Positions 1-64,000 of a stretch of 64,000 bases of DNA are shown piece after piece. Within the stretch, counting starts at the first letter, position 1. Every line of letters starts with the position of its first letter. This DNA comes from Colletotrichum lupini (Eukaryota; Ascomycota; Sordariomycetes; Glomerellales; Glomerellaceae): NCBI RefSeq assembly GCF_023278565.1, contig NC_064675.1, positions 6,882,001-6,946,000 of the forward strand, read 5' to 3'. Made by a program: the position numbers and the translations under genes. The notes under the pieces are model-generated. The model was not told the origin of the DNA. It searched no databases and was given only the letters and a program-made list of their open reading frames with translations.

Positions 1-304
1 GGCCATGTCCAAGCTCACGATCCTATTCGCCACGCGTGCATCGCTTTCCAAACTCTGCTCAACATCTGTGACAACCCGTGGCCTATTGATCGGACTGTGA
101 TCGATCTCAAAGACCAGAGCGATCCTGTAGGGCGATTCTGTAGGGCGATCTTTCTATTTGAATTATGATGTGCTTGATGAATCGTCGCTTGGCTGCTCAT
201 CCCGTCTCCGTCGGTAGTACAGGATCTTTCCATTCTCAGCTTCCACCTCCGTTCCTCAAGTCAAGGTGGTTCTCGATGGACTCCGCGGCGTCATCACCGT
301 CGTC

Positions 305-1726
305 ATGGCGGACCAGAGCGCCCAAATCGTCGTCACGGCCTCGGTATTCCTCCTCCTGACATGGGTTGCCGTCAGCCTCCGCGTGTATTGCCGCACGGCA
401 TTGGTGCGATCAGTCGGTATCGACGACAAGATCATGGTCTTCCTCTTGGTGAGTGACGTCTACGCTTGTGGGAGCTTGAGAGCGGTAATTTACTAACGGA
501 GGGAGATTATTTTCACCGGATATCTAGTGTTGCAGATTTACGGAGGAACTCATGGGATCGGCCGCCATGATTCTGAGATCGCTGCTGGGGAGAAGAGAAC
601 CATGCTGCTGGTAGATCATGTCACGTCATCCCCAATCTATTCCCCTGCTGATATGACTTCCAGCTATGGTGGATCCTCGAGCTACTCAACGTCGTCTCAA
701 CATGTCTCCTCAAGATCTCCGTTGGCTACTTCCTCCTCCGAGTCGCACTCGATCGGCCGCACATCTGGATAATTCGAGCTCTCATGGTAGGTACAGTTGT
801 CTTCGGAACGACATACCTCTTCATGGTAGCTTTCCAGTGCAGACCAGTACCAACGTACTGGGAGGACGGGCCCAGAACACTGGAAAAGTGCTGGCCCTCG
901 CGGGTAATTTACATCATGACGATTGCGGCGACAGTCATCAATACGAGCGCCGACTTCGTTTTCGGTGCTTTGCCGTGGTTCATCGTCAGATCCATGAACA
1001 TTCCGGTCGGGACCAAGATCGTGGTAGTGTGCATCTTGGGGCTGGCTGCTGTGTAAGTGTGAGAGCAGGCAGGCCGCAGACCCACTGGCTCGACAGCAGG
1101 GCAAAGCTGACAGTCTTGGTTATAGAGGAAGTACTGCGACTATTGTTAGAGCGTTCTATATCCCGACGTTACTGGACGGCGAGGATTTTCTTTGTAAGCC
1201 CATTGTCTAGCCTTCGCGCTACAAATACTTCAGGTACACTAATAAAACTGCTCACCTTGCAGACGGAACCTCCAACTTTGCGATATGGAGTACAGTAGAG
1301 CCGGGGATAGGCATCGTAGCAGCCTCGATAGCAACGTTACGACCTCTGTATCAAATGATGCTTGCCAAGATGGGTCGTTCATCGGTTTACCGTCAACGAC
1401 GAGACAGATTGGAAAGACAACAGGCTCGCAGGAATGAGACGAGTCGGGTGGTGCGACAGGCACACAACCTCGATCCGGAGGATGGGCTGGCCGATTCGGA
1501 TATCACCTCACCCCACGGGATCCTTGAAGTCAACCCGCCCTCTCATCACGTCAGCAAACAGACAGAGTCGACGGCCAAGACGAGCTCGTCTGGGATTGGA
1601 TCTCCACGACTGGGAATGAGCTTGTTCGATGTGGATGTTCCAACGTCACGGTTGAGACTCAGCGATGATCTTCGGCGGACGATGGATAGGCCTTCTGAGG
1701 AGTGGTTATCGAGGGTCAAGGATTGA
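305..1726 (+). CDS. Rhodopsin-domain (SAT4/PTH11-like) seven-TM membrane protein
   Basis: Predicted 389-aa polytopic plasma-membrane protein of the fungal rhodopsin-domain family (SAT4/PTH11-like). Members are orphan receptors or of unknown role; no ligand can be inferred. Five exons join in frame: introns 449-505 (branch TACTAAC), 611-663, 1053-1125 and 1194-1262. Seven hydrophobic segments are visible, starting with QIVVTASVFLLLTWVAV near residue 8, then TGYLVLQIYGGTHGIGRH, WWILELLNVV, the block around FGTTYLFMVAFQC, VIYIMTIAATVINTSADFVF, IVVVCILGLAAV and AIWSTVEPGIGIVAAS. The family hallmarks IDDK after TM1, GTHGIGRH, YIMTI and AIWSTVEPGIGI are present. The C-terminal tail of about 120 residues is charged, Ser/Thr-rich and likely cytoplasmic. 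Start: the first in-frame ATG before TM1, in good context. The second donor (GTAGAT) is non-consensus, so that junction is the weakest. Confidence 0.85.
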
Positions 1727-2205
1727 CAAGCGCCAGTTGTCCGTGATGTGTTTGAAGAATCTGACTGCGCGGTTCTATAGTGTACGGTTTGAAATAGCAT
1801 CAGCATAGCATAAGGATGGCATAAGAGAAAGGTACCCACGAAAGTCGCTTTTACGAACGAATGCCGCCATCGGAGCTTGACCATTAAAGCAGGACAACAC
1901 GTACAATATTGGGTAGTAAATACCGTTACGGTAACTAAAGCTCTAGTGCAGCCCCAGTCTTGTGGCGTGTCATGAGTAGATGCACACCCTTGTTACCCGT
2001 CAAGCCTCTTCTCTCGTTGTTTCGACGGCAGCACCGCATTACACATTTCACGCCAGAAGGCTACAAAATACTGTCATTCAAGGCTTTGCGCTATTTGATG
2101 ATGTGTTGTGAGTGTCTGATTAGCACCCTCAAGACTCATAGGAGTCCTCGGGCATGTTCAAGTCACGCATTACTCTTCACGATAACAAGTTGAGTGACAT
2201 GTAAG
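1727..2205. other. Intergenic, convergent 3' ends
   Basis: Spacer of about 480 bp between two convergent genes. I see no coding frame with ATG, family signature or splice support, and no repeat. Confidence 0.5.
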
Positions 2206-3405
2206 TCAAGGCCCAGCTGTCGGTATGCCTCCTCGACCAACAACCAGGAAGTGGCTCCCCCTGACCTTTCTAAACCTGAATTTGTGTGGTCTCTTGGACC
2301 ATGGTAACTCAGGCAAGACCCTCAGCAACCTCAGCCTCGGGAACGGAGCTTCCACTCTCACCCCTTGATCCTCAGCTCCAGGCTCAGACCAAACTTCCTC
2401 CATCCCATCGAAAAAATCCATCTGGTCAACCCTGTATAGCGCCTCCCCCTTCGATACATCAAAGCTCCCCTCAAACCCTTCATCATCCAGGTCCCACAAT
2501 CTGACCCCCAACATCCTCACCTCGCCAAAGAACCCATTCACCAACCCAAACACAAGGCCCCACGGCCCCTTGGTTCCATCCCTCAGCCCCGAATCAAACC
2601 TCGCGTAACGCCCGTCGACAAACACACTCTGTACCCGTTCACGCGTCTCCCTCGGCATAGCCCATTCATGGTCACTATTGACATGTCTCTTTCCTAGCTC
2701 ACCACACCTACACCTGCCCGCGATAACCGGCCCGGCCAGCCTGTAGTCCTCCGCCCTTCTCCACGTGGTGGGAAGCATGGACCCATCCCACACAAGCTCC
2801 ACAGCGTCCCGAGCGGGGCTGAACGGGAAGGTCCGCGGGTCCGGCGCGCCGAAGGCCGTGGCCGCCAGCGCCCTGGTTTCCCGGCTGACGGCGTAGAGGG
2901 GTATGGCGGCCCAGGACCTGATCCGGCGGAGGAAGAAATGCGCTTGGGGCCCGTTCCGCCACTCGAGATCGGTTTTGACCCAGCCCTCAATGGTGATGGG
3001 GTCGACGGCCGTGAGGAGGATGCTATCCCGGAGTTCTTTCGGCAGTCGGGTGAACAGGGTGAACGTTGTGGGGTTCGCTGGGCTTGGCTCTAGACGACGG
3101 ACTGGAAGCTTATTCTTCTCGTCTTCTTCGCCTGATGAGGAGGAATCAACCAAGATGCACACTCTCCGGCCGTCGCGAACGCGTCCTGGGTGTCTAGGGT
3201 GGCACCGCATGTGCTTCCGCGCCTCCAAAACCACATCCGACCACCTCTCCCGGTTAGACGCGTCGACAACAATCGTGAGCTCGTCCTTGATCTTAGGTTC
3301 GTCTTCTTCATCGGTGAACAACAACTCTTGCTGATCATCGTCCCCACTTCCCGAACCCAAGCCTTCTCGAGAACCGCTAGATGCCGGCGGGATGAAGTGC
3401 GCCAT
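2206..3405 (-). CDS. 2EXR-domain protein (fungal F-box-like family)
   Basis: Single-exon gene for 399 aa. The recognisable part starts near residue 117 with FTLFTRLPKELRDSIL, the signature of the fungal 2EXR family (hydrophobic, R-L-P-x-E-L-R). This F-box-like fold is greatly expanded in Pezizomycotina and has no assigned biochemical function. The N-terminal 110 residues are acidic and Gly/Ser-rich (a cluster of D and E near residues 23-42, then SSSSGEEDEKNK) and probably disordered. The C-terminal half has alternating hydrophobic and aromatic segments typical of the family but no catalytic motif. No intron is needed. ATG at 3405 is the first in frame. It lies convergent to the rhodopsin-domain gene. 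Confidence 0.75.
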   Translation of the reverse strand: MAHFIPPASSGSREGLGSGSGDDDQQELLFTDEEDEPKIKDELTIVVDASNRERWSDVVLEARKHMRCHPRHPGRVRDGRRVCILVDSSSSGEEDEKNKLPVRRLEPSPANPTTFTLFTRLPKELRDSILLTAVDPITIEGWVKTDLEWRNGPQAHFFLRRIRSWAAIPLYAVSRETRALAATAFGAPDPRTFPFSPARDAVELVWDGSMLPTTWRRAEDYRLAGPVIAGRCRCGELGKRHVNSDHEWAMPRETRERVQSVFVDGRYARFDSGLRDGTKGPWGLVFGLVNGFFGEVRMLGVRLWDLDDEGFEGSFDVSKGEALYRVDQMDFFDGMEEVWSEPGAEDQGVRVEAPFPRLRLLRVLPELPWSKRPHKFRFRKVRGSHFLVVGRGGIPTAGP

Positions 3406-4487
3406 CGCGAAGAAGAAACTCGAGTCATTCGTCCTGGCGGTGGCTTGCTTACAAAGAAGCTATATTCGTCCTTGCGATGTTTTGGCGCTGACGGGCGAAA
3501 CGACTATCGGACGTGGCTCCGCGATACTTTGTTCCTTCGTTTTACTTAGTTCAACGGCTGTTTTCTTTTCCAGTAATCCGGCTGCAAATCATGGATTCAT
3601 GACGATGAAGGGTTTTGCTGCCTGCTACACCAGGCAGGAGATTCGTGATGTTCGACTCATGTTGGAAGGATTCTGTGGGCCAGAAGGATCATGCTATCGA
3701 ACCTTGACGTGGATGCCTATCCCCTACGAGCAAAAGTTCCCCTCTCTACCAAGTACGGATATCCCATGATGAGTTACGGTGCTCTAGACGAACGAAAAAT
3801 CTCACGATCTTTCACTCTTCCACAGTTGAATCTTGTTGACGCCCTGACGCCGTTGGCAAGGGGGTGTGGATTCAGAAAAAAGCCACTCATCAGCCACAAG
3901 CCATACCAAGTCTCATCTGCCCACGCTTGAGGCGTCCAAACAGCGAAAAACACCAACCGAAGCGTCTTCGGCAAATGTTGGCGTTATTGCTTGTCTTCCC
4001 GCCAGAACTCGACCTCCTCGCTTAATCCAGGACACTGCGTAGCTCAGACCTATCAAGGGCTTTTCCCACGCTTCTCTTATCTTTTCTTCTTTTCTAGAGT
4101 GCGTGAGCGACAGTGCATTCAGGTGAGAGTCGCTAGAAGGGCCTCGGTTAAGGCTGCATGCAGGACGGGAGTCACTGCGCCTGTTAACCAATCTCTTGGG
4201 TCCGAAGGGGTCCAGACTGCCGGGGCAAAAAGACTCTTCTCGAGGTCTGGAACTTTTCCCTTGCGCCTTCACGAGCTGAAAAAATTCTCAAGCGAGTTCA
4301 CAGAGAGCCGCGGTCTTGGCATTCGGGGAAAATGTCACAACAGAAAATGAGGAAAGCTTGTTACCTAGATCCAAACACCGGCGGCATCTGTTCACCGAGC
4401 CCGGGAAAACACAGTAATCGCGGCGCCGAACCCAACCGCGTTTTCTAAAGTCAGCCGCGAAAGGACGAAGGACGAGCCGCGAGCATA
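3406..4487. other. Intergenic, upstream of the 2EXR gene
   Basis: About 1.1 kb of normal base composition between the 2EXR start and the retroelement. Open frames here are short, mutually overlapping on both strands and without family resemblance. Nothing is assigned. Confidence 0.45.
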
Positions 4488-4492
4488 CAAAG
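4488..4492. repeat. Left target-site duplication CAAAG
   Basis: CAAAG lies immediately outside the left Copia LTR. The same five bases recur at 12414-12418, immediately outside the TRIM that abuts the Copia on the right. It therefore flanks the whole 7921-bp composite, not the Copia alone: the bases after the right Copia LTR are TTATT. Confidence 0.8.
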
Positions 4493-4669
4493 TGTCACGA
4501 GTTATGGCACGCAGCAATGGGCATACGGAGTATAGTAAAAGTAGCTTAACTATCAAAGTAGAAATAGACAAAAGGAGAAGGTCTATATATACGATATCTA
4601 AGATAGACACGTGATTTAGTACGTAACGGGCACTTTATAAGGTGCGATTACTATCCCTATTACGTAACA
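4493..4669 (-). repeat. Copia 3' LTR (177 bp)
   Basis: Begins TGTCACGAG and ends TTACGTAACA (TG...CA on the plus strand). It aligns end-to-end with 11892-12068 at equal length. Differences are transitions of the RIP type, with this copy the less damaged. The adjacent minus-strand purine tract TAGGGGGTG is the expected polypurine tract. Confidence 0.9.
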
Positions 4670-6489
4670 CACCCCCTAATTACTACCGCTAGGGAGCTAT
4701 TATACTTAAAATAGAATCTCTAAATACCCTTACAAAGGCCTAATTTAGTCGAATATAAACAAAGGAAAATTAAGTACAAGGGATACGCGTCTTTTAAGCT
4801 ACGTTTATTATAAATATATCCCTTTATCTAAAGTAAATAGAATCCTAACCCGGAATAGCGCGTATTTTACTATTTCCGGTATATAAATTACTAAGGGCGA
4901 GGCTACTTAGCTACCTTATATATATCTAAATTCTCGCGGCGTTACCTAGCTATTATTTTTTTTTTTTTTAACTTCTCGTAGTTATTATAAGTACCCCCGT
5001 TTATTACGCGCGCGCGCTTATACCGTCGAATCGTTTACTAATTTTATTTTAAATATAAATATCTAATATATTTAAAAATAATAATAAGTTTTATATAATT
5101 TTTATAATACTTTTTATATATATATTATATAGTTTACTAAGAGTTTAGATAAGTAATAATATTAACGAGCCCCTTTAGGTCGTTACCCCCCCCTACGACC
5201 TCTTATTTACTTACTAAGGCCCAGCTACCGAGCTCTCCCTCCCTAGCTAAAAGGATATTAAGGTTACTAATTAAAATACCGAGGACTTTATTAAGTTCGA
5301 GGCTCTCTTTAGTAGCTATAATAAGGGTAATAATAAAGTAAATAGTAATAATAAGAGCTTTAACGGGCTTTTACTTATCCCCCCCTCGGAGTTTAAGAAT
5401 AAGGATAAGACTAGTTTAAATAATAAGCCTTTTAAGAAGGGTATATTATATACTTATTATTTTAAGAGTTTATATTTAATATTATTCTAGGGTTTAAAAA
5501 ACGCAAGGCTAGCTCTTTTTAAAAGGGTAGTAAAAAGTAAAAAAGAACGCTAAGAGGCTAAGGTACCCCCCGTAATAAGTATAGTTCTCTTTACTATTCT
5601 AGGCCTATTTAACGTATACTTAGTCCCTAAGAAGCTTAAGGGAGAGGATCCCGAGGAACGGGAGATTTAGTACCTACCCTATTTTAAAATAGCTTTTTAA
5701 TATACCGATACTAAGGATAGTAGTCGTTATTTTATAAAAAGTAGTAGCTAGTATACGCGCTATTTTAACGGCCGTTCGGCTAAAAGGTATATTAATATAC
5801 TAGTTATTTTACGGCTAATAGCCTAGGCCCTTATTAAGGCTATTATAAGTAGCGCTCCCTCTTTTATAAATATATTATCCTTTTCTATCGTTAAGAAGCG
5901 CACTTTTAATTATAGTTTTAGTAAAATATTACTAAGCTCCGTAGTATCGTCCGCTAAATATATAATAACTAGAGGATATATAAGAACTATATCGGCTTCT
6001 ATATAAAAGACTTTTTTAATACGCGCCCCCGGTCCTCTCTCGTACTTATTATAGTTATTTATAATTAACTTCTTATTACGCTACTTATTTTTATACCCTA
6101 GGTCGTTAACCTAACGGTCGTTTTAGCTCCCGCACCCCTCGCTACCCCCGCTACTCTTAGTTTTATAAACTTTAAAATATATAAAACGCATTTCTTAGCG
6201 CGCATATTAACCCTCCTCTTTAATAACGCTATACTCTTAGTAATTATATATTTCGTAAACTAAGAGTTTAAATAATAAGCATAAACCCGGGTCTTATTTT
6301 TATATACGTATGCCCTATAGGGTAAGGTTATTTTATTTATTTTAGGCCTCCGGGCCGCACTCTAAGTTCTGTTTATTGTCTATTTTTAAATATTAAGTTT
6401 TTCTAAACGTAGCCTAAATTAATTATTTTTAACTATTTTAGCTATTTATAATAGCTTCTCGCGTATTATAAAGGTTAAGAAGTATATAG
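4670..6489 (+). other. Extra region of the Copia with a decayed opposite-strand ORF
   Basis: About 1.8 kb between the end of pol (reading left) and the 3' LTR. On the plus strand, the frame starting at 5281 is open for 70 codons, and the same frame continues from about 5161 to 5990 with roughly ten stops, all TAA or TAG. That is fewer than such AT-rich DNA should give by chance. Lys/Asn-rich text such as FKKGILYTYYFKSL and LVPKKLKGEDPEERE reads like decayed protein. No family is recognised. It could be a captured or antisense ORF of the element, or a nested second repeat. Confidence 0.4.
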
Positions 6490-9400
6490 AAATATTCGAA
6501 CTTAGCTCGTAAAAGGTTTTTAATAAGTCTATTTACTAGTATATCTTTTATTAATATATAAGTAACTTCGAAGCTACTTCTAGCGTGCTCTTATCTTAGT
6601 TATATATTTTATATATTAATATAGTAAAGTCGAGTAGCTATTCTTTCTCCTTTCCCTATAATAAGTTAAATCGTTTACTAATTATCGTAGTTAACTAACT
6701 ATACTTCTCCTAAGTTAAGGGCAATGTTCTTAAAAAGGCGCTTTAGAGCTATAGTCTTTTTTATAGTTTTTTTAAAATAAAGAAGCTTAGCTTCGGTAGT
6801 TAACGTCGTAACCGTCGCTTAGTATACTAATTTTTATTAAATTAGGCCGCTAAAAAGGAACATTATATATCCCTAAGATAATCGTTATATTACCTCGTTA
6901 TTTACGAAGCTAGTATTTCTAACTAAAAGTAATAATTGCGCACTCGGTATACTACCGTAATAGAGCGTAAGATATCTCGTTATATAGAAATATCGGATAT
7001 AGTAATTAATTACTTTAATATAAGTTACGCTTAGGTTAGTTAGGAACCGTAATAATTACGAGTAAATAAAGGCGACGTTTAGTCTAATTATAATAGCTAT
7101 ATAAAGTATACTCCCGACCTTCTCTTAGTAGCTCTTTATTTCCTCCTTTATTACCTACCCCTCGTTTAGTTTAAACTCTTTTTAAAAAAGAGGGGTAGCT
7201 AGATATAGTAAATTTATAAGGTCGAAGCGCTTAGTAACTCGCTTAATATATACGTCGTAAATAAAATAAACTTTGCGAGTAGTACGGTCTTATAAAATCC
7301 GTACTCCGAAGAAGTAATTAATCGGTCTATTCTCTTTAAGGTTAATATATTTTTTTATACCGTTAACGATCCCCTAAGCTACCTTTTAGTCGTCTCGATA
7401 GTATAGAATAATAAAGTTATCGACGTAGAATATTAGTATTACTTTCCTATTTATAGTTTAGTAAATATAGATCTCCTCGTAGCTATATATTATATTTATA
7501 TTATAGAGTATAGAAATAAAAGTTTAAAACTAGAGAATTAGCGAGTCTTAGAGGCTATATAGAGCGCGTTAGAGTTTGCTTACTTTATTAGTAACCTTAT
7601 ATCCCTTTAGGAGTTTAATAATTACTAGCTTCTCGCTCTTAAGAGGCGCGTTAAGGAATGCGTTAATAGTATTATACTAGTTTATTTTAAGGTCGAATTA
7701 GGTAGCTATTACTATTATAAGCCTAAAGGCCTTTGTAGTAAGCGTCGAAGCGTACGTATTTTATAAGGGGTTAAGTAGTTATATATCCCCCCTTATATAT
7801 ATACGTACTTTTACCTCGCTAACCTCGTTATTAACGTCGTGCTTATAAATATATACCTACTTTAATAAAAATAAGATCCCTTATTTAGGATTACGGTCGA
7901 CCTCTTCCTATATACTAATATCCCTTAGCTTTTTTATTTCTACGTCTATAGTATCCCTAAGTAACTTTTATAGTTACGGTAGGAGATATTTAATATTACT
8001 AAACTTTTTTAGTAGGCTTTAGAAATTAACTTTAATAAGTCGTGGTTTCTAAACTCTTCCGGAGCGCTCTAGGTAGGTCCTATAAACTGCTCCTTTTACT
8101 ACTTAATAGAGTATTATATATCCTATATTACTTTCCTCTATAGCTTTTTACTAATTAAGTATAAAAATAGAGAAAAAGTAGTCCTAGAGATAGTTATAGT
8201 AATCGCTATCTCTTATATTTAAATATAAGAGCGTTACGAAGATATTACTATCGAAGCGTTATAAAAGTCTACGGGCCCGGTTTAAACGTCTAGGACCTAA
8301 CGGAGCTTTACTTAGTACTTAATAAGGTAGTTCTTATAAGCTCTGTTCTTATATAATAATAGAGGTTTATTATAAGGGTTCCTTACTAACGTCGACTTTA
8401 GCGTTAAGAATTATTTTTTCGTAATTAGTACCTCGTTTACCGCGTACTCTAGCGTTTTATTAAGAGCCGTTATAAATTAAAGGCTCGAGAACTTTTATAA
8501 TATATATAAGCGCTTATAAAGAGGACTATAGACTGTGCAGAGCCGTTTATAACCCGGTTATTATATCCCCTTTTTTACCCCTACCCCCGAGCTTACGTAA
8601 GGGGGTTATTTTAGGGGTTAGTAATAATAATAAGACTATATTAGCCTCTTTAGCCTTATTTACTATACCCTAGAGTACGTCTATCGGTTACTTAGCGTCC
8701 TAAATAGTTAAAAATCTAATAATAATACTATCCTCGATTATAGAGTTATCTTAAGTACTAGTATTTCTAAAGTCTAGATTTACTTCCCCGAGTACTTAAA
8801 TTAACTTATCGTTAGTATTAAAGAGTTCTTATATCTCTTAGATTACTAAATTTGCTTACTTGCCCACGATAGCTTATTCCTCGTATATAGGATTATAAAA
8901 GACTTCTTTATTAAACTTAATATTCCTTATAATAAATACTTACTTAAGCGCGGGCACCTAGACCCTATATAGGTTATACGTTTTTAGTATATATCTAACT
9001 AAGTATCCTATATACCCGCAAAGAAGTACTTTAAACTCCTTTTAACGTATGCCCCTCTTATAATCCTTATAAAAAGGGTATGCTTAGTAGCTATATACGT
9101 AGAGGCTACTAAGATATGGGGTAACCGGTTTAGAATCCCGCACTTAGTAACCCGTCTACTACTAGCGTTAATACCGTTTTTACTAATTAATTTCTATTAT
9201 AATAAGCGAATCTCCTTTATTAGCCTCCCGTAGGGTAATATTATAAATAAAGATTACTACTAGTACTATTTTGTCCTATAGATTCGTAAGGAGGTTTATA
9301 GAAAGGCGCATTTTATAAGCTTTAGTAATTACGAGTTAACCTACTCTTTTAGTATTACCTACGGGTTCCTTTATATATAAAGATAGAAGTTCTATTCTAA

Positions 9401-11875
9401 TTCTTAGCTCGTTATATTACGTCTTATATACGCGTCTAACGTTTATAGTTAGGAGAGCGGTCTTATTATTATTTTTAAAAAAGTAAATTAGAGTCCCTTT
9501 TTAACGACGAATCGCTACCTCGAGGCTCTATAGTGCGAAAAGCACTTCCTTTTCTATTTTTATCTTTAAAGGGAACCCCCTAAGCTACTTATTATATTCG
9601 TTAGAAGCTATAAGTATATATTATTATTTACTAAGAGATAGTTCGAAGTAGAAGAGATCTTAGTATATATAGTACTATAGCCGTAAGGCTTTTCTCGAGG
9701 GTAGTCCTCTTAAAATTACTATTTTAGCTTTAGATAATATATATACTTTATACTTAACTTATAATAGAGGTTTAATACGTATACCTCGAGTCTTATATAG
9801 TAATTAATAAAGAGTATTAAGTCCGAGATAACCTATTTTAAGGTACTAGAGGAGCGCGCTATTAGACCTTTTATAAGTACGTTAATATAAGTAACGGAAT
9901 TTTTTACGGCTAACTAGTAGTATAATACTAGCTAGGCTCTATAGGACACGCTTAAGGTTTGCGAAAAAAGGGTAGGATTAGAGGAGCTTATATTTAAAAA
10001 AGACTAGATTATTTTTTTAGATAAGCTACTTTTTAATAGTACTCTTATAAAGCGTTCCCTATTGCAAAGTATAATCTAGACCGTAGTATTAGAGTGCGCT
10101 TCTATTTAGTAAAGTCTTTAAGACTATGTTAATATAAAATCCCTTAATATAAGCGACGTTCTAGAGCTTTAGATTGTAGGTTCCCTTTTTCTTAAGTCCG
10201 TCTAAGACGCCTTTTATAATACGAGTACTACGTATAATAATAAGTAGTATAGTAGTTCCTAATTTAACGTAGTTTTTATTACTTAATAATACGTAACTCT
10301 CGGGTTTAAATAAGCTCTTATTATTAATTAGATATATTACTCTATAGCTATTTATTACTATGCTCTAAGAAAGGGGGTAAGCGCTACTTATAAGGGTACT
10401 AAAGATTACGTTTATTTCTAAGTCCTAACTCTTTATAAGTATAGCGACTACGTAGCCCTCGTCCTAGTTTACTAATAAGCTCGCTATAAGTTAATTAGAG
10501 GATCTTTTTAGAAACCTAGGTTTCTTAGGGGTTCTATCGTTCCTTAACTAACTAGCTTTTTTAAGCTTATTATAAAGTAATTTCTACTTACTTAATTTAA
10601 TAATAGCGAGGACTTCTTTTATATAGCTCTTTAGTATTCGTATTAGTAACTTACTAACGTTTCGGCCTATAAGTACCTATTCTAATTTTTAATACGCCGT
10701 AGGGCGCTATAAGTATACGTAATTATAAGGGTATATAACGTTACCCTTATTATTTACGTCGTTAACTAAGTTAGAGCGTTTAATAAAAATAAAATAAGCC
10801 CCTCCTTAACCTAAAGGTCGTTTAGTATATACGTCCTAGGTTACTAAGCTAAATATATACGTAATCTCCTCGAGGGTCCTTATATACGTTCCGAAGGCTA
10901 TTAATTCGCTAAAGGTCTTATATATACGTTAGCCCTATATAGGGTTAAGTCTAGACTTAACCATAACTAAGAAGTCGAGTACGGCGATCTCTTTATTAAT
11001 TTTTAAAATATCGTACGTTTTAGCTCGGAAGTAAGCGGATTATTACTCCTTATATTAATATTAGGGGTTAATTCCGGTCCTCGCTTTATTAAGGGCTTAT
11101 TAATATTCCTTTTAAACCGCATTCCTTACTACTAGTTCGGGGGGCGTAAATTCTTATTTTAAATATTTAACGATTCGCTATATACTAAACTTAGCGCCGT
11201 TTTTAGTAGCTTTTTAGAATGCGTATTTATATAGTATAGCGTTAACTAATTTTATTAATTACTAGGCGAGGACTTTAATATGCGTATTAATAGTATTACG
11301 TTCGTAAGCTATAAGTTGCTCGTATTTAGCGTCGAGCTCTTATTATTTTTAAATACTCTCGAGCGTATAGATCCTCTTTATAAGTATAATATAGGGATAG
11401 ATTTATTTACGTAAAGTAAGTAATATAGCTAGCTTTATAAAAAGAAACCCGGCTTAGTTTTATAAGTTACTCGTACTTAAGGAAGTCGAAAGGTTCGTAC
11501 TAGGAGTTATATTTAAAAGCTATTAATAGAGGATTTCTTAGTTTCTTTAGTCGTTCTCGAACGCCTTATAACGGGCCTAGTAAGCTCGTAGTTCTTTTTT
11601 ATTATAAGTCGCGACTAATTATCCGAATTCTAAGGGCGAAGTAAGCGCTATAAAGGGGTTAAGGAATGTATCAGAATCTAAAGCGTCTAGGTTAACGTAT
11701 TTCTAGACCCCGACGCCCTTACTTATAGTACGAAGTACGTTAAACTATTTAATTTAACTATCGTAGCTAGTTAGTTTAGCTTAAGCTAAAGTAAGTACGA
11801 GTAAGTCGGTTATTTTAAAAAGATCGTAAAAATCGTATTAATAAGTACGTTATCGTAGTATAGGGTCTTAACTAA

Positions 11876-11891
11876 GAGCTAGGCTTATAAC
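11876..11891 (-). other. Copia primer-binding site (tRNA-Met half-tRNA type)
   Basis: The plus strand reads GAGCTAGGCTTATAAC directly beside the right LTR. This is the RIP-mutated form of GAGCTGGGCTCATAAC seen in both TRIM copies. That sequence is the 3' side of the D-arm/anticodon arm of tRNA-Met (loop CTCATAA), ending at the base after the loop, nucleotide 39. Priming by a tRNA-Met half cut at this point is known for Drosophila copia. Confidence 0.75.
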
Positions 11892-12068
11892 TATTACGAG
11901 TTATAGTACGTAGTAATAGGTATACGGAGTATAATAAAAGTAGCTTAATTATTAAAATAGAAATAGATAAAAAGAGAAGGTCTATATATACGATATCTAA
12001 AATAGACACGTAATTTAGCACGTAACGGGCACTTTATAAGGTGCGATTACTATCCCTATTACGTAACA
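11892..12068 (-). repeat. Copia 5' LTR (177 bp)
   Basis: Same length and order as 4493-4669, beginning TATTACGAG (RIP form of TGTCACGAG) and ending TTACGTAACA. It carries more C-to-T and G-to-A changes than the other LTR. A single T separates it from the LTR of the TRIM. Confidence 0.9.
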
Positions 12069-12069
12069 T

Positions 12070-12413
12070 TATTATAAAAAGCGGGCCCACTCTATGTGGG
12101 CAGCATTAACCACATCTATATCTCGTAACATACCCCCCAGACGCCTAGAGCCGTTATCCGTGCAATGGGCGTCTATACTGCGCCTCAGCCCTGCAGATAG
12201 CAGCCTCAGCCCCATAGGTAGCAGACTAGTCAGAAAAACCTCTGCCCATACGGAGACTCGAACGGCCGCCTCTCGCTTTTGGGGTGCACGACCTGTAGAT
12301 AATACGGCACTTAACCATTGTGGCAATAGCGGATAGGAGCTGGGCTCATAACTGTCACGAAAAGCGGGCCCACTCTATGTGGGCAGCATTAACCACATCC
12401 ATATCTCGTGACA
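12070..12413 (-). mobile_element. TRIM: miniature LTR element, copy 1
   Basis: 344-bp non-coding element with two 61-bp LTRs (12070-12130 and 12353-12413) around a 222-bp internal part. Reading minus: LTR, PBS (complement of GAGCTGGGCTCATAAC, at 12337-12352), internal part, G-rich polypurine tract (complement of TACCCCCCAGAC at 12131-12142), LTR. LTR ends are TGTCAC...GTGACA. The right LTR and interior are nearly free of RIP, while the left LTR shows a few C/T and G/A changes where it meets the Copia. The interior has no coding potential. It shares its PBS with the Copia, so it is probably a non-autonomous partner. Confidence 0.85.
12250..12335 (-). other. tRNA-like (A-box/B-box) segment inside the TRIM
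   Basis: On the minus strand the interior has TGGTTAAGTG (A-box-like) and, some 55 nt later, GTTCGAGTC (B-box-like), spaced as in a tRNA gene. A short acceptor-like pairing TTGCC/GGCAG can be drawn, but the T-stem pairs poorly. It looks like a degenerate tRNA or pol III promoter, not a functional tRNA. The B-box is also intact in the RIP-mutated second copy. Confidence 0.4.
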
Positions 12414-12418
12414 CAAAG
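12414..12418. repeat. Right target-site duplication CAAAG
   Basis: Matches 4488-4492 and closes the composite of Copia plus TRIM as one insertion. Confidence 0.8.
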
Positions 12419-13962
12419 TGTCCGTTTCACACGCCCTCGACTCCTCGAGCTCCTCCCCCCCATAATCCATCCTCCTCCTCCCATCCCATCCCATCCCATC
12501 CCATCCAAACCCCCTTCGCAACCCCACATAGTTCGGCATAACCGTTGCTGTTCCATCCTCTGTTTCCTCAGACGGGAGAGAGCGTGGCGAAGCGAACTCC
12601 ACAGCGAATGCACTTCCAAAGCCAGAGATCCTAGATCCTGATCAGCTGGTCTTTTCGACACAGGTACCCGTGTCGCAGCATCTCGAGCTTCACATAGATC
12701 GGGATGGTTCTTGGCGTTGGACTGGTTGGAAATGCGCGGTTCGAGTGGGATACTCTGGCTGTTTCTGAGAAGGGGGGAATGCTCCAACGTCTGAGGACAT
12801 GAGCCTAGGAAAATACAGTTCTGCACTTTGAGCTAAGGTAGGTTAAAGTAATCGGGCGGAATCACATAATACCGCCCGGCCGAGTGGGATTCCTTACTTG
12901 ACCTAGTAGCACGCCTAACCAACAATCAACAAGATAGTGTACCGAACCCATAACCTCTTCTTCGAAAAGACACGAGGAGGGGAATCCAAGCCTCACTCCC
13001 ACCCACGCAAAGACAAGAACCAAAATATGATAAAATTGGCGATCATTTCTTCTCCCTCTGTACACGTGTGTCTCTCCACCGCTCTAGAGTCCATAATCCG
13101 GTCTGGTCTCTTCCTTAGAGTGCACGTATGTAATGCAAGCCCAGGTAGTCTGGGGTAGCTTGCCTCGCTTGACCAAAAAAAGTGAGACAACACTCCCCTT
13201 GCCGAAAGACCCCCCCCAATCCCAAGGCTGCATAGCGCATAGGAAAGAACTGAGAACCGCCTAAGAGAAATGAGCCTATCATACCGTCGGAGATTGAGGC
13301 TGAACGGCGCGCCCGGTGCCCTCTGGGGCCGGGCCCGCCGCCCTTTTTTCTTCACCCTTCAGCAGCTCAGCTGGTGGTCCATGGTCTCTGGACCATGGTC
13401 CTTACTCCCATGGGCCCAATGGTGAGGGAAATCCCTCAGACCTTTTCGGCCGTGATTCAGCCCCCCAATTCCCCCCTCACTGCGCTCCCACGGCTCCCTA
13501 CCTTACCCCTTCCCGTGGGAGCGGGCGTGGGACGCGGGAGGGTGAGTAAGCGTGAACGCGTGGGCGTGGGTTGAAGCAGACACAAGCGGAAGGGGAACAC
13601 GAACATGTAAGACGGATGGGACGATGGATGACTTCTAAAAAATTTCTTGTTGTGGATTTTAGAAAAACCCAAAAGTATATACACTAAAGAAAATTGGTGC
13701 GGAAACTAATCCGCTGGGTATCCCGTTGTGAATCGAATGCTGCGTTTTTCCCCTGTCTCTCCCAGTCTCCCATGAGTGCTGATGAAAATGTGTTCTCCAA
13801 TCCCATGCGCCTTGACTGGCTGATACAGTCGGCCGTCTCCCCCATTGAAGTGAAATGTCTTGTACCCCGATGCAGTCTGTTGACCTGTCCAATGTCCAAC
13901 ATGGAAAGTAGAAAGAGAAGAGAAAATGCTCGTAAAAGTCGTCAAGCAGGCCGTAAATCTCT
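12419..13962. other. Intergenic with a short CATCC repeat
   Basis: About 1.5 kb of normal composition. It holds a short tandem CATCC array near 12480-12510 and no gene that I can support. Confidence 0.45.
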
Positions 13963-15075
13963 CTATGCGGCCACAACCTCGGGCCTCAAATGCTGGTTCA
14001 CCGCCATCGAAGACGAAGAAACCGTCGGTAGCGCAGGGCGTCTCAGTCTCAGCTCGACAAAGTGCCCAACAACACTGCGCACCTGCTCCTCAAAACTCTG
14101 CAGCTTAAAGCCAAACACCTCCTCGGAAGCAGAGGCGTCAAAGTCAATGTTGACCGTGCCCACGGAGCCGCTGCTGACAATCAACTTCCTCTCGACGGCC
14201 TCGGGGAAGCTCCTCTTGGCAATGAGCTTCGCGTCGTTCCAGCGGGACTTGGTGCTGAGGATGTAGCCCTTGTTGCCCGGAACGGTGGGCAGAAGAGCCT
14301 GGACATGTGCGCGCGCGACATCGTCGACGTGGACTGTTGCGCCGGGGTAGCTGCAGCCCATCTTCTTGCCGCGGAGGGTGGCGAGGATGACGGCGTTGGT
14401 GCCCTTCATCGCCTCGCTCGCCGTGGTCGCGATATCGTTGCGGCCGATGACAAAGGAAGGGTGGAGGTGAATGACCTCGAAGCGGGGCTGCTCTCTTGCA
14501 ATCCACGCCTCGGCGCCCTTGAGAGCGGCCACCTTGGAGGCGGCGTAGGCGGCGAACTCGCTCTCATACGGCTCAGGCTTGAAGCCGGTCCTCTCCGTGG
14601 GCTGGACAGCCTCCCTGCGCTCGCGACCCTCGAGGTGGTCTACTGAAGTAAGGGCAACGACTGAGCTCGTGATGACTACCCTGCGAACAGTGCCCGCACG
14701 CTTGGCGGCCTCGAGCATACCGAGGGTGCCGCGGACGGCGGGCTGGATGAAGTACTCCTGGTGCAGATCGCGAGGTACTGAGTCGGCGGTCGCAAGTGGT
14801 GAAGCAACGTGAATGACTGCAGAGACGCCGCGGATGGCATCGTCGTAGGCACCATCGGTGGTGATATCTGGTACGATGGTGAAGTTGAGTCTCGCGCGGG
14901 GTAGGTCAAGTGCGCGGATCTGAGGTCGCGAGCGGATGAAGGCAGCCTTTGCCTCTGAGCGGACGGCGCAGCGGACGGTGTGGCCTGCCTTCAGGGCGTG
15001 AGTGAGAACGGCGAATCCGACATGGCCAGTGACGCCTGTGATGAGCAGAAGCTCGTCTGGGAGGATACACAGCAT
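13963..15075 (-). CDS. NAD(P)-dependent extended SDR (dihydroflavonol reductase/aldehyde reductase-like)
   Basis: Single-exon gene for 370 aa. It is an extended short-chain dehydrogenase of the cinnamoyl-CoA/dihydroflavonol-4-reductase type that reduces an aldehyde or ketone with NADPH. The Rossmann motif TGVTGHVG lies near residue 14, followed by VRSEAKA, VIHVASPLA and the catalytic serine region VVITSSVVAL. The YxxxK pair is in YAASK, then HPSFVIG and VHVDDVARAHV, all in the family order and spacing. Length is normal or slightly long. I chose ATG at 15075 because the nucleotide fold starts right after it. The frame stays open upstream to an ATG at 15288, which would add 71 unlike residues; this is less likely. 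Substrate unknown, probably cytosolic. Confidence 0.85.
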   Translation of the reverse strand: MLCILPDELLLITGVTGHVGFAVLTHALKAGHTVRCAVRSEAKAAFIRSRPQIRALDLPRARLNFTIVPDITTDGAYDDAIRGVSAVIHVASPLATADSVPRDLHQEYFIQPAVRGTLGMLEAAKRAGTVRRVVITSSVVALTSVDHLEGRERREAVQPTERTGFKPEPYESEFAAYAASKVAALKGAEAWIAREQPRFEVIHLHPSFVIGRNDIATTASEAMKGTNAVILATLRGKKMGCSYPGATVHVDDVARAHVQALLPTVPGNKGYILSTKSRWNDAKLIAKRSFPEAVERKLIVSSGSVGTVNIDFDASASEEVFGFKLQSFEEQVRSVVGHFVELRLRRPALPTVSSSSMAVNQHLRPEVVAA

Positions 15076-18000
15076 GGTTGCTGAGATCTTGATGGTAGTC
15101 GTATATAAGTGTTGAGGTAGGATGGTGTAAGTGTCGATGAAACCGGACGTCCTGAGAGTGGAAGTGGAATTGTCGTCCAGAACGGGCAGAACTGTGTAAG
15201 AAGTAGTCGGTTGTCCGTAGAATTTGTTTGATCGATGATGGGGAACCTCTCTCACTATGGAAAGTGGTGCGAAGCGGGCGAGGGTCATATATCTACTCTG
15301 GGAAGTTTGGCGAGATGGGTGTTCCCACTACTTGCCTCCCCTCTCCCTGCGTTGCTTGAACCTTCTTGGGTCCCTTGTGGCCACCTCGGAGGCTCAGATA
15401 GACGAACGCCACGTGCATAGGGTGTGAGACAATGAGGGTCCCTGGTGTTGGTATCTGAATACACACCTCGACCACCCACCACCCCCCACCCCCTCTTCCA
15501 AGCAAGCCTCGAGCAAACCCTTTTCTTCCAAGACGGGTACGGGTATCATCCATAACAACAATCCCGCGACCGAATGGCGGTGGTGGCTTCTCCGTGCTTG
15601 CGCGGTGCTAGCGTCAGCAGACATGTGTGAGTCCATGCATCAGCGCCTCCTCCCCAGTTGTCCTCTCTGTGCCTGTGAGGGTCGATGAGGTGGCACAGCA
15701 CCCGCTGGCAGGCTGCTAGGTAACCTGCTGTCGCCTGCACGAGTAGGGCTGGAATGGCTCCCCCACTAATTGAACTAAAGGTCACGCAGCTTCACGTAGC
15801 ATGTTAATGGTCGGTCAGCTAGCTGAACCTCGATACCCGACTGGTCGAAGGTAGGGTGTGTGTCTTGTGGCGCCCATCGTGCCGCACTGACGGAACCGCC
15901 CGGCATGATCCCTCTACAATCAGCATACAATCTCTGCGGGGTGAGGACGGCCAAGAAATCCTGATTGGGGGTGATTAACGAACCTAACGGTCTTGAAGAA
16001 GTGAAAATAAGGGGCAAATGAGCAAGCATAGCCTTGTGCCAAGTATCTCTGCATCGTCACCACCTAACTTAAGGAGGCTGAGGGTGGGTGAACGCCCTCA
16101 CAAAGTCTTCACTCGCAGACACGGCGATTTAACGAATTCATGCGCGTCAATGGTGAACTCAATGGCTCGCTCGTATGCATATGTAGCCATCCAACCCCCA
16201 AACCCAATACAGAGACTCTGCCTAAGACTGCCTGCAACAATAGGGGGAAGACTCAGAGGAGGGAGGGGGGGGGGGCTGTACCCGACGAGAAGTGCCGCGT
16301 GGTCTGGGCGGCTCAGTCTAGACTGGTATCAGAGTAGCTCAAGCTAAAGCACCAGTAACCAACGGCGCAAAGACCAAGCAGCGCGCCAGCCATCAAGCCA
16401 AGCTGAATGACTAAGTCGACTGGTGGCGCTGTTCTGGGCCGGCCAGCTGGGCAGCAGGTGTCCAAGCTAACCCACCAAGCTCATCGATCGCGACGCGATT
16501 TGCCGTAGGTAAACAGGCGTCCACAGAAGATAAGCCAGTAAGGGGAAGGGATGGCGGCGCAGCCGTTTGATTGGCGATGAGTATTGGTTCATCGGGCGGT
16601 AAGCTGAACTTTTTTCATCGTGCTTGACCCTGCGATTCGCTCGCAGCTGAGATACTCCAGATGCAAATAAGTTGAGACGGTGACTGTGGCAACGAGGTCC
16701 CTGCTATGGTGAGTCAAGAGAGTTTGCAGGTTCCCGACAAGATGCTATTTTGCCCTCGACGCCCATTCACATTCGGGCCCGGTCGATAGTTCCTGGTAGC
16801 CGGGGACGCTTGTGTCGATGACTTGTCGACTGGTAGGCTCACTACGCGTTGGCGCTATTCGAGAAGGGAACCATCGACCGGCCACTTTGCTCGTTTGCCA
16901 TTCAATGTTCGTCATGGCCAACCCCTCCCCGCAACCTTGCTTTGCCGTGCCATGGTCGACATCGGGAGGTCGGCGGTTTGCTCAGCAGCACAGGCTCGGT
17001 ACCGACTGGCTGGGGCGCCAGAAAGCGCCTCACTCTCTCCCCAGCCCAATTGACTGGCCCCTCCCACCCTTTCCCATCGCTTTCTATAGCCCTGATTCTT
17101 TTTTCGCCTTGCACTGCAGTGGAAGCAAGGGGCAGTCGACAGGAGGAATGGCAGACGAATTGTGTGAGAGATGGAGCTGACTGGATAGCTGGCCTGGACC
17201 GTTATGGGCCGCTGCTGGTGCGGCCATTGAGACAGAGACGATCCAGGAACGTTGGGTGAGACAGCAGCGCGCCACATCGTCTCATCATGAAAGCCTCTAG
17301 GTCCAAAATAAAAGCAGTGGGTATCCGACGCCGAGAAAAATATCACAAAATCCCCGCGGAAACGATGCCTAGAGGTGTCATGCTTGTCAGCTGAAAGCGC
17401 CGCCGGCACGCGGGGTGTGGGTGAGATTCCGGGAGGGAATGGCACAGAGGAAAAAGCGCGAGAAAGGCCAGAGAGGATAGATCACCCCAACAAGAAAGCC
17501 CATAGAGACGCTGGCACGGGCCCCTGCCTCATGGCCACACTGGTCTCGCGCTCATTCACTGGTCCATCTGTGCTCGTACATAAGCCTTCGTCTCAACTTG
17601 TTTGAGTTCTATTAAGGCTCGGAGTCAGATAGTGAGGGGAAAGTGAAGAAGGAAAGATTACCCCTCAATCCTTCCACTAGCAACCGTCAATAACAACAAC
17701 TTGGCCGAGTCTGAGAGTGACACAGAGGAGGAGGAATGATAAAGGTGCAGGTAGCCGAGAAAGAGGAGAACAACTTGTCGAGCTCTCACGCACGCATCCG
17801 TCGGTCGAGTCCAATCGCTCATTAGGTCGTTTGAAATGGGATGAGTTCGGTGCGCAAAAGGATCCCGAGCACAGGACCAGTCGCGGAAGAGTATCCATTT
17901 CGATGCACGTCTTTGGTCCGCTAAATCCAGATGAGATATCTGGGGGATGGTCGGACGGTGTTGATTGTTATCACGGAAATGAACGAGTGCGTGAAATTCC

Positions 18001-20601
18001 GTACATCAGACTGCAGGGTGATGCTTGATTGCTGGTGCGAGCCGGTTTGCTGCCGGAGGGGAGTTATTGGATTCTGCTTATTGCTCATTGCATGCTCTTC
18101 CACCAACCCTGGCGACTATTGTGATGCATGCAACCGCGATCTGAGCGGGGTCTAATGCAGCGAAAAGGGATGAAGGACTGCGGGAGGATGTTGAGCCTGG
18201 AGGAACAATCCTACGAGATGTCAACAGCAAAGGTACGTTGAGATGGAGTGAAGCCTTTCAGAACCAATTGAGTAGCCTCGTCGAGCTCGTGTTGCTTGTT
18301 CTCGCCGAGGTCAGACAATTCGTCGATCGCATAAGGGTTTGTGAGACCTGTAGGGGTTCTCCTACTCCATGTCAATAGGGGTCATTGGAGATAGTGGGAG
18401 ACCATTCCATCTCCGAGATAAGATTCGCCGCTTGACTTCGGATACTGAAATTGTGTGCTTCGTGTTTTGCTTATTCTTCTCGTTCAAGCAGGGCGCTGAG
18501 TGTGAATGCCAGAAAGTTGAGCGGTTGACTACCGTTTGAGAAGTTGCTGATCGGCATGATTGATCAGCGCCCTACGCGCGTTAGAAGGTTCGGCAATCGC
18601 GCCATTGCGAAGCCGTCGCGGGAGGTGAGACGTGGCGATATGGATTGACAGTGGTGTAAGTGGTGCATGGCTTGCGTGGAGCTAAGAGCTAAGTCTAAAA
18701 CCTCGACAGCAATTGGCGTTGTGATCGGCGTGTCGCACGTCGAGACCGGCGCTCCTCCGCCAAGCGGACTTCCCATCCTGAGCAACGGGACGACTTGCTC
18801 ATGGGCATCACCGGGCCTGGCCCCGCTGGAGAACGGCCGGGTGGGGATCACTCTCCGTCCCTGTCTTCCTCCGTCGGGGACCCTTCCGCTCTACCCCGGA
18901 GACCCTTGGGAAGACGAGCTCAACTACCCCCCACCGCGGAAGATGCCGAATGACTTCATCCGAATGCATGACAAGCAGTCTGAACTATGCGTATGCAGTC
19001 CCCGCGGTGGATCAAAAGGGTAAAAAAGTTCTTGCTTTGTACCCGACGGGCCCGAATCCGAACTCTCTTACTCTCTTCTTCCACCCTTCTGCCTCTGTCT
19101 CTGTCTCTGGGAGAGGAGGGTGAATGGAGTGATTGACATCACCGTTGTGGCTGAAGGCCGTTGTTCGCCTTCAGTATCGAAAAAGGCCATTTTGGGGTCC
19201 AAAACTGTTTCGGATTATTTTTGGCCCAACGCGTGACGTGCATCTCGTAATGCGAAATCCCAATTATCGAATCGTAGGCGTCACGCAACTTCTTGAGGCG
19301 AATGATGCGGAAATGACTGCTCCCTCTTTCTTCTTCGTTTGTAGGCAGAAACGCTTCGGAGCAGTCGTGGATGTTGACGACGGCGGCCGCTGTATGCCAC
19401 GCGTTGCTCGGATGGTTGGTCCATCAGCGTCGCTGACGTTGCTCCCATGCTATACCGACGTAGTCAGCGAATACGATAACCGGCAAGTCCCGTTTAAGGC
19501 TATTGCTTTCCTTCACCGAGACTATTGTCGTCCATCGCCAACACACTGCATTGGCGTTGAGTCAAAATGTGCAAACAGAAAGAAAGTCTTCAGTAATGAT
19601 CTCACACTTGCAGGTAGTGCCGCACCGCCGATCAAGCGTGCACCGTCACGAAGACAACGACCAAGGCTCTCCATGGACCTAATGCGTATATTCCGCGCCG
19701 AATCGCGTGCAGTTGCTGCACTTGCAGTACTTCCAAGATTTGCATCGCCCACGGGACATGCAGGTTTTTCGATGGTGAGTTTGACCATGGGCAAAGGTCA
19801 TGGCGGTAGTCTGACAGGCCCACCTTGGCGTCCATCATCTTGTTCGGACAGCAGCAGCATCCTTCGGTCCCGGAGTGCGTGGCCCGGGCGGGCTTGCCAA
19901 CGGCAAGATCTTCATCGCAACGACTGTCTATGCTTTCGATACTGTCGATCACGCGGCACCGGGACGCCGACATGCTCCACCCGCAGCCTCTCCCGCTGCG
20001 GTACAGAATTGAGGTGAAAACAGCCAGGTCCTCAAGACGCCCCCCGGGGATTGTCAGCAGACAAAGGGTCCTCCACGGCCGGAACTCGAGTTGAAGGCTG
20101 AGCCTTTATCGTTCGAGCGATCGGTCGCCACCGGTTATCAAACAGCACTGCCTCGGTATGGTTAGACACTGAAGACAACAAGAGAAGAGCATCGATATCA
20201 CTGGAAACCCCTTTCGCTCAGATGTGATTGAGCAAGGCTGAGCAACTTGTGGATCGGAGACGAAGTCGAATCGAAGAAGCAAAGACGAATCAACAGCCGA
20301 CGTTCGACAGAACCGCCGTGGCACGAGAACACCTCATCTTCAGAGCTCAGAGCAGCTTTGCGCTGCTACTTCCACCGCTGTTCGCTCGAGGCAATTGCGA
20401 TACTTCCGACCCGTGACTGATGGAATGATCATAGCAGAGGACAAGCTGGTAGGTAGTACTAAGTGTCGTCCGTTTGTTGTTTTGTCGAGTTGTTGTTGAT
20501 TTTGGGAATCGTCACTTGCCGAAACAGATGGAAATTGGAAGCCTGTGCGATTAGATAACAGATAAGAGCAGTGATAGCGATAAGGTAAGTTTCTTGAGTG
20601 A

Positions 20602-20622
20602 TTACCTAAGGTACTTAGGTAA
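20602..20622. repeat. Perfect 9-bp inverted repeat TTACCTAAG-GTA-CTTAGGTAA
   Basis: Arms TTACCTAAG and CTTAGGTAA are exact complements separated by GTA. It lies in non-coding DNA 3.1 kb before the kinase gene. Function unknown. Confidence 0.8.
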
Positions 20623-22724
20623 GACATTCGTGAAATGACATATGGTCTGTGCACCCAGATCTGGAGGGGATCTGATCTTGCTGCTTGGCCCCGGTCCAGC
20701 CGGCCTCTTTTTTGATTGGCTGTATCAAAGAGGCGGGTCGATGCAGCGCGAGCGGTATATGCACGTGACGGGAGGCTTGGTCCAGACCATGGTCCACAGC
20801 CATCGGGCCTTGCCTTTTCCCTGCATGTTTGGAAGTACCCTCATTGGGTGCTTAGGTTACGGGAAAGTCTTGTGGCAGGAGTCTATTCCGAAGAGCATCC
20901 ACGAATATGTTCAATGTTGCATTCCCATTAGGCAAGTCCCTCATTGTTGTTGTTGCATGGGTAGCCTTGGGCTGTAAGGGACGAGTCACGGCGAAGTTCT
21001 ATCCGTACCTGCTCTATCATTTTGTGAGGCTTGCAGTGGACTCGGCGACGCGACGGCCCCGCGAGCAGATGTTTGTGCTTTTGCAGTTTGGCTGGTCCGG
21101 AGTCTTTTCCGTCCAGGATCCAATCAGATGCCATCAAAAACAGCGCCGTCGAGCAGTTGCCCAAATTGCCAGCGCAGGCATCGCGGGGCCCTTTTTTTGG
21201 AGTACTGTTACAGTGGTACTGAACAAAGCCCGCCGCCCAGCATGTGCCCAGAGGTAAAGTCTACTATTCCTGCTGGTGGCTGGCTGCATGCATGGCTGTT
21301 TCCTGTCTTTATCTCCGTTTGTTACGGTACGTTTCTTTCTATGCGTAAGAGTCACCACGAGCACACCACGCCCTCGCATACGCATGGCATGTACCGCATA
21401 CAACAATAGTTCTAAACATGCATCAAAGCAGTCCCAGTACCCCATTCCTTGTTGCAGCTCGTAACCACAGATTTGCAGAACAAGTAGGTAGTTTCCAACG
21501 CCGAGGAAAATTACAATTTGAGTGTATGTATACAGCTCAGAGATGATCCAATTCCAGAGGTATTTTAAATCAAACCCCGCCCCTAGACCGGATGTGGCCA
21601 GGGTGTTTTTGACTTAGCCTGTGAGGTACGACAGAACGAAGGGCCTAGGCCTAGGTCTACAGAGCGTGTCACAAGGGGGGGTGCTGGTCCAAGTGTAGAG
21701 ACGGGTAAGGTAGGGAGGGTATTGGAAAACGTAGATGCTGGATTCTGCCACCACCTACCATGGGGGAAAGATAAGACCAATCGTGAAGTGACGAAAGGAC
21801 GGTAATCCGTCAAAACAAAGAGAACAAGAGAAAAAGCAGGATCGAGAGAATGATGGCTTTTGCCAATGGACAACGTGGAGTGCCTTCCGTCGTGACGTAT
21901 GTGACGCCATTAAATCGGGCCAAAGTGGCAATTCGGTGAGGTGCGCATCGAAATTCTGAAATCTCGATATCGACTAGCTTAGGTAAGGAAGGACACCAGC
22001 AGCAGGATGGCACGGATGGCTATTCCCGGTACTCATCAATTTTTAGAAAACACTGTGCTGCAGCACTGTTGATGCAGGGCATTGGGGGGGGAGATGTTGG
22101 ATGGCACTATGCCAATTTCGGTCCGTTTTTTTGCGAATTCCAGTGTGGCTATCTGAAATTTCCATTGGGACCAGATGCCAAAGGCCAAGGTTTTGCACAA
22201 GTACATCTCAAAGTATTCGCACTGTAATGAAGAGCCAATAAGAGAGCCTGGAGAGCACCCCGATACGGAGCAGGCTCCACCATGGGTCTGGACCTGGCCA
22301 GTGGCCTTGTCAATCGCTCACCTCAACCTTCCTTCTCTGCTCGCCCGGCGGCCCGTGTCGTGCTTTCTTGCTGCTCTGGCAGGAGCATTCTGCTCGTGTC
22401 TTGCGTGCCTGCTCTCTACCTGTTCTCTACCTAAGGTACTCTATCTGTACTCAGCTCCCTCCATCCCGTCGTCCAGTCTCTGAGGTCAACCACTTACCTC
22501 ACCCATCCCGCGTCAATCGCCACCATTTGCCTTGGTTCTATTCCATGCTTGACTTCCTCTGCCAACCTCTTCCCGCAATCTTGAACTGGGGGAGATCGAT
22601 CTGCGGCGAGTTCTTCCTACGCCTAGCCCTTGGGTAATTCGTTCGCCTGGTTTCGCCTCCCTTCCTCACCTTAAGCGAACCTCCCGTATCACTCGAGCCA
22701 GCCCTCTTCGGCATCCGACCTGAG

Positions 22725-22787
<63 letters not shown>

Positions 22788-22892
22788 CCCCCCCACACCC
22801 CCCCCCCCCCCACCCCCCCCCCCTCCCCACCCCCACCCCCCCCCCTCCACCGCCCTCCCCGCCCCCCCCCTCTCCCCCCCCCCCCCCCCCCC
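22725..22892. repeat. Poly-C tract
   Basis: A run of 62 C (22725-22786) is followed by about 105 bp that is nearly all C with scattered A, T and G. A GA repeat follows at 22911-22929. It lies about 0.9 kb upstream of the histidine kinase start. Such a strand can form G-quadruplexes or i-motifs, and length errors in sequencing are likely here. Confidence 0.9.
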
Positions 22893-23721
22893 CGCCCTAG
22901 TCCAGCCCAAGAGAGAGAGAGAGAGAGAGGGCGCGACCTGAACGATACATCATTTTCAACGTCCAGCGCATCGTCATTTTCATCGCAATCTTCACGTTTG
23001 CCATCTTCTCATTTGCCATATTCCTTTCCACTACTCCTCCCACCTCCGCCCGCCATGTTCTAGACAGGCTCCGACATTTGCGACGTTCCTCTCCCAACAA
23101 GCAATCATCTGCGGTGACCGCTCCCTACCTGTGAGTGTATCCCTATCTTTTACCCATTCTACCAATCTTGGTACACCTACTTGTTCCCATTCCTTCGCCT
23201 TTTCCCACTGTTCTCTTGCGTTGGCCTTGGCAATCCTCTATGCCCCTCTATCAGCCTTACCTTCCATAGGGTTATGCTCTATACACCTCTTGTACTCTTG
23301 CCTGTCTCCAGCCGCTTGTCTTGAGCAACTCACCATACCTTATGCCTGGTGACGCAGGGATGCATGCCCACGAAGGCCTTCTTGAGCCAGCCCATCGTGG
23401 GAAGAGGGAGGGGCACTGTGTGTATTTTCAACCTCATCCCCCCCACTTGCGTCCGGTTGGTCTAGATGTTCTTCGTTCCCCCCCTGCCTTCCTTGATAGC
23501 CACAGACAAGTGCATCTCGGTCGCAAAATGTTCCGGCATGATTCATTTCTAGGAATTGTTCTTGGTCGCGCAAATAGTAGCTCAAGTTGACATGAAAACT
23601 GTAGGTCAATAACATCTCGCCCGCGGATATCAAGGCGTGCTTCGACCCATATTGCGCAACCAAGTAGAACCGACAGAGGAGCGGCCGGTCTCTCGTGATA
23701 TAAAATTCACGCTGCCCGGCC

Positions 23722-26700
23722 ATGGTCAACACTCCGCCGGCCAAGGCCGTCTCTGAGGGTCGCCGCGAGAGGGAGACATTCAGGTCCGCGCCCCAAAGTG
23801 CTTCTTTATCGGCCTAGACGGCTTTTCGTCAATGCAAGCTTCGCTCATCTTTGGTATTGAATTTCCTGACCGCCTCCGCAGATATGACAGTTCCTTGATC
23901 GCACATACAGTCTACAACGACCCAAACAATCTCAAGCCATCCTCGGAACTTCGGTCATGTCCTGATGCGGCACTCACTTCCTTCGCTGAACTCGGCGCTC
24001 TACGCCTGAATGCGACCCGGGCCATGATATCCCTCTTCGACAGCAAGTATCAGTACGTCATTGCTGAAGCTACGCAGTCACTGGCTCTGACTCCCGACAC
24101 CAATCCTCCAGAAACCCAGCGCGGGGATATCGACCAGCTGCTACTGTGCGGCACCGCTATCCCACGATCTTCCGGCATATGCGAGCTCATCCTCTCAATC
24201 TCCGATCACCTCAACGAACAACATCCTTCGGGTCCCCATCAGCTACCTGTTACCATTATTCCAGACCTTTCTGTAGATCCTAGGACCTCTTCGCGAGCCT
24301 TCTGTCTCAACACGCCGCAATGTCGCTTTTATGCCGGAGTCCCAATCCGTTCACAAAGCGGTATACACATTGGTGTCTTTAGCATCTACGGAGATACCCC
24401 GCGCAAAAGCTTTGACAATGTGGAAAATCAACTCATGCAGGATATTTCGAAAGTGATCTTGAACTATCTCGACGCAAAACGGAACAGGGACGATCACCGA
24501 CGCGCAGACAGGATGGTTCGCGGCGTTGGCAGCTTCGTCGAGGGCAAGAGCACCATGTCGGGATGGAGGGACAGGAATAATATTGACTCGTTCGATGACC
24601 ACCCGTCATTTGAGGGGGCTCTGAACAAACACCAGCAAAGGATCGAACGCAACAGAGAAGAGGTGGCATTCGAGGCCTCTCAAACACCACAACATCAGTC
24701 GTCTGCTGTTGCAATGCAGAATGCGCCACAGCCAGAAGTCCAAGCACCAGATGATAAGCCAGTCTCGCCTACAGCGGATTCTCGACCATATCCTCAGCCA
24801 AACCAAGACCCGGAAGCACTCCCATCTGTGTCCGGGACCTCCTTGGAAAGTATCCATTCAGGGACAGAAAGTGTTTCGCAGGGAGACGGTGACTCGCACA
24901 TGACACATATTCGGCACATTTTCTCAAAGGCCGCCAACGTTATTCGAGAAGCTATAGAGGTTGAGAGCGTGCTTTTTGTGGACGCCAGTATCGGCTCGTT
25001 CGGAGGGCTTGCTGTCCCTAGAGCGACCAACATGAGGTCTGCCAGGGGCCGAGGCTCATCATCATCATCTAGTGACGAGCAAACAAGCCCCAGTCTAAGT
25101 ACCGGGAGTGTGTTGGGCAGCGATACCGACCAAGACGACAGCTTATGTGCGGTCCTCGGCTTCTCGAGCTCATCTACCTCAAGCGTCGACGGAGACCTAC
25201 CGTCTCTGAATCACACCTCCGTATCCGAAAAGTTCCTTACGAAATTGTTACGAAGATATCCGCAAGGTAAAATTTTCAGCTTCGACGAGAACGGCTCTAT
25301 CCAATCCAGCGACCATTCCGGCGACGACCATATCGCACAGCCAGAAACACCACTTCAGGAGATCGTAGATATTGTACGGGGCCCAACCGAGGACGAACGG
25401 CAACGAAACAAGAAACGAAAGCATGCCTACTCGAGACGGAACGAAGGGAAAACTCTCAGCGGCCTATTTTCAGGAACCAGAAGCATGGCCATCATACCTT
25501 TGTGGGACGTACAAAAGCAACGTTGGTACGCAGGCGGATTCGCCTGTACCAAGACTCCAACTCGAGTGCTTACCGTCGAAGGCGAGCTCAGCTACTTACG
25601 CGCCTTTGCATCAGTCATCATGTCAGAGGTCGATCACGTCAGCTCGATGCTTGTTGACAAGGCGAAGACGGACTTGTTGAGCTCACTTTCTCATGAGCTA
25701 CGCTCCCCGCTCCACGGCATTATTCTTGGCGCAGAGTTGTTGCACGATACCACTATGGACGCTTTCCAGGGAGAGACATTGGTTTCGATCGAAAATTGTG
25801 GTCGCACACTGCTGGAAACAATAGACCACCTCTTGGACTGGAGCAAGATCAACAACTTCATCGGCCCGTCAAACCACCGGAGAAACTCAACCACATTTGG
25901 TGAGCGAGGCTTGAGAGCTCGGGATCGAAAGATTAGCATCGAAGCTGGTATGATGAGCATCACATCAAATGTCGAAGTCGACGTTCTGTCGGAAGAGGTT
26001 GTCGAGAGTGTCTGTGCTGGCTTCAGTTACCAACGCATCTCTGTGGCCCAACTTGCGGGCAACAGACCGACAGACCACGCCGATACTACTGCATTACGCA
26101 GACTTGACAGCATGCAAGCAATGGAAGAAATGGCGACGAGAACCAACAAAATCGGGGATTTACAACTCATCCTCGGAGACGTATCCGTCACTTTCGACAT
26201 TTCACCCGCGGTCTCCTGGGGTTTCCATACACAGCCTGGAGCTTTGAGGCGAGTCATCATGAATCTCCTAGGGAACTCGCTCAAGTACACAGAAAAGGGA
26301 TTCGTCAACGTCAATGTTAACCAGCTGGCCCCGTTGACTGATGTACCATCCACCAAGGCTATCATTCAAATCGATGTGGTAGATTCTGGACGTGGCATTA
26401 GTCATGAATACCTACAACATCATCTATTCGCGCCCTTCGCCCAGGAGGACTCTTTTTCTGCCGGAGCCGGTCTCGGTCTGAGCTTGGTCAAGCGGATAGT
26501 TAGCAAGCTGCGTGGGTCTATCCAGGTATGGAGTAAGGTCGGACGAGGGACGAAAGTGAGGGTTCAACTTCCCTTGCTATGCGCCAACCCAGCATCACCA
26601 ACGGTAGCCAACGTGGATGATGGCAACATCGATACCTTTCGGGCATCTGTCGGCGAACTCATGGGTCTAAGAGTCAAACTGTTGGGTTTCCCTGAAGACT

Positions 26701-27865
26701 ACGGAGTCAAAATGCCCGACGAGTTGGCCAGCAACACCCCCAGCGAAGGAGCACTGGTCACAAATCTCTGCAGGGAATGGCTTCATATGCACATCATTGA
26801 CCAGTCCATCCCGCCCTCGCAACAACTCCTTCCCGACTTGGTTCTGTCTACAGAAAAGCAACTAGAGCAGCTTTTGACGGAGCGCCGCTTAGGCATCATT
26901 AACACACCGGTCGTGGTGATATGCCGGAACGCGCTTATCGCGCGCCAACTAGTTACCTCGGCACGATTCACCGGTAATCGCATCGTATTTGAGTTCATCT
27001 CACAGCCGTAAGTTTGTACCTTCCGAATCAGTGATCGGCTTCAACTAAGAATTCGTCTACAAGGATTGGCCCGAGAAAACTTGCCAAGGTGCTTTTGCTG
27101 AGCTTCAAGCGATGGACGAAAATGCAAGAACGGGCGATACCAACTCCTACAATGTTATCCTTGGCCAGCCCCGAAGCGTCCAACGCGGGCGGCGACACGC
27201 CGACTGGGTTTGCACAAGACAGACTCACGGACGTGGGAAGCACCGAAGCCCTTCCAGACGTTTCAACCGGAGAGGATCTCCCCGAGAGATTGAAGGAGTT
27301 GCCAAATACCGAGGTCGAAGCAAAGCAGGGTGTGGACGACCAAGCTGTGCAGGCGAGAGAAACGGAGCCAAGGCCTGAGGATGTCGCTCTACCGGACACG
27401 CCGGAAGAACATCCCAAGAGGCTAACGCTCGATGGCCAAGACACCCCCCGATTGTCTCACAGACCAAAGAAGACGGGAGGATTTCGTCCCAAGTTTCTCC
27501 TGGTGGACGACAACCCACTCAACCTCAAGATGCTGGCAACGTACATGACGAGGCTTGGACACGACTATCGGAACGCAAGAGACGGGCAAGAAGCGTTAGA
27601 CGAGTTCCGCCAAGCACCGGGCGAGTATCACTGTATTCTGATGGACATCTCGATGCCTGTGATGGACGGCTTCGAGGCGACACGACGGATTCGTGCTATA
27701 GAGACGAAAGACAGCCTGTCACGCTGTCTGATCATCGCGCTTACGGGATTGGCATCAGCCAATGCACAGCAAGAAGCGTTTGCGAGTGGCATCGATCTAT
27801 TCCTGACTAAACCTGTGCGGCTGAAGGAGCTAAGCAAGATACTGGAGAGCAAGGATATAGCATGA
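23722..27865 (+). CDS. Hybrid histidine kinase (GAF-HisKA-HATPase-REC)
   Basis: Fungal hybrid sensor kinase that autophosphorylates on His and passes phosphate to its own receiver, then to an HPt protein and response regulators. The well-supported frame starts at ATG 23832. Exon 1 runs to 27007, intron 27008-27063 (GTAAGT...AAG), exon 2 from 27064, giving 1325 aa. Domains (numbered from 23832): GAF about 45-215 (ELGALRLNATRAMISLFD, FYAGVPIRSQSG), a disordered Ser-rich linker, a second GAF-like block about 555-605, HisKA with SHELRSPLHG (His621), HATPase N-box NLLGNSLKYTEKG near 810, DSGRGI and GAGLGLSLVKRIV. The REC domain has VDDNPLN (Asp1207), LMDISMPVMDG (Asp1253) and LTKPV (Lys1308), all intact. 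No TM segment, so cytosolic. A likelier N-terminus begins at ATG 23722 (MVNTPPAKAVSEGRRERETF) but is out of frame with the rest; see findings. The group within fungal hybrid kinases is not assigned. Confidence 0.9.
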
Positions 27866-28494
27866 TGAGTAATGCGCGACGCAGGACAATGAGGGGGCTC
27901 GCGGGTCATACTTGCTTGGCAGGAGTTGGGATTGAGACGCAATGGCGGTGGGAAAAAACTTTGATGGAAATATTGAGCAATCGTATTACGTGAGATACCC
28001 CAATGGCTGGAACGCATCACTGCAACGATCCGGCTAGAGTTACTAGACTTTGTTGGGCGGGATAGCTGGCTACACGATTTGATGCGCATCAGCAGCATAG
28101 CAGTAGACGAATATGATGATAGATGGCCCTCGGGGCAATAAGCCGCCGCCCTCTTTCTTCCTCGGGCCTTTGAGGACACAAGCACCACCTTGACTTGGTC
28201 CAATCTGGGTTATCGCTAACAGCTTTGACAGCTTCTTTGTCAATCTGACCTTTCTTGCTTGATCCCTTGTGTTCGGCATTGTTTGTCTACGGCTACAATG
28301 GCAATGTTTCCCTGGCTGTAGGTTGGTTTAGTCTGAGATGGAATACATAAGCCAGAACTTTCCACAATACCAATGACTATCACCTTCGATAAGCCACACC
28401 AGCAAGAAACTACAACAAACCGGCAACCATATACTCCCTCTACAGATTCAAATTACCCTCAAGAGCCTGACCAACAGGAGAATAAACTGACGAG
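27866..28494. other. Intergenic
   Basis: About 630 bp between the kinase stop and the next gene. No gene or repeat is seen. Confidence 0.5.
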
Positions 28495-29151
28495 ATGGAT
28501 ACTACGGGCAGCACACTCACGCCAACCACGACGGCAACGACAACGAAAACCACCACCCTCGCCGAGCCAGGCTTCTTCCACGACACGCTCCCGTCCACCG
28601 AGCTCCCCAGAGATATCTACGTCCTCAAGGACTGGTACTTTACCCGCTGCCGCACCCTCAACGACGCGAAAGCCCTGCTGGGCGTCTACAACACCCTCAT
28701 CCTAGACCTCGGCGTCACCTCCCACGAGCTCTACAAGTGGAAATCCAACAAGTCCCTCGGCTACCGCATCGCGCACCTCATGCTCGAGACCGCCTTTGCC
28801 GGGGACAAGATCTCAAAGGAGCGAAGGAGGTGGGTGAAGCAGCATAAGCACGTCTGGTGCGGCGAGATCCAGAACTACGATGTGCCCGTGTTTGAGTTCA
28901 CCGAGGACGATCGGGCGTTTCTGCAGGGGAGGTGGCCGAGGGCGTGGGAGCGGTATAGCGTCGCGCAGATTGAGTGGGCGATGGAGGTTGAGCTGGAGCA
29001 GGCGAGGCGGTTTTTGCCTCAGAAGCATGAGCGGAGTGTGAGGAAGGAGAATTGGAGGTGGTTGTTTGGGGAGGAGAGGTGGGTTAGGAAGATTGCGTTT
29101 TTGGCGTTTGATGCTGAGGGGGCGGATGGTGAGGTTCAGTGGAAGGAGTGA
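28495..29151 (+). CDS. Unrecognised protein, member A of a local paralog family
   Basis: Single-exon gene for 218 aa of unknown function. After a Thr-rich start (residues 2-24) comes a predicted helical domain with WYFTRCRTLNDAKALLGVY, TLILDLGVTSHELYKW and LGYRIAHLMLE. A second conserved block follows: DVPVFEFTEDDRAFL, then a basic C-terminal stretch with ENWRWLFGEERW and KIAFLAF. The same order of motifs is found in the gene at 32799-33580, and the first block also in the gene at 29897-30634. No TM segment, signal peptide or known domain. ATG at 28495 follows a purine-rich leader. Codon use is GC-rich and typical of a translated gene. Confidence 0.75.
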   Translation: MDTTGSTLTPTTTATTTKTTTLAEPGFFHDTLPSTELPRDIYVLKDWYFTRCRTLNDAKALLGVYNTLILDLGVTSHELYKWKSNKSLGYRIAHLMLETAFAGDKISKERRRWVKQHKHVWCGEIQNYDVPVFEFTEDDRAFLQGRWPRAWERYSVAQIEWAMEVELEQARRFLPQKHERSVRKENWRWLFGEERWVRKIAFLAFDAEGADGEVQWKE

Positions 29152-29630
29152 GGTGTTGGCTTTTGAGGGAGGTTACTTGTGAGGTTGTCTGTGTTTTGTT
29201 TGGTATTGCTTGTTGGAGTAGGAGTTTGGGAAATGCCTTTCATGAAGAGAATCCCATCGTCTTGCATAGCTCTCGTAATGAGAGATATAGAGTGATGAAG
29301 ACATGATGTATCTACTTCCTTACACCGCGTTGAACGCCTGTTCTCCTCTAGTATTGAATGTTCAGAATAGAGGGGTTTTGAGGCCGCGTTCGAGGGTTCA
29401 ATTAACAGAGTCTAAACATCATAGGCAGCACTTCATCGCATGTCCTAACATGGGTATAAAGGATCCCCTTCATCATACCCCATATAAGCCACCGCCCCTA
29501 CACACTCCTCTTCGCCTCCGTCGTATTCCAGGACCATATTCGCATGAAGGGTAGTTAATGAAGACGAGGAGTATTTATGAAGTCACGGGGTGAGGGCCTA
29601 CCACGGACCGATCTTTATATACCTGCCTCA
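29152..29630. other. Intergenic
   Basis: No gene seen. The spacer ends at the TATA-like box of the next gene. Confidence 0.45.
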
Positions 29631-29640
29631 GTATAAAAGT
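29631..29640 (+). promoter_or_regulatory. TATA-like box
   Basis: GTATAAAAGT lies about 260 bp upstream of the ATG at 29897. The leader between is pyrimidine-rich (TTCCCTTCC, CATCCTCCTCC), as in highly expressed fungal genes. A GTGAGT at 29704 could begin a 5'-UTR intron. Confidence 0.5.
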
Positions 29641-29896
29641 TGCCCGGTCGATTGAAGCTGAGGTGAAGCTTCTGGATACTCCAAACCGATCTGATCGTCT
29701 GAGGTGAGTATCTCATTCCCGTCCGCTCCCACAAAGAGATCTTTTAAGACCCTGCCCAAGCAATTCCCTTCCATCAATTCATTGTCTTCCCATCCTCTTA
29801 CGTTTCTTCACATCCTCCTCCTGGCAATTTTCCTTCCAAACCTCCAACAATCACCACTTATCCACACCTTTCCTGTATCAACAAAGACTGACAAAG

Positions 29897-30634
29897 ATGG
29901 CCTCCAAGGAGGGCAATACCGCCACCGTCCTCGAGACAATCCCCGAGGACCCTGCCCCCAAGCGCACCACCCGAAAGAAACTCCCAGACTCGAAGCCCTC
30001 GAAGCCCTCGAAGCCCTCGCCCGAGGAACCCTCCCCCGAGAAGAAGAAGCCAGCCGCCCGCAAGGCCGCCTCCAAGAAGACCACTACAGCCGCTGCCTCC
30101 CGCAAGCCCAAGCCGGCCTGCAAGAAACCCATCATGGGACCCGGCCGCCCCAAGGGAAGCAAGAACAAGGCGGTCAAGAAGAACAAGCCCCCCGCGAAGC
30201 GCAACAAAAACGCCAAGCGCACCACGGCCCACGACCTCCTCGCCGCCATCCAGGACGACGAGATCCCCACCAACGCGCAGGTCAAGGCCGACTACGGCTT
30301 CTCGCGCTGCTACATCACCCTCGACCAGAGCAAGCTCTACAACGTCTACCGCACCGTCCTCGAGGACTTTGAGGTCAAGCCTGAGGAGCTCCACGAGTGG
30401 CTTCACCACGAGGATGGTCTGAAGAATGTGGCCGCGGAGATCAAGGCCAAGTTTGAGGTCTTGCTTGGTCCGGAGGATTACCAGGGTGATTACAAGTGGT
30501 TCCTTGAGAACCAGTACATCTGGGACCCCGAGGATCTTGCCAGCGAGGCTAAGGCTGCGCGCGCTGCGAAGGAGTTGAAGGAGTACTACGATGCTCGTAA
30601 GCGACCTGGTGACGACTTTGACTGGTACTCTTGA
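29897..30634 (+). CDS. Basic AT-hook protein, member B of the local family
   Basis: Single-exon gene for 245 aa. Residues 1-115 are extremely Lys/Pro/Ala-rich with repeated SKPSKPSKP and KKPAARKA runs like a histone-H1 tail. They contain an AT-hook, GPGRPKGSKNK, near residue 83, which suggests minor-groove DNA binding in the nucleus. Residues 130-190 resemble the first block of the neighbouring family: YGFSRCYITLDQSKLYNVY, TVLEDFEVKPEELHEWL, against the WYFTRCRTL and TLILDL block of the gene at 28495. The second conserved block is absent; the C-terminus has WFLENQYIWDPEDLASEAKA and ends FDWYS. Family similarity and DNA binding are my inferences. The start is the first ATG of a long open frame in strong context (AAAGATGG). 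Confidence 0.75.
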   Translation: MASKEGNTATVLETIPEDPAPKRTTRKKLPDSKPSKPSKPSPEEPSPEKKKPAARKAASKKTTTAAASRKPKPACKKPIMGPGRPKGSKNKAVKKNKPPAKRNKNAKRTTAHDLLAAIQDDEIPTNAQVKADYGFSRCYITLDQSKLYNVYRTVLEDFEVKPEELHEWLHHEDGLKNVAAEIKAKFEVLLGPEDYQGDYKWFLENQYIWDPEDLASEAKAARAAKELKEYYDARKRPGDDFDWYS

Positions 30635-31738
30635 ATGCTCGACGAGACTGGCAAGATAATCCCCTCGATATGATGAGGGCAATTGCTCGACATTAGCATT
30701 ATGAGGTTTACACAGATGTGAGTAGCTTACCCTTCCCCATCAACGAGAGCTCGAGCTGACCATTGCAGTGCCTTTTGCTACCTGATGGGACAAACCATAC
30801 ACCATCACCACCTTGTTCTCTGCGATACCCTCGGATGCTTGCTTCGATATGGCGTATCGAGCTTGGAAACGGAAGTGCAATGGCTGGGTTTGGATGCGGC
30901 AGGTCTTGCCATACAGTTGTACTTGGAGATAGAGAACCGGTCGCCTTGATAGTACTGCACCCACTGACATTGACATGCTGTTAATAGAGATGGCCCTGAC
31001 ATAAGATTTCTTCCCTTTTGCAAAATTTGAAGTGATCACGATGCACTTTACACAGAATACTGCTTTTTCAATGGAAGGCGCCTTATAATTTTTGCTTTGT
31101 TCCTTCCTTATCTTCTCCCCCGTATGTCCGTCTTGAGGAAGGAAGTTGGGACCGGCTCCTTCCCACGGTTGACGTTGGCAGCTTCACTTACATAAGCCCC
31201 CACCATCCGCGTCCCTCCTTCGCCTCCCCCCATCAACTTCATCGCCAAGTCATCCAGACCACCACGATTTCGCGAGCGACAACGGCCAATTGAGAAGGCC
31301 ATCATATTCAATACCAAAAATCATATGTAATCACCTGGTAGCGCATACAAGATTCAGCGTCGGCCTCAATGGCATCGACCCCCACCACGTCCTACGCACT
31401 GTGCTCGACGCCCCTCCTTGCCCCTGCATCGAACGCCCTCTCGAAAGCGGCCGACCTCGACGCCAAACAACCATTCGTTATACTATCATTACAAATGCGC
31501 AGGCCTCAACCCGCGGCCAGTTTTGGTACGCTCATCTCCGCTTGCTCTGCGCCAAGGATAATCACCTCCCCGCGATAACTGGCAACAAGCGCAATGTAGC
31601 TGTAAGTCATGGCACATTGGTGGAATCAACGTGGTATCAATTCGTTAGGCAGATCCATAGAATTCAATGAAAAATAATCTTACCTGGCTTCGCCACCTCA
31701 TTTCTTCATCCAATCCTTCCGCGGCGAGTAATACCACA
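30635..31738. other. Intergenic
   Basis: About 1.1 kb without a supportable gene. Normal composition up to the RIP island. Confidence 0.45.
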
Positions 31739-32730
31739 TGTAGTGGTTTTTTTCCGGCTTTATAGGCGCAAAAGATCGACCTTAACGGGATCACGCTTTC
31801 AAGGGAAATTATATAATACGGTATACTTTTTAACTATATAATATGCGCAATATACCCTAAGTACGCGCTTAATATAATATAGTAATTTTAATATAAAAAC
31901 CGCTATATAATTCGGGATAAGTAAGCTACCCTCTTTAGCTACTTATTAATAATAAGCTAAGTAATATACTTATATAGTAGCGCTAGCTAAAAAGGTCGAC
32001 GGTAGAGGTTAGCCGTAATAGTTAGCTATAATAATTAGTTATAATAGTTAGAGGCGGCCCTTAACCGTAGAGGTTCTAAACTTTAATAATAACGTAAAGG
32101 TTTCTAAAGAAAGGGCTAAATAAGTTAATATTTACTACTCTTTAGAGCTTATAAAAATTCTTTCTATTCTTATCGCTTTTAATATTACCTAAAGCTACTT
32201 TCTATTTAAACTAAATAAATTTACTAAATAAATTTACTAAATAAATTTACTAAATAAACTTATTAATATATAAACTACTACTTTAATAAGAACCTACTTT
32301 ACTCTTAGTATATAATTAGTAATTAGTAGGCTAAAGATGCTTATTAATAAGTCTGCCCCTCTCGGGCTAGGTGCCCTTAGCTAGCTTAACGCTATAGCTA
32401 TCGTAGCTAACGTAAGTATATTTAAGAATTAATAAAGTACCTTTTAGTAATATAGAATTTAGCTAAGTAATAGTACAAACGCTATAAATAGCTAGGCCGG
32501 TATAGACGTTAAGATCTAGTATATTAATACCGGCTTAGAAATTATATTTTATAGAGTTAGAAATCCTTTTAATACGGGCTATATTATAGACGTAAGGGAA
32601 TATATAAGGGGCCCCCTAACCCTTAACGAAAAGGAGTATATAATGCGGGATCTAGCTGCCTATGCGGGCTAGTACTAGGAGGTCTTATATACGTTAGAGT
32701 GGGTATAGCTCGCCCTCTAGACGGCTGGAA
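31739..32730. repeat. RIP-degraded repeat island
   Basis: About 1 kb of AT-rich DNA with few CpA/TpG and dense stops on both strands, sharply bounded by normal sequence. No LTR pair, RT motif or terminal repeat was found, so the parent repeat is unknown. Inside, at about 32209-32265, a 13-bp unit (ACTAAATAAATTT) is repeated four times. Confidence 0.7.
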
Positions 32731-32798
32731 TCACGCGGGGGAAGGTCGGGAGTTAATGAAAGGAAGACAACGGTCGAGTCGGTTGACTGCTGTTTTGA

Positions 32799-33580
32799 TT
32801 AGTAGTTAGGTATGGAGCGCAATATACCCAGTTTTCCCCAATACGTAATACACGGTACGGCCCCGGCGGATTGCTCCGTCGGGGGGGAGCGATACCACAT
32901 GTCCGCGATCTTCTGCCGCCATTCCCAGCTCGAGTACAACTTCCTCCAATTATCGGGCTCAAGGCGCCGCTCACACGTCAAAGGATACTCCTCCTCCTCC
33001 TCCTCCTCCGGACCCAATAGCCACTTTTCCAGAAACCCCTTCGGCTCCGTCACAGCCCTCACACGCGCCAACGACCTAACAATCTCAAGCTCCCACTCCA
33101 TCGCAGACTCGATCTCCAGGGTACGCATGCCAGCCCACTCTGGCGGAGCATCAAACTGCCCCAAAAACTCCTCATCTTCATCCGAGAACTTGAAGACGGG
33201 CACATCCTCCTGCAGCGCGGCACCGGGCTCGAGACCGAAGATCCAGATGTGCGCCATCAACCACATCATCAGGACTCTGGGACTTTGCCTAGGTTATTCT
33301 CAAAGTGCATCACGATGTTGCGGCCGAGGTGGCTCTGTGCCAGCCAGCCCTCGATCTCGCGCGGGGTGAAGTCGAGGTCGATGAGGAGGGTCTGGTAGAT
33401 GCGGAGGAGATTGAAGGCTTGGTCGCGGGACTGGCAACGAGTGAAGAACCAGATCTGCATGGCGGGCAGGTCTTGGGGAGTCTGCGGGAGTTCAGTCAGT
33501 GTCATTGCTCTTCGAAGAAAGCTGGTTGTGGGCTTGGCTTGCTCCTCGTTGGAATAAGTCTGGCTCTTCTCGTTCTCCAT
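32799..33580 (-). pseudogene. Frameshifted member C of the local paralog family
   Basis: Two overlapping minus-strand frames make up one gene. The first (33580 to 33269) has MQIWFFTRCQSRDQAFNLL, YQTLLIDLDFTPREIEGW and HLGRNIVMHFE, matching the gene at 28495. It stops after GKVPES. The second frame (ending 32799) continues with HIWIFGLE, DVPVFKFSDEDEEFL, an acidic EEEEEEE run, then DNWRKLYSSWEW and KIADMWY, matching the second half of the same paralog. The frames differ by one base near 33275-33290, with no usable intron signals there. So either a real one-base indel has broken the gene, or it is a sequencing error. It lies next to the RIP island. Confidence 0.7.
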
Positions 33581-35285
33581 AGTGTAGCTCTTTTTTGGAA
33601 GTTTCTTTCGGTGTTAGTTGGCTTCTATCGGGTATTGGGTGTGATGTAGCGCTGTGTTTGTTTTGTTGTTGGTACCAACACGTAGGTGTGTGTGCTTGTA
33701 CTAGATGGTGATCTTAACTACTTGAGGATGGGATGGAGCGCTTACATAGATTCTTGAGGCCGAAGCTTTTTCAGAGCAACAGGTGCCCTCAAGCCTTGTC
33801 CCATGCAAGATCTCAAACAATTCATTGTCAATCAAAATAGCTACTTCGTCCTTCATTGGTACAAACGCCGCTGGCTTTGATGGTCCGAGGTACACAGTGA
33901 CTATCTAGCAAAGAGCCACCAGAGGAACAAGGACTGTGGTGACTGAATGGTATTGTTGATTCGTTTTCGACGGGCAACTCTCAAAGACTATCTAAACTGT
34001 CACAAGCCTCCTTGCTAAGGCCGAGGCACAATTCTCTGTATCTCAATCAACCGCAAATCAGTGTACGCCCATGTTTCCATCTCAATTGGCGACCCATCAA
34101 GTGTATCTCTCTGCCATGTCGGCTTACTTGCGAGGAAAGACATGGACCTTCTGTGCAGCACGTACACATCAGTAACAAATCTGCAAGAACCGGTAGGGAA
34201 GTAAAAAGCTTACCACACCAGGCATACTCTGCATAGCGCGGGCGATCTCGCTAAGGGGCACGCCATTGAAGCCATCAGGGCAGAAGATGGCGTGGCCAGC
34301 CGCGGGAGGTCCATCTGGGTCCACGTTGGGCACCGAGCTGAAGCGCGTGCCGCGAACGGTGCGGACATACTCGCCCTTCGCCTCGAGCGCCTCCTTCTTG
34401 TGGCGGAGACGGGTCTGACCCTCCATGAAGACAGGGATGCGAGCCAAGTATCAATCGTCGTCAACGGGACCGGCGACAGCACCGTGGGTCGGTCGCAAGT
34501 CTTCTCACGACAATGTCCTTGAACAGGATCTCGGTGGTGGGCTGGTGGGGTTGACTTCGGCCATGGTGTTGTTGGTGTTTGGGGTTGTTTGCTGTCCATT
34601 GGCTAGCCAGTAATGAAATAGCAAGTCAAAGTTGAGCGAAGAGGAGAGCGAACCTTTTCTGGTGCGAAATTTTTGTAATGATGGCAGATGCTAAGAGAAG
34701 TTAATGTTAGGGATGAGTTGGTGGAAAGAAGGCAAATAAGTAGCTGATGCGAGAGGGGGAGAATTGGAGGTAATGGTTCTCGAATTCACCCAAGTGAAGC
34801 TTGTTGAGAGACGAAGAAGTTCTTTGAGTTCAAATGGACAGCATGAATCCCATGACCCTTGTCGTCTCGATCCTTTGTCCAGCAAACGGATAGATTGAAG
34901 GTCTGGCAGTATATGCAGCGAGCCGTTTGTCGCCAGCATTCAGCACCATGGCCCCGTAGGTAGCAAACCAGAGAGTTGAGCGCGGAAAGCCTGCAGATGC
35001 AATCAGAAACGATAGTTATAGATGATTCAGCCTCTTATCACATACCTTTATGGGCGTCTTCCCTTTGGAGAGCTGCCTGATATTGACTTTGTAAGACATG
35101 CACGAAACCTGCGCATGGGGAACTGTATCGCTGTGGGAAGTCTCTAACACTTGTTTAGTACTCATAATTACTTGAGGTCTGTCCCTCAGAGTAAGCACGC
35201 CGATATCTCTTGCCACTGTACACTTGAGTATTTCTGATAGATATCTTGCACGGGTATTTCATTCTTGAGACTGATATCGTTTGCG
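33581..35285. other. Intergenic with one unresolved coding-like segment
   Basis: About 1.7 kb. On the minus strand, 34421 down to about 34205 encodes a protein-like stretch starting MEGQTRLRHKKEALEAKGEY with GTRFSSVPNVDPDGPPAAGH and FCPDGFNGVPLSEIARAM, ending at a plausible donor (GTAAGC). Upstream, ATG 34563 starts MAEVNPT but the frames do not join and no good acceptor is visible. It could be a broken gene. Nothing is recognised elsewhere. Confidence 0.3.
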
Positions 35286-36149
35286 TTATCCTGACGTAGT
35301 GTCACCACGCGAGGGATCATTACTTGGGGAGTCGCCGCTTGTATTGCCGACACTCAAGGTGTCGCTCGAGACCCCGTCCATTGCTTGATCTTCTTGTTCC
35401 ACCGAACGTATGGCTTCTCGTACGCGAGCTGCCATGTAGTCAATGGTGTGCCCGGTCCACCAACTTTCTCGATCTCGGTCCCAGCCATTCAGGATCTGAC
35501 AGGACACCCGTGACATCTTGGCGCACTCCCGGACGAGATCGGTATGGACTGTCATGGCATATCCCATTCTGCTGTCCTCAGGTATGATGACCCAGATATT
35601 ATGGCGAAACCACCAGATGTATACATCTTTGGTCAAAAGGCGAACCTCGGCAAAGTACTGCTTGATCATCTCGGCGAGTAGTGACTTGCCCCTGGCAATC
35701 ATCCATCCCTAGATAACAACGCTGTCGAGGTCGAAGAAACAGCCAAGGCACTTGTATGTCGCCCAAAGGAGGCGTTCCTCTTGTTTATTGCCATATTGGC
35801 AAAGATCGAACCCGAAGTCTTGTCGTGTTTGCGGATCAGTGGGAGGCTCGCAGGTACCGGCTCTGAGGGACTCGGCGAGGTAACGGTGGGTATTCAGTCG
35901 TTTGTTCTGCGCGGGGCAAAGGGCCATGTAGTTGGCAGCATCAATATTGTGGGCTTTTGCCCTCTGACACTTGGAGCTGCAAAACCAGTTGGATTGACAC
36001 TCGTTGCAGTGGTGCGCGAGTGTGGGTTCTTTGCAGTATATGCACCGCCGGTTGCCAGTATGGACAGGACTTTGTGTTGATTCCACTGCCGTTCGTGTTA
36101 TTCGTTCGGACTCGAGACTGGCAAGATGGGATAGGGCAAAGAGAGACAT
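35286..36149 (-). pseudogene. MYND-type zinc-finger gene with an in-frame TAG
   Basis: From ATG 36149 the frame encodes 146 aa with a MYND-like finger near residues 36-78: CIYC, eight residues, CNEC, then CSSKC, a histidine (KAHN) and a final Cys in ALCPAQ. MYND fingers bind zinc and mediate protein contacts. The frame meets TAG at 35709-35711 (LDSVVI stop GW). It is then open in the same frame for 140 more codons (MIARGKSLLAEMIKQYF, TKDVYIWWFRHNIW, MGYAMTVHTDLVREC) to a stop at 35286. The second half reads as real protein. No intron can remove the stop. One TGG or CAG to TAG change, as RIP makes, would explain it. Readthrough or error are alternatives. Confidence 0.6.
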
Positions 36150-36667
36150 CGTTATTAAATGTTGAATCTAATGTGTCGTATGGTTTGATATTGATTCGAT
36201 GTCGTTCGCAAGCAAGGTCTATCGGAGGAGAGGTTTGTTCGGGTCGATGACTCGAAATAGGGGTAGATGGAAGACCTGTAGAAGGAGGAAGGAACGCGTC
36301 AGCAACGAATGCAAGAAATAATGGAAGGAAGGAAGGAGGTCGACCGAACTGCTACTGCCATGGTTCTATTCGGCGAGAACCTTCGACCCGGCCACAAGGA
36401 AGGACTGGACATCTCTAGTCTTTCCCTGATGCTATGCCTACCGTTTCTGCCTCCTGGAATCGTGAGCCTCCTCACGTGATCCAATACATTGCGTTTTTCT
36501 CGTCAATTACTGGGAACTCGCTACGAACTGCGCGCCGTGCCATCAGCTCCCTCGCGGGCAACGGTGTGAACTAGACTTCAGGTCCTCATTCATGCGGAGT
36601 ATTATCTTCTCACACTCCCCGATGGCCTTGGAAGTGGGCTGGTTCTGTCGCTCAGTTGATCCAGACG
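36150..36667. other. Intergenic
   Basis: About 520 bp, no gene seen. Confidence 0.45.
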
Positions 36668-36672
36668 CAACA
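36668..36672. repeat. Target-site duplication CAACA (left)
   Basis: Identical to 37092-37096 on the other side of TRIM copy 2. The duplication encloses the inverted LTR too, so all parts inserted together. Confidence 0.85.
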
Positions 36673-37091
36673 TGTCACGAGATATGGATGTGGTTAATAC
36701 TACCCACATTGAGTGGGCCCGCTTTTTGTGACAGCTGGGCTCATAACTGTCACAAAAAGCGGGCCCACTCCATGTGGGCAGCATTAACCACATCCATATC
36801 TCATGACATACCCCCCAGACGCCTAGAGCCGTTATCCGTATAATAGGCGTCTATACTACGCTTTAGCCCTATAGATAGTAGCCTTAGCCCCATAGGTAAT
36901 AAATTAGTTAGAAAAACCTCTACCTATACGGAGACTCGAACGGCCGCCTCTCGTTTTTTAGGTATACGACCTATAGATAATGCGGTACTTAACCATTATA
37001 GTAATAGCGGATAGGAGCTGGGCTCATAACTGTCACAAAAAGCGGGCCCACTCAATGTGGGCAGCATTAACCACATCCATATCTCGTGACA
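36673..37091 (-). mobile_element. TRIM copy 2 with an extra inverted LTR
   Basis: 419-bp composite flanked by the duplication CAACA (36668-36672 and 37092-37096). Order on the plus strand: inverted 61-bp LTR (36673-36733), 14 bp GCTGGGCTCATAAC (36734-36747), direct LTR (36748-36808), 222-bp interior (36809-37030), direct LTR (37031-37091). LTR and interior lengths equal those of copy 1. The interior is RIP-mutated but still has the B-box-like GACTCGAAC and the PBS. The interior has no coding capacity. The extra LTR in opposite orientation gives the insertion long terminal inverted repeats, which could be mistaken for a DNA transposon. Confidence 0.9.
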
Positions 37092-37096
37092 CAACA
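37092..37096. repeat. Target-site duplication CAACA (right)
   Basis: Right partner of 36668-36672. Confidence 0.85.
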
Positions 37097-38117
37097 CCAC
37101 ATGACTGTATGCCTCACCTCGAACGGCGCCGCCTTACTCGGGCGTTAGAGGCCACAAACAGGCCGACGGGAGAAAAGACACATTCAACACTTTGGAAAAT
37201 CGTCTGGAAAGTGGCTAGGGATTCCCTCAACATCAGAGCCCCAGGAAATGCTTCAAATTTGGCCACTATTCTGTAAAGTCCAATTACGGAATCCCTCCAC
37301 GCAACCGCCACCCGGGGGCTGCAGAGACACGGCACCGAAACGGACATCACCGCCTCGCCCTGATCTTTGGGAACGAGGTTGACTGTACGCGTCGCCCAAA
37401 AAATTATTCGCCATCGGATTTGACCGTAGATCGAGAAGTGAAAAGCGATGCAAATTCCCATTCTCTGTGATGCTCAGTCGGTGGCGATAGATGCACATCG
37501 AGTTCTCTGGCGACGGATCGAAAACTCTACGTTTCCCATGTCTCCAACATAGCAACATGCAAGTTACGGATGCAGAAAGGTCCGTTTTGGATCAACATTG
37601 CGCCCTTGCAGCAGCCACGTTCTGCATGGGTTCGAACGTCGTCCAATCAATCTCTCTGCTTTACCTCACTTCAGTTCCACAAAACCTTCCGTCCAGCATC
37701 TGGGCCGTGCCTGCTTGCCGTGTTATCAAAGTTGGTGGCTTTTTCACCGTTTTACTTTACAAAACTGGGGATCTGACTGCACCGTTGGAGAGGGCGTGGA
37801 ACCGTAAACGCAAAGCAAAGTGTAAAACGGAGTGTTGGGCGGTCCCGTGCTTTCCCCTCTTTTCAACGCTCGATTTTCCTTTATAAACGAAGAAGGCCCC
37901 ATCCCCTCATTTTCGATCCCTCTCACAATTCTCGATCTCTACAACATTCTGCCTCCTCCACCCATCGACGTCACCCACAGACTTCCTTTCCATTCCCAAA
38001 ACTGGCAGCAGCCCCGCTCTTACGTTCACGACAATTGGTCCGTCCGACTTTTGACGGATTCCAGTCCGTTTCCCAAACCGGCCGAGCCCGTTCCAAATTC
38101 CATCTTCCAGAGAGTCA
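37097..38117. other. Intergenic and promoter region of GATA gene 1
   Basis: About 1 kb. A TATA-like TTATAAACG at 37881-37889 is followed by a pyrimidine-rich leader, some 230 bp before the ATG at 38118. No other gene is seen. Confidence 0.45.
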
Positions 38118-39027
38118 ATGGCCCGGACCCCGGCAGATCTTGTCGCGCCCATGCCGGCCCTGACTTGGCGACGCCGTCCCAGCGAGAATGAGTGCAGCAA
38201 CGCCAACGAACCACTAGCGCCCATGTCCCTGAACCATCTCAAGGCCAGCGAAATCATTCAGAGAGTGCGTTCTGCCCACCCGATGCGATTGCCAAAATTC
38301 GATCCTCATAATGGGATTTTCGAAAAAACATGTCCATCATGTGCTGACAAACCCCCTCTTGATGTACACAGGTCCATGGCGATGCAAACAACCTGCTTCG
38401 CAATATCCAGGGCTTGCTCCGATATAGCATGGCACCCGCGCTTGAGGGCGGCCGCCTGGTGACTGGAGTCTTGCTCGGCAACCCAAAGCTGCTACACGCG
38501 CAGAAGATTTCCCAGCACATTACCGGAGACATGGCGGAGTTGGTGGCCATCTCTCAGAAGTCAAAGGAGACGACCTTGCGAATGAGACGCCCCAGCCACC
38601 TGCGCAAGGTCCGCCGCAAACAACATGGGCAAGCCGAGCATGCTGCTGCTGCCGGGAACCATCACTCAAATGCAGTAAGTTACCGCAACTTCATCGAATG
38701 TTCCTTATATCTCTCCGGGCAGACGACGTCCGTGTCTTATTCTCATTCCAACATTCGTCTTACAAGCCTGGTTCACAATGGAAGCTCGGTGAGGTTTAGC
38801 TACACTGAACGTTCACTTACACTGAGGCACAGTTACAGAACATGTCCGATCCCTCCGTCTGCCACAACTGCCACACCACCTGTACACCACAGTGGCGTAG
38901 TGGACCCGCGGGGCCGCGTACCCTCTGCAATGTCTGCGGCCTGATTTATGCCATGAGGCAGCGGAAGCAAGGGCTCAGGCACAGCAACCGTGTCTCGGCG
39001 TCTTCCTCAATGTCGTTTTCTTCTTGA
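38118..39027 (+). CDS. GATA-type zinc-finger protein 1
   Basis: Three exons (38118-38264, 38372-38674, 38839-39027), both introns phase 0, encode 212 aa. The C-terminal exon holds one GATA finger of the C-x2-C-x18-C-x2-C type: [27 protein letters not shown]. The 18-residue loop and the GP-x-G-x-R/W-TLCN text are like fungal NsdD/white-collar fingers and predict binding to GATA sites. The usual basic tail after the finger is short ([13 protein letters not shown]). Exon 1 ends in LKASEIIQR and exon 2 begins [16 protein letters not shown], both matched in the gene at 42371. No coiled coil or PAS domain. Probably a small nuclear regulator. Confidence 0.8.
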
Positions 39028-42000
39028 GCCTGTGCTGAGTCTGATTTACCGCTTTCATCACTTGTTTGCCATGATTGTTACAATTAGAGTACGGATACCC
39101 TCAGTTGCGCTCACGATTACCTTATGATACCACTTTTGTTCGAATCGGATTGGCGTTCATCGATGCTTGCTAGAGTTATGGGACTGCAAAACTGGAAGTT
39201 TGGATCAATGGTTTTTGGGTAGCCGTGGGTCAGGGATCTTGGGTGTCTGGGCTTTGGCTGGGGAGTCTGGGATTGGAGTTCGGTTGTGTGTCCTTTTGTA
39301 TCCTTCCTAGTCATAAGATTGACTCAACGATTGGGGGTCCGTCGGCGCGAAAACGTTACTCTCACGGTTGTTCCTAGACAGGTTGCTCATGTGATGAGAC
39401 TTCGACGCTAAAAGAGGCTTGCCCAGTGTGCGTGATTTAGTTGATGAAGTAGAGTGATAGGAACACTGGCCTCCGTCAATGATCAGTTGTTGTTTTTGTT
39501 ATTGTTGTCATCCGTATTCGTAACTCCAATAGCTTCAAGACGTTCCTTCCGTGCCTCCCGAACGGTAGGTAGAGCCGTATCTCACTGACCTCATCGTGCC
39601 TACCAACCCCTGATGAAAACTCCGCTCATGCTGTCTACCACCTCTACATGATGTTAAAGGCCTCTGACACACTACTGTATTCCATCAGCTGCTTCTGGAA
39701 TTGCATTGGTTCCTCTATCAATCTTGAGGTCATGTTTGTAAAGAAGTTTTGTAAAATTCAGGAAATGCTACAGATACATCACTGAAGTTTCAACGCGGAT
39801 TGCACTTTCATCCGTCTGCCTCCAACAAACACGACAACAAACATTACTGCTTCCTTGATTATGCTATTGAACAGAAGATGGAGCATGAAGTTTTTTGAAA
39901 TGTTTCTTTTTCCAAGGACCTTGACGATAGGAAATCCTGTATCGTGGCATCTTTTCAACTGGAAGGTAATCAAAACTGCTGGCAGCAACATCTTCTTCTA
40001 CATCAATCAGAAAAGAATGGTGCTCATCTTGTGCCTCTTTTCTTTGACCCTTCTGTTCATAGCCTGAGTCCTATGATGCACTGAGTTACGATCCCAGCAA
40101 AGTGGAGAGAATAGCAAGGTGTAGTCCTTGGCACTTCTTGAACCAAGGCACCTAAGCCTGTGAGGCATCACATCATTGGTATTGTTTCTCTTCAGGACGA
40201 AAACTTGTCAACTGGCATAGGGTCCAAGCTGCTGTAACTTTTGTCTAGTGTGGCCATAGGACAAGATGTGTCACGATGTCAATCATCTCCAAAAAACTTG
40301 GATACTCTGGCCCACTGAACCAAAAGACGCCCTCACTTCAGGACAGACTGGGTTCCTCTGAATCATCAAGCAGAGATATACTTACAGAAATCGCCATGTT
40401 AGTAGTGCCCGATATAGATTTAGTCTCTGTTTACTGCATGATGTTACATGTCAGCAAGTAAAGGAAGAGATTGCTCAAGGTTCTTCTCTTCGGGCTTGGT
40501 CTACGTGATCCTCTTTCGCTGGGAAATGCGACGAGAACGAAGCCGGGGCCACTGTGCTACACAGGAGGGGTTGTGAAAAGGGGGGGATGGGGAAGGCAAA
40601 CCAAACCAAATCAAACCACCCTTCTCCCTCGTTCTTCTCATCCCACTTGTCCCACTGATACCGCCTTACCAAATACAGATGTTCTCTCCTGCAACACCAC
40701 TTTACGGACCATTATAGTCCAAGTGAAGTGGCAAACCGCGACAGATTGGATGGAGTAGAGGGTGGGCAAAGGAAAGTGGACAGCGCAAAGCTTTCATCCC
40801 CTTCTCCCTCATTCTTTCTCTGTGCTCACCGTATCACCCACCTAAATCCTGGCCCAGGAAAGCGTATTCTGTCCATTGTGATAAACTTCGTAAGCTAATA
40901 CAAGGTGTTACGGGGCACCATGTTGCAAACTTCCTCCTCTGGCTGACACGTTGCCCACTGTGTCACGAAGTGAGGAGCAACCTGACATTGCCAATCCCAG
41001 TCAGGGACTCTTTTACCGCACTAAGAGGTCCGTTTTCGCTACCGGCAAGAGGGCCTAGACCCCTAGTGACGCAACAGCGCAGCAGAGGGTCAAGGGACCA
41101 GCTCTGGTGTCAGAAAAATTGAGGGGAAAAGGGCGAATGGAAGAGATTAAACACCGAGCCGGAGAGAATTCCGCCAATGGGACTCTGTAATTTGGCCCTG
41201 GAGACACTTCCTATTGGTCTTTCAAAGCCCGTCTCAGTTGCGGAAGGAGGGAAAACGGAAGACGGCCTGGGCCTGGGCCTAGGGCACAAGCTTCCCAGTT
41301 TCTAGAGAGGCAGTCCCTTGCAAGTCTTTGCGCCCAACTCTGGAAGACCGACGGATGAGTCCATCTGCAGGAATAACAGTGTGAACTCCCAGGAGCTTTG
41401 TGAGAGTCTACCTGCCGTGTACATACAGCAACAGGCGGTGTCCATGACACCTTTGCCGGACACAAATGTGGCACTCGAGAATTGTACCGACTCAGCTGTG
41501 TATCGTGAGTTTGTAAAACTAAGCCAAACTCCGCGCCATAGAGATCAATATGGGGTTGAAGTATTGGAAAGTAGTCTGATGCTCCCAACACAAACCTCAG
41601 GACTGTGTGGAAATTCCCTGATCTTTTATCTTGAAATGTTGCTGGGAATTTCTTGGAGCGGCGTCGCCGAATCCTCTGTATAACATTGTTAGATTGTGCA
41701 TAAACAGTAACCACTGTAGTAGATTGTGCATTGTCGGACGACCCAGAGTGAAGGACGGGTGCTAGCCGCTGTACACTGCACAGTAAACTTGAGTAAAGTA
41801 CATCGAGTACGTACCTCACTGCCTAAAGACCCTGATTGCTTGAGACAGCCCAGTTTTTGGACCCTTGGACCCCTTCTTACCCTTTCCAGGTTGTTAGTTT
41901 GTTGGAGAGAGGGGAAAAGATGCGGTGCCTGCCCATACGGAATTACGGATACATACGGATAGCATGCGCGCTAATTTGTCAGTTTCTCAATTAAGCAGGG

Positions 42001-42370
42001 TTCTAAGAACGGTCCGTCATAACTGTGGCCTTCGTTATTACGGTGGTGGATGGGAGGAACTGCGCTGTTCTCGAAGTCGCCCCCGAGGGAATCGAATTTC
42101 GATAAAACTGTCGTACCTCAGCACATCCGATCCCTCAGCCAAATACCCGATCCTGTCGCTCTTTTCCATCCAACTTTCGCATCGCACGATTAATCAGAAT
42201 TCGCTTGGGCCTTGTTCAATTTGCCATCCTGTCCCCATGCAGTTTCCCGACCGGTTTCTTCGATTTCTTCGATTTCTTCGATTCCTGTGATCGCAAACCC
42301 GGAATCTCGATCCTCGAAACCTCGATCCCCAACACATCGACATTCCCATCCATATCCCATCGACTTTTCC
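39028..42370. other. Intergenic between the two GATA genes
   Basis: 3.3 kb with no gene I can support. A minus frame at 41211-41819 (202 codons) has no recognisable motif and overlaps open frames on the other strand. A TTCGATTTC repeat (about 42257-42282) lies in the leader of GATA gene 2. Confidence 0.45.
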
Positions 42371-43203
42371 ATGGTTTCCGTCAAACCTGATGCGCAGCTG
42401 AACCACAAACGGCCCAAGCTCGGGTTGCAGATGTCGGCGGAGGCGGAGGGGGAGGCGGCGGCGAATGCATTCGCGTCCGATGCAGCGCCGGACGATGCCG
42501 ATGCCCACTCGCCGCTACCGCCAATATCCTTTGACCAGATCAAGGCGACGGAGATGATACAAAGAGTGAGTCGAATTTGTTGACGATGTCGGTTCATCCC
42601 TTGTCGTTCTCGATCGGTGCAAGTGGCGACTTACACGGAGGGTCCTAGATTCACAACGATGCGAGACAGTTGCTCCAAAACATTCAGGGTTTGGTCGATG
42701 GCGCCTGTTCAAAAGGCGGCTGCGAGTGCGGCGATTGCTCTAGAGAGACGACGAGCAATAACTCGAGAATACTAGCTGCGCAGAGTTTATCAGAGGTCAT
42801 CGCCAGCAACCTAGATGATCTGGCGCTGCTGTCCTACAGAAGCACCACAGATGCAGATCGGCAACAGTCTGTGAGCCCCAGAGCGACCAGGAAAAGGCGC
42901 TCTTCCACCGTGGCGGCGTTTGATCGCACTTCAAAAGTGGTAGGCTCCTTTTTCCCTCAGTAATCCCTTCCAATCCGTCAACAGATGTCATGAACTAAAT
43001 TATCGCGATAATAGAAGCGTGTGATGGACGACTCCCTTTGCTGCCACTCCTGCCAGGCAACGAGCACGCCGCAATGGAGGGACGGACCCGACGGTCGGTG
43101 GACACTCTGTAATGTTTGTGGACTATTATATGCGCATCATTTACGCAAGAACGCTTCCATTGCACGTCCACAAACCCAAGAGACGATGGGGAGACACATT
43201 TAG
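42371..43203 (+). CDS. GATA-type zinc-finger protein 2
   Basis: Three exons (42371-42565, 42649-42939, 43015-43203) with phase-0 introns encode 224 aa. The finger is [32 protein letters not shown], of the same 18-residue loop class as the gene at 38118. The last exon is 189 nt in both genes, and the exon 1/2 junction falls at the same place (IKATEMIQR / IHNDARQLLQNIQGL). Exon 1 is Ala/Asp/Glu-rich. Exon 2 has a Cys cluster (CSKGGCECGDC) lacking in the paralog, then a basic patch RATRKRRSS that may serve nuclear import. Probably a duplicate of gene 1 that has diverged outside the finger. Confidence 0.8.
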
Positions 43204-44267
43204 CGGTGCGATTGTTGGGAGGCAAACATGGCAGTGGGCGGCGTAAGGGAGCAGTGCATTCACGACATTTAAGCGAGGCGTTCTAGGAGTATGCGCTGAG
43301 CGGGAGAATTCTTCGTTGAAGCATCTCTTTTTGTTTTTATTTATTTCCTCCATACCCGAAGAGACTTGAACTTCATAATGATGATTCTTCTTGAACGGTC
43401 TGATAGCGGCGATACGCCTTGTCCCGGAATGCGTGAACCCACTCAACCGTGCAGCCCGGCTTGTGCTGTTCCACCATATTAAACGGGATTTCGACGAACC
43501 ATTCACAGTTTCTTTCGGCCCAAATACGGCCATTAGGTAATTTTGGAATAAACGGGCTCTCGGGGTCTAGAATCCAGAAAACTGAGCAGTGACGTCAGAA
43601 GCCGCCAATCATCCGGTCATTCTGGACGGGCAGTCGCGAATAACAACGGGGGGAAGGCGGGACGGGAACTGGGAAGGCGCAAGACGCAGAAATAAGATTG
43701 TCAGGCTACGTACTCCGTACATTTCCCGAAATGGCTACGGCCACGTGTGGGCGAACTTCTCTCGATTCGACTCGATTGAAGTTCGATTGACATGTCGCAG
43801 GCAAATGTTTGTACATCGGCTTCAATGTGTGTTGAGATCCGCCACTCGCTTCCTGTCAGTTCTTTCGACCTCTTCAATCCTCACGAATAACGCTTTGAAC
43901 GGCGCCAAGCGCATTTGCTAGAAACGGGCCAGCGCTCATGACTCGGCTTATTCCCGTGGGCAGAAGGAAAGAAGATTTTGCCACGGTCGTTTTCCAGAAC
44001 GGTCGCTGATGTTGAGTGATATTCTTCACGAAGCATCAACGTCTGTCAGTGCTTACATGTACTATTAGGTATTATTGCAGGCCTGGCTACACCGATGCAA
44101 GCTAAACCAGACGAACATATCACTCGCAGACCTTGTGTTCTTTGCAATTATCGCTCGTACTTCCTGACGCCATCTTTCAATCCGGCATTCATTTACACGC
44201 GGTCCATCGGCATCATATGTGGCGGATAAGCTAGAGATACGGCACAGTCTAGTCGTTCGGGGCGGCT
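43204..44267. other. Intergenic
   Basis: About 1.1 kb upstream of the phytochrome-like gene. No additional coding exon, and in particular no Cys-Glu-Asp-Glu-Pro-like text that could supply a bilin-binding start, was found. Confidence 0.5.
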
Positions 44268-46124
44268 ATGGCTCAGCCTGCACGCCCAATCGACGACGAT
44301 GTCCAAATACACCAACATCTCGATAACATCCTCGAGCCCGCGTCCAACACTATACAACACTTTGGCTTCTTGGTTACACTCATCGTGAACGAGGACAATG
44401 CCAGCCGTCTCGTGGTCAACTGCGCGAGCGACAATTCGGCCACATTTACAGGTTATTCCCCGGATGACCTGTTCGGACTCGAAGACTTTGGCAGCATCTT
44501 GGAGCGAGACGATGTGAGAACCTTGATGGCTCGGCTTGGTTTGCTCAGAGAAGAGAAATCCGATGTAGGAGCTACAGGTGGCCGTGCTGTTTTCAACCTG
44601 TCGATTATCCCCAAACATGGCGAAGCTACAAGATTTTGGTGCTCCATGCACCTTACTAGGGACTCTCCAGGCCCCGAAACGATCGTTTGCGAATTCGAGC
44701 CACACGAGGATGGCTCTGCCACCCCAGTGGGTCAACGAAGTTACACGAGAGACGTTGTGACGAAAACCCCTCGAATGTTTAGGAGAGTCGGAAAAGATAG
44801 TGTGGAGTTGAGCACTATGCAGGCAATTGGGATCATGTCAGAGATACAGGCATCCTTCGCCGCCATAGCAGGTCTCGCGGCGGTCCCCGAAACCATCGTG
44901 GCTGCAGTGGAAGAGGTCACGGGGTTCGATAGAGTCGTTTTGTATCGCATCGACGAGTTCATGGCTATAACGATACTCGACACCTCCGACAGGGAATGGC
45001 GGGGCTCGCAGCGATGCATTCATTTCACGAGGCCCTCCCGCGCCGGCAACGTTAACCATCAGTCGCCTTTCCCGAGTCACCTCAGGATTCTACACGATAG
45101 CGATGCTAGTCCTGCGAGACTCGTCTGGAAAAGTGCGGGATCCCATCAGCACGGATCTATCCACCTGGACCGATCCTACCTCAACAGAGCTTCGCCAACT
45201 TTCTTTGAAGAGCTCGCGGCCGAGGACTACAAAGCTCGCTCCTTCTTGACCATTCCAATCAACGCCTTTGGTAAGCGATGGGGGCTGGTAGTCTGCTACG
45301 GGTATAGTCCCGAAGGAACACCACTACCCATTTCCAAACGCCAAATGTGCGAGTTCATTGGCAGTACATCTGGGGTCGCGATCGAAAGACTGTCATACGC
45401 TTCTATGCTGGGTCATGTTGAGTCGTCACAAGCTCGAGGCGATTCGATCCGATATCCCAACGAGAGCACCGCAGCGTCACAGGACCTCTTGCGCCTCTTT
45501 GGCGCCGATTTTGCGTTGACGTCTACCAGAGGAGAGATTGGCAGACTTGGAGAGCCTAGCAAAGAGTTGTACCAAGAGGCAACGGCGATTGTGCGGTGTA
45601 TCCAACCATACCGAAGTGAATCTGTCATCATTTCGACAGACGTGGCGGCTGAACTGCCTGATTTGGAGATCGCTGCAAGTGCTCGTACCATATCCGGGTT
45701 GCTCTGGGCGCCGCTGTCCACATCTAGTGGTGACTTTGTTGTCTTTTTCCGATTCAAGCAACCTACGTCACCCGTTGCGCGCGATGGCGCATCATCACTT
45801 CTTGAGAGTGATCCTCAATCTGCTACCCAGTCAGCCCTTCAATGGTCTGACAGGCAAGTACGCATGGCCACTGCTCTCGGCTCACTTGGCCGCCAGCTAC
45901 CACTCTCACAACTGCCCAAGGAGAGTACCTCCGTGACTATTCAGTCAGTGCTCTCGCTCGCTAGAATCGAGCCTCATGTGTACAGTGCCGTGGGCTCCAT
46001 AGTTGAGAGTCTCGATGATACGTTGCAGAATCTCGGAGAACAACATGCTGCGTACAACAATGTTAATCAAGCGTACTTCTCATCTAGAGCGCTTGAGTAC
46101 TTGCTCAACGATCTTCGTTGCTAG
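44268..46124 (+). CDS. Phytochrome-like photosensory module, no kinase, likely bilin-free
   Basis: Single-exon gene for 618 aa with PAS, GAF and PHY-like regions in the order of fungal phytochromes. PAS-like 25-145: IQHFGFLVTLI, ATFTGYSPDDLFG. GAF 195-375: IQASFAAIAGLAAVPETIVAAVEEVTGFDRVVLYRID, then LDRSYLNRASPTFFEEL, ARSFLTIPINAFGKRWGLVVCYGY. A PHY-like part extends to about 550. It then ends, lacking the HisKA, HATPase and receiver domains of fungal phytochromes. In the family, bilin binds a Cys in an RCEDEPIHIPGAIQ-type segment just before IQxFG; here that segment is HLDNILEPASNTIQHFG and contains no Cys. The GAF histidine of the usual CHH motif is replaced (CYGY), and FPASDIP is not preserved. 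So it probably does not sense red light in the normal way. It could be a decayed relative or a light-independent partner. Confidence 0.75.
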   Translation: MAQPARPIDDDVQIHQHLDNILEPASNTIQHFGFLVTLIVNEDNASRLVVNCASDNSATFTGYSPDDLFGLEDFGSILERDDVRTLMARLGLLREEKSDVGATGGRAVFNLSIIPKHGEATRFWCSMHLTRDSPGPETIVCEFEPHEDGSATPVGQRSYTRDVVTKTPRMFRRVGKDSVELSTMQAIGIMSEIQASFAAIAGLAAVPETIVAAVEEVTGFDRVVLYRIDEFMAITILDTSDREWRGSQRCIHFTRPSRAGNVNHQSPFPSHLRILHDSDASPARLVWKSAGSHQHGSIHLDRSYLNRASPTFFEELAAEDYKARSFLTIPINAFGKRWGLVVCYGYSPEGTPLPISKRQMCEFIGSTSGVAIERLSYASMLGHVESSQARGDSIRYPNESTAASQDLLRLFGADFALTSTRGEIGRLGEPSKELYQEATAIVRCIQPYRSESVIISTDVAAELPDLEIAASARTISGLLWAPLSTSSGDFVVFFRFKQPTSPVARDGASSLLESDPQSATQSALQWSDRQVRMATALGSLGRQLPLSQLPKESTSVTIQSVLSLARIEPHVYSAVGSIVESLDDTLQNLGEQHAAYNNVNQAYFSSRALEYLLNDLRC

Positions 46125-46805
46125 CACCCTAATGTAAATCTTCAACTATAGAACGAGTCTCAAGAGTCAATCGGCCAGTACTTAGTACCTGGCATCCTCA
46201 TAGCACTGACTGTCTTGGGCCAAGGCAGTCGTGTGCGCGAAGCAACATGAATGATGCTCTTGATTTATGCGAACTCGAGCCATGATACTTCAATGCTCTT
46301 TGGAACTTGACAGCATCTCACCCCTCATTGAAGCTATGAGACGTAGATATGATGATCCCGGAGCCCACTCCGACGGGCGTTGCTCCGACGGGATCTGGTC
46401 CGGCGGCATTCACTCCGGTGAATTCCACTTGCGGTGGCAGGCAAGCTCTCGGCGCGGAGACGCAGCGTTCCGTTGACCTCTGCATTAGGTAATTTGCCCA
46501 AAGTGGGCCGCCTCCTGCCTAGGTACAAGTGAACGGTTGGTAAAAGCGGACCCGGCGTTCAGACCACCTCAGTGCTTGGACCATCTCTTCGAAGATACGT
46601 ACCGGCCATCGATGAGCTCATCCCCATTCCGATACACCAAAGACACTATGCCTGATTCGTCGGGTGACTCCAAGCTCCAGCTCCAGCTCCAAGCTTCAAG
46701 CTCCAAGCTCCTTCACTCCCTGTCCCTCATTCCCTCGACATCTTTCCGGACCCCCTCATCCAATTGGCAACGGTCCCTCGCTGGTAAGCAGACGAAAACG
46801 GGAAG
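46125..46805. other. Intergenic
   Basis: About 680 bp. A short imperfect CTCCAG/CTTCAAG repeat at about 46672-46712 lies in the permease leader. No gene seen. Confidence 0.45.
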
Positions 46806-48583
46806 ATGCCGTCCAACACACAATCCGAAGATGCCGCGGAACGGCCCCTCTTGGCAGACCCCCATCATGAGTACGGCGGCACCGATGGGCCTGAACCTCC
46901 GGTCCTCATCGCTGAGGAGCGCGGGGCCGGTACCTTTTCCAAGAACCTCGGCGCCGTCGAGGCGTTTGCCATTGTCATCAGCATGGTCATTGGTAGCGGC
47001 GTGTTCACCTCTCCGGGTTCCATCGACACAAATGTCCCGTCTCCCGGAGCTGCGCTCATAGTTTGGCTTGTTGGTGGTGTCCTGGCGTGGACTGGTGCGA
47101 GTACCATGGCTGAGCTGGGGACGGCGATCCCTGGTGAAGGCGAGTTCAACCCCCTTTGACGAGTCTCTGTGTGGTACGATAGCGCTGACGATGTGAACAG
47201 GCGGTGTCCAGCCCTTCCTGCAGCACATCTATGGCGATGTCTTTGGCTTCCTTGCCGCCTGGACCTGGATCGTGGCCGTCATGCCAGCCACCCTCGCCAT
47301 CCTCAGCATCGTATTCGTCGAGAGTATCTACTCCGCCGGCGGGGTGACCGACCAGGCCGGGGCTCTCCCGCACAAATTGTTCTCGATTCTGATTCTCGTC
47401 GTTATGAACGGCGCCAACTCCATCAGCACCAAGGCGAGCACTCGCTTGAACAACTTGTTTGTCGTGACTAAGTTTACCAGTATCTTTGCCGTGGTGCTTG
47501 CCGGCATCGTCGTCGTCATCCTTCAAGTATCGGACCACGACCGTGATGTTGGCGGACGGGACTGGTTCAATAAGCCCTGGTTCGGGAACCGCAAGACGTC
47601 TTTGCCGGATGGCGGCGAGCTGGACTGGAACAAGGTTGGGACGTGGGATATGCTTGGCTACTACTCTGCTGCGCTCTACGGTGCTCTGTGGGCGTACTCT
47701 GGCTGGGACAAGGTACGTCGTTCGTCCTGGTATCTACTAGTGGGTGCATCTAACATTGTCAAGGCCGTCTACGTCTCTGCTGAGCTTCAGCAGCCGGCAC
47801 GCCAGCTCCCTCTGGCCATCAACACTGCCGTACCGACCATCATTCTATGCTTCATCGCGGCCAATGCAGCCTACTATATCCTTCTCCCCTGGAATGTGGT
47901 TGCCTCGACCGACAGCGTGGCAGTCGTAAGTCATGCCCACCAACCTCCTCAATTTACTCCTTTCCCGTGCTCACAATAGCTAGACCGCCATCAACCGCCT
48001 CCTCGGCCCCGCCTTCGGCATCGTCGCTGCAGTCCTCATCTGCCTCGTTGTTGCCGGCTCCCTCCTCGGCAACTCCTTCGTCGCGGGCCGTATGACCGTC
48101 GCAGCATCAAACTTCAACTGGCTACCCAAGTTCCTCGGCTTCGTAGGCCGTGTGGGATTCAAGTCGGAGGAGAGCTCGCCAGCCGATTCGTCCGCCGATG
48201 CTTCGTCTGGGCCTGCGCACGCGAGATCCGACGCACCACTCAACGCGCTCTTGCTATCGACGATTCTCTCGGCGCTGTACATTCTGTTTGGCAACTTCCG
48301 AGCCCTTTTGACCTTCAACGGTCTAGGCGAGTACACGTTCTTCTTTTTGACAGTCCTTGGTGCCGTCATTTTACGCGTTCGAGAGCCGAAGCTGCGTAGA
48401 CCATACAAGCCATTTGTACTGATCCCCATTGTGTTTGCGGTGGTCAGTGGATTTGTGGTTGTCAGAGGCGCTATCTTTGCTCCTGTGCAGGCGCTCATCT
48501 TGATCGTGCTGTGGATTGTTGGGCTTGGGTTTTACTGGGCTAGGAGGAAGTATTATGCCCATTGCAATAGGGCCGACCACTGA
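46806..48583 (+). CDS. Amino-acid permease (APC superfamily, LAT/MUP1-like)
   Basis: Four exons (46806-47139, 47201-47712, 47764-47925, 47984-48583) encode 535 aa. The first membrane segment carries the APC signature: NLGAVEAFAIVISMVIGSGVFTSPG. Further segments include ALIVWLVGGVLAWTGAS, GFLAAWTWIVAVMPATLAIL, FTSIFAVVLAGIVVVIL, PTIILCFIAANAAYYILLPW, AVLICLVVAGSLLG, YTFFFLTVLGAVILR and LILIVLWIVGLGFYWA, fitting about 12 TM helices. It presumably imports amino acids across the plasma membrane; the substrate cannot be told. Keeping the family text IPxxGG (IPGEGGVQPF) requires a GC-AG first intron (47140-47200). A GT donor at 47134 is possible and removes two residues. The second intron is 51 nt without stops. 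Confidence 0.85.
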
Positions 48584-48772
48584 TTAAGCAACTAGAACGA
48601 TGTGTTTCATCGATGGAGGTGGCACATATCAATAGCTAGCAAATTGGACTTATGTATCTACTTGCGAGAGACACAAGAAAGACACGTGCGATGATTACAT
48701 CTTGGAGACTAGGCTAGATGACACTAGATAGCCCTTATTCGTTTCAATATTCTAGTTTTCCCGAGCTGTTGC

Positions 48773-49895
48773 TTAAAGCTCCTCGCTCGTGGGCTCGTTT
48801 CTGCCAGGATCATCCAAATCAGCAAATAGCTTGACACCCCACTTGGCACCCGGGTTACTCAAGCGGTGCTTCTTATCCTGCTTAGCAATCTCCTTCAACT
48901 CCTCCTCGGTGAACTCGATCTCGAGCGCCTTGCGGTTCGAGATGATGTGCGAGTCCTTTGTGCTCTTGGGAATCACGCTCGTGCCCCGTTGGATACCCCA
49001 CGCCAGCACGGCCTGGAAGACGGAAACGCCCTTCTTGGCGGCGACGTCGACCCAGAACTTGTCCTGGTAGATGGCGGGCAGATCGTCGCTGTACGTCGGG
49101 TTCGTGTTGGCGAGCGGGGAGTAGGCGATGACCTCGATGCCCTTTTCCTTGTGCCAGTCTACGAACTCTTGTTGTTGGAGGTACGGGTGGGTTTCGAACT
49201 CGTGGGCGTAGGGCTTGATCTCCGCCGCCTTCAAGATTGTCTCGACGTCGGCCTTGGCAAAGTTGGAGAGGCCAATGTGGCGGGTTAAGTTTGCTTTGAC
49301 GAAGCCTTCGAGGGTCTTCCAGGTGTCGACGAGCGTGGTTTCGCGGTCGAGGGCGTTGTTGGGGTCGTCGGGGATGAAGGCGACGGGCCAGTGGATCAGA
49401 TAGAGGTCGAGGTAGTCTACGCCCAGGTCCGAGATGGACTTCTTGATGGCGGCTGCGGCGCGGTCGGCGCGGTGGTCGGTGTTCCAGAGCTTGGAGGTGA
49501 CCCAGACATCTTTGCGGGCAACGCCGGAGGAGGCGAGGCCTTTGCCGGTTTGGTCTTCGTTTCCTGGGGTGGGTCGTCAGTTTGCGGGACGATGGATCTC
49601 GATGAAAGTGGTTTGAAGTGAGAGATGCGGATGACTCGTGTGAGTTATTTGACTCGCGTGAGCATGTGAGGAAGGGCATGTGAGTTACGAGATGGAACTT
49701 ACGGTAGATGAGAGCGGCGTCAATATGGTTGTAGCCTACCTCGCCCACGGCAAAGGCAACGGCGTCGGCGACCTTGCTCTTGTCGGACAGCCATGTTCCC
49801 AGGCCCAGAGGAGGGATCTTGTCGAGGCCAGAGAGAGAAGCTTGGGCCAGGCCTGCGCCGGCGGCGGCGGCGACTAGTGTCTTGAGGTACACCAT
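48773..49895 (-). CDS. Aldo/keto reductase with an N-terminal signal-like segment
   Basis: Two exons (49895-49703 and 49563-48773, intron 139 nt) encode 327 aa. It is a TIM-barrel aldo/keto reductase reducing carbonyls with NADPH. The family tetrad is visible: Asp and Tyr in HIDAALIYR, Lys in VWVTSKLWN, His in YLIHWPVAF. Then GLSNFAKADVETIL, HPYLQQQEFVDWHKEKGIEVIAYSPL and VIPKSTKDSHI follow. The unusual feature is the start MVYLKTLVAAAAGAGLAQAS before the family's normal beginning (KIPPLGLGTW). It resembles a signal peptide or membrane anchor, whereas these enzymes are normally cytosolic. The frame continues upstream without ATG, so ATG 49895 is taken. Confidence 0.85.
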
Positions 49896-50340
49896 AGTGA
49901 AGCTATTCAGAAATCTGCTTCCCACTGTGATTTCCAGTCCACAGTATTTGGATGCTGTTCACAGGTTGATGAACAATGGCCGGGACAGCTCAATTCATGA
50001 GAACCGCGGTCTTTTGGCAGAATTTCTCTTTCCCCTCTTCGCTTTGAAATCGCATCATCCCGGTTCCTATCCGCTTAACCAGCCCCCCCGGTCTCTCTTT
50101 TATCAGTGGAGGTGGTTGCCGGCATGACATCATCCATCTCCTCACTTACACCACCCGCGCACCGGGCTCCCATTGACACACGCAACGTCGCAGCCGAAGC
50201 ACGTCAATCCTCAATGATTTGCTATCGGCGATCTCAAAGTTCTGGGATGGGAAAGATCCGGGAGATATATTGTCAATTGGTATCAAGAATTGTGCCATCA
50301 AGAGAAAAAGCTAAGTAACAAGAATGAAGCGTCTAACAAA
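49896..50340. other. Intergenic
   Basis: About 450 bp between the reductase start and the xylanase stop. No gene seen. Confidence 0.5.
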
Positions 50341-51749
50341 TCATATCACCAACCAAAAGAGCCAGCCGATACCGGTGGCTACCAGCGGTGAAATCAGCAG
50401 CACCGCTTCAAAGCGAGGTGTTCCCGAAGAGGAAGGTGACTTGGTCGCTGCCTCCACATTGCTCTTCGCCTTTGATTTTGAGGATGCCCCCGCTCCGCTG
50501 TCGGCATCGGCCTCGGATTCGGTCCCGGCATCGGCATCGGTGGCCCCAATCCCGGCCCCGGCACCAGATGCACTGCTTCCCGACGACAGCACCACTTCCG
50601 CGTCCTGCGCCCCAGCCGCCGGCGCCGGTGCTGCCACCGGAGCTGCTGCTACTGCTGGCCCTCCCAACGCCGCCGCAACAGCCGTATACGCTGGCTTGGG
50701 CTTCATATCCTTATCGAACAAGCACGCGTCCCCGGCCCCCGAAAACGTGGACGGGATCCAGCTGTACTTATCCGTAAACTCCCATACCACGATGCCGACG
50801 CACTTTGCGTTGTCCACGCACGTCTTGACGACGGTGCCGTAGTCTTTGGCCTGCTGCTGTATCGCGGCATCATCGGCAGGCAACTTATCATGCCGTACAT
50901 CCAACTCCGTAAGCGCAACCTCCAGCCCCAGATCCGTGAAGCGCGTCATGACTTTGTTCAGCGTATCCTGCGACGGCGTCTTGCCGACTTGAAAATGCGA
51001 CTGGAACCCGATGCCGTCGATCTTCACGTTTGCGGCTTTGAGATCCTGCACGATCTTGACGGCGCCGTCCGTCTTGTTGGAGTTGAACTCGAGGCTGAAG
51101 TCGTTGTAGTACAGCTTCGCGGCCGGGTCGGCTGCCGCGGCGGCCTTGAAGGAGATGGGGATGAAGTCTGCGCCGAGCGTGCGGGAGAAGACGCTGTCGC
51201 GGAGAGTGCCGTTGTCGGCGAGGGCTTCGTTGACGACGTCCCATGAGTAGCAGGCGCCTTTGTAGTGCGTTACCACGTTGGAGATGTGTGCTTGGATTAC
51301 GGGGGTGAGGTTTTCTGGGGTCCAGGTGCCCGTTGAGACTGTGGTCTTTGGTCAGTATTGAGTTCGAGGTTCGAGGCTTTAAGCTCAAGGACGAGCCTGA
51401 ACGCACCGAATTGTGGAAGTTGAGAGTGCCATGTCAACGCATGACATCTCATCATCTGCTTATTCGCCTGCGCGACGGCCCTCACGGAATCCGGATTCGT
51501 GAACTGGAACTCATTCTGCGTCTTCTCCGTCGCGTCCCATTTCTGGCTGTTCTCCGGCACCACGAGGCCGAACTCGCCCGTCTTGTTCAGGACCGCCATG
51601 TACGCCGCATCGTTGAAGAGGTTCGTGTCCGTCGCCGTGCCGAAGAAGAGCTTCCCTGACTTCACAGCTAACTCGTGAAGGCCTTGAGCCGATACGGAGG
51701 CTGCTCCTCCCCATGCTGAGAGGATAAGCCAGCTTGTGAGTCTCGCCAT
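50341..51749 (-). CDS. GH10 endo-1,4-beta-xylanase with Ser/Ala-rich tail and C-terminal anchor
   Basis: Two exons (51749-51407 and 51338-50341, intron 68 nt) encode 446 aa. Signal peptide: MARLTSWLILSAWGGAASVSA. The GH10 barrel follows with FGTATDTNLF, PENSQKWDATE, CHALTWHSQLPQF, the acid/base WDVVNEA (Glu152), IGFQSHFQVG, the nucleophile TELDVR (Glu259) and WEFTDKYSWIPSTF. It cleaves internal xylan bonds outside the cell. After about residue 345 comes an Ala/Ser/Gly/Asp-rich linker of some 75 residues, then SSSGTPRFEAVLLISPLVAT and a hydrophobic end without basic residues (GWLFWLVI). That is the pattern of a GPI signal, so the enzyme may be fixed to the membrane or wall. There is no cellulose-binding module. 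Confidence 0.9.
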
Positions 51750-52976
51750 CTTTTTCTTTCTTTGAAAATCGCCCGCCTGATGATGGAAGCTCGTGAGGGA
51801 AATGCGTTATGCGCGTAAAAGCGCCAAGCCTGCGATGAGTAGAAGATGGGATGGAAGGAATGAGAGCGCAGAGGGAGAGGCCCAGGGGGGAGAGAAGGGA
51901 AAGATGTCATTCGATGTAACGACTTTCATGCGGGCACAGACTGGCCCATATATCAGTGGGCAAAGAGAGAGTCTGCTTGTCTGCTATACCCTAACTCTCT
52001 TCTTCGTCCTCCAATAGCCCAATTCGCATTACACTTTCAGGAGCTTCCCGCATGATCATGTGGGAAGCGGCAAAGGGCTCTGGATCGGATGTTTGGGTGC
52101 CGTACCGGGATGAGGCCGATGAGATTTCCGCCAGAAGAGGGGTTGGCAACTTGGTGTTGGTTCCGGTTGGAGGGGCCGTTTGGCGGCCTTTGAGGTGCTT
52201 CACTTGGGGTTTCAGAGTCGTCCGAACCGTACTTTCATCATCGGCGGTGGGGGGCCGTTGGGCGCACTTTTTCAAAAAGAGCACTCATCCTAGGTTGGTG
52301 AGAGTCAGGGATGGTCTTGCATGAAGGCACAGCCTAAAGTCAATTAACCCACCTCTTCAACTGGCAACACCCCTAAAGTGAGGCTCCGAGACGAGGCTTA
52401 GTGGCGGGGCAGCAGCGAGAAAATGGTTGTTGGCAAGTTGATGTGTTGTACAAAGAGGGGCACACCGCACGTACGACGCACATACGCACACACGGAGAAC
52501 TCCAGTACAACGTCATTTGTTGTCAGCCTCGACAGGGCTGTTGCTTCTTATGTATTCTTGAAGCTGGGCTTGAGGATGGACTACAAGATGGCTTGTACGT
52601 CCGCGCTTGGAGAATTGGGAGCAAAGCATGTACTCTTCAGATGATTGACTCGGTCGGACTGCCCGAAGGAAAGGTCCGATGCTGAATTGTCAGAGTCAAT
52701 TCACAAAGCTAGTGCCCGCTCGTCTTGAAGGATTTCTCATTTCCTATCGAAAGTCTAATCGCAGATACTGGCACTTCAGGGGCCGAGGGATTGAGTTCTG
52801 ACGCGCTTCTTCACGAAAGTAGAGAGCATGCTACGGAGCTTCATCAATCACTTCTACACGTCTGTATAATCAACTACTAATCTAACATTGAACAGATGTT
52901 CCTGCCATCTGTGAATGTCGCGAGAAAATGCTTCATACCCTCTAATATAGTTTTACACAATTTCTTACACCGTGTC
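51750..52976. other. Intergenic
   Basis: About 1.2 kb between the xylanase start and the HET gene stop. No coding frame with support. Confidence 0.5.
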
Positions 52977-54909
52977 TTACACAATCTCAAAGTACTCGAG
53001 CTCATCCTCATCGGTCGGCCACATCTCACCGCCCATCGCACCAGCAAACACTGTTGGTCCTACTATCGTATACCTTCCGATCTCACCTTTACAAGGCCGC
53101 AATATGAACGGATGATCCATCCCAGCGAGAAGGCAAACGTCATCACCCTCCCGAACGCCAACAACTCCAAATCCAGCCCTCCTGTCAAGTGTGTAGAACA
53201 AACGTCCTAGCCGGAGTTCGACTCGGCACTGGCACCCGCGCCGCGAGTCCCACTTGACGAGTGATGAGACGACTGACATACCTCGTACCGCCTTGTTGGA
53301 AGATGACGATGATGATGTGGATGTTGAAGTTGACGTTGATGACATGGATGTCGACCATTCATGCTTCTTTGGCCCTTGGATGATCCACCACAGCAACTCG
53401 TAGAGACTGCGGCCCATAGCGTCGAGCTTGGGTCCTGCCCAGATGGTGCTCGTAACGCTCCTCATGAAATCGCCGAGTACATCTAAATACGGGCTTTCGC
53501 AGACGTGCGGAAAGGGACGCTTCTCCTCACACTCTTCGTCTTTGTCTGCCATCATCTTGTCATGGTCATGGCATCTTCCCTCAGAGCACTGGCTCTTGGT
53601 AGGAAATTTGTCGCTCACAAAACTCCCTACTTTCCCTACACGTGCCCCTCGAAGAGTAAGTCTCCTCCCGTCGCCAGAGAACGCGAAATACGACTTGGCG
53701 CCGGCAGAAGCTGCGCAAAGACTGGTATAGTAGTACTTATACGACCCCCTCACCTCAGAATCCGTAGTCGCAAAGTCGACTGTCCACGACGGCATGGTCT
53801 CCCACGCAACACCGGCCGTCGTCTTCTTCCGGTTAGAAAAGTACAGTACCCGCAAGCTATCCTCCTCTTCAACCATAAGCCTCGTTGCGTCCCGAAAGAC
53901 CTCTCCGACAGGTTTCCGGTAGTCCACCGTCATTTTGCCGAGCACACCTGGGGACAGTGCCCGTAGCGCAAAGATCTTATCTCGCGGCTCTGAGGCTTGC
54001 ATTGTAAGGACGCGACGAAGTTGGTTCGTTGCTGCGCGGAACGGCCGTGTCGTTGCCATTGCTTGCCATTCGTAGAGGTCCACATGTAGGTCCATGCCCT
54101 GCTGACTTGGTACGCTCTCATCTTTTGGTGCCACTGCGAGGAGACGGGCAAGGCTTGAGAAGACGAAGAGTCGGGAGTCACGGCAGAGGACGGCGGAGTT
54201 CTTGTGGGCGAATTCTTGGAGCGTCCATACCCGTGTCCAGTAGGGTGATAGTCTCAAGTGATGTAGCGTATCATTGTTGCAAACTTTTTCTTGATTAGAG
54301 GTCGATGAGAAAATTTGATGATCAGGATATGTGCGGCATCGTACCTTTCAGAGCCATTCTGGCAGCTAAGCTCTTTAGTCCTTCATTACGCCCGCGATCA
54401 TACCCCAGACGTGGGAACAAGGCCAGAGGCTTCGAACATGCCAGACTGCCCCAAGTTGCCGGTGCATGATCCTCTCCAAGCCAAACGACTACAGTTTTTG
54501 CGCGCTGGTAGATCTCGGCCATCATGGCCACTTGAGCATTGCGTTCATCGTCGGATGTTTGGACGATGCAGATGGCGTCTATCCAGACACTCAAGCTACG
54601 GCGGTTCTTCGATTTTCGCTGAAGGGATCGACGCAACAACCTCAGTGCTGCAGCGCAATTAGGAGTTATTAACAATTGTTTAGTGGATGATCCAGAGGTT
54701 CGTATTGTGAGCGGTTCGCACGGCTCTTCTCCGCCCCAAGTATAAGATAGCGCAACGTATGAGGGCGGGCAGTCCACGTTCGCTTCTACAAGGCAGCAGC
54801 TGAGAGGTTCTTGAAAAGATTCTCTCTTCGCGCTTCTTTGGAGCACTACTAGTCGAATTGATCGTGAGGTAGACAGGTGGTCAAGTTTGAATTGGTCGGA
54901 GATCTCCAT
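52977..54909 (-). CDS. HET-domain (heterokaryon incompatibility) protein
   Basis: Two exons (54909-54345 and 54283-52977, intron 61 nt) encode 623 aa. The HET domain spans about residues 58-210: YVALSYTWGGEEPCEPL, LLITPNCAAALRLLRR, VWIDAICIVQTSDDERNAQVAMMAEIYQ and AKTVVVWLGE, then SPYWTRVWTLQEFA after the junction. HET proteins mediate cell death or recognition after fusion of unlike hyphae. Downstream, ASEPRDKIFALRAL and VDYRKPVGEVFRDATRLM are usual for the family. A Ser/Thr run (STSTSTSTSSSSSS) precedes a C-terminal region with GREGD-type beta strands (VGVREGDDVCLLAGMDHPF). The frame is open above ATG 54909 with hydrophobic text but no ATG, so an upstream exon is possible. Confidence 0.85.
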
Positions 54910-56606
54910 GCTCAAGGAAGGAAGTCCGAAGAGGTCTAACGACCTTGACAATAGTTCATACACAAGTAGCAGAAAAATTACGCTTTTACCAGTTTCATTT
55001 AAGCGAAAGTCGTGATCATCATAGGTAATGAGGGCCGATGTTGAGCCAAGTGAGTAAGCACTAGCAGGGGCAAAGGAGTGGCCGATGCATGATTGTCGGT
55101 AGAATGTACATGATAGGAAGGCAGCCAGGTATGCAATTGGGCTGAGCAAAAGACGTTTTCAGCCGCTATTTCAAGACAGCCAATGTTATGGCGCTCACTC
55201 TCTTCATAGGGTAGCCAGAAATATGGTCAGTTGTCAGCTCCAGCATGTGGTGCTACAGATAACGTGTGTCGTTGGATATGGTAAGAATCTCCAACGATGT
55301 CTTAGTTGCGAAGCCCTGCAGAATTCCGGATAATGCAACACCGCACGAACATCAGTCGCCAGTGACTTGTGATGGAGCGCACGCAGAGATGGCAAGCGAA
55401 ACACTGGCTGAAATGTGGATTGAAGAGCTGGGATAAACCTCACAAGCGAGAGCTCTCGGCCGCTGCCCATAGGGATGGAAAGATTCCTTGGCTGGAAGAC
55501 CAATATGAAAGCCTGCTGAGGTATCAAGGACCTTGCTGAGCGCTGGGCGAGGTAAGCGGGTACGACAAGCAATGTCGCACTACATAAGGGAGACCTGATG
55601 ACGTTCTGAGTGACGATCTTCTCGGCCTAGAGCCGCCGATTGTTGTTCTTTCTTTTCGAGCATTTTGACGGCTCGGGTTCGTGAGTGTAACCGCCCCTTC
55701 AAGCGATGTCTCTACATGGGGGATTTGCACATTTATCTCCTTGCTTCCACCTCGCTCACCAAGCTGAAGGCGTGACCATTGCCAGTGCTACCTGAGAAAC
55801 GACTACAGACGCGGAAAATACGAGCAAACTGGTGAACCGAGCTCATCGGAATCACGACGAGCTTTCTCTAGATGCTTATTTTGTAACGATAATTCAAGAA
55901 ATTAGTATGCTGAGAAACGTAGCTCCAAGGCAATCACACAACATATACTTTCCGAGCCAGGTCATAGCTTCAGGTGGTCAAACCTTGTGTCATAGTCGTC
56001 CGAAATGGATAGAAATTTCCTACGTAACGGCAAGCTTATGATGTGGAAGATCCGGCATGCAAATTCGACTGAAGCTCGACCTATTATTTCATACATGGCT
56101 TCCATCAAATTCCTCTACGGTGTAGGCGAACCGTGTTTGCAAGGAACTTATTCGGTGTCATGCAGATCTCTTTACCTATTATCTAGCATGGTGGCTCCAT
56201 TGCGTTCACAGTCGATTTCTTTTGTCAAATAGGCATTCAGGCTTTGAGGACTTCAACGTCGCGCGTAAGGAATATACCGAAATTAAACACCGTCACAGCT
56301 GATATTGGCGTAGTGAAAGATTGCTCGCGGTCATTGTACACACCGAATGCCGTTCCTGATACAAATGTCGGAGCTAGCGAATATCTGACGCCGACCACTA
56401 GGGGCACCCAATGACGACCAAAGTGGTTGAGTTCGGCAGCTCGGTGTCGAGAGGGGTCGGCCATCGGCACTATGCTTCCGTGTATTGGCCGGGGACTTAG
56501 GAGTGGTTGCCACAACACTTGTACACTTCATGAGATGTACTTAACAAGATGAGTGTACAACTCAAAAAAATCCATGATACTGAATAAGAATCAAAACCAG
56601 TTCAAC
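54910..56606. other. Intergenic
   Basis: About 1.7 kb between divergent genes. Frames on both strands are short and unlike known proteins. Confidence 0.45.
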
Positions 56607-57708
56607 ATGTCAGGACGTATCGATACACACATCCACGCCCTTCCCCCGGCATACCTTGCAGCTGTGAATGCCGCAGGAGGCGACCCTTCCGGGTTTCCAT
56701 CGCCTGAGTGGTCCCTAGATGCCACCGTGAAGCTAATGGATAACATCAGCACATCTATAGGTAAGTTCTATAAATTAGGGGAGACGACTGTATCATTCCT
56801 TCATTCCACTAATGGCATGGCTAGGCATATTATCAGTCTCCGCTCCCGGTGCATCAATCGCGGGAAGTGGTGAAGACGGGCGAAAGCTTGCACGTACCTT
56901 GAATAGCGATCTCGCAGACCGGATCAACAAGTCATCGACAGAGAAACGTCTGGGGTTCTTTGGAGTCTTACCGGACTGGCAAGACGTCGACGGCACAGTA
57001 TCAGAAATCGAGTTTCTTTACCAGCAGCAAAGACTCTGCCATGGTGTAACCGTCTTTACCTCCTATGGGGGCAAGCTCCTCGGTGACCCAGCCTTCAAGC
57101 CCATCTGGGAGAAGCTTCAAGGTCACAAGGTTCTCATCTTCCTCCACCCGACGGGCCTCGACGTGACGCCGAAGCTCATAGCTTCAACTCTCCCGCAGCC
57201 GATCGTCGACTACCCACTCGCAACTACCCGAGCTGCGGTGGACCTCGTCCTGACCGGGACCCTCCACGCCTGTCCTGATGTCGACGTGATTCTCTCGCAC
57301 GCCGGAGGAACTCTTCCATTCCTAGCCACCCGTGTCCTGGGAACACTCAACATCCCAGCTCTCGCAGATGCCGTCGCTGTGGATTACGAGACTGCTCAGG
57401 CGGACTTTGCTCGGTTTTACTACGACACAGCATTGAGCTCCAGCCCGACACAGCTGGGTGGCTTACTCGACTTTGCCGATCCGTCTCACATTCTATTCGG
57501 ATCGGACTTCCCATACTGCCCTGACCCGCTGATTGAGCTCCAGGTTCTCTCATACGAAGGGTTTGTTGCATCTCATCCGAGGGGGTCGTTTCTTGCGCCT
57601 GAGGTTCTGCGAGGCAACTCGATGGCCTTGTTGAAGAAGCACAGTCAGGGGAGCGATCCAAATTGGGACTATGAGGTGAAGAGGATGATGCATGAATCGA
57701 AGATGTGA
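56607..57708 (+). CDS. Amidohydrolase family protein (ACMSD-like decarboxylase)
   Basis: Two exons (56607-56760 and 56825-57708, intron 64 nt) encode 345 aa. It is a metal-dependent TIM-barrel hydrolase/decarboxylase of the aminocarboxymuconate-semialdehyde decarboxylase group. Metal ligands fit RIDTHIHALPP at the N-terminus, LIFLHPTGLD, VILSHAGGTLPF and the aspartate of LFGSDFPYCP. Also typical are RLGFFGVLPDWQD and VTVFTSYGGKLLGDPAFKPI. Members decarboxylate or hydrolyse aromatic acids; the substrate is unknown. Length is normal. An ATG 33 nt earlier (56574) is in frame, but the protein family begins close to SGRIDTH. Cytosolic, no signal peptide. Confidence 0.85.
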
Positions 57709-57856
57709 TGCGAGGCTGTCTTGACTTGTACCTGGATCATGAACTTGACTTACAGGGGTGTGGGCGTGGTCATTATCTTTTGGCATTGTTCTATATCTCA
57801 TCTACTAGCTGCAAATCAATGACAAACTTGGCTTCATAAGGCATGCTGCATCTCAA

Positions 57857-58924
57857 TCATTCCTCGTCGATCCACTCAAAGTGCGACTGCGTCTGTCTGC
57901 AATCAAACTTTGCACGCTCCTCTGGGCTCATATCGGCTCTCAGAGCAGCAGCTTCGGCACTCAAATCATCCATCTCCATATCCGCCACGGCATCAGCAAG
58001 TCCGTCGCCCGCTTCTCCCTCGTGCGCCGCATCCTCATCGTCATCACTGTCGTCCATCTCAAAGTCCTCATCGTCTGCGTCGTCAACGTCCTGAGCAATC
58101 TTTCTCTGTTCTGCCTCGTGTACCCGGCGCCGCCAGCCCTGGAGCGCGACGATGCACTCGTCGTGCTTGAAGTCTGCGAGGTCGCCAGTGCCCCAGCCGT
58201 GGGCGCTGTAGATATCCACCGGCTCCGACGACTTGGCGAGAGCGCTCGGGTCGAGGATCTCAGCGTCGTCGTCCTCGGTCGGCGGCACGGGGAACAGCTG
58301 AACACCTAAGCTTGACACAAGCTGAGAGAAGTAATCTGTAACAGAGTACGACCGTACACACCGCCACGGCTTGTTACGCGGGACCTTTCCAACAGTGTAG
58401 AGGTTCTCCTCGTACGGCGTGAGGATACCTCGGCTGCAGTCTATGATCCACCAGTAAGGCTTCGTGCGCGAACTGGAAGAACGGTACTCTCCATACGTGA
58501 GGCAGACAACATCCGGCGGCAAATCCATCGGAGCGGCTCCCGTGTCGCGCGTGGGAAGGGCAGCGAGCTCATGAAGCCCCGCGTCGCCGCGATCGGACCA
58601 CTGGCTGAAGTGTCCCATGTGACGGAGGTAGCGCACAGCCTTGGTTTGTGGTGCGACGTTCCAGGGGCCCGGACGAGGTCCGTCGTGCATCGGTCTGGCG
58701 TAGGGGAGATGGCGCAGCAGGTCGATAACGACCTCGGAGCGTCGCAGAGCGCGCAGGGCGCCGATATCTAGATCGGCATCTGTCCAGCCTCCTGGCGGTG
58801 GGAAGTCGACGTATGATGATGGAATGTAGGCGAGGCGCGTGAGGGCCGAATAGTATTGAGTAAGGCCAGCGACAACATCGTCACGGTTGTAGGCGCAGTT
58901 GAGAGGGGGTTGATCTGGAGGCAT
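57857..58924 (-). CDS. Conserved fungal protein with acidic C-terminus, unknown function
   Basis: Single-exon frame of 355 aa from ATG 58924 (MPPDQPPLNCAYNRDDVV). I do not recognise a named domain. The text GGWTDADLDIGALRALRRSE, VIDLLRHLPYARP and VCLTYGEYRSSSSRTKPYWW looks like a conserved globular protein. After about residue 230 comes ILDPSALAKSSEPVDIYSAH, then a long acidic stretch (about 285-330, DDADDEDFEMDDSDDDEDAA) that is probably disordered. The frame is open upstream of the ATG with no other start, so a short upstream exon cannot be excluded. No TM segment or signal. It is convergent with the amidohydrolase gene, with 148 bp between stops. Confidence 0.65.
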   Translation of the reverse strand: MPPDQPPLNCAYNRDDVVAGLTQYYSALTRLAYIPSSYVDFPPPGGWTDADLDIGALRALRRSEVVIDLLRHLPYARPMHDGPRPGPWNVAPQTKAVRYLRHMGHFSQWSDRGDAGLHELAALPTRDTGAAPMDLPPDVVCLTYGEYRSSSSRTKPYWWIIDCSRGILTPYEENLYTVGKVPRNKPWRCVRSYSVTDYFSQLVSSLGVQLFPVPPTEDDDAEILDPSALAKSSEPVDIYSAHGWGTGDLADFKHDECIVALQGWRRRVHEAEQRKIAQDVDDADDEDFEMDDSDDDEDAAHEGEAGDGLADAVADMEMDDLSAEAAALRADMSPEERAKFDCRQTQSHFEWIDEE

Positions 58925-59668
58925 CTCGTCGACGATGGCCACGGCTGAAATATGAGGGGTAAGTGAGCAAAGTGAGTCTGAGAGTTTGGTGGTATGTTTC
59001 CTGAGACTCACAGTATTATTACAATCTGAGAAGGAACAAAAAGCACTCAAAATGCCCCGCAGAATGTGTGTTATAGTCAAAAAGCCTCGACGAGATGCCG
59101 TGCCGTCTATTGCCTGGAGTTTGTGGACGCGACGCGTCTGTTTCTTTCCACCCCGCTCTCAAAGCGGCCAAAATAGGCCTCGCTTGGCGAGACCGTCGGC
59201 AACTTGTCGTCTTCTTCAAGCAGGTGGTGCGGACAAATGCAGAAGATGCCTTCTCTAATTCGACCAGACCGCTCATTCTGACTGGGATAAGAACCGGGGT
59301 TCAAGGCACTAGATAAGCCAGGGTTTGGATATGATGACTCAGGAGCACTTGTCGCCTCGCTGCACTGCGAAGAACAGTGAAATTTCACATTGTTACAGCT
59401 TGGAAGCGTGACAGCGAGTGAAAAAGACCCCTCACCAGTCTCACAATCATAAGCTTCAATCTCACTCTCAACCTCCATTGCTTACAGCGAAATGCACGCG
59501 AATACAACTCCTCAACATACGCTGGCACATGGTCATTCTCTCATATCGAATCACAATTTATTCGCTCGCGAATGAATCAATCAATGAGTTTATTGGCGCG
59601 AATAACTCACCACCACCACCACCACCACCACCTCTCATACATTTGTGGCTCTCCCCTGTCATGCTACA
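58925..59668. other. Intergenic
   Basis: About 740 bp. Contains a short ACC trinucleotide repeat (about 59608-59631). No gene seen. Confidence 0.5.
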
Positions 59669-60903
59669 TTACACTGAAGCGCGCCCGGTGCCCAACTGTG
59701 AACTCGCCCAATTTCTCATCCTCACCGTCGCATCGCCCACACGCCCCGTCTGACCCTCAAGCAAGATGAAATCATGAGCCTCGCGTTCCGGCAATTCAAC
59801 TAGCAGATCCAGATCATTATTGCCACAGCTGACGTGCTCCGAGAACGCGCGAATATCATCTCTAAAAGCTTCCTGCTGACCTCCAGTGATGTACAGACTC
59901 TTGGTCGCCGCAGAAATCTCATCCACCCACGCCATGTCGCCGTCCATTGGCATCGCCATGGCGAGATCGCTCTCGTCGGACTTATTCCGCACGGGGAATC
60001 GCGGGTGAAGGAGCTCGGCCGTGGCACGGGACATACATGTCGTGGTGAGCATGTCGACGTAGTTGTTCTCTGTGAAAGCCGGCGTCGTCGTCTTGCTGCT
60101 AAGCCAGGGCGACACCAGGAACACACCTGCAAGACGGTTCTCCAGGCGCAGGGCCGGGATCTCGAGGTGGCATGGGTGGCAGATGTGGCGAACGACGGAG
60201 CACGCCAGGTTGCCTCCGGCCGAATCGCCGCCAATGAGGAGGTCGTTGGGTTTGATGCCGGATAGGATGAGCTGGTTGAACGCCGCGATCGCCTGACGGA
60301 GCTGTGTCGGATATCGAGCTTCGGGGACGAGAGTGTACTGCAAGACAGCAACGGCAACCTCTGCGTGAGCTCCAGGGCCGCCGGTCACATACGCGTTCCA
60401 GCACCAGTCGAGATGGCCGGGGAGAAGAGGCACTACGTATCCGCCGCCATGGAAAAACAACACAAAATTTGTGGCCTTCTGACGATTGCCGATCCACAAG
60501 ATCGAGCCGTCATTAGCAGGGAGAGACTCGATCTTTTTCTGCAGCTTGTCCGCGAGCTCTGGATGGCGCTTCTGCTTTTTCGCGATCCATTTCTCGTACG
60601 TCTTGATCGAAGGAGGGATGAGGAATTGTATTTCGCGTGCTCTCATCGACCCCAGAGCGAAACGATAATACGCGCAGAAGGCAAAGAAGCGGATAGAGAC
60701 GCCTCTCGCGATAGCAAACGGGATGCCGTAGAAGAAATTCCACGCCAGTTGTATCGGAGCTATCAACACACGGAGTCAGTCACCATTCAATGCCTCGCTG
60801 TAAGGAAGTAGCCATGTTGAAGGCGAGACATACCACGGAATAGCAAACGAAAGACCAAGTCTCTCTTCTCCCACAGCGAAAGCTGCGGTCTCGATACCGA
60901 CAT
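59669..60903 (-). CDS. Alpha/beta hydrolase (HSL-type esterase / steryl acetyl hydrolase-like)
   Basis: Two exons (60903-60834 and 60759-59669, intron 74 nt) encode 386 aa. The fold of the hormone-sensitive-lipase esterases is shown by the oxyanion motif FFHGGGYVV, the nucleophile elbow GGDSAGGN and a C-terminal histidine in EAHDF. The catalytic acid is probably in the SLYITGGQQEAFRDD region. An N-terminal hydrophobic stretch (APIQLAWNFFYGIPFAIARG) suggests a membrane-associated lipid or sterol-ester hydrolase. The first exon (MSVSRPQLSLWEKRDLVFRL) joins in frame at a GTATGT donor and TAG acceptor. Confidence 0.85.
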
Positions 60904-61732
60904 GTTTTCTCGTTTCTCAGTCGCACTCGCACGCGATGATCGCACCCGGAAAGAAGTCTACTAGTGTGCCTAAGGATTCGGTTCGTCTGGTGTCAAAGCT
61001 GTCTACGATCCAGCCGTATGGCCGACATAAATGAAATGAGCCAAGGCTGTGCTACGAGTAACTGGCAAGTGAGTAAGCAACCACCACCGCACAGCGCAGG
61101 GTGGCTTTGGAAGTCTGGAGAAACGTTCAGACAGGTTCAGACAGGAGGTTTGACATGGACAAGAAACGCAAATGTGGCTCAGAATGTCACTGACAAGTCT
61201 GTCCGCAGGAATCCGCAGGAGGCACGGGCAACCGAAGAGACGCTCCAACTACCGATGCTTCCGACCGAGGCATAATTCAAGATTGTTCAGGGTGGCAGAG
61301 GTAACAGTAGCTTGGTGTGAATTGGCCGACAAGGTAGTTCGCACTCGTTTAAACTCGTCACAAAGACCGGTCTCCCACGTAGCATCATGGTGCTTCTTCA
61401 GGTTAGACCCTTGCATTATTGCGTGGGGGATGCCCCTCACTTTGACGTGCAGGGAAAGGAAGCTTGGATCTCCAAACCTCATGCTCGTGCAGATTGGGGT
61501 ATCAAGTCGCTTGGTCTGATCTCGTTGAAGTGGCTCCGGACCTCGGCTCCTCACTTTGGAGGGATCGTTCCAAAGCTGTTGGCGTCGATCTCGGCTCACG
61601 TTGAAACGTGACAGTTTCGCCCAGAACATTAAAATACCAACCCCAAACAGTATTCAAGCTTCATTTAATGATCAAAAGTCCTGTCTGTCTTAAGTGTCTC
61701 GTGGGATTGATGACGCTAGTGACAACTGCACC
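60904..61732. other. Intergenic, divergent promoters
   Basis: About 830 bp between two divergently transcribed genes. No other gene is seen. Confidence 0.5.
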
Positions 61733-62961
61733 ATGTTGACCTCGCGAGAAGGATTCACGGTCGACGTGATTGCCAGATGGCTCCGAAAATCAGTCCTCAA
61801 TCCATACCTCTCGATACCGCTTGCAACTGGACTGGCGGTGGTATCAGCAAAAAAGAACGGAGCGGTCGGACTCTCAGACATCAGATTTGACACCGCTCAG
61901 CGCGTTGCGTTCCTCGCGGCTCTAGCAAGCTTCGTCTTGTCAACCACCGAGTATCTCAACAAATGGTCAGCAAACAACTGGACGACAGACCACACATGGG
62001 ATTTTGACAAAGAAATAATTGTTGTCACCGGTGGCAGCAGCGGCATCGGCCACAGTATCATCAAACATATCTTGGCCAGAAACCCCCAGGCGACTATCGT
62101 TGTTGTCGACCTGGCTCCGCTATCATGGGTGCCTCAGAAAGGTTCCAACATCCACTTCTTCAAGTGTGATCTGACCGACACAAAAGCGCTCAAGACTCTT
62201 TGCACGTTGATCCGAACTCAAGTCGGCGATCCTACCGTTCTCATCAACAATGCGGGAATCGCACGGGGTTACAGCGTCATGGAAGGCTCGTACGCAGACG
62301 TTGAGTTGACCATCAAGACAAATTTGCTCGCCCCCTTCCTGCTTACGAAGGAATTTTTGCCGCACATGGTTCGCACCAATCATGGCCATATCGTCAACGT
62401 CGGATCGATGAGTTCGGTGGTTCCCCCAGTGAGAATTGCTGACTACTCTGCCACGAAGGCTGGGCTCACCGCAATGCATGAGGTAAATGCTACTTTTTTT
62501 GACTTGTCGAGCGCTGGGACGACCGCTAACACTTCCCAGTCACTTCAACTTGAGCTGAAATACATTCACAAAGCGCCAAAAGTTCGTCAAACGCTTGGAA
62601 TCTTTGGCTTCATCCGAACGCCGCTGGTTCCCTTTGACCCCGGTCAGCCTCACTTCATGATGCCGCTCCTTCATGTGGACTCGGTAGGAGAGGCCATTGT
62701 AGATTCCCTTTACAGTGGCTTCGGACGGACGATCTACCTGCCCGGTATAATGTCATCTGTGACAGCCCTGGTAAGTTCTGTGCGTTCCTCGACTTTTTGG
62801 ACTTCACTGACGTGACTGATTTGCAGCGAGCTGGTCCTGAGTGGTTGTGGCGTCTTGCGAGGGAGACTACTGCAAGCGCGAAAGATATCGCGTATACGCC
62901 AAGGCAAAAGATTGATGACACAACTGGTCAATTTGAGATGGTAGAACCTGCGGAGAAGTGA
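61733..62961 (+). CDS. Membrane-anchored short-chain dehydrogenase (retinol dehydrogenase-like)
   Basis: Three exons (61733-62482, 62540-62770, 62827-62961) encode 371 aa. Classical SDR oxidoreductase: cofactor motif VVTGGSSGIGHS (TGxxxGxG), acidic residue after the second strand (VVVDLAPL), NNAG in VLINNAGIARG, catalytic Ser in VNVGSMSS and YSATK. Two hydrophobic segments before the fold (YLSIPLATGLAVVSA and VAFLAALASFVLSTTEYL) suggest anchoring to ER or lipid-droplet membrane, as in retinol/sterol-type dehydrogenases. The last exon (RAGPEWLWRLARE) gives an amphipathic, charged tail. The first intron is 57 nt with no stop. ATG 61733 is the first in frame. Divergent from the esterase gene; a shared lipid-related role is only a guess. 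Confidence 0.85.
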
Positions 62962-63448
62962 ATGTGTTGGACTTTGTCTTCGGTATTCTAGATGGACCGG
63001 GGCGTCAATATCTCCGTTACCCCGGCGCTCCGGCCGTGAACCGTTGCATTCTCACATAGCTCGTGTGCTCCCGATCTGCCAAGAACCATGGTCCCCCAAT
63101 AGTCCTGAGCGGGATCGTCACCCTTCCGCGACCAGCTCCATTTTCCCCTCATCCCCGGGCCGTAGCTCTCCACTTTAGGGCGATCCCCCCATCAAACGAG
63201 TCCTCTTAGGTCATGGTGTTTCTCAGAAGCTCTCACAAAGTTTCACAACGACGTCGTAGTAGCATGCATATGCTTGCCACCCTCGGACGAGACTGCTACG
63301 CCCAACGTGGGACGAGCCGAGGCATGGGTGAACTACCCACCATTGACCAAGGTCGACGACGACATGCTCCCCCGCACTATCCTAACCTTCGCGAGTGTTT
63401 GATCGCTTCCTTAAACTGAGTTTTTGACCTCATCCTTTCTGGGAACAG
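62962..63448. other. Intergenic
   Basis: About 490 bp of normal composition before the next RIP island. No gene seen. Confidence 0.45.
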
Positions 63449-64000
63449 TGTTAGTATCCCTATTACAGGGTAGTTAGTTCGAACCGTAGTTAACGAAGAG
63501 ATCAATTAAACTATATAAATATCTACGTAGTAGGTATAAAAAGGAGGTTCTAACCGTAGGTTAGGCTGGCTATAATAATTATAAATAGGGCCCTTAATTA
63601 GCCCCTACGCAGTTAGCTATATACTATAGTTAAATTAAACTTCTAATCCGATACTAACTTTCTCTTTTTTTTATTAATTTAACCGCTATAGTTAGAGGTA
63701 TAATTCGACCTCGGGCCCGTTTACTAAGTTATCTCTTTTTCCCCCTTTTCTTTACTCTTTTTATATAATCTATCCCTCTATTTATATAATAACTTTTTTA
63801 TTATTTATAAATTACTTTAATCCCTTATTTAGTACTACTTTTATAAAAGCGTCTGCGAGGTTATTTTTATTATTAATCTAACGGATTTTAAGTATCTCGC
63901 GCCTTTTATATAATTACCTAAGGGCTATAATATTAATTATAAACCTCTTTTTTTTTTATTCTTAATTTAACGAGGTATTTATATAGCGAGTAGGAATTAG
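63449..64000 (-). mobile_element. 3' end of a second RIP-degraded Copia element (runs off the window)
   Basis: AT-rich, CpA-poor DNA from TGTTAGTATCC at 63449. A putative 3' LTR extends to about 63659, where GATACTAAC mirrors the start. Next to it is the minus-strand purine run AAAAAAAAGAGAAAG (complement of about 63660-63674). Farther right, the minus strand encodes RREILKIR, stop, INNKNNLADAFIK (about 63840-63910), a Copia RNase-H C-terminal motif with one RIP-type stop. The LTR differs from that of the 4.5-12.1 kb element, so this is another family. The rest lies outside the window. Confidence 0.7.

What the first reader, a model, noticed from the sequence alone, without database searches (positions are those of the whole stretch)
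4488..12418. Copia and TRIM joined head-to-tail and inserted as one unit
A 7.6-kb Copia and a 344-bp TRIM lie in the same orientation, separated by a single base. Neither has its own target duplication, yet CAAAG flanks the pair exactly. Independent insertion would leave a duplication around each. The simplest reading is that both RNAs were packaged in one particle and their cDNAs were joined (LTR to LTR) before integration. This would be direct physical evidence that this Copia family mobilises the TRIM.
Basis: partly seen in the sequence, partly recalled or inferred. Interest (0 to 1): 0.8.

Follow-up and report, generated by a model that had tools for sequence, protein, structure and literature searches.

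The report
Helper and parasite retrotransposon inserted together
In this fungal genome a large jumping element and a tiny dependent one were joined end to end and inserted into the chromosome as a single piece, and many similar joints elsewhere in the genome suggest that the two are copied together.

Summary
A 7,576-bp RIP-degraded LTR retrotransposon (4493-12068; LTRs 177 bp) and a 344-bp TRIM (12070-12413; LTRs 61 bp) lie in one orientation, one base apart (12069); CAAAG flanks only the pair. They share primer site, polypurine side and LTR tips, not LTR bodies.

The case is not isolated. In the host genome (probably Colletotrichum), 19 of 38 TRIM insertions read are fused to Copia or another TRIM, or carry a Copia LTR. 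Of 22 composite, hybrid or aberrant units with both ends read, 19 have one exact 5-bp duplication; non-partner flanks match in 8 of 1490. LTR swaps at LTR borders number 16 + 16 at the primer-site side; none was seen at the polypurine side, where 27 near-matches went unlisted. This asymmetry fits plus-strand DNA jumping between the two templates through their shared primer site. The window is a rarer form: two finished cDNAs joined LTR to LTR (3 found). One-unit insertion is very likely; co-packaging is likely, not proven.

The parts
4488..4492 (.). left copy of target-site duplication CAAAG
   Evidence: sequence
4493..4669 (-). Copia 3' LTR (sense is minus strand)
   Evidence: other copies
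4670..4679 (-). polypurine-tract side of Copia (sense strand ends GGGGGTG next to the LTR)
   Evidence: sequence; named PPT from position and composition
4670..11891 (-). Copia internal region, heavily RIP-degraded (GC 0.316, (CA+TG)/(AC+GT) 0.08)
   Evidence: no relevant domain found in short open pieces
11876..11891 (-). Copia primer-binding block; less RIP-altered copies read GAGCTGGGCTCATAAC, whose complement holds GTTATGAGCCC
   Evidence: match to the anticodon arm of initiator tRNA-Met is recalled, not tested on a host tRNA
11892..12068 (-). Copia 5' LTR
12069..12069 (.). single base T between the two elements
12070..12130 (-). TRIM 3' LTR (61 bp), transition-mutated mainly at the junction end
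12131..12352 (-). TRIM internal region, 222 bp, no tRNA call and no Rfam match
12337..12352 (-). TRIM primer-binding block GAGCTGGGCTCATAAC, same as in less RIP-altered Copia copies
12353..12413 (-). TRIM 5' LTR (61 bp)
12414..12418 (.). right copy of target-site duplication CAAAG
36673..37091 (-). second, aberrant copy of the same TRIM family in the window: inverted LTR 36673-36733, 14-bp primer-site piece 36734-36747, then TRIM 36748-37091; whole unit flanked by CAACA

Best explanation
The pair is one integration product. A finished TRIM cDNA and a finished Copia cDNA were joined end to end (TRIM U5 end to Copia U3 end, one base added or left over), and the joined molecule was inserted, duplicating CAAAG once. 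The TRIM appears to be a non-autonomous partner of this Copia family: both carry the same primer site, the same polypurine-side sequence and the same 8-base LTR tips. Across the genome the two exchange LTRs, and the exchanges found at LTR borders are all at the primer-site end. I read this as plus-strand strong-stop DNA (LTR plus primer site) of one element annealing to the primer site of the other element's minus strand, which gives hybrids with one LTR of each kind and, if an extended plus strand jumps, shared-LTR concatemers. Shown: anatomy, the single duplication, composites and hybrids with single duplications, the one-sided swaps. Inferred: that the jump happens in a shared particle during reverse transcription, that Copia proteins supply the enzymes, and that the LTR:LTR joint is made by end joining.
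For: One CAAAG pair around both, none around either. Chance match of two flanks 8 of 1490. 19 of 22 composite, hybrid or aberrant units have an exact single 5-bp duplication, 2 differ by one transition, 1 fails; controls: ordinary Copia 22 of 25 exact among pairs under 9.5 kb apart, single TRIMs 13 of 15. LTR:LTR joints: window (gap 1), C10:2543484 (gap 0), C5:752102 (gap 0) (reversed controls 0). Primer-site side: 16 TRIM-interior-to-Copia-LTR and 16 Copia-interior-to-TRIM-LTR junctions, reversed controls 0. Polypurine side: 0 TRIM-LTR-to-Copia at up to 1 mismatch, no exact Copia-LTR-to-TRIM row listed. If swaps followed shared length (24 against 16 bp), 0 of 32 has probability 8e-8 and 0 of 23 insertions 8e-6. 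Five composites of one architecture carry TRIM interiors of three length classes, so there were several origins.
Against: Joining in the nucleus needs no shared particle. A crossover between a one-LTR circle and an element at the 24-bp primer-site/tip block would give the same shared-LTR composites. The LTR:LTR joints are only 3, and L024's far end is unread. One composite (L042+L133) has no matching duplication (CATGC/GCTTC). Not every joint is at the primer site: L022 switches from TRIM to Copia 14 bp inside the polypurine end, and L135, L028 and L026/L148 join interiors irregularly. One search listed 100 of its 127 one-mismatch rows, and a Copia LTR with an un-RIPped end would be among these. 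Five of the 22 pairs of ends lie more than 10 kb apart, and most Copia middles were not read. No coding domain confirms Copia. The real helper could be a related Copia not sampled.
Confidence: 0.72

Rival explanations
1. Nuclear recombination: Copia and TRIM cDNAs or one-LTR circles recombine by homologous recombination or single-strand annealing at the shared 24-bp primer-site/LTR-tip block, before or after integration, and the window's joint is a separate ligation event.
For: The block is shared. Inserting a one-LTR Copia circle at the primer-site/LTR border of a TRIM gives TLTR-TRIM-CLTR-Copia-TLTR with the old duplication, as in L035+L130, L038+L131, L142+L164, L036+L157, L147+L158. A review links integrase-independent, Rad52-mediated events to tandem insertions (PMC12786077, passages).
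Against: The 16-bp polypurine-side block was not seen used. Single hybrids with one LTR of each kind and an exact duplication (L013, L016, L153/L154, L156/L155) need a swap before integration, or a composite later trimmed.
Confidence: 0.2
2. Two independent insertions side by side, one within the target duplication of the other, followed by loss of bases.
For: Adjacent insertions occur in repeats; one composite in the genome shows no common duplication (L042+L133).
Against: Flanks do not fit: Copia CAAAG/TTATT, TRIM AACAT/CAAAG, and transitions alone cannot turn one into the other; the loss would have to end at the LTR tips, here and at L024 and L032.
Confidence: 0.03
3. Assembly artefact or chance.
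For: Repeats can be misassembled; no reads were available.
Against: A misjoin would not create a matching CAAAG at the flanks; LTR:LTR joints recur, one of them with another TRIM length variant (L024).
Confidence: 0.02

Closest known systems
Template-switching complexes of Triticeae, rice and maize (Sabot and Schulman 2007, PMC1950507; abstract and main section read)
   Same: Two elements in one insertion with one target duplication; origin assigned to intermolecular jumps during reverse transcription.
   Different: There three similar LTRs of one family, one shared, with the jump proposed at R. Here two elements with unrelated LTR bodies, swaps at the primer site, and in the window four LTRs with an LTR:LTR joint.
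Tandemly arrayed TRIMs and tandem LTR retrotransposons of plants (PMC4717578, passages and section 8; PMC11899658, abstract, sections 8, 10, 13)
   Same: Arrays with shared LTRs, some with one duplication; TRIM arrays like L037; one maize array holds inverted TRIMs.
   Different: The rice pipeline looks for highly similar repeats, so mixed arrays would escape it; the rice paper leaves the mechanism open. Here helper-like element and TRIM alternate.
SMART (FRetro129) and FRetro64 of Oryza brachyantha (PMC3281118, passages)
   Same: TRIM and putative Copia partner share primer site, polypurine tract and a short LTR motif, not LTR bodies.
   Different: In the passages read the partnership rests on sequence similarity; here there are physical hybrids and fusions.
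Fungal Helenus TRIMs (PMC10886601, abstract, Results part 1 of 2, Discussion and passages)
   Same: Fungal TRIM, 5-bp duplication, primer site of the tRNA-iMet anticodon-loop type, Copia helper suspected.
   Different: No tRNA-like sequence found in these 61-bp LTRs; the fungi named there are rusts and Agaricomycetes, this host is an ascomycete.
Onsen recombination during bursts (PMC5668417, passages) and LTR swapping in soybean (Du et al. 2010, title only in a reference list; not held)
   Same: Onsen: recombinants attributed to co-packaged RNAs. [quoted passage not shown]
   Different: Onsen exchanges are within one family, LTR exchanges mostly at the first jump. The soybean mechanism was not seen.

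Membership tests
TRIM | short (under about 1 kb), two short direct LTRs, no coding capacity | tested here: met
   344 bp, LTRs 61 bp, internal 222 bp; the stop-free stretches lying mostly inside it are 89 and 100 aa and run into LTR sequence
TRIM | primer site and polypurine tract inside the LTRs | tested here: met
   both blocks next to the LTRs in the window and other copies; the names rest on position and composition
TRIM | dispersed copies with 5-bp duplications | tested here: met
   54 matches in the genome, 40 of 73 candidates scored; 13 of 15 single copies with exact duplication
Copia superfamily | pol order with integrase before reverse transcriptase; Copia RT profile | tested here: inconclusive
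   no relevant Pfam match, no PDB or protein-database match for short open pieces; RNase H-like and RT-like motifs near the 3' end seen by eye only
Copia superfamily | 5-bp target duplication | tested here: met
   22 of 25 ordinary copies exact; not exclusive to Copia
Copia superfamily | half-tRNA (anticodon-arm) primer site, in plants reported only from Copia lineages | tested here: inconclusive
   GTTATGAGCCC next to the 5' LTR; its match to tRNA-iMet is recalled, no host tRNA was compared; rule from PMC10886601 (passages)
Template-switching complex (Sabot and Schulman) | one target duplication around the complex | tested here: met
   CAAAG
Template-switching complex (Sabot and Schulman) | internal LTR shared and outer LTRs highly similar | tested here: not met
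   window has two internal LTRs and outer LTRs of different families; L035-type composites elsewhere have a shared LTR and outer LTRs both of TRIM type
[quoted passage not shown]
   ARAGORN 0 genes in the window and in 9 TRIM loci; Rfam no match in 12060-12420 at E up to 1

The most novel reading that the evidence does not exclude
A miniature element and its helper share a reverse-transcription compartment so closely that the second strand jump goes astray between them, nearly always through the common primer site. This yields LTR-swapped offspring in both directions, alternating concatemers and end-to-end fusions, and makes the LTR next to the primer site a diagnostic that identifies the helper of a non-autonomous element from sequence alone.
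Probability: 0.55. Interest if true: 0.72.

Novelty: new variant of a known kind. Interest (0 to 1): 0.6.

Why it matters
Which autonomous element moves a given TRIM is usually argued from short similarities, as the passages read on plant TRIMs and wheat non-autonomous elements say (PMC4717578; PMC3281118; PMC9744471). Here two unrelated LTRs act as natural labels, so the path of each strand can be read from genomic copies, and the one-sided swaps point to a specific step, plus-strand transfer at the primer site. The same test can be applied to any genome holding a TRIM and a candidate helper.

Tried and rejected
Independent neighbouring insertions: flanks do not match. Plus-strand reading of the elements: rejected from the primer-site and polypurine positions. 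tRNA-derived internal region (box-A/B-like motifs seen by eye): no support. Confirming Copia from coding pieces: failed. Two of the three hits (L125, L126) showed no LTR match and were dropped; the reversed control also gave 3 hits, so that pattern alone proves nothing. Dating by LTR divergence: not possible, all differences are transitions. Clustering TRIM interiors by transversions and gaps gave one group; only length classes separate them. A first try at reading Copia right ends failed from a too narrow expression (3 of 5 readable pairs exact) and was redone. Left end of the L024 composite and the right ends of L019 and L022: not found in the stretches fetched at the expected distance. L022 was later paired with L163, about 38 kb away, from orientation and an equal GATTC, a weaker pairing; L147+L158 (21 kb), L036+L157 (16 kb, holding an 8.6-kb insertion seen in L136), L162+L161 (15 kb) and L114+L160 (15 kb) are also long. 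L165 has no readable end, L159 was not paired, and L019, L024, L026 and L030 lack a read end; these are outside the 22.

Limits: one search's pattern fixes TATTACGT, whereas un-RIPped ends read TGTTACGT; one search covers ends in ACGTGACA or ACGTAACA, and a form missed by both is possible. One search listed 100 of 218 rows and 100 of 127. Head-to-head joints were not searched. Middles of most Copia copies were not read.
Full report
WHAT IS THERE. The window carries a 7,576-bp LTR retrotransposon at 4493-12068 and a 344-bp TRIM at 12070-12413, separated by one T at 12069. The Copia LTRs are 177 bp with 17 differences, the TRIM LTRs 61 bp with 6, all transitions. CAAAG stands at 4488-4492 and 12414-12418; neither element has its own duplication. 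The Copia interior is strongly RIP-degraded (GC 0.316, substrate index 0.08), and the TRIM LTR next to it carries most of its transitions near the joint, so LTR divergence dates nothing. Stop-free pieces gave no relevant Pfam match and no PDB or protein-database match; 'Copia' remains an inference from the primer-site type, the 5-bp duplication and motifs seen by eye in one relative.

ORIENTATION AND SHARED SIGNALS. Just inside the right LTR of each element lies GAGCTGGGCTCATAAC (altered in this Copia, intact in others). Its complement holds GTTATGAGCCC, which I recall as matching the anticodon arm of initiator tRNA-Met, a primer type reported for Ty5, Drosophila Copia and fungal Copia and Helenus elements (PMC10886601, passages). 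Inside the left LTRs stands a C-run, a polypurine tract on the other strand. Both elements therefore read on the minus strand, TRIM upstream of Copia. The LTR bodies are unrelated; the longest shared stretch is the 8-base tip TGTCACGA.

THE GENOME. The window lies in a 63.44-Mb genome in 12 contigs. A window protein matches an unnamed protein at 98% and then named Colletotrichum proteins, best C. cereale at 73%, so the host is probably a Colletotrichum. One search returned 54 TRIM matches (40 of 73 candidates scored, so a sample). I read all these places; they make 38 insertions: 37 fetched loci, two of which are ends of one composite, plus two in the window. Fifteen are ordinary singles (one with a 1.9-kb insertion), one lacks part of an LTR, two are truncated. 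Nineteen are fused to Copia or another TRIM or carry a Copia LTR: window 4.5-12.4 kb, L012/L045, L013, L016, L019, L022, L024, L026, L028, L030, L032, L035, L036, L037, L038, L040, L041, L042, L044. One more, window 36.7 kb, has an extra inverted LTR. By contrast, of 78 Copia ends taken from the best-scored matches, 39 of each side, none abutted another LTR in the same orientation; the right-end query contained a Copia LTR and so disfavours hybrids.

SINGLE DUPLICATIONS. In 22 composite, hybrid or aberrant units both outer ends could be read: 19 have an exact 5-bp duplication, 2 differ by one transition (L040; L162/L161), 1 does not match (L042+L133, CATGC/GCTTC). Five of these pairs lie more than 10 kb apart and were paired by orientation and position; for L022+L163 the equal GATTC itself drew attention. 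Examples in window orientation, T and C for TRIM and Copia LTRs: T-TRIM-C-Copia-T (L035+L130 ACTAC; L038+L131 CCAGT; L142+L164 TCTTA; L036+L157 TCTTC; L147+L158 AAATA), C-Copia-T-TRIM-C (L132+L041 GATTA), T-TRIM-C-Copia-T-TRIM-C (L044+L134 AACTC), a TRIM array (L037 AAATC), hybrid TRIM T-TRIM-C (L013 TGCTT; L016 TATAT), hybrid Copia C-Copia-T (L153/L154 TAATA; L156/L155 GGTTC). Controls: ordinary Copia 22 of 25 exact among pairs under 9.5 kb, 2 with one transition, 1 failure; six longer pairs gave five exact and one mismatch (that left end, L114, later fitted L160); chance 8 of 1490. Single TRIMs: 13 of 15 exact.

ONE-SIDED SWAPS. RIP-tolerant patterns across the genome found 16 exact junctions of TRIM interior to Copia LTR and 16 of Copia interior to TRIM LTR at the primer-site side, none in the reversed controls. 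By position these fall in about 23 insertions (my grouping). At the polypurine side, TRIM LTR to Copia gave 0 at up to one mismatch. Copia LTR to TRIM listed no exact row; of its 127 one-mismatch rows 100 were listed, and these are ordinary Copia ends plus three AT-rich chance matches. The 27 unlisted rows could hide a swap with an un-RIPped Copia end. In one search the 100 listed of 218 polypurine-side sites were self-consistent, counting L022, whose TRIM-type flank runs into Copia further in. The shared block is 24 bp on one side and 16 bp on the other; if swaps followed shared length, 0 of 32 has probability 8e-8 and 0 of 23 insertions 8e-6. L022 switches from TRIM to Copia 14 bp inside the polypurine end, which looks like ordinary copy choice; L135, L028 and L026/L148 show other irregular interior joints.

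LTR:LTR JOINTS. Patterns for Copia LTR to any LTR and TRIM LTR to any LTR, same direction, gap 0 to 8, found three real sites: the window (gap 1), C10:2543484 (Copia to TRIM, gap 0; L024) and C5:752102 (TRIM to TRIM, gap 0; L032, flanked by TTTTA) (reversed controls 0). An earlier, looser pattern gave the window and two hits without LTR match, against 3 in its control. The far end of L024 is unread. The window's arrangement is therefore real and recurrent but rarer than shared-LTR forms.

INDEPENDENCE. TRIM interiors come in lengths near 201, 223, 250 and 274 bp. Composites and hybrids hold three of these classes (222-225, 249-253, 273-275), and the five T-TRIM-C-Copia-T composites alone hold three. 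They are thus not all copies of one master, although L035 and L036 could be related.

MECHANISM. From the textbook scheme of reverse transcription (recalled), plus-strand strong-stop DNA carries an LTR and the primer site and then anneals to the primer site at the end of the minus strand. If that minus strand belongs to the other element, the product has the donor's LTR at the primer-site end and its own LTR at the polypurine end, as found in both directions. If the donor plus strand was longer, the product is a shared-LTR concatemer. The second window copy at 36673-37091 fits faulty handling of this intermediate: its 3' LTR runs on into 14 bp of primer site and then an inverted LTR, all within CAACA. 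The LTR:LTR joints are best read as end joining of finished cDNAs before integration; the T could be one added base, or a polypurine-side base changed by RIP (speculation). Nuclear recombination at the same 24-bp block remains the main rival.

COMPARISON. Complex insertions with one duplication, assigned to template switching, are known from grasses (PMC1950507, main section). Tandem LTR elements and TRIM arrays are common in plants (PMC11899658, sections; PMC4717578, passages and one section; PMC7215508, passages); the rice paper leaves the mechanism open and its pipeline seeks highly similar repeats, so mixed arrays would escape it. TRIM or other non-autonomous partnerships have been argued from shared primer site, polypurine tract or LTR tips (PMC3281118; PMC10886601; wheat, PMC9744471; passages or sections). 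Onsen shows frequent recombination within one family (PMC5668417, passages). Autonomous/non-autonomous LTR swapping in soybean is known to me only by title (paper not held), so overlap with it cannot be judged. My searches on plus-strand transfer, non-identical LTRs, co-packaging and Colletotrichum TRIMs listed no paper that, from title and start of abstract, describes a one-sided Copia/TRIM exchange; most listed papers were not opened, lists were cut at 12 to 20, and most subscription papers are missing from the library.

VERDICT. Observation confirmed; one-unit insertion very likely; co-packaging likely because of the genome-wide one-sided swaps, not because of this locus alone. A new variant of a known kind.

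Noticed in passing
window 36673-37091: Second copy of the same TRIM family with an inverted LTR and a 14-bp primer-site piece at one end, whole unit flanked by CAACA: probably an aberrant reverse-transcription product.
   Followed up: partly
L160 (C3:7570000-7570200): A TRIM LTR at the end of a Copia copy is a short fold-back (start of the LTR followed by its own inverted start); with L114, about 15 kb away, it shares CATTC.
   Followed up: partly
L135 (C1:6973300-6979200): A TRIM LTR cut at its 24th base runs straight into the Copia interior, within one CCTTC duplication; the two matches overlap by 12 bases at the joint.
   Followed up: partly
L030, L043 and L165: Similar non-LTR sequence (AAAGGGAACT...) lies beside broken TRIM ends at all three places, possibly another repeat that inserts there or recombines with them.
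   Followed up: no
window 12131-12352 and other TRIM interiors: Interior lengths fall near 201, 223, 250 and 274 bp, as if a short unit varies in number; a 21-bp offset repeat is visible.
   Followed up: partly
L153 (C2:5883780-5884300): Copia left end with the last part of the LTR and the polypurine-side sequence repeated 173 bp further in.
   Followed up: no
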